Positions 1-13,739 of a stretch of DNA of 13,739 nucleotides are shown piece after piece (the first letter of the stretch is position 1; each line of letters starts with the position of its first letter). The translations under genes and the position numbers were made by a program. The notes under the pieces are model-generated. The model saw nothing but the letters and a program-made list of their open reading frames with translations, was not told the origin of the DNA and did not search any database. This stretch comes from Solirubrobacterales bacterium (GTDB lineage: Bacteria > Actinomycetota > Thermoleophilia > Solirubrobacterales > 70-9). The DNA is taken from NCBI GenBank assembly GCA_013694825.1, contig JACDBR010000247.1, forward strand, positions 1 to 13,739, read 5' to 3'.

Positions 1-2
1 AC

Positions 3-1259
3 CTGCGAGATCGTGCCACGTCGCGCCGGAGGTGCCTAGCGCCGCTGGCGTCCTGGCCGTCGCGCGGCGCGGTCCGCGCTACTCGCCGGCCAAAGGAGAA
101 AGCAGCCGCGCCCGCCGCGGAGATCCAGCAGAGCCTGCTTCCTCCCCGGATCACGCGGATCACCGGTGGCGAGGTGGCATGCAACGTGCTTCCGAGCTAT
201 GACGTCGCGGGCGACTGGTTCGACATCGTCGAGAACCTCGACGGCGTCTGGATCACCGTGGCCGACGGCCTCGGAGGCAGTACGCGGGCGGCTGCCAGCA
301 GCGCCGTGGCGCTAGGAGCGCTTCGGGCAAGTCGGCGCAGCGGAGGGGCGATGACCGACGCGCTGATGCTGATGCATCACACGCTGAGCGAGATGCCGGG
401 GCCTCGCGCCGAGATGCACGCCGTCGCGGCGCACTGGGACCCGGCGACGCTTCGGCTCGATGTCGTCAGCTGTGGCCATGTTGCTCCGGTCGTGATTCGG
501 GCCAGCCGCGAGCCCGAGATCATCGACGTGAAGGCGGGGAGGGGTCTCGGTGGGCGCTCGAGTCCAAGGCCGAGCGAGACCGAGACCACGCTGGAGCCCG
601 GCGACAGGCTGCTGATGTTCTCCGACGGAGTCGCCAGGGAGGGCGACGGACAGGCCGGGCTCGGCCACCACGGCGTCATCCGGGCTGCGCTCGAGTCCGA
701 GCGCGGCAGCGCCGCCGACACGGTGAGGAAGATCCACACGGCGGTGCTCGCGTCAGCTGGGTCCGAGCTCGTCGATGACGCCACGGTCGTATGCCTGGCC
801 CGGGTAGCCCGCCCGGCCGCGGTTCATCGGCCCTACCCCAAGAGCCTCGAGCCCTCAGGCCCGCGGCGTCGGAGCACGATCAGGGTGGCGAGCGCGAAGA
901 CGACGAGGAAGCAGAGCAGGGCTACGGCGGCCTGGCCCGGCCGGATGGCGAAGAAATCGGCACCGAAGTCGTTGGCTCGCGCCAGCGTGGGGTCGGCTGC
1001 GATGCGGTCGTTCATGTCGACCGAGCTGCCGACTCCTGCGAGTGACCAGCGAGTCACGACCAGTGTCGCGAGACTCGAGATCGGCTCCGACATCCGCTCG
1101 AGCGGCACTATCGCCCCGGCGAAGAGCAGCTGGGGGATCAGGGTCAGCGGGATGAAGCTGGTTGCCTGCTCCTGGCTCGAGACGGCCGCCGACACGAGCA
1201 GGCCGAGCGCGACTGCCACCAGTCCCGTCAGGACAAGCAGCGCGGAGACCTCGAAGTAG
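3..1259 (+). CDS. SpoIIE/PP2C-type serine phosphatase, 5' end off the window
   Basis: This is a SpoIIE-family protein phosphatase, which removes phosphate from Ser/Thr, typically on anti-sigma-factor antagonists or other regulators. The frame is open to the left edge with no credible start. A GTG at 174 would remove the family-typical 'EIQQSLLPPRI' segment at 120-152, so the true start lies outside. Metal-binding motifs are present: GDWFD (210-224), an ADGLG segment (Asp at 264), SDG (Asp at 624) and DDAT (Asp pair at 774-779). The catalytic domain ends near 805. The frame then continues to 1259, and its last 427 bases overlap the convergent transporter gene. That tail is rich in Arg, Ser, Ala and Lys, looks like antisense coding, and may not be real. 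A TAG at 805-807 in another frame would end the protein exactly at the domain boundary. The family call is firm; the 3' end is doubtful. Confidence 0.8.
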   Translation: MRDRATSRRRCLAPLASWPSRGAVRATRRPKEKAAAPAAEIQQSLLPPRITRITGGEVACNVLPSYDVAGDWFDIVENLDGVWITVADGLGGSTRAAASSAVALGALRASRRSGGAMTDALMLMHHTLSEMPGPRAEMHAVAAHWDPATLRLDVVSCGHVAPVVIRASREPEIIDVKAGRGLGGRSSPRPSETETTLEPGDRLLMFSDGVAREGDGQAGLGHHGVIRAALESERGSAADTVRKIHTAVLASAGSELVDDATVVCLARVARPAAVHRPYPKSLEPSGPRRRSTIRVASAKTTRKQSRATAAWPGRMAKKSAPKSLARASVGSAAMRSFMSTELPTPASDQRVTTSVARLEIGSDIRSSGTIAPAKSSWGIRVSGMKLVACSWLETAADTSRPSATATSPVRTSSAETSK

Positions 1260-2800
1260 CTGCCGGCACTCTCCTCGAGCGGCCGAACCGCGAGCACGAG
1301 GTAGGTGAGGATCAGCGTCTGAAGCGTCACCACCGCGCCGAGCACGAGCAGCTTCGATCCCAGGTAGGCGCTCCAGCGAACCCCGATCGCCGCTTCTCGC
1401 ATGGTGACGGCCCGCTCCTTGACGATCTCGCGCGCCGAACTGATCGCGCCGAACCAGACCGCCGTGGTGGCGAGTATGAAGAGCAGCTGGATGGCGTAGC
1501 GCGGATCGCCGGCCGGGCCTGGCTTGAAGAGCCCGGAGCGAAAGAGCAGCGCGGCCGCGAAGCCGATCACGGGCACCTGGCCGAACAGGATCGCCAGGTT
1601 TCGCCTGTCGCGCATGAACAGGGTCAGGTAGCGCCGGCTCAAGACAGCGAGCTGGCGGCCCGTCCTCTGCCGCGCTCGCGGTGAGCCTGCCGGCCCCGGC
1701 TCGGGCGCCGCCTTTCCGCCGTCCGAGACGGGTTGGTGGTCGCGCTCGGGCCCCACCCACCGATCGGGCTCGCCGTCGCGGCCGGTCGCGGCCAAGCGGT
1801 CGTAGATCTGATCGAAATCAGTGACGCCGAAGAGCTCCTTCGCTTCGTCGGGCGGCCCGAAAAAGGCGAGCTGGCCGCCGCGCGCGAAGACGGCCAGCTT
1901 GTCGCAGAGGCCCAGGCTCCTCGTCGCGTGGGTGACCACCACCACCGCCCGCTCGCCCGGATGGGCAAGCTCGCGAAAGAGCCTCATCATCTGCGCCTCG
2001 AGCCCGGGGTCGAGCCCGGTGGTCGGCTCGTCGAGGAACAGCACGCTGGGACGATTGAGAAGCTCCGATGCGACTCCGGCGCGCTTTCGCTGGCCTCCCG
2101 ATAGCAGCTCGATGCGCTTGCCCGCGTGCTCTTCAAGCGCGAGCTCGACCAGCACCCGCTCGACCGTCGCTTGGCGCTCGCTTCGGCTCATGTCCGGTGG
2201 CAGCCGGAGCTTGGCGGCGTAGCCGAGCGCCTCGCGAACGCTGAGGGCACGGTGGACGATCTCATCCTGGGGCACGTAACCGATATCGGTCAGTCGAGCC
2301 GTTACGGGCTCGCCGTTGAGCGTCACCGTGCCCGACGAGGGCCGGGAGACGCCCGCCAGCGTCCTCAGCAGCGTCGTCTTGCCCGAGCCGCTCTCGCCGA
2401 TGATGCCGACGAGCTCCCCGGGGAGCACCGAGACCGAAGCTCGATCGAGGATCGGCCGGCCATCGACCTCGACGCTCACATCTCGAGCGTCGAGGCGCAG
2501 CGCTCCGCGATGGTTCGCGCGCCGGAACCGCGATCCGTCGAAATGGAGCTCGAATGGGCCGATGCCGAGGGTGTCGCCGTCGCGAATCACCGTGCGCTTG
2601 ACGGGCTGTCCGCCGACCCGGGTGCCGCACTTAGACCTCAGATCACGCAGCTCGACCAGGTCGCCGACCGCCTCGATCTCGGCGTGGAAGCGCGAGACGT
2701 TGACATCGTCGAGGACGATGTCGTTCATGTTGCTGCGGCCGATCGCGAGGCGGCCGCCACCGAACGTGATCACCCGGTCGGACTCGGCCTGCCCCTCCAC
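833..2800 (-). CDS. FHA domain-ABC ATPase-ABC2 permease fusion (half exporter)
   Basis: This 655-residue membrane transporter has an N-terminal phosphothreonine-binding FHA domain (about 10-90), an ABC ATPase (about 105-335), a Pro/Gly/charged linker (340-385) and an ABC-2 permease with about six membrane segments (402-420, 437-455, 483-503, 518-540, 549-567, 622-642). ATPase motifs are complete: Walker A GESGSGKT at 135, Q-loop Gln178, LSGGQ at 233, Walker B VLFLDEP at 253 and switch His291. The order resembles ABCG-type half transporters and mycobacterial Rv1747, which has two FHA domains and is controlled by Ser/Thr kinase phosphorylation; here there is one. FHA residues Gly21-Arg22, Ser36 and His39 are present, but the usual Asn of the 'NGT' motif is Cys58. 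The start is GTG at 2800; no Shine-Dalgarno is visible and no upstream start exists before an in-frame stop. It probably acts as a homodimer. The substrate is unknown; lipid or glycolipid export is an inference from family. Confidence 0.92.
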   Translation of the reverse strand: MEGQAESDRVITFGGGRLAIGRSNMNDIVLDDVNVSRFHAEIEAVGDLVELRDLRSKCGTRVGGQPVKRTVIRDGDTLGIGPFELHFDGSRFRRANHRGALRLDARDVSVEVDGRPILDRASVSVLPGELVGIIGESGSGKTTLLRTLAGVSRPSSGTVTLNGEPVTARLTDIGYVPQDEIVHRALSVREALGYAAKLRLPPDMSRSERQATVERVLVELALEEHAGKRIELLSGGQRKRAGVASELLNRPSVLFLDEPTTGLDPGLEAQMMRLFRELAHPGERAVVVVTHATRSLGLCDKLAVFARGGQLAFFGPPDEAKELFGVTDFDQIYDRLAATGRDGEPDRWVGPERDHQPVSDGGKAAPEPGPAGSPRARQRTGRQLAVLSRRYLTLFMRDRRNLAILFGQVPVIGFAAALLFRSGLFKPGPAGDPRYAIQLLFILATTAVWFGAISSAREIVKERAVTMREAAIGVRWSAYLGSKLLVLGAVVTLQTLILTYLVLAVRPLEESAGSYFEVSALLVLTGLVAVALGLLVSAAVSSQEQATSFIPLTLIPQLLFAGAIVPLERMSEPISSLATLVVTRWSLAGVGSSVDMNDRIAADPTLARANDFGADFFAIRPGQAAVALLCFLVVFALATLIVLRRRGPEGSRLLG

Positions 2801-2807
2801 CGCAGCG

Positions 2808-2813
2808 TTTATA
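2808..2813 (-). promoter_or_regulatory. possible -10 box for leaderless transporter mRNA
   Basis: On the minus strand the hexamer TATAAA is followed by 7 bases and then the GTG start of the FHA-ABC gene. No Shine-Dalgarno sequence lies between. That spacing would place the transcription start on or next to the GTG, as in leaderless actinobacterial transcripts. No convincing -35 box is visible. Confidence 0.3.
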
Positions 2814-2900
2814 GCCGCGGCGCGTGGAGCGGTGCGCCGGTCGCGGCCAGGCCCAGGCGGGCGCCCTCAGCGCCGGCTTCCATTCGCGCCGCGCTCGGCT

Positions 2901-2906
2901 TAGGCT
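2901..2906 (+). promoter_or_regulatory. possible -10 box for the AIM24-family gene
   Basis: TAGGCT fits the actinobacterial TANNNT pattern and lies 39 bases upstream of the ATG at 2946, leaving room for a short leader that carries the ribosome binding site. The hexamer 17 bases further upstream (TTCCAT) is a poor -35. This is a weak prediction from pattern only. Confidence 0.25.
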
Positions 2907-2934
2907 GGCGCCCGATCCAGCACCAATCGAACAC

Positions 2935-2944
2935 GAGGAGGAAG
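2935..2944 (+). promoter_or_regulatory. strong ribosome binding site of the AIM24-family gene
   Basis: The purine run GAGGAGGAAG lies directly before the ATG at 2946 with suitable spacing from its GGAGG core. It fixes this ATG as the start. It is much stronger than the initiation signals of the other genes on the left half of the window, which suggests efficient translation. Confidence 0.8.
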
Positions 2945-2945
2945 C

Positions 2946-3677
2946 ATGTCAGTAGAGCAGTCACTGGCCCAATACCGCGAGACGGAGAGCGGCGAGTCGT
3001 TCAGCCTGCAGAACTCGAAGCTGCTGAAGGTCGAGCTGGCGGACGTGACGATCCAGGCCAAGCTGGGCGCGATGGTCGCCTATCAGGGCGACGTCAAGTT
3101 CGAGCACGCGGGCTCCGGCGGGCTCTCGCGGATGCTGAAGAAGGCGGTGACCAACGAGGGCCTCGACCTGATGAAGATCTCGGGCAGCGGGGAGGTCTTT
3201 CTGGCCGACCTCGCCCAGGAGGTCCAGCTGATCCATCTCTCCGACGACTTCATCACCGCGAATGGGGCCAACGTTCTGGCCTTCGACGCCGGGATCGATT
3301 GGGACGTGCGCCGAGTCGAGGGCGTATCGGGGATGCTCGGCGGCGGGCTCTACAACATGGAGCTGAAGGGCTCCGGCTGGGTCGCGCTGGTCTCCAACGG
3401 CACGCCGATGATGCTCGAGGTCTCAGGGGAGGACACCTTCGCGGACCCGAACGCGGCGATCACCTGGTCGAGCGGCCTGAAGACCGACATCAAGACCGAC
3501 GTCAACCTCAAGACGCTGATCGGTCGCAGCTCGGGGGAGACGATCCAGATGGCCTTCCGTGGCCAGGGTTGGGTGCTCGTCCAGCCCTCCGAAGCGCCGC
3601 CGAAGGGCGCGATGACGGCCACCGGAGGAGCTCAGGGCGGAGCAGCCGGCGGGATCGGAGGCCTGCTCAATCGCTAG
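2946..3677 (+). CDS. AIM24 family protein (formerly DUF124)
   Basis: This 243-residue protein belongs to the AIM24/TIGR00266 family. The yeast member is a mitochondrial inner-membrane protein that supports cristae organisation; bacterial members have no settled function and form a double beta-barrel-like fold. Family features seen are the N-terminal 'FSLQNSKLLKVEL' stretch, 'LGAMVAYQGDVKFE' (40-53), 'ISGSGEVFLA' (78-87), 'LKGSGWVALVSNG' (140-152) and 'FRGQGWVLVQP' (204-214). The residues after 215 form a Gly/Ala-rich tail. There is no signal peptide or membrane helix. The gene stands alone on the + strand, diverging from the FHA-ABC gene and converging with the lipid-modification operon. Its very good ribosome binding site suggests good expression. 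Family assignment is confident; the cellular role is unknown. Confidence 0.9.
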   Translation: MSVEQSLAQYRETESGESFSLQNSKLLKVELADVTIQAKLGAMVAYQGDVKFEHAGSGGLSRMLKKAVTNEGLDLMKISGSGEVFLADLAQEVQLIHLSDDFITANGANVLAFDAGIDWDVRRVEGVSGMLGGGLYNMELKGSGWVALVSNGTPMMLEVSGEDTFADPNAAITWSSGLKTDIKTDVNLKTLIGRSSGETIQMAFRGQGWVLVQPSEAPPKGAMTATGGAQGGAAGGIGGLLNR

Positions 3678-3697
3678 CCGCCGCGCGGTTCGGCGGC
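3677..3697. terminator. candidate bidirectional hairpin between convergent genes
   Basis: A 7-bp perfect GC stem (GCCGCCG at 3677-3683 with CGGCGGC at 3691-3697) with a 7-base loop sits between the stop of the AIM24 gene (3677) and the stop of the hydrolase (3708). No T-tract follows on either strand, so intrinsic termination is uncertain, as is common in GC-rich actinobacteria. Confidence 0.4.
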
Positions 3698-3707
3698 GCC
3701 GAGACCG

Positions 3708-4490
3708 CTACCGCGCGGCGCTGACCGACGAGCTCTCGAGGATCAGCCCGGCTACCCGCTCCGGCTCGTCCCAGGTTGGCGTGTGGCCGGCGCCCTCCAG
3801 CACCAGGTAGCGAGTGCCGGGCGGCATCCGCTCGGGTCGCGGCGGGCCGAGCAGACGATCTGCGGAGCCCCATGCGATCGTCACGGGAACGCCGACCAAC
3901 TCGGCGTGCTCGAAGACGCCGAGTCGCATCTGCTCGTTGGCGGCGTCGTAGCCGGGCGAGTCGAGCCAACCGCTGATCAGCTTCTCGGCTTCCTCGCGGG
4001 TAAGGCGGTCGGGATGGGCGAGGCTCGTCTGGAGCAGCGCCGTGCGGACCCCGCGGTTGGCGAGCGCCGCACCCAGCAGCGGGCGAAGGCCCCTGCCGAT
4101 CCGTCGCAGGTCGCCTCGCTTCGGTCCGAGCGGCGAGCGCCACAGGCCGGCCGGCGAGATCGCGCAGATCGAGCGCGTTTCGCCGGCCTTCGCCATCTCC
4201 AAGGCGACCCAGCCTCCGAGCGAGTTGCCGGCAACGTGCGGGCGCTCGATCCCTTGGGCGCGCACGAACTCGGCGACTGCCCTGCCCAGGTTCGCGGCGC
4301 TCGCAGGCGTGCCCTCGGAAAGCTCGGGGGAGAGGCCGAAGCCCGGCATGTCGATCGCGATCACGTCACGCTCGCTCGCGAGCCGGTCGAGCACCGGATC
4401 CCAGATCATCCCTGCGCCTCCGAGGCCGTGGATCAGCAGCAGCGGCTCGCCCGAGCCGCGGCGCACGTGGGAAAGCTCCGGCGCGGCCAC
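3708..4490 (-). CDS. alpha/beta hydrolase, last gene of lipid operon
   Basis: With the GTG start at 4490 this is a 260-residue soluble alpha/beta hydrolase, likely an esterase or lipase-like enzyme. The oxyanion-hole motif HGLGG is at 21-25 and the nucleophile elbow GNSLGG has Ser90. Asp211 in 'WGSADR' and His236 in 'GAGHTPTWDEPE' complete the triad. No signal peptide is visible, so it is cytoplasmic. The GTG lies one base after the TGA of the methyltransferase gene, which suggests translational coupling. An ATG at 4529 (273 residues) is the alternative and would overlap the upstream gene by 38 bases; neither has a clear Shine-Dalgarno. The open frame continues to 4778, but that part mirrors the methyltransferase gene and reads as Arg/Ser-rich shadow. 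Its position suggests action on the modified lipid or its precursor, which is inference. Confidence 0.85.
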   Translation of the reverse strand: MAAPELSHVRRGSGEPLLLIHGLGGAGMIWDPVLDRLASERDVIAIDMPGFGLSPELSEGTPASAANLGRAVAEFVRAQGIERPHVAGNSLGGWVALEMAKAGETRSICAISPAGLWRSPLGPKRGDLRRIGRGLRPLLGAALANRGVRTALLQTSLAHPDRLTREEAEKLISGWLDSPGYDAANEQMRLGVFEHAELVGVPVTIAWGSADRLLGPPRPERMPPGTRYLVLEGAGHTPTWDEPERVAGLILESSSVSAAR

Positions 4491-4491
4491 C

Positions 4492-5823
4492 TCAGGACAC
4501 CGGCGCCGGCGAGCGTGGATCGCTCTCATCGGACGCCCGCACGGAGAGATTGGCGGGATCGCCGCCGTTGGTCGAGCCCGAGCGCGAGCCCGGCTCCGGC
4601 GACGAGCGCACGGTGGCCGGCCGCCATGCGGGCTTCGCGAAGACGTACTGGAGGTCGCGGATCCGGCGCTCTGCGAAGCCCGCCTCCGAGAAAGCCAGGT
4701 AGAAGTTCCACAGTCGGCCGAAGCGACGGTCGTAGCCGCTCGAGGCCAGCTCCGAGTGCGCCGCGTTGAAGCGCTCACGCCAGGCCGCGAGCGTGAGCGC
4801 GTAGTCGCCTGAGATGTCGTCGAGCCAGATCGTGTGCATGTCGGTCAGCTCTCCCACGAGGGCTTCGATCACACGATCCGACGGCAAGCAGCCGCCAGGA
4901 AATACGTGTGTGTTGGCGAAGCTCCGCGATGCCTTCTCGAGCTCGTAGAGGCCGTCGTCGATCACGATCGCCTGCAGGAACATCAGGCCGTCGGGGCGCA
5001 GAAGCTCGGAGCACTTGCGAAAGTAGGTTTCGAAGTACTGCCAGCCGACCGCCTCGATCATCTCGATCGAGACGAGCTTGTCGTAGCGACCGAGCAGGTC
5101 GCGGTAGTCCTGGCCCAAGACCTCGATCCGATCGCCCAGCCCAGCCTCCTCGATCCGCGCCAAGGCGAACTCGCGTTGCTCGCGCGAGATCGTCGTCGTC
5201 GTGACGCGACAGCCGCGAGTGCTCGCGGCATGGATCGCGAGACCGCCCCAGCCGGTTCCGATCTCGAGCAGGTGATCGGCCGGCCCGAGCTCGAGCTGCT
5301 CGCAGATTCGCTCGAGCTTGTTCTGCTGGGCCTGCTCGAGGCTCTCGGCCGGGTCTTCGTAGACCGCAGCCGAATACATCAGCGAGGAGTCGAGGAAGGA
5401 CTCGAAGAGCTCGTTGCCGAGGTCGTAGTGAGCCGAGATGTTGCGCCGGGCGCCGTGGCGGGTGTTGTGTGGCACCCGCCGTGCCAGCTTCTGAAGCGGC
5501 GAGGCGAACGGATGGATACGGCGGCGCCAGCCGTCGAGCGCCGCCATGTTTCGCGCCGCGAGGCGGATCAGCCCGGGCAGGTCGTCGCAGTCCCAGAAGC
5601 CGTCGACGTAGCCCTCGGCGAGGCCGATCGAGCCGCCCAGCAGCCGCGGCCAGGCCCGCGCGTCGTTGATCCGGACTTCCACCCGCAAGTCCGTTGCCGG
5701 CCCCCCGAAGCCGAGTCGTCGACCGTCCTCGACTAGCTCCAGCCGGCCCCCTCGAAGCTGCGTCAGGAGTCTTAACGCCAGTCGGCGCGCGGCCTGACTC
5801 CGGGCTCTCTCCAGAGCACTCAC
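4492..5823 (-). CDS. cyclopropane-fatty-acid-synthase-like SAM methyltransferase
   Basis: This 443-residue protein belongs to the CFA/mycolic acid cyclopropane synthase family, which transfers a methylene or methyl group from S-adenosylmethionine to the double bond of acyl chains in membrane phospholipids. Visible features are the lipid-side motif HYDLGN (132-137), SAM motif LLEIGTGWGG (185-194), 'SIEMIEAVG' (252-260, Glu257), 'FPGGCLPS' (308-315) and Tyr341. Aligned by motif with E. coli Cfa, bicarbonate ligands Glu239, Ile268 and Tyr317 are kept as Glu257, Ile286 and Tyr341. Cys139 is replaced by Ala152 ('MYSAAVY') and His266 by Gln284 ('FLQAIVI'). The GTG start at 5823 overlaps the stop of the DUF1365 gene in a GTGA, so the longer open frame (to 6069) is shadow. 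The last 40 or so residues are Ser/Pro/Gly-rich. The product may be a methylated rather than cyclopropanated acyl chain. Confidence 0.93.
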   Translation of the reverse strand: MSALERARSQAARRLALRLLTQLRGGRLELVEDGRRLGFGGPATDLRVEVRINDARAWPRLLGGSIGLAEGYVDGFWDCDDLPGLIRLAARNMAALDGWRRRIHPFASPLQKLARRVPHNTRHGARRNISAHYDLGNELFESFLDSSLMYSAAVYEDPAESLEQAQQNKLERICEQLELGPADHLLEIGTGWGGLAIHAASTRGCRVTTTTISREQREFALARIEEAGLGDRIEVLGQDYRDLLGRYDKLVSIEMIEAVGWQYFETYFRKCSELLRPDGLMFLQAIVIDDGLYELEKASRSFANTHVFPGGCLPSDRVIEALVGELTDMHTIWLDDISGDYALTLAAWRERFNAAHSELASSGYDRRFGRLWNFYLAFSEAGFAERRIRDLQYVFAKPAWRPATVRSSPEPGSRSGSTNGGDPANLSVRASDESDPRSPAPVS

Positions 5824-6647
5824 CGGCGGGCTCCCGGATCGGGGTGGGCGAAGTAGGGGACGCCCTTGAGCTTCAGCCGCAGCGCCTGCCAGTAGATCTT
5901 GGCCACGACCTGCGCCGTCATTGCCGGGTAGCGAATAAGCATCCGGCGAAGCAACGGCGCCGAGAGCTCGCGGCGGCGCATCGAGAGCGTCGCCTCGAAG
6001 GCGGGCTCGCCTTGGCTCGAGGACGAGATGTCGACCCGCAGCGTGCGTCCCGGCAGGCCGGTGCTCCACTGGTAGGTGTGGTCCATCGACATCAACGGCG
6101 AGACGTGGAAGCTCTTCTCGATCCGGCCGCTGATCGCGCGCGCCGGCCCTTCTGCGGCCGGCTCGTCCTCGCCGGCCGCGATCACGTAGGCATGGCGCTC
6201 GCCCCAGGGCGTGTTGTGGACCTCGGCCAGCACCGCCGTAGGGTCGAGCGCGCCGGCCGGGTGGCAGTAGAAGAAGCTGACCGGGTTGAAGCAGTGGCCG
6301 AGGTAGCGCAGATTGGTGAGCAGCGTGACCGGGCCGTCAAGGCGCTCTCCGGTGCGCTCGGCGACGAGCTCGCGGACGCACTCGGCGAGCGGGCGCTCGG
6401 GGTCGCCGAGGTGGTCGGCGCGCTTGAACCAGGCGGGCGCCGGGCGCCGGGCCGACCACAGCGGAAACGGGTCGAGCACGGCCGGCAGCTCGTCGAGGTC
6501 GAGGTAGGCCATGAACAGCGGGTAGGCGAACTGGTGGGAGACCGGCACGAGCCGGCGGTGGGAGACCCAGCCCTCGTAGATCGCCGAGACGGGCCCGCCG
6601 TTCGGGCCGCTCAGATGCCGCGGCGTGCCGTGCTCGGCGACGCTCAT
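5820..6647 (-). CDS. DUF1365 family protein
   Basis: This 275-residue protein of the DUF1365 family has no established biochemical function. Conserved stretches are 'IYEGWVSHRR' (23-32), 'HQFAYPLFMAYLDLDEL' (38-54), 'RYLGHCFNPVSFFYC' (114-128), 'AEVHNTPWGERHAYV' (141-155), 'KSFHVSPLMSMDHTYQW' (178-194) and 'VAKIYWQALRLKLKGVPYF' near the C-terminus. There is no signal peptide. The ATG at 6647 overlaps the TGA of the upstream flavoenzyme gene (ATGA), and its own TGA overlaps the GTG of the methyltransferase. In many bacteria DUF1365 genes lie between an FAD-dependent amine-oxidase-like gene and a CFA-like gene, as they do here. That points to a joint role in acyl-chain modification. Family assignment is confident; the activity is not known. 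Confidence 0.92.
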   Translation of the reverse strand: MSVAEHGTPRHLSGPNGGPVSAIYEGWVSHRRLVPVSHQFAYPLFMAYLDLDELPAVLDPFPLWSARRPAPAWFKRADHLGDPERPLAECVRELVAERTGERLDGPVTLLTNLRYLGHCFNPVSFFYCHPAGALDPTAVLAEVHNTPWGERHAYVIAAGEDEPAAEGPARAISGRIEKSFHVSPLMSMDHTYQWSTGLPGRTLRVDISSSSQGEPAFEATLSMRRRELSAPLLRRMLIRYPAMTAQVVAKIYWQALRLKLKGVPYFAHPDPGARR

Positions 6648-7975
6648 GCGGCCAGCTCCAGCTCAGGCTCAGGCTCAAGCGAGGCGCCCGCGTTCAATCG
6701 CCGGCACGCCCGTACCGCGCTCCAGCAGCCGTCCTCGTGGAAGGCCCAGCGCCAGTAGGCGCCGCAGTAGTGGATCCGGTCGGCGCCGCTGATCTCCCCC
6801 CAGCGCCGTTGCGCGGCGGCGGCACTCTGATCGATCGCCGGGTGGGCGTAGGGGATCGTGGCCAGCCGCTTCGCGGGGTCGACCTCGTGCGCCATGTTGA
6901 GCGAGACGAAGTAGTCGCGCTCGGCGTCGAGGCGCTGCAGGTTGTTCATCCAGTAGGTCACCAGCGTCGCCTCGGAGGGTCGTTCGCGCAGATGGAAGTT
7001 CCAGCTCGCCCAGGCGCTGCGGCGCTGGGGCATCAGCGAGGCGTCGGTGTGCAGGGTCGCCTCGTTGGCGGAGTAGGGGATCGCCCCGAGCACCTCGCGC
7101 TCGGCCTCGGTCGGCCGGTCGAGCATCGCCAGCGCCTGGTCTGAGTGGGCTGCGATCACCACCTCGTCGAAGCGCTCAGCCGGCTCGCCGTCGGCCCGCA
7201 CGATCACGCCGGTCTCGGTTCGCTCGACCGAGCGGACGGGCGCTGAGAGGCGGATCCGGTCGGCGAAGGACCTGGTCAGCGCGTCGACGTAGACCCGCGA
7301 GCCTCCGATGACGGTCGCCCATCGGGGCCGGCCGAGCTGGCGCAGCATCCCGTGGTTGTCGAGGAACTCGGCCAGAAACCCGAGCGGGAAGGTCTCGTAT
7401 CCCTCGCTGCCCGTCGACCACACGGCCGAGACGAGCGGCGCGATCGCACGCTCGGCGAAGAAGCTCGAATAGCCGCCGCGACGCAGGAACTCACCGACGG
7501 TCGGTGCGTCGGGATCTCCGATCAGTGGCCGGACCGCGCGGTTGAAGCGGAGCTGCTCAGCGATCAGGCGCAGGAAATCGCGGTCGAGGAGGTTGGAGCG
7601 CTGGGCGAACAGCCCGCGCCGAGTGTTGGCGTACTCGAACTCGCCGTTGGGGGAGGCGATCGACATCCCCATCTCGGAGTCCTGGGTCGCGACCTCCAGC
7701 CGCTCGAGCAGGGCTGAGAACGCGGGGTAGTTCGTGTCGTTTAAGACGATGAAGCCGGTGTCGACGCCGATCCGGCCGCGCGGGTCGTCGACCTCGATCG
7801 TGTTGGCGTGGCCGCCGAGCCGCGAGCCGGCCTCGAAGACCGTGATCTCGTGATCGGTGTGGAGTAGATGGGCGGCGGTCATCCCGGAGACCCCAGTGCC
7901 GATCACGGCGATCCGCCTCGCTCCCGCGCCAGGGTCCAATCCTGCGCCGGCGTCGGCCCGTGCGTCGGCAGTCAT
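6644..7975 (-). CDS. FAD-dependent oxidoreductase, amine oxidase/desaturase-like
   Basis: Translated from ATG 7975 this is a 443-residue flavoprotein of the NAD(P)-binding/amine oxidase superfamily. The N-terminal Rossmann motif GTGVSG (26-31) with 'VFEAGSRLGGHANT' following (Glu48 as ribose-binding acid, GG at 54-55) is the FAD-binding signature. 'VDTGFIVLN' and 'VIGGSRVYVDAL' are typical of the subgroup found next to CFA-like and DUF1365 genes. The C-terminal 'YCGAYWRWAFHEDG' resembles the usual second FAD contact. It probably oxidises or desaturates an acyl chain in concert with the downstream methyltransferase. The frame extends to a TTG at 8026, with a GTG at 7990 preceded by a GAAGG; the ATG is chosen because it leaves a short N-terminus before the Rossmann fold, but no start has a strong ribosome binding site. 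The C-terminus encodes a short Glu-Pro/Leu repeat. It is the first gene of the operon. Confidence 0.88.
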   Translation of the reverse strand: MTADARADAGAGLDPGAGARRIAVIGTGVSGMTAAHLLHTDHEITVFEAGSRLGGHANTIEVDDPRGRIGVDTGFIVLNDTNYPAFSALLERLEVATQDSEMGMSIASPNGEFEYANTRRGLFAQRSNLLDRDFLRLIAEQLRFNRAVRPLIGDPDAPTVGEFLRRGGYSSFFAERAIAPLVSAVWSTGSEGYETFPLGFLAEFLDNHGMLRQLGRPRWATVIGGSRVYVDALTRSFADRIRLSAPVRSVERTETGVIVRADGEPAERFDEVVIAAHSDQALAMLDRPTEAEREVLGAIPYSANEATLHTDASLMPQRRSAWASWNFHLRERPSEATLVTYWMNNLQRLDAERDYFVSLNMAHEVDPAKRLATIPYAHPAIDQSAAAAQRRWGEISGADRIHYCGAYWRWAFHEDGCWSAVRACRRLNAGASLEPEPELELAA

Positions 7976-8057
7976 TCGCGCATTCGCCACGCGCGCGCCT
8001 TCGTAGTGGTGATTGCCGCCGGTCAAGTGATGGAAGGCGCCCGCCCAGGTTCGCTCG

Positions 8058-8063
8058 AGATTA
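8058..8063 (-). promoter_or_regulatory. possible -10 box for the lipid operon
   Basis: On the minus strand TAATCT fits the TANNNT pattern, about 80 bases before the chosen ATG of the flavoenzyme, in the 97-148-base gap between divergent genes. No clear -35 is seen. This gap must hold the promoter for the four-gene operon and probably that of the membrane protein; no operator could be recognised. Confidence 0.25.
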
Positions 8064-8123
8064 GTCGGACGTCACCTGATACGGCGAGCGAGGCGATTCG
8101 GTTTACCTGCTTGGCCCAACCGT

Positions 8124-9815
8124 ATGCTCGCCGCCGTGATCGCCGGGGCACGCAGCATCGCAAGCCTGGCCCTCCTCGCCGCCGCGCTCGCCCCGTCAGT
8201 GGCCGCAGCGGCGGATGATCCGGCGCTTCAGCCGCCGTTCGGCGGCCAGCAGCCGCCGCCGCTCAAGCGGGTTGCCTCCGACGCTCGTCCTGCCGGCTTT
8301 GAGCTCTCGGCCGGCGAGGCGACCCGGTTCGCGCGGACGAGCAAGCCGTTCGGCGAGGAGCTGGCAGCCGAGCCGAGCGCCCGAGCCGTCCCCTACCTGC
8401 GCGGGGAGAACTGGCAGATCGAGTTGGTCTCAGGCCGGGGTGAGGACTCAGAGCGGCTCGCCTTCGCCGTCGTCGAGGACGCGACCGGCGATCTACGCGA
8501 GGCCTGGAACGATCAACAGCTCGGCAGCGAGCTTGCGCGCGGCTACGACGGCGCAATCGCCCAAACGGTCAACTCGCCCTGGCTGTGGATCGGGCTGTCG
8601 CTGCTCTTCTGCCTGCCGTTCGTCGACCCGCGGCGCCCATTTCGCCTCCTGCACCTCGACCTTCTGGCGCTGGTCGGCCTCGGCGCCTCGCTCGCCCTCT
8701 ACAACCAGGCTGAGATCACGGCATCGGTGGCGCTCACCCTGCCCGTGCTCGGCTACCTCTTGGGGCGCTCGCTTTGGACGGGCTTGCGCCCGCAGCCGCA
8801 ATCCGGGCCCCTCGTCCCGATCGTCGGCGTACGGGTGCTGGCGATCCTGGCGCTGGCACTCGGCGCCGGGCGGATCGGCCTGAACGTCGCCGACTCGCGC
8901 GTCATCGACGTCGGCGTAGCCGGAGTCGTCGGCGCTGATCGGATCGCCGACGGGGAGGAGCTCTACGGGGGCGAGTTCTCGCCGGGGCTCGATCTGCGAG
9001 GTGACGTCTACGGGCCGGCCAACTACCTTGCCTACGCGCCCTTCGAGCAGGCCTTCTCCTGGGAGGGCGTGTGGGAGGAGGTCTCGGCCGCGCACGCCGC
9101 CGCGATCGTCTTCGACCTGCTGAGCGCCGTCGGGCTGCTGCTGCTCGGCCGCCGCCTGCGCGCCGGGCCCGAGGGCCGGGCCCTCGGCGTCGCGCTCGCC
9201 TTCGCCTGGCTCTCCTACCCGTTCACGCTGTACACGATGAACGCCAACGCCAACGACTCGCTCGTCGCGGCGCTGGGGATCGGTGCGCTGCTGGCGGTGC
9301 GCTCGGCCCCGCTTCGTGGAGCCGCCGTCGCGGTCGCGGCGCTGGCCAAGTTCGGCTCCGCGGCGACCGCACCGCTGTTTGCGACCGGTACGGGCGAGCG
9401 GCGCCGACGCGACATCGCGATCTTCTCGCTCGTCTTCGGCCTGATCTCGATCGGCCTGTTCGCGCCTTTCATCCCCGACGGCGGCGTGGCGGAGGTTTAC
9501 GAGCGCACCTTCGGCTATCAGGCCTCGCGCTCCTCGCCCTTCTCGCTCTGGGGCCAGGCGCCCTCGCTGGAGCCGTTGCAGGCGGTCGCGCGGGCGCTGG
9601 CCGTGCTGCTGGCCGTCACGGTCGCGTTCGTACCGGCCCGCCGCACGGTCTTCCAGCTCGCCGCGCTGGCGGCCGCGGTGACCATCGCCGTCCAGCTCAC
9701 GGCGACCCACTGGTTCTACTTCTACGTCGTCTGGTTCCTGCCGTTCTTCCTCGTCGCGAGCTTCGGTGAGACCGGCGGCGAGGAGCACCCGGACGCGCAG
9801 GCCCGCTCCGTCTAG
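8124..9815 (+). CDS. polytopic membrane protein with exported N-terminal domain, GT-C-like
   Basis: A 563-residue protein. Residues 1-30 look like a signal sequence ending in an Ala-rich 'SVAAAADD'. Residues 31-150 form a soluble exported domain; 'NWQIELVSG...LAFAVVEDATGDLREAW' (96-128) recalls PepSY-like folds. The rest has about 11 membrane segments (roughly 152-168, 178-194, 197-215, 233-250, 322-342, 353-372, 379-408, 431-451, 488-504, 507-525, 528-547). The loop 'DVYGPANYLAYAPFE' (294-308) and 'MNANANDSLVAAL' (372-384) resemble polyprenyl-phosphate-dependent GT-C/GT87 mannosyltransferases, which build extracytoplasmic glycans. No classical catalytic Asp pair could be identified with certainty, so an enzymatic role is a guess. 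The ATG at 8124 has no clear ribosome binding site; a GTG at 8136 is possible. The gene diverges from the lipid operon and ends 14 bases before a tRNA. Confidence 0.85.
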   Translation: MLAAVIAGARSIASLALLAAALAPSVAAAADDPALQPPFGGQQPPPLKRVASDARPAGFELSAGEATRFARTSKPFGEELAAEPSARAVPYLRGENWQIELVSGRGEDSERLAFAVVEDATGDLREAWNDQQLGSELARGYDGAIAQTVNSPWLWIGLSLLFCLPFVDPRRPFRLLHLDLLALVGLGASLALYNQAEITASVALTLPVLGYLLGRSLWTGLRPQPQSGPLVPIVGVRVLAILALALGAGRIGLNVADSRVIDVGVAGVVGADRIADGEELYGGEFSPGLDLRGDVYGPANYLAYAPFEQAFSWEGVWEEVSAAHAAAIVFDLLSAVGLLLLGRRLRAGPEGRALGVALAFAWLSYPFTLYTMNANANDSLVAALGIGALLAVRSAPLRGAAVAVAALAKFGSAATAPLFATGTGERRRRDIAIFSLVFGLISIGLFAPFIPDGGVAEVYERTFGYQASRSSPFSLWGQAPSLEPLQAVARALAVLLAVTVAFVPARRTVFQLAALAAAVTIAVQLTATHWFYFYVVWFLPFFLVASFGETGGEEHPDAQARSV

Positions 9816-9818
9816 AAT
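9813..9818 (+). promoter_or_regulatory. possible -10 box of the tRNA-Asp gene
   Basis: TAGAAT fits the TANNNT pattern and lies 11 bases before the mature 5' end of the tRNA, so transcription would begin near 9825. Its first three bases are the TAG stop of the preceding membrane-protein gene. A recognisable -35 is lacking, so co-transcription with that gene is the alternative. Confidence 0.35.
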
Positions 9819-9829
9819 CCTCGCCGCGA

Positions 9830-9903
<74 letters not shown>

Positions 9904-9916
9904 TGGGGACTCCTCG

Positions 9917-10981
9917 CTACTCCGCCCAGTGAAAGCCCGTCTGGCTCGGCACCGGGTCCATCGGGCTGGTCGGCAGATCCGCCGGCACGGACGGGTCGTT
10001 GTAGCCCGACGGAGCGATGTCGTTGGACGTGTGGGCGTGAAACAGCGAGGCCAGGTATTGGATCTGACCGCGCCCCGGGCCGACCTCGCCCTGACCGCCG
10101 CCGTAGATCTCGATACCGCGCTCGGCGCAGTGCTCGTAGACCGAGAGCAGCTCCTCGAGCGAGCCGAAGCGCGAGGGCTTGGAGTTGATCGCCCTGGGCT
10201 CGGTCTCGAGGCCGGTGATGTCGGCCAGCGAGTGCAGTGGCGCGTCCCAGGTGATCCGCTCGGCGTGCGGGGCGAGCGCCTCGCGGGCCCCGGGATGCTC
10301 CAGGTCGGGGTCCTCGATCCAGGCGTTCGGGAAGGCCTCGGCGACGGCGGCGTAGAGCTCGGGGTCCGTATCCACATCGACCGGCGTGCCCCGGTAGTGG
10401 CCCTTGAGGTCGAGCACGTCGACGCCCGCCAGTCCCTGCAGGGCGGCGATCAGCTTGGCGTCCCAGTCGTTCTCGGGGTCGAGCTTGAATCGCAGGTCCG
10501 GGTAGCGCTCCAGCCGATCGCGCACCGGGCCGACGCTCGACGCGTCGCCGCTGCCCGAGAGCCGGGTCGAGCAGACGAAGCTCAGCGGTCTCGGCTCGAG
10601 GCCGAGCGCCGCGTGCAGGGCCAGCCCTGCCTGGCGCAGCGCGAGGTCGAGCGCCGCCGACTCGAAGGCCCAGCGGCGGTAATGGGCCGAGGCGTCCATC
10701 AGCGGGGCCGCTCCGGGAAAGAGGTCGAGCGAGCCGACGAGCTCGCAGAGCTCACCCAGGGTCGATGGAGCGCTCAGGTCGTGGACCGGCCCGGCGTCGC
10801 GGTGGGCGATGTGGTCGAGGACGTCGTAGACGACGTCCTCCCCTTGGCCCTCCTCGCCGCCGCCGTGGAGGTGGATGACCGTCGACGGGCGCGTGAACGA
10901 TCCGTAGGTGCGGTCGCGCTCCTCAAGCTCGTAGCCGGAGATCGAGATCGGAAGCGCGGCAAGGCTCTCGTAGTGGCTCAC
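9917..10981 (-). CDS. enolase-superfamily protein (mandelate racemase/muconate lactonising-like)
   Basis: With GTG at 10981 this is a 354-residue protein resembling the enolase superfamily, which abstracts a proton alpha to a carboxylate. An N-terminal capping region with 'YELEERDRTYGSFTRPSTVIHLHG' is followed by a barrel with 'RFKLDPE' (Lys166), 'LDLKGHY' (Asp191), 'WIEDPD' (Glu223), 'ITWDAP' (Asp246) and 'INSKPSRFGS' (Lys268). This is the expected order of first acid/base, three metal ligands and second-half Lys. The usual KxK appears as RFK. The C-terminal 'YGGGQGEVGPGRGQIQ' is consistent with the last barrel strands. The substrate cannot be told: dipeptide epimerase, o-succinylbenzoate synthase and sugar-acid dehydratase are all relatives, and no menaquinone or peptidoglycan gene lies nearby. 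The frame extends to 11092 but would read through the hairpin upstream; GTG 10981 precedes the 'SHYESLAALPI' start typical of a folded N-terminus. Confidence 0.8.
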   Translation of the reverse strand: MSHYESLAALPISISGYELEERDRTYGSFTRPSTVIHLHGGGEEGQGEDVVYDVLDHIAHRDAGPVHDLSAPSTLGELCELVGSLDLFPGAAPLMDASAHYRRWAFESAALDLALRQAGLALHAALGLEPRPLSFVCSTRLSGSGDASSVGPVRDRLERYPDLRFKLDPENDWDAKLIAALQGLAGVDVLDLKGHYRGTPVDVDTDPELYAAVAEAFPNAWIEDPDLEHPGAREALAPHAERITWDAPLHSLADITGLETEPRAINSKPSRFGSLEELLSVYEHCAERGIEIYGGGQGEVGPGRGQIQYLASLFHAHTSNDIAPSGYNDPSVPADLPTSPMDPVPSQTGFHWAE

Positions 10982-10990
10982 CCCGGGGAA

Positions 10991-10996
10991 ACTATC
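10991..10996 (-). promoter_or_regulatory. possible -10 box for the enolase-superfamily gene
   Basis: On the minus strand, between the hairpin and the GTG at 10981, there is a TAGTTT hexamer near 10989-10996 followed by the 7 bases CCCCGGG and then GTG. No Shine-Dalgarno is visible. The same spacing (hexamer, 7 bases, GTG) occurs at the FHA-ABC gene and would fit a leaderless transcript. Weak evidence only. Confidence 0.22.
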
Positions 10997-11003
10997 CGGA
11001 AAG

Positions 11004-11037
11004 CCGAACGGCGCCCCGGGAGGAGGGCGCCGTTCGG
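11004..11037 (-). terminator. strong hairpin, likely terminator of the ferritin-like gene
   Basis: Perfect 13-bp inverted repeat: CCGAACGGCGCCC (11004-11016) pairs with GGGCGCCGTTCGG (11025-11037), with an 8-base loop. It lies about 60 bases after the stop of the ferritin-like gene. On the minus strand it is followed by the short pyrimidine run CTTTCC, which is weak but consistent with intrinsic termination. It ends 22 bases before the GTG of the enolase-superfamily gene, so it could also act as an attenuator for that gene. Confidence 0.65.
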
Positions 11038-11096
11038 ATCCGGTCCTCGCGCTCGTGGCCGGTCTCTGACTGGGGAGCCGGCTGGGGCGCAAAGAG

Positions 11097-11831
11097 CTAG
11101 CCGTTCTGGATGAAGCCGGTCTTCTTGACCCTGCGGAGAATCCGCTTGGCTCCGAGCGGCTGATCGAACGGGCCGTTGGGCGCGATGCCGTCGACGCCGC
11201 GGAGGATCTGGCCGATCAGTCCGGCATGCCGGCCCTCGATCGTGACGATCGACAGCGCCGCCTTGCCGACTGCCTTCGACTCGATGTTGTAGGCCTGACC
11301 GAGGTAGGCCGAGACGCCCGCGTTCTCCAGCTTGAACGACGTGCGCTGGAACTTCTCCTGATCGGAGGTGGTGCCTCGGAAGTCGAAGTTCGGCTTCTTG
11401 GCGGCCTTGTTGCCGAGCACGTCCTTGAGCGCCTTGACGTGCGCCTTCTCGTCGCGCACGGTGGCCTCGAGGAACTCGCGCGTGTCCTTGTCGGTGATGA
11501 AGCCGCCGCCCTCGTCGTCGTTGCGCTTGGCCTCCTTGTAGAACTCCGCCTCGAGGTACTCGAGCGTCAGGGCGTAGTTGAGGATGCCGATGTCGCCCTT
11601 GCCGAAGCTCTTCGGGGGACGATCGGCGCCATCGGCGCCAAGCGCCGTGCCCGGCACGAGCCCGCCGAGGATCGCGCCACCGCCGACGACCGCGCCGCCG
11701 GCCAGGCCGGCCTTCTTGAGGAAGCCGCCGCGAGTGTCGCCATCGCGCTCGAGCTGGAAGCTCGTCCGCTCGGCGCTGTCGCGCACCGCTCCGTCGACGT
11801 CGATGTCTTCAATCCTGAGATCCGAACCCAT
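11097..11831 (-). CDS. exported ferritin-like domain protein
   Basis: From ATG 11831 this is a 244-residue protein of the ferritin-like (Ferritin_2/DUF4439-type) family. The four-helix region carries the expected carboxylate and histidine ligands: 'EYLEAEFYKEA' (Glu91, Glu94), 'RDEKAHVKAL' (Glu128, His131), 'KLENAGVSAY' (Glu169) and 'IEGRHAG' (Glu199, His202). These would bind a di-iron or similar metal centre. Residues 34-66 resemble a Tat-type signal ('TRGGFLKKAGLAGGAVVGGG'), but the second Arg of the twin pair is Gly and there is an unusually long acidic N-region of 33 residues. It is probably exported or membrane-anchored. A GGAAGG about 12 bases upstream supports this ATG over the longer frame that begins at 11888. 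The gene stands alone between two hairpins. Its function may be iron storage or oxidative-stress protection, by analogy only. Confidence 0.88.
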   Translation of the reverse strand: MGSDLRIEDIDVDGAVRDSAERTSFQLERDGDTRGGFLKKAGLAGGAVVGGGAILGGLVPGTALGADGADRPPKSFGKGDIGILNYALTLEYLEAEFYKEAKRNDDEGGGFITDKDTREFLEATVRDEKAHVKALKDVLGNKAAKKPNFDFRGTTSDQEKFQRTSFKLENAGVSAYLGQAYNIESKAVGKAALSIVTIEGRHAGLIGQILRGVDGIAPNGPFDQPLGAKRILRRVKKTGFIQNG

Positions 11832-11907
11832 AGCGAAGGCCCACCTTCCGTTGTATGCGAGTTGAGGGACCGCGTGAGGGCATCCCATCGTTCACCCCGT
11901 ATTACGA

Positions 11908-11920
11908 GCCTCCTGGAGGC
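11908..11920. promoter_or_regulatory. interrupted palindrome upstream of the ferritin-like gene
   Basis: GCCTCC-T-GGAGGC is a perfect 6-bp inverted repeat about one centre base, 77-89 bases upstream of the ferritin-like ATG. On the minus strand a TAATAC hexamer lies just downstream of it. It could be an operator for a dimeric regulator. In DNA this GC-rich a palindrome of this size can also occur by chance. Confidence 0.25.
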
Positions 11921-11949
11921 CTGGATCAGTCGTTGGGGAAGTCTTTAGG

Positions 11950-11980
11950 AATGGCGCCAGGGAGCTTGCGCGGCGCCATT
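11950..11980 (-). terminator. hairpin after the acyl-CoA synthetase gene
   Basis: AATGGCGCC (11950-11958) and GGCGCCATT (11972-11980) form a perfect 9-bp stem with a 13-base loop, 19 bases past the stop of the synthetase gene. On the minus strand no T-run follows; the T-run (TTTT from 11979) is on the + strand, where no gene precedes. Position favours a terminator for the minus-strand gene. Confidence 0.5.
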
Positions 11981-11999
11981 TTGGCCTTGGGCGTGAGAG

Positions 12000-13565
12000 C
12001 TACTCGCGCTCGCGCAGCTCGATTCGGCGGATCTTTCCGGTCAGGGTCTTCGGCAGCTCGCCGGTGAACTCGATCTCGCGCGGATAGGCGTAGGCCGAGA
12101 GCCGGTCGCGGACGAAGCCCTGGATCTCCTTCGCGAGCTCGTCCGAGGGCTCGTGGCCCTCGGCGAGGACGATGAAGCCCTTGACTATGTTGCCGCGCAA
12201 CTCGTCGGGCTTGGCTACCGCGGCAGCCTCGGCGACGGCCTCGTGCTCGAGGCAGGCCGACTCGACCTCGAACGGCCCGATCCGGTAGCCGGCGGCGATG
12301 ATCACATCGTCGGCGCGCCCCTCGTACCAGTAGTAGCCGTCCTCGTCCTGACTCGCCGCGTCCTTGGTGTGAAACCACTCGCCGGCGAAATCGGCCTGGG
12401 TGTCCTCGGGCCGTTCCCAGTAGCCCAGCGGGTAATGCGGGTTGGAGCGCGCACGCAGGCAGATCTCGCCCCTGTCTCCCTGCTCAACGGGCTGCTCGTC
12501 CTCGTCGAGGATCTGGACGTCCCAGCCCGGGGCGGGCTTGCCCATCGAGCCCTCGCGGACCTCCATGAACGGGTAGTTGGCGACCAGCGGATAGGACTCG
12601 GTCAGTCCGTAGTAGTCGAGCACCGTGACCCCGTACTGGTCGCGGAACCAGCGGATCGCCTCCGGGTTGAGCGGCTCGCCGGCGGAGCAGACGCGGCGGA
12701 ACTTCTGCGGATAGCGCTCGCCCGCGTCGGAGATCGCCATCATCGAGCGCATCGCAGTTGGCGTAGTGAACACGTTCGTCACCTCGTGGCGGGAGAGGAA
12801 GTCGAGCTGCTGGTGGGGGTCGAACCCGCCCTCGCGCTGCAGGACGCACTGGACCGCGCCGCGCATCCAGGGGCCGAGCAGCGGCGCGATCCCCGCCGCC
12901 CAGGCCCACTCGCCCATGCCGTGAAAGAGCTCACCGTCGGCGACCTCGTGGCAGTAGGTGAACTCGTTGTGGGCGAGGATGTAGCGGTGGGCGTGGACGA
13001 CGCCTTTGGCGGCCCCGGTGGTGCCTGAGGTGTAGTAGAGCTGCGCGGCGTCGTCGGCACCCGTGTCGTAGATCTCGCGCTCCGCGTCGTGCTCGCTGAG
13101 CCAGGAGGCCTCCTCGTCGAGCGCGATCACCTTCGCGTTTGCGTCCTTGAAGCGCCCAGCGTTGGCCTCGTCGGTGATCACCAGCTTGGCGCCCGAGTCC
13201 TCGAGCCGGTGGCGGATCCCGTCGTCCCCGTAGAGGACCGACATCGAGAGCAGGATGCCGCCGAGCTTCCAGACGCCGAAGAAGACAGCCGCGGCCTCGG
13301 GCGTCGGCGGTAGGACGACGGCGACGCGGTCGCGCTGCTCGATGCCCTCGTTCGCCAGGGCGTTGGCCGCCTGGTTGGAGAGCCGCTGGAGCTCGCCCCA
13401 ATCGACGTCGCGGCGGGCTCCGTCGTGGTGCTCCCAGATCATCGCCGGCTTGTCGGCCGGGTGCTTGTCGCAGACGGCGATCGCGATGTTGAAGCGGTCG
13501 GGAACGTCCCAGCGGTGCTTCGCCACGGCCTCCTCGTAGGACTCGAACCTCGTGCCCGTCGCCAT
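12000..13565 (-). CDS. AMP-forming acyl-CoA synthetase (medium-chain/ACSM-like)
   Basis: A 521-residue member of the ANL (acyl-CoA synthetase) superfamily, which activates a carboxylic acid to an acyl-adenylate and then to acyl-CoA. The ATP P-loop 'YTSGTTGAAKGV' is at 178-189, 'DYYGLTES' at 317-324 and Asp402 in 'EWFHTKD' contacts ribose. The hinge 'GRADDVI' is at 416-422, 'AGYRIGPFEVE' at 425-435, and the catalytic Lys511 is in 'PKTLTGKIRR'. This last stretch also matches the PxxxxGK site that is often lysine-acetylated in such enzymes. The length and 'GYRIGPFEVE' are closest to acetyl-/medium-chain-type synthetases rather than long-chain FadD, but the exact substrate cannot be read. The ATG at 13565 is preceded by a good ribosome binding site (GAGGAGAGGAG). 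It is cytoplasmic and ends in a hairpin. Confidence 0.93.
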   Translation of the reverse strand: MATGTRFESYEEAVAKHRWDVPDRFNIAIAVCDKHPADKPAMIWEHHDGARRDVDWGELQRLSNQAANALANEGIEQRDRVAVVLPPTPEAAAVFFGVWKLGGILLSMSVLYGDDGIRHRLEDSGAKLVITDEANAGRFKDANAKVIALDEEASWLSEHDAEREIYDTGADDAAQLYYTSGTTGAAKGVVHAHRYILAHNEFTYCHEVADGELFHGMGEWAWAAGIAPLLGPWMRGAVQCVLQREGGFDPHQQLDFLSRHEVTNVFTTPTAMRSMMAISDAGERYPQKFRRVCSAGEPLNPEAIRWFRDQYGVTVLDYYGLTESYPLVANYPFMEVREGSMGKPAPGWDVQILDEDEQPVEQGDRGEICLRARSNPHYPLGYWERPEDTQADFAGEWFHTKDAASQDEDGYYWYEGRADDVIIAAGYRIGPFEVESACLEHEAVAEAAAVAKPDELRGNIVKGFIVLAEGHEPSDELAKEIQGFVRDRLSAYAYPREIEFTGELPKTLTGKIRRIELRERE

Positions 13566-13573
13566 CTGTGCGT

Positions 13574-13584
13574 CTCCTCTCCTC
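13574..13584 (-). promoter_or_regulatory. ribosome binding site of the acyl-CoA synthetase gene
   Basis: On the minus strand the purine run GAGGAGAGGAG ends about 9 bases before the ATG at 13565. It supports that start. The rest of the sequence to the right edge (to 13739) shows no complete gene. Confidence 0.7.
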
Positions 13585-13739
13585 GCTTCCCCGGGAGGTC
13601 ACCTACCGCGCCGGCGAGGCGGCCAAACGGGGGTTCACCAGCAGCGGGGAGAAGGCGAGCGCGGCCGGGCCGGCACGCCGAGCGGCCGGCGGGTTTGCCT
13701 CAGTCAGTCGGCACCACGATCACGGACCGCGGCCAGGCC

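Follow-up and report, generated by a model that had tools for sequence, protein, structure and literature searches.

In the pathway to methylated furan fatty acids, UfaM performs the first methylation, UfaD acts as a desaturase and UfaO is responsible for oxygen insertion (PMC7380195); the UniProt entries given for these proteins are Q3J4I7, Q3IYV7 and Q3IYV8, respectively (PMC10940516). The three R. palustris genes proved sufficient for the formation of a monomethyl furan in R. sphaeroides (PMC7380195). We analysed a window of 13,739 nucleotides (the whole of the DNA stretch considered here) from a Solirubrobacterales bacterium. Four consecutive open reading frames run on its minus strand from 8026 to 3708, in the order flavoenzyme (D), DUF1365 protein (O), methyltransferase (M) and hydrolase (H):

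6644..8026, minus strand: ufaD-like gene D, 460 aa as a TTG-start ORF, PF01593 (1.1e-21) and PF13450
5820..6647, minus strand: ufaO-like gene O, 275 aa, PF07103/DUF1365 (1.9e-78)
4492..5823, minus strand: ufaM-like gene M, 443 aa, PF02353/CMAS (8.5e-73)
3708..4490, minus strand: alpha/beta hydrolase gene H, 260 aa, PF12697 (2.4e-22)
6644..6647, minus strand: ATGA, four-base overlap of the D stop and the O start
5820..5823, minus strand: GTGA, four-base overlap of the O stop and the M start
8124..9815, plus strand: divergent gene at one edge of the slot, cluster c10, whose relative L200 matches GT87
2946..3677, plus strand: convergent AIM24-family gene at the other edge, PF01987

Both overlaps were obtained from the sequence and by script, and the M-H junction was read directly as TGA, a single base (g) and GTG. 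The open reading frames and the sequence bear out the junctions and the four minus-strand genes of the first-pass annotation, and Pfam matches agree with its family names (flavoenzyme, DUF1365, CFA-like, alpha/beta hydrolase). The gene caller set different starts for M and H in the window, and its M-H gap of -38 was therefore discarded. Across loci, a script found the four-base D-O overlap in 58 of 103 and the four-base O-M overlap in 54 of 97. A neighbourhood search for the four-gene order, which the first-pass annotation had proposed, found D-O-M-H kept in a genome of the same genus (G001; one contig, 97% complete) with a called M-H gap of 0 bases, showing that the arrangement is not due to chance. 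Placement in Thermoleophilia is supported by a named Solirubrobacterales locus, L119, whose genes are collinear with those of locus L041 in G034, a member of the window's family f1. As for the flanks, the window copy of the divergent gene is without any Pfam match, and the AIM24-family neighbour is also present at the same-genus locus L033. AIM24 was nevertheless rejected as a linked partner: the cluster c4 gene that follows H or M in several relatives is of the metallo-beta-lactamase fold, not AIM24 (one member tested). Within the window, we identified neither a ChrR gene nor an ECF sigma gene.

D corresponds to UfaD as defined in PMC7380195, an NAD/FAD-binding, phytoene-desaturase-like protein encoded next to ufaO; O is a DUF1365 protein adjoining ufaD, as UfaO is, and M, a member of the CMAS family, is encoded next to genes of the UfaD and UfaO types, as expected of a UfaM-type enzyme. 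We estimate at roughly three in four the probability that the operon encodes a pathway of the UfaM-UfaD-UfaO type acting on membrane phospholipids, its chemical steps being assigned through homology with the R. sphaeroides and R. palustris systems, and the identity of D, O and M with the characterised proteins by family, gene order and published text. The pathway is already known; the lineage is new for it. The first-pass annotation had proposed a Ufa-type operon making an unusual acyl chain from an unsaturated phospholipid. On the families and their order, such a chain is still the best reading, and the proposal can be sharpened gene by gene: the flavoenzyme would be UfaD, the DUF1365 protein UfaO and the CFA-like protein UfaM (PMC7380195). 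M would transfer a methyl group from SAM onto a cis-unsaturated acyl chain to give a branched monoene, D would desaturate this monoene to a conjugated methyl-diene, and O would insert oxygen from O2 and close the monomethyl furan ring, whose position would thus depend on the acyl chain used (vaccenate or oleate).

Conservation was then considered protein by protein. In a 104-row alignment of D, H73, D89, H225, H326, H430 and E431 are invariant among the rows reaching them. Homologs align from residue 38 onward (about base 7915). The start of D is therefore unsure, and the TTG-start ORF may include 37 leading residues that are absent from the protein. In O, H30, R32, N145 and K178 are invariant in 105 of 105 homologs and also in an 84-row alignment that includes three plasmid records, where H181 is replaced by Tyr in two rows. 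The AlphaFold2 model of O (pLDDT 90.7) is a predicted beta-barrel with weak matches to calycin-like structures.

The distribution of the genes fits the proposed pathway. We examined 80 DUF1365 loci spanning eight named phyla (the best 80 of 146, picked by similarity to the DUF1365 protein of the window). A script placed D upstream of DUF1365 in 79 of them and M downstream in 76; two of the four loci scored as missing M do carry it in longer open frames. In a sample of 61 genomes, M was found in 32, O in 25, and D in those 25 and two more; none of the 25 DUF1365 genomes was without M, while seven genomes retain M without DUF1365, a pattern that takes at least six changes on the M tree. Genome G020 carries D (387 bits) running into a contig end, with no O and no M of this type. 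In a 140-genome sample of the class, which overlaps the first, O was found in 48, M in 51 and D in 45, with D never occurring without O. D and O go together as a unit, and M can be kept alone, in which case the branched monoene would be the end product. This nesting, M and then D with O, agrees with a pathway order in which M acts first and D and O after, and supports that order independently of alphaproteobacterial genetics. In addition, O and M are fused in 17 of 18 DUF1365-bearing genomes of a related family (f5), which, together with the fusion of oxidase and CMAS in plants, suggests that the pathway enzymes work closely together.

Could all four genes form one pathway, with H acting on the phospholipid to free or remodel its furan-bearing (or methyl-diene) acyl chain? 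The M-H spacing, one base in the window, ranges by script from -10 to +16 bases in six other f1 loci (L032, L033, L038, L040, L046 and L195). The putative triad Ser90-Asp211-His236, a role read from the fold family, is conserved in 32/33, 33/33 and 33/33 homologs, respectively. Close H homologs (over 195 bits) occur in 12 of 25 genomes with DUF1365 and in 7 of the 36 that lack it (Fisher p 0.025, with no correction for relatedness). A Streptomyces plasmid cluster also ends in an alpha/beta hydrolase; however, it gave no meaningful alignment with H and was rejected as an ortholog. Against such a role, 13 of the 25 DUF1365 genomes are without a close homolog, and tree and synteny place five H-clade members (G002, G013, G020, G021 and G033) away from M, with the window's own copy (L133) and that of G014 (L135) counted as beside M. 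Among these five genomes, four were without any DUF1365 found, and one of the five, G020, is that with D cut at the contig end. Moreover, D, O and M of R. palustris were enough for the furan in R. sphaeroides, as noted above. Since over half of the pathway genomes are without a close homolog and H is also found without the pathway, H is probably a linked neighbour, tightly so in one family, and not an obligate pathway step. The co-occurrence, synteny and tree tests thus demote the working fourth enzyme of the first-pass annotation to a rival reading that we regard as rather unlikely; use of H may be independent or optional, for example in lipid turnover.

A second alternative concerns M itself. 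The M clade (54 rows) has an SH-aLRT of 99, with E. coli Cfa outside. Gln stands at the position of Cfa His266 in 108 of 108 M-clade members, while the more distant paralogs of relatives, 17 of 17, keep His; nine of these come from M-carrying genomes. For the Cfa bicarbonate-site set C139, E239, H266, I268 and Y317, as listed in the available part of PMC3132707, the window M has A, E, Q, I and Y; because two of five residues differ, we rejected the plain name cyclopropane synthase. M also scores 254.8 against a cut-off of 400 for NCBIfam NF008686. Gln at Cfa His266 with Ala or Thr after Glu239 is a sequence mark that here separates DUF1365-adjacent methyltransferases from Cfa-type paralogs, two groups that are often annotated alike. 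Gln266 is however no proof of methylation without ring closure, as cotton GhCPS1 has this Gln and makes cyclopropanes (PMC3132707, available part). M could then be a plant-type cyclopropane synthase, with D and O acting later on the cyclopropane or merely supporting M, as the fused FAD oxidase domain does in cotton, where GhCPS1 yields more cyclopropanes when that domain is present (PMC3132707, same part). Yet that text also reports an Agrobacterium oxidase/CPS pair for which no cyclopropane was seen in yeast, and the UfaM from a Halomonas produced an 11-methyl-12-ene chain in E. coli, though the strain showed cyclic chains as well (PMC12089945, available part). This alternative leaves DUF1365 without a clear role, and we consider it improbable. 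Lastly, a pathway to a methyl-branched saturated product, for example 10-methylstearate, in which the flavoenzyme would work as a reductase, has a precedent in the actinobacterial BfaB and BfaA (available text of PMC5660069) but seems very improbable, given a flavoenzyme of the PF01593 amine-oxidase type sited where UfaD sits, the lack of a role for DUF1365 and the joint occurrence of D and O in our samples.

Returning to the Ufa-type pathway, the chemotaxonomy literature gave no tie between furan fatty acids and Solirubrobacterales among the matches listed. An Agrococcus furan fatty acid was rejected as support: in the available text its chain has 12 carbons and its ring bears no methyl group, and the authors report finding no enzyme resembling UfaO (PMC9323897). 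As a speculative extension, unlikely to hold as a whole, the furan pathway of Thermoleophilia may be modular and repeatedly cut back, with D and O as one unit, M alone serving branched monoene lipids and the O-M fusion enzyme in one family; UfaO would form a beta-barrel that holds the lipid, its oxygen chemistry carried out by His30, Arg32, Asn145 and Lys178, all four invariant, together with His or Tyr at position 181, and H of the window would act on the modified chains. The assignment gives a product class to an operon of soil bacteria, few of which are cultured, and the M-only genomes make the question of the end product testable.

Among the related systems, BfaA probably belongs to another flavoenzyme family than the PF01593 type of the window. 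The BfaA-BfaB system of Mycobacterium chlorophenolicum likewise applies a methyltransferase and a flavoenzyme to an unsaturated chain, as proposed here, but it makes 10-methylstearate and has no DUF1365 partner described in the available part of PMC5660069. E. coli Cfa (PDB 6bqc) shares with M the CMAS family and E239, I268 and Y317, but in M H266 is replaced by Gln, and both the His after E239 and C139 by Ala. Cotton cyclopropane synthases have the same Gln (PMC3132707, available part). Plant cyclopropane synthases and Arabidopsis AT3G23510, which resembles UfaD as well as UfaM (PMC10940516), share the pairing of oxidase and CMAS with the window but fuse them in one protein, and plants encode DUF1365 apart (AT1G30130). 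In Halomonas sp. YLGW01, ufaD, ufaO and ufaM are consecutive as in the window, but this is a Gammaproteobacterium, with no hydrolase described for its cluster in the available text (PMC12089945). The closest likeness is to R. palustris RPA2571-2570-2569 (ufaD-ufaO-ufaM), with the same three families in the same order, and to R. sphaeroides RSP1091, RSP1090 and RSP2144, of the same families as D, O and M; the window, likened to them by family, order and published text, differs in belonging to another phylum and class and in carrying a downstream hydrolase.

The minus strand of the window carries a run of four genes, which encode a flavin amine-oxidase-like protein (D), a DUF1365 protein (O), a CMAS-type methyltransferase (M) and an alpha/beta hydrolase (H).

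Features of the window, with Pfam matches where accessions are given.
8026 down to 3708, minus strand: four-gene operon D-O-M-H
D, minus strand: flavin amine oxidase, PF01593
O, minus strand: DUF1365, PF07103
M, minus strand: CMAS, PF02353
H, minus strand: alpha/beta hydrolase, PF12697
174-1259, plus strand: SpoIIE-type phosphatase open reading frame
833-2800, minus strand: single protein with an FHA domain and an ABC transporter
9917-10981, minus strand: 354-aa protein, no Pfam match
11097-11888, minus strand: ferritin-like gene
12000-13565, minus strand: AMP-binding acyl- or acetate-CoA ligase-like gene

The overlapping operon described in the first-pass annotation was confirmed by the open reading frames, the Pfam matches and the junctions: D and O overlap by ATGA, O and M by GTGA, and the M stop TGA is separated by one base from the H start GTG. 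The start of D is unsure, since residues 1-37 of its frame have no match in the other aligned homologs. The source genome exists as a draft assembly of 1.47 Mb in 302 contigs, with 54.5% completeness. The operon did not arise by misassembly, since a single-contig genome of the same genus (G001) carries D-O-M-H in the identical order. Relatives of the 354-aa protein lie near the operon slot in G001 (L033) and in G002 (L207).

PMC7380195 describes the furan fatty acid pathway of R. sphaeroides, in which UfaM (RSP2144) methylates cis-vaccenate, UfaD (RSP1091) forms the methyl-diene and UfaO (RSP1090, a DUF1365 protein) is required for the furan. In Halomonas all three ufa genes are consecutive, and its UfaM expressed in E. 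coli yielded a peak assigned to 11-methyl-12-octadecenoate (PMC12089945, excerpt). The proposal that the operon makes an unusual acyl chain was right in kind. D-O-M match this pathway in families and order; on predicted gene function, the operon is the known pathway in a little-studied lineage. The expected product would be a monomethyl furan, given that the search with M (E <= 1e-20) gave only one match in G001, where no second, M2-like methyltransferase was seen; M2 is a CMAS-related enzyme found near many clusters.

A named-genome scan with the window O returned 146 relatives, and the 80 best of these were retained. As anticipated, the three genes recur in diverse bacteria: these 80 loci come from eight named phyla, apart from 6 without placement, and a script found D upstream of O in 79 loci and M downstream of it in 76. 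The script failed to find M in four: in L091 and L099 the gene is present (539 and 543 bits) in frames extending upstream, the sequence of L077 stops 138 bases past O, and in L067 no M was seen in the 766 bases past O; in the sole D miss (L074), O lies at a contig end. Four-base overlaps join D to O in 58/103 loci and O to M in 54/97. A named Solirubrobacterales locus of Thermoleophilia, L119, shares long collinear stretches with L041, a locus of G034 in the window's own family f1. Two MAG records titled Klebsiella pneumoniae (L071, L076) carry D-O-M; their names look doubtful. A short-chain dehydrogenase (SDR) gene (cluster c5, one member tested) adjoins M in other families (L029, L047, L048, L049, L051, L193), and an SDR is also found near the proteobacterial clusters. 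According to annotation, the Azospirillum cluster adjoins sigma-70-family and ChrR-family genes, the Salinivibrio cluster a MerR-family regulator and a photolyase, and a Streptomyces plasmid cluster sigK and an anti-sigma gene. In mycobacteria, a similar cluster is controlled by SigK. In Chlamydomonas, singlet oxygen co-induces one DUF1365 gene and two CFA-type genes (PMC4067076, excerpt).

M was compared at the five bicarbonate-site residues of E. coli Cfa named in the excerpt of PMC3132707. All 108 M proteins (76 global, 20 from Thermoleophilia that come with D-O, the window's own, 7 solo and 4 whose D-O lie at another place in the genome) keep Glu239 and have Gln in place of His266; the residue after Glu239 is Ala in 105 and Thr in 3, and position 139 is variable, with C in 42, S in 48, A in 17 and G in 1. 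His266 is kept in 17/17 more distant paralogs (M3) from relatives, nine of them from M-carrying genomes (G013, G017, G018, G026, G031, G032, G053, G055, G058) and eight from genomes lacking M; one (L231) branches with the M2 group. M2 proteins keep the His in 51/52, with a gap in the other. M2-type enzymes lie near D-O-M in 50/80 loci (L053-L132) and are candidates for FufM; the closest PDB entry to one tested example is coclaurine N-methyltransferase. The 54 M rows formed one side of a single branch (SH-aLRT 99) in an 81-row tree from a short search, which sampled every fourth global M and every fifth M2, with three plasmid records added and rows <300 aa left out. Gln266 is a clade mark and no proof of product, since the same Gln is found in cotton, whose GhCPS1 makes cyclopropanes; an Agrobacterium oxidase/CPS pair gave none in yeast (both PMC3132707, excerpt).

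The distribution of the three genes is nested. In 61 genomes, the window's own included, O was present in 25, M in 32 (>345 bits; next best match 178.5) and D in 27 (E <= 1e-20), namely all 25 O genomes plus G020, where the match stops 8 bases short of the contig end and no M of window type was found, and G051, where it is weak (32%). None of the 25 O-bearing genomes lacked M, and seven carried M without O (G002, G010, G014, G029, G031, G035, G052). On the M tree, D-O presence changes at least 6 times over 32 rows. Genes on both sides identified the slot in five loci: L195 keeps H and M with D and O missing, L196, L197 and L198 keep M alone, and L200 keeps M alone with D-O at another place in the same genome. 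In an overlapping class sample of 140 genomes (O 48, M 51, D 45), D never occurred without O, and the sole O without M by cut-off (G099) has an adjoining M by profile (369 bits). O lacked D in three, G118 (D split in two pieces), G156 (D cut by the contig start) and G135, and M lacked O in G002, G010, G052 and G139. Read simply, this pattern means that O and D depend on each other and both on M, which is useful alone.

Equal lengths of the O and M open frames prompted the choice of most of 20 loci, a few being chosen otherwise. O and M share a single open frame in 18 loci from 17 genomes, all of family f5, and in the single example run against Pfam both domains were confirmed. The fusion occurs in 17/18 f5 genomes with DUF1365 in the sample; in the remaining one (G154), O and M sit at the ends of separate contigs. 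Residues 239, 240 and 266 are Glu-Ala-Gln in each of the 18 fused M domains. UfaD has its own separate frame where covered (L236-L253). The architecture itself is not new, as a 2008 survey lists one DUF1365-methyltransferase example, in Desulfococcus (PMC2613160, excerpt); no published link of this fusion to furan lipids was found among the matches listed.

H is probably active, to judge from the conservation of Ser90 (32/33), Asp211 (33/33) and His236 (33/33) in its homologs. Close homologs (>195 bits) occur in 19/61 genomes, 12/25 with O and 7/36 without (Fisher p 0.025, genomes counted as if unrelated). In the H clade (12 rows, SH-aLRT 99), H lies beside M in seven (window, G001, G011, G014, G018, G023, G026) and does not in five (G002, placed by search match as the gene caller gave another frame in L207, G013, G020, G021, G033). 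Several of these five loci share flanking genes with the M-adjacent ones, thus H was probably inherited at the same place with or without D-O-M. In family f3, related H genes lie farther from M (~0.8 kb in L029 and L030, ~170 bases in L031). The distribution of H argues against an obligate role in the pathway.

Three additions are of use beyond the window: Gln266 as a mark of the M clade, the nested pattern of loss, and the family with fused O and M. The bacterial M clade, with Gln at His266, is an exception to the statement in PMC3132707 (excerpt) that all five residues are strictly conserved except in plants. The window D-O-M is identical in families and order to the R. palustris run RPA2571-2570-2569, whose three genes are enough for the monomethyl furan in R. 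sphaeroides (PMC7380195).
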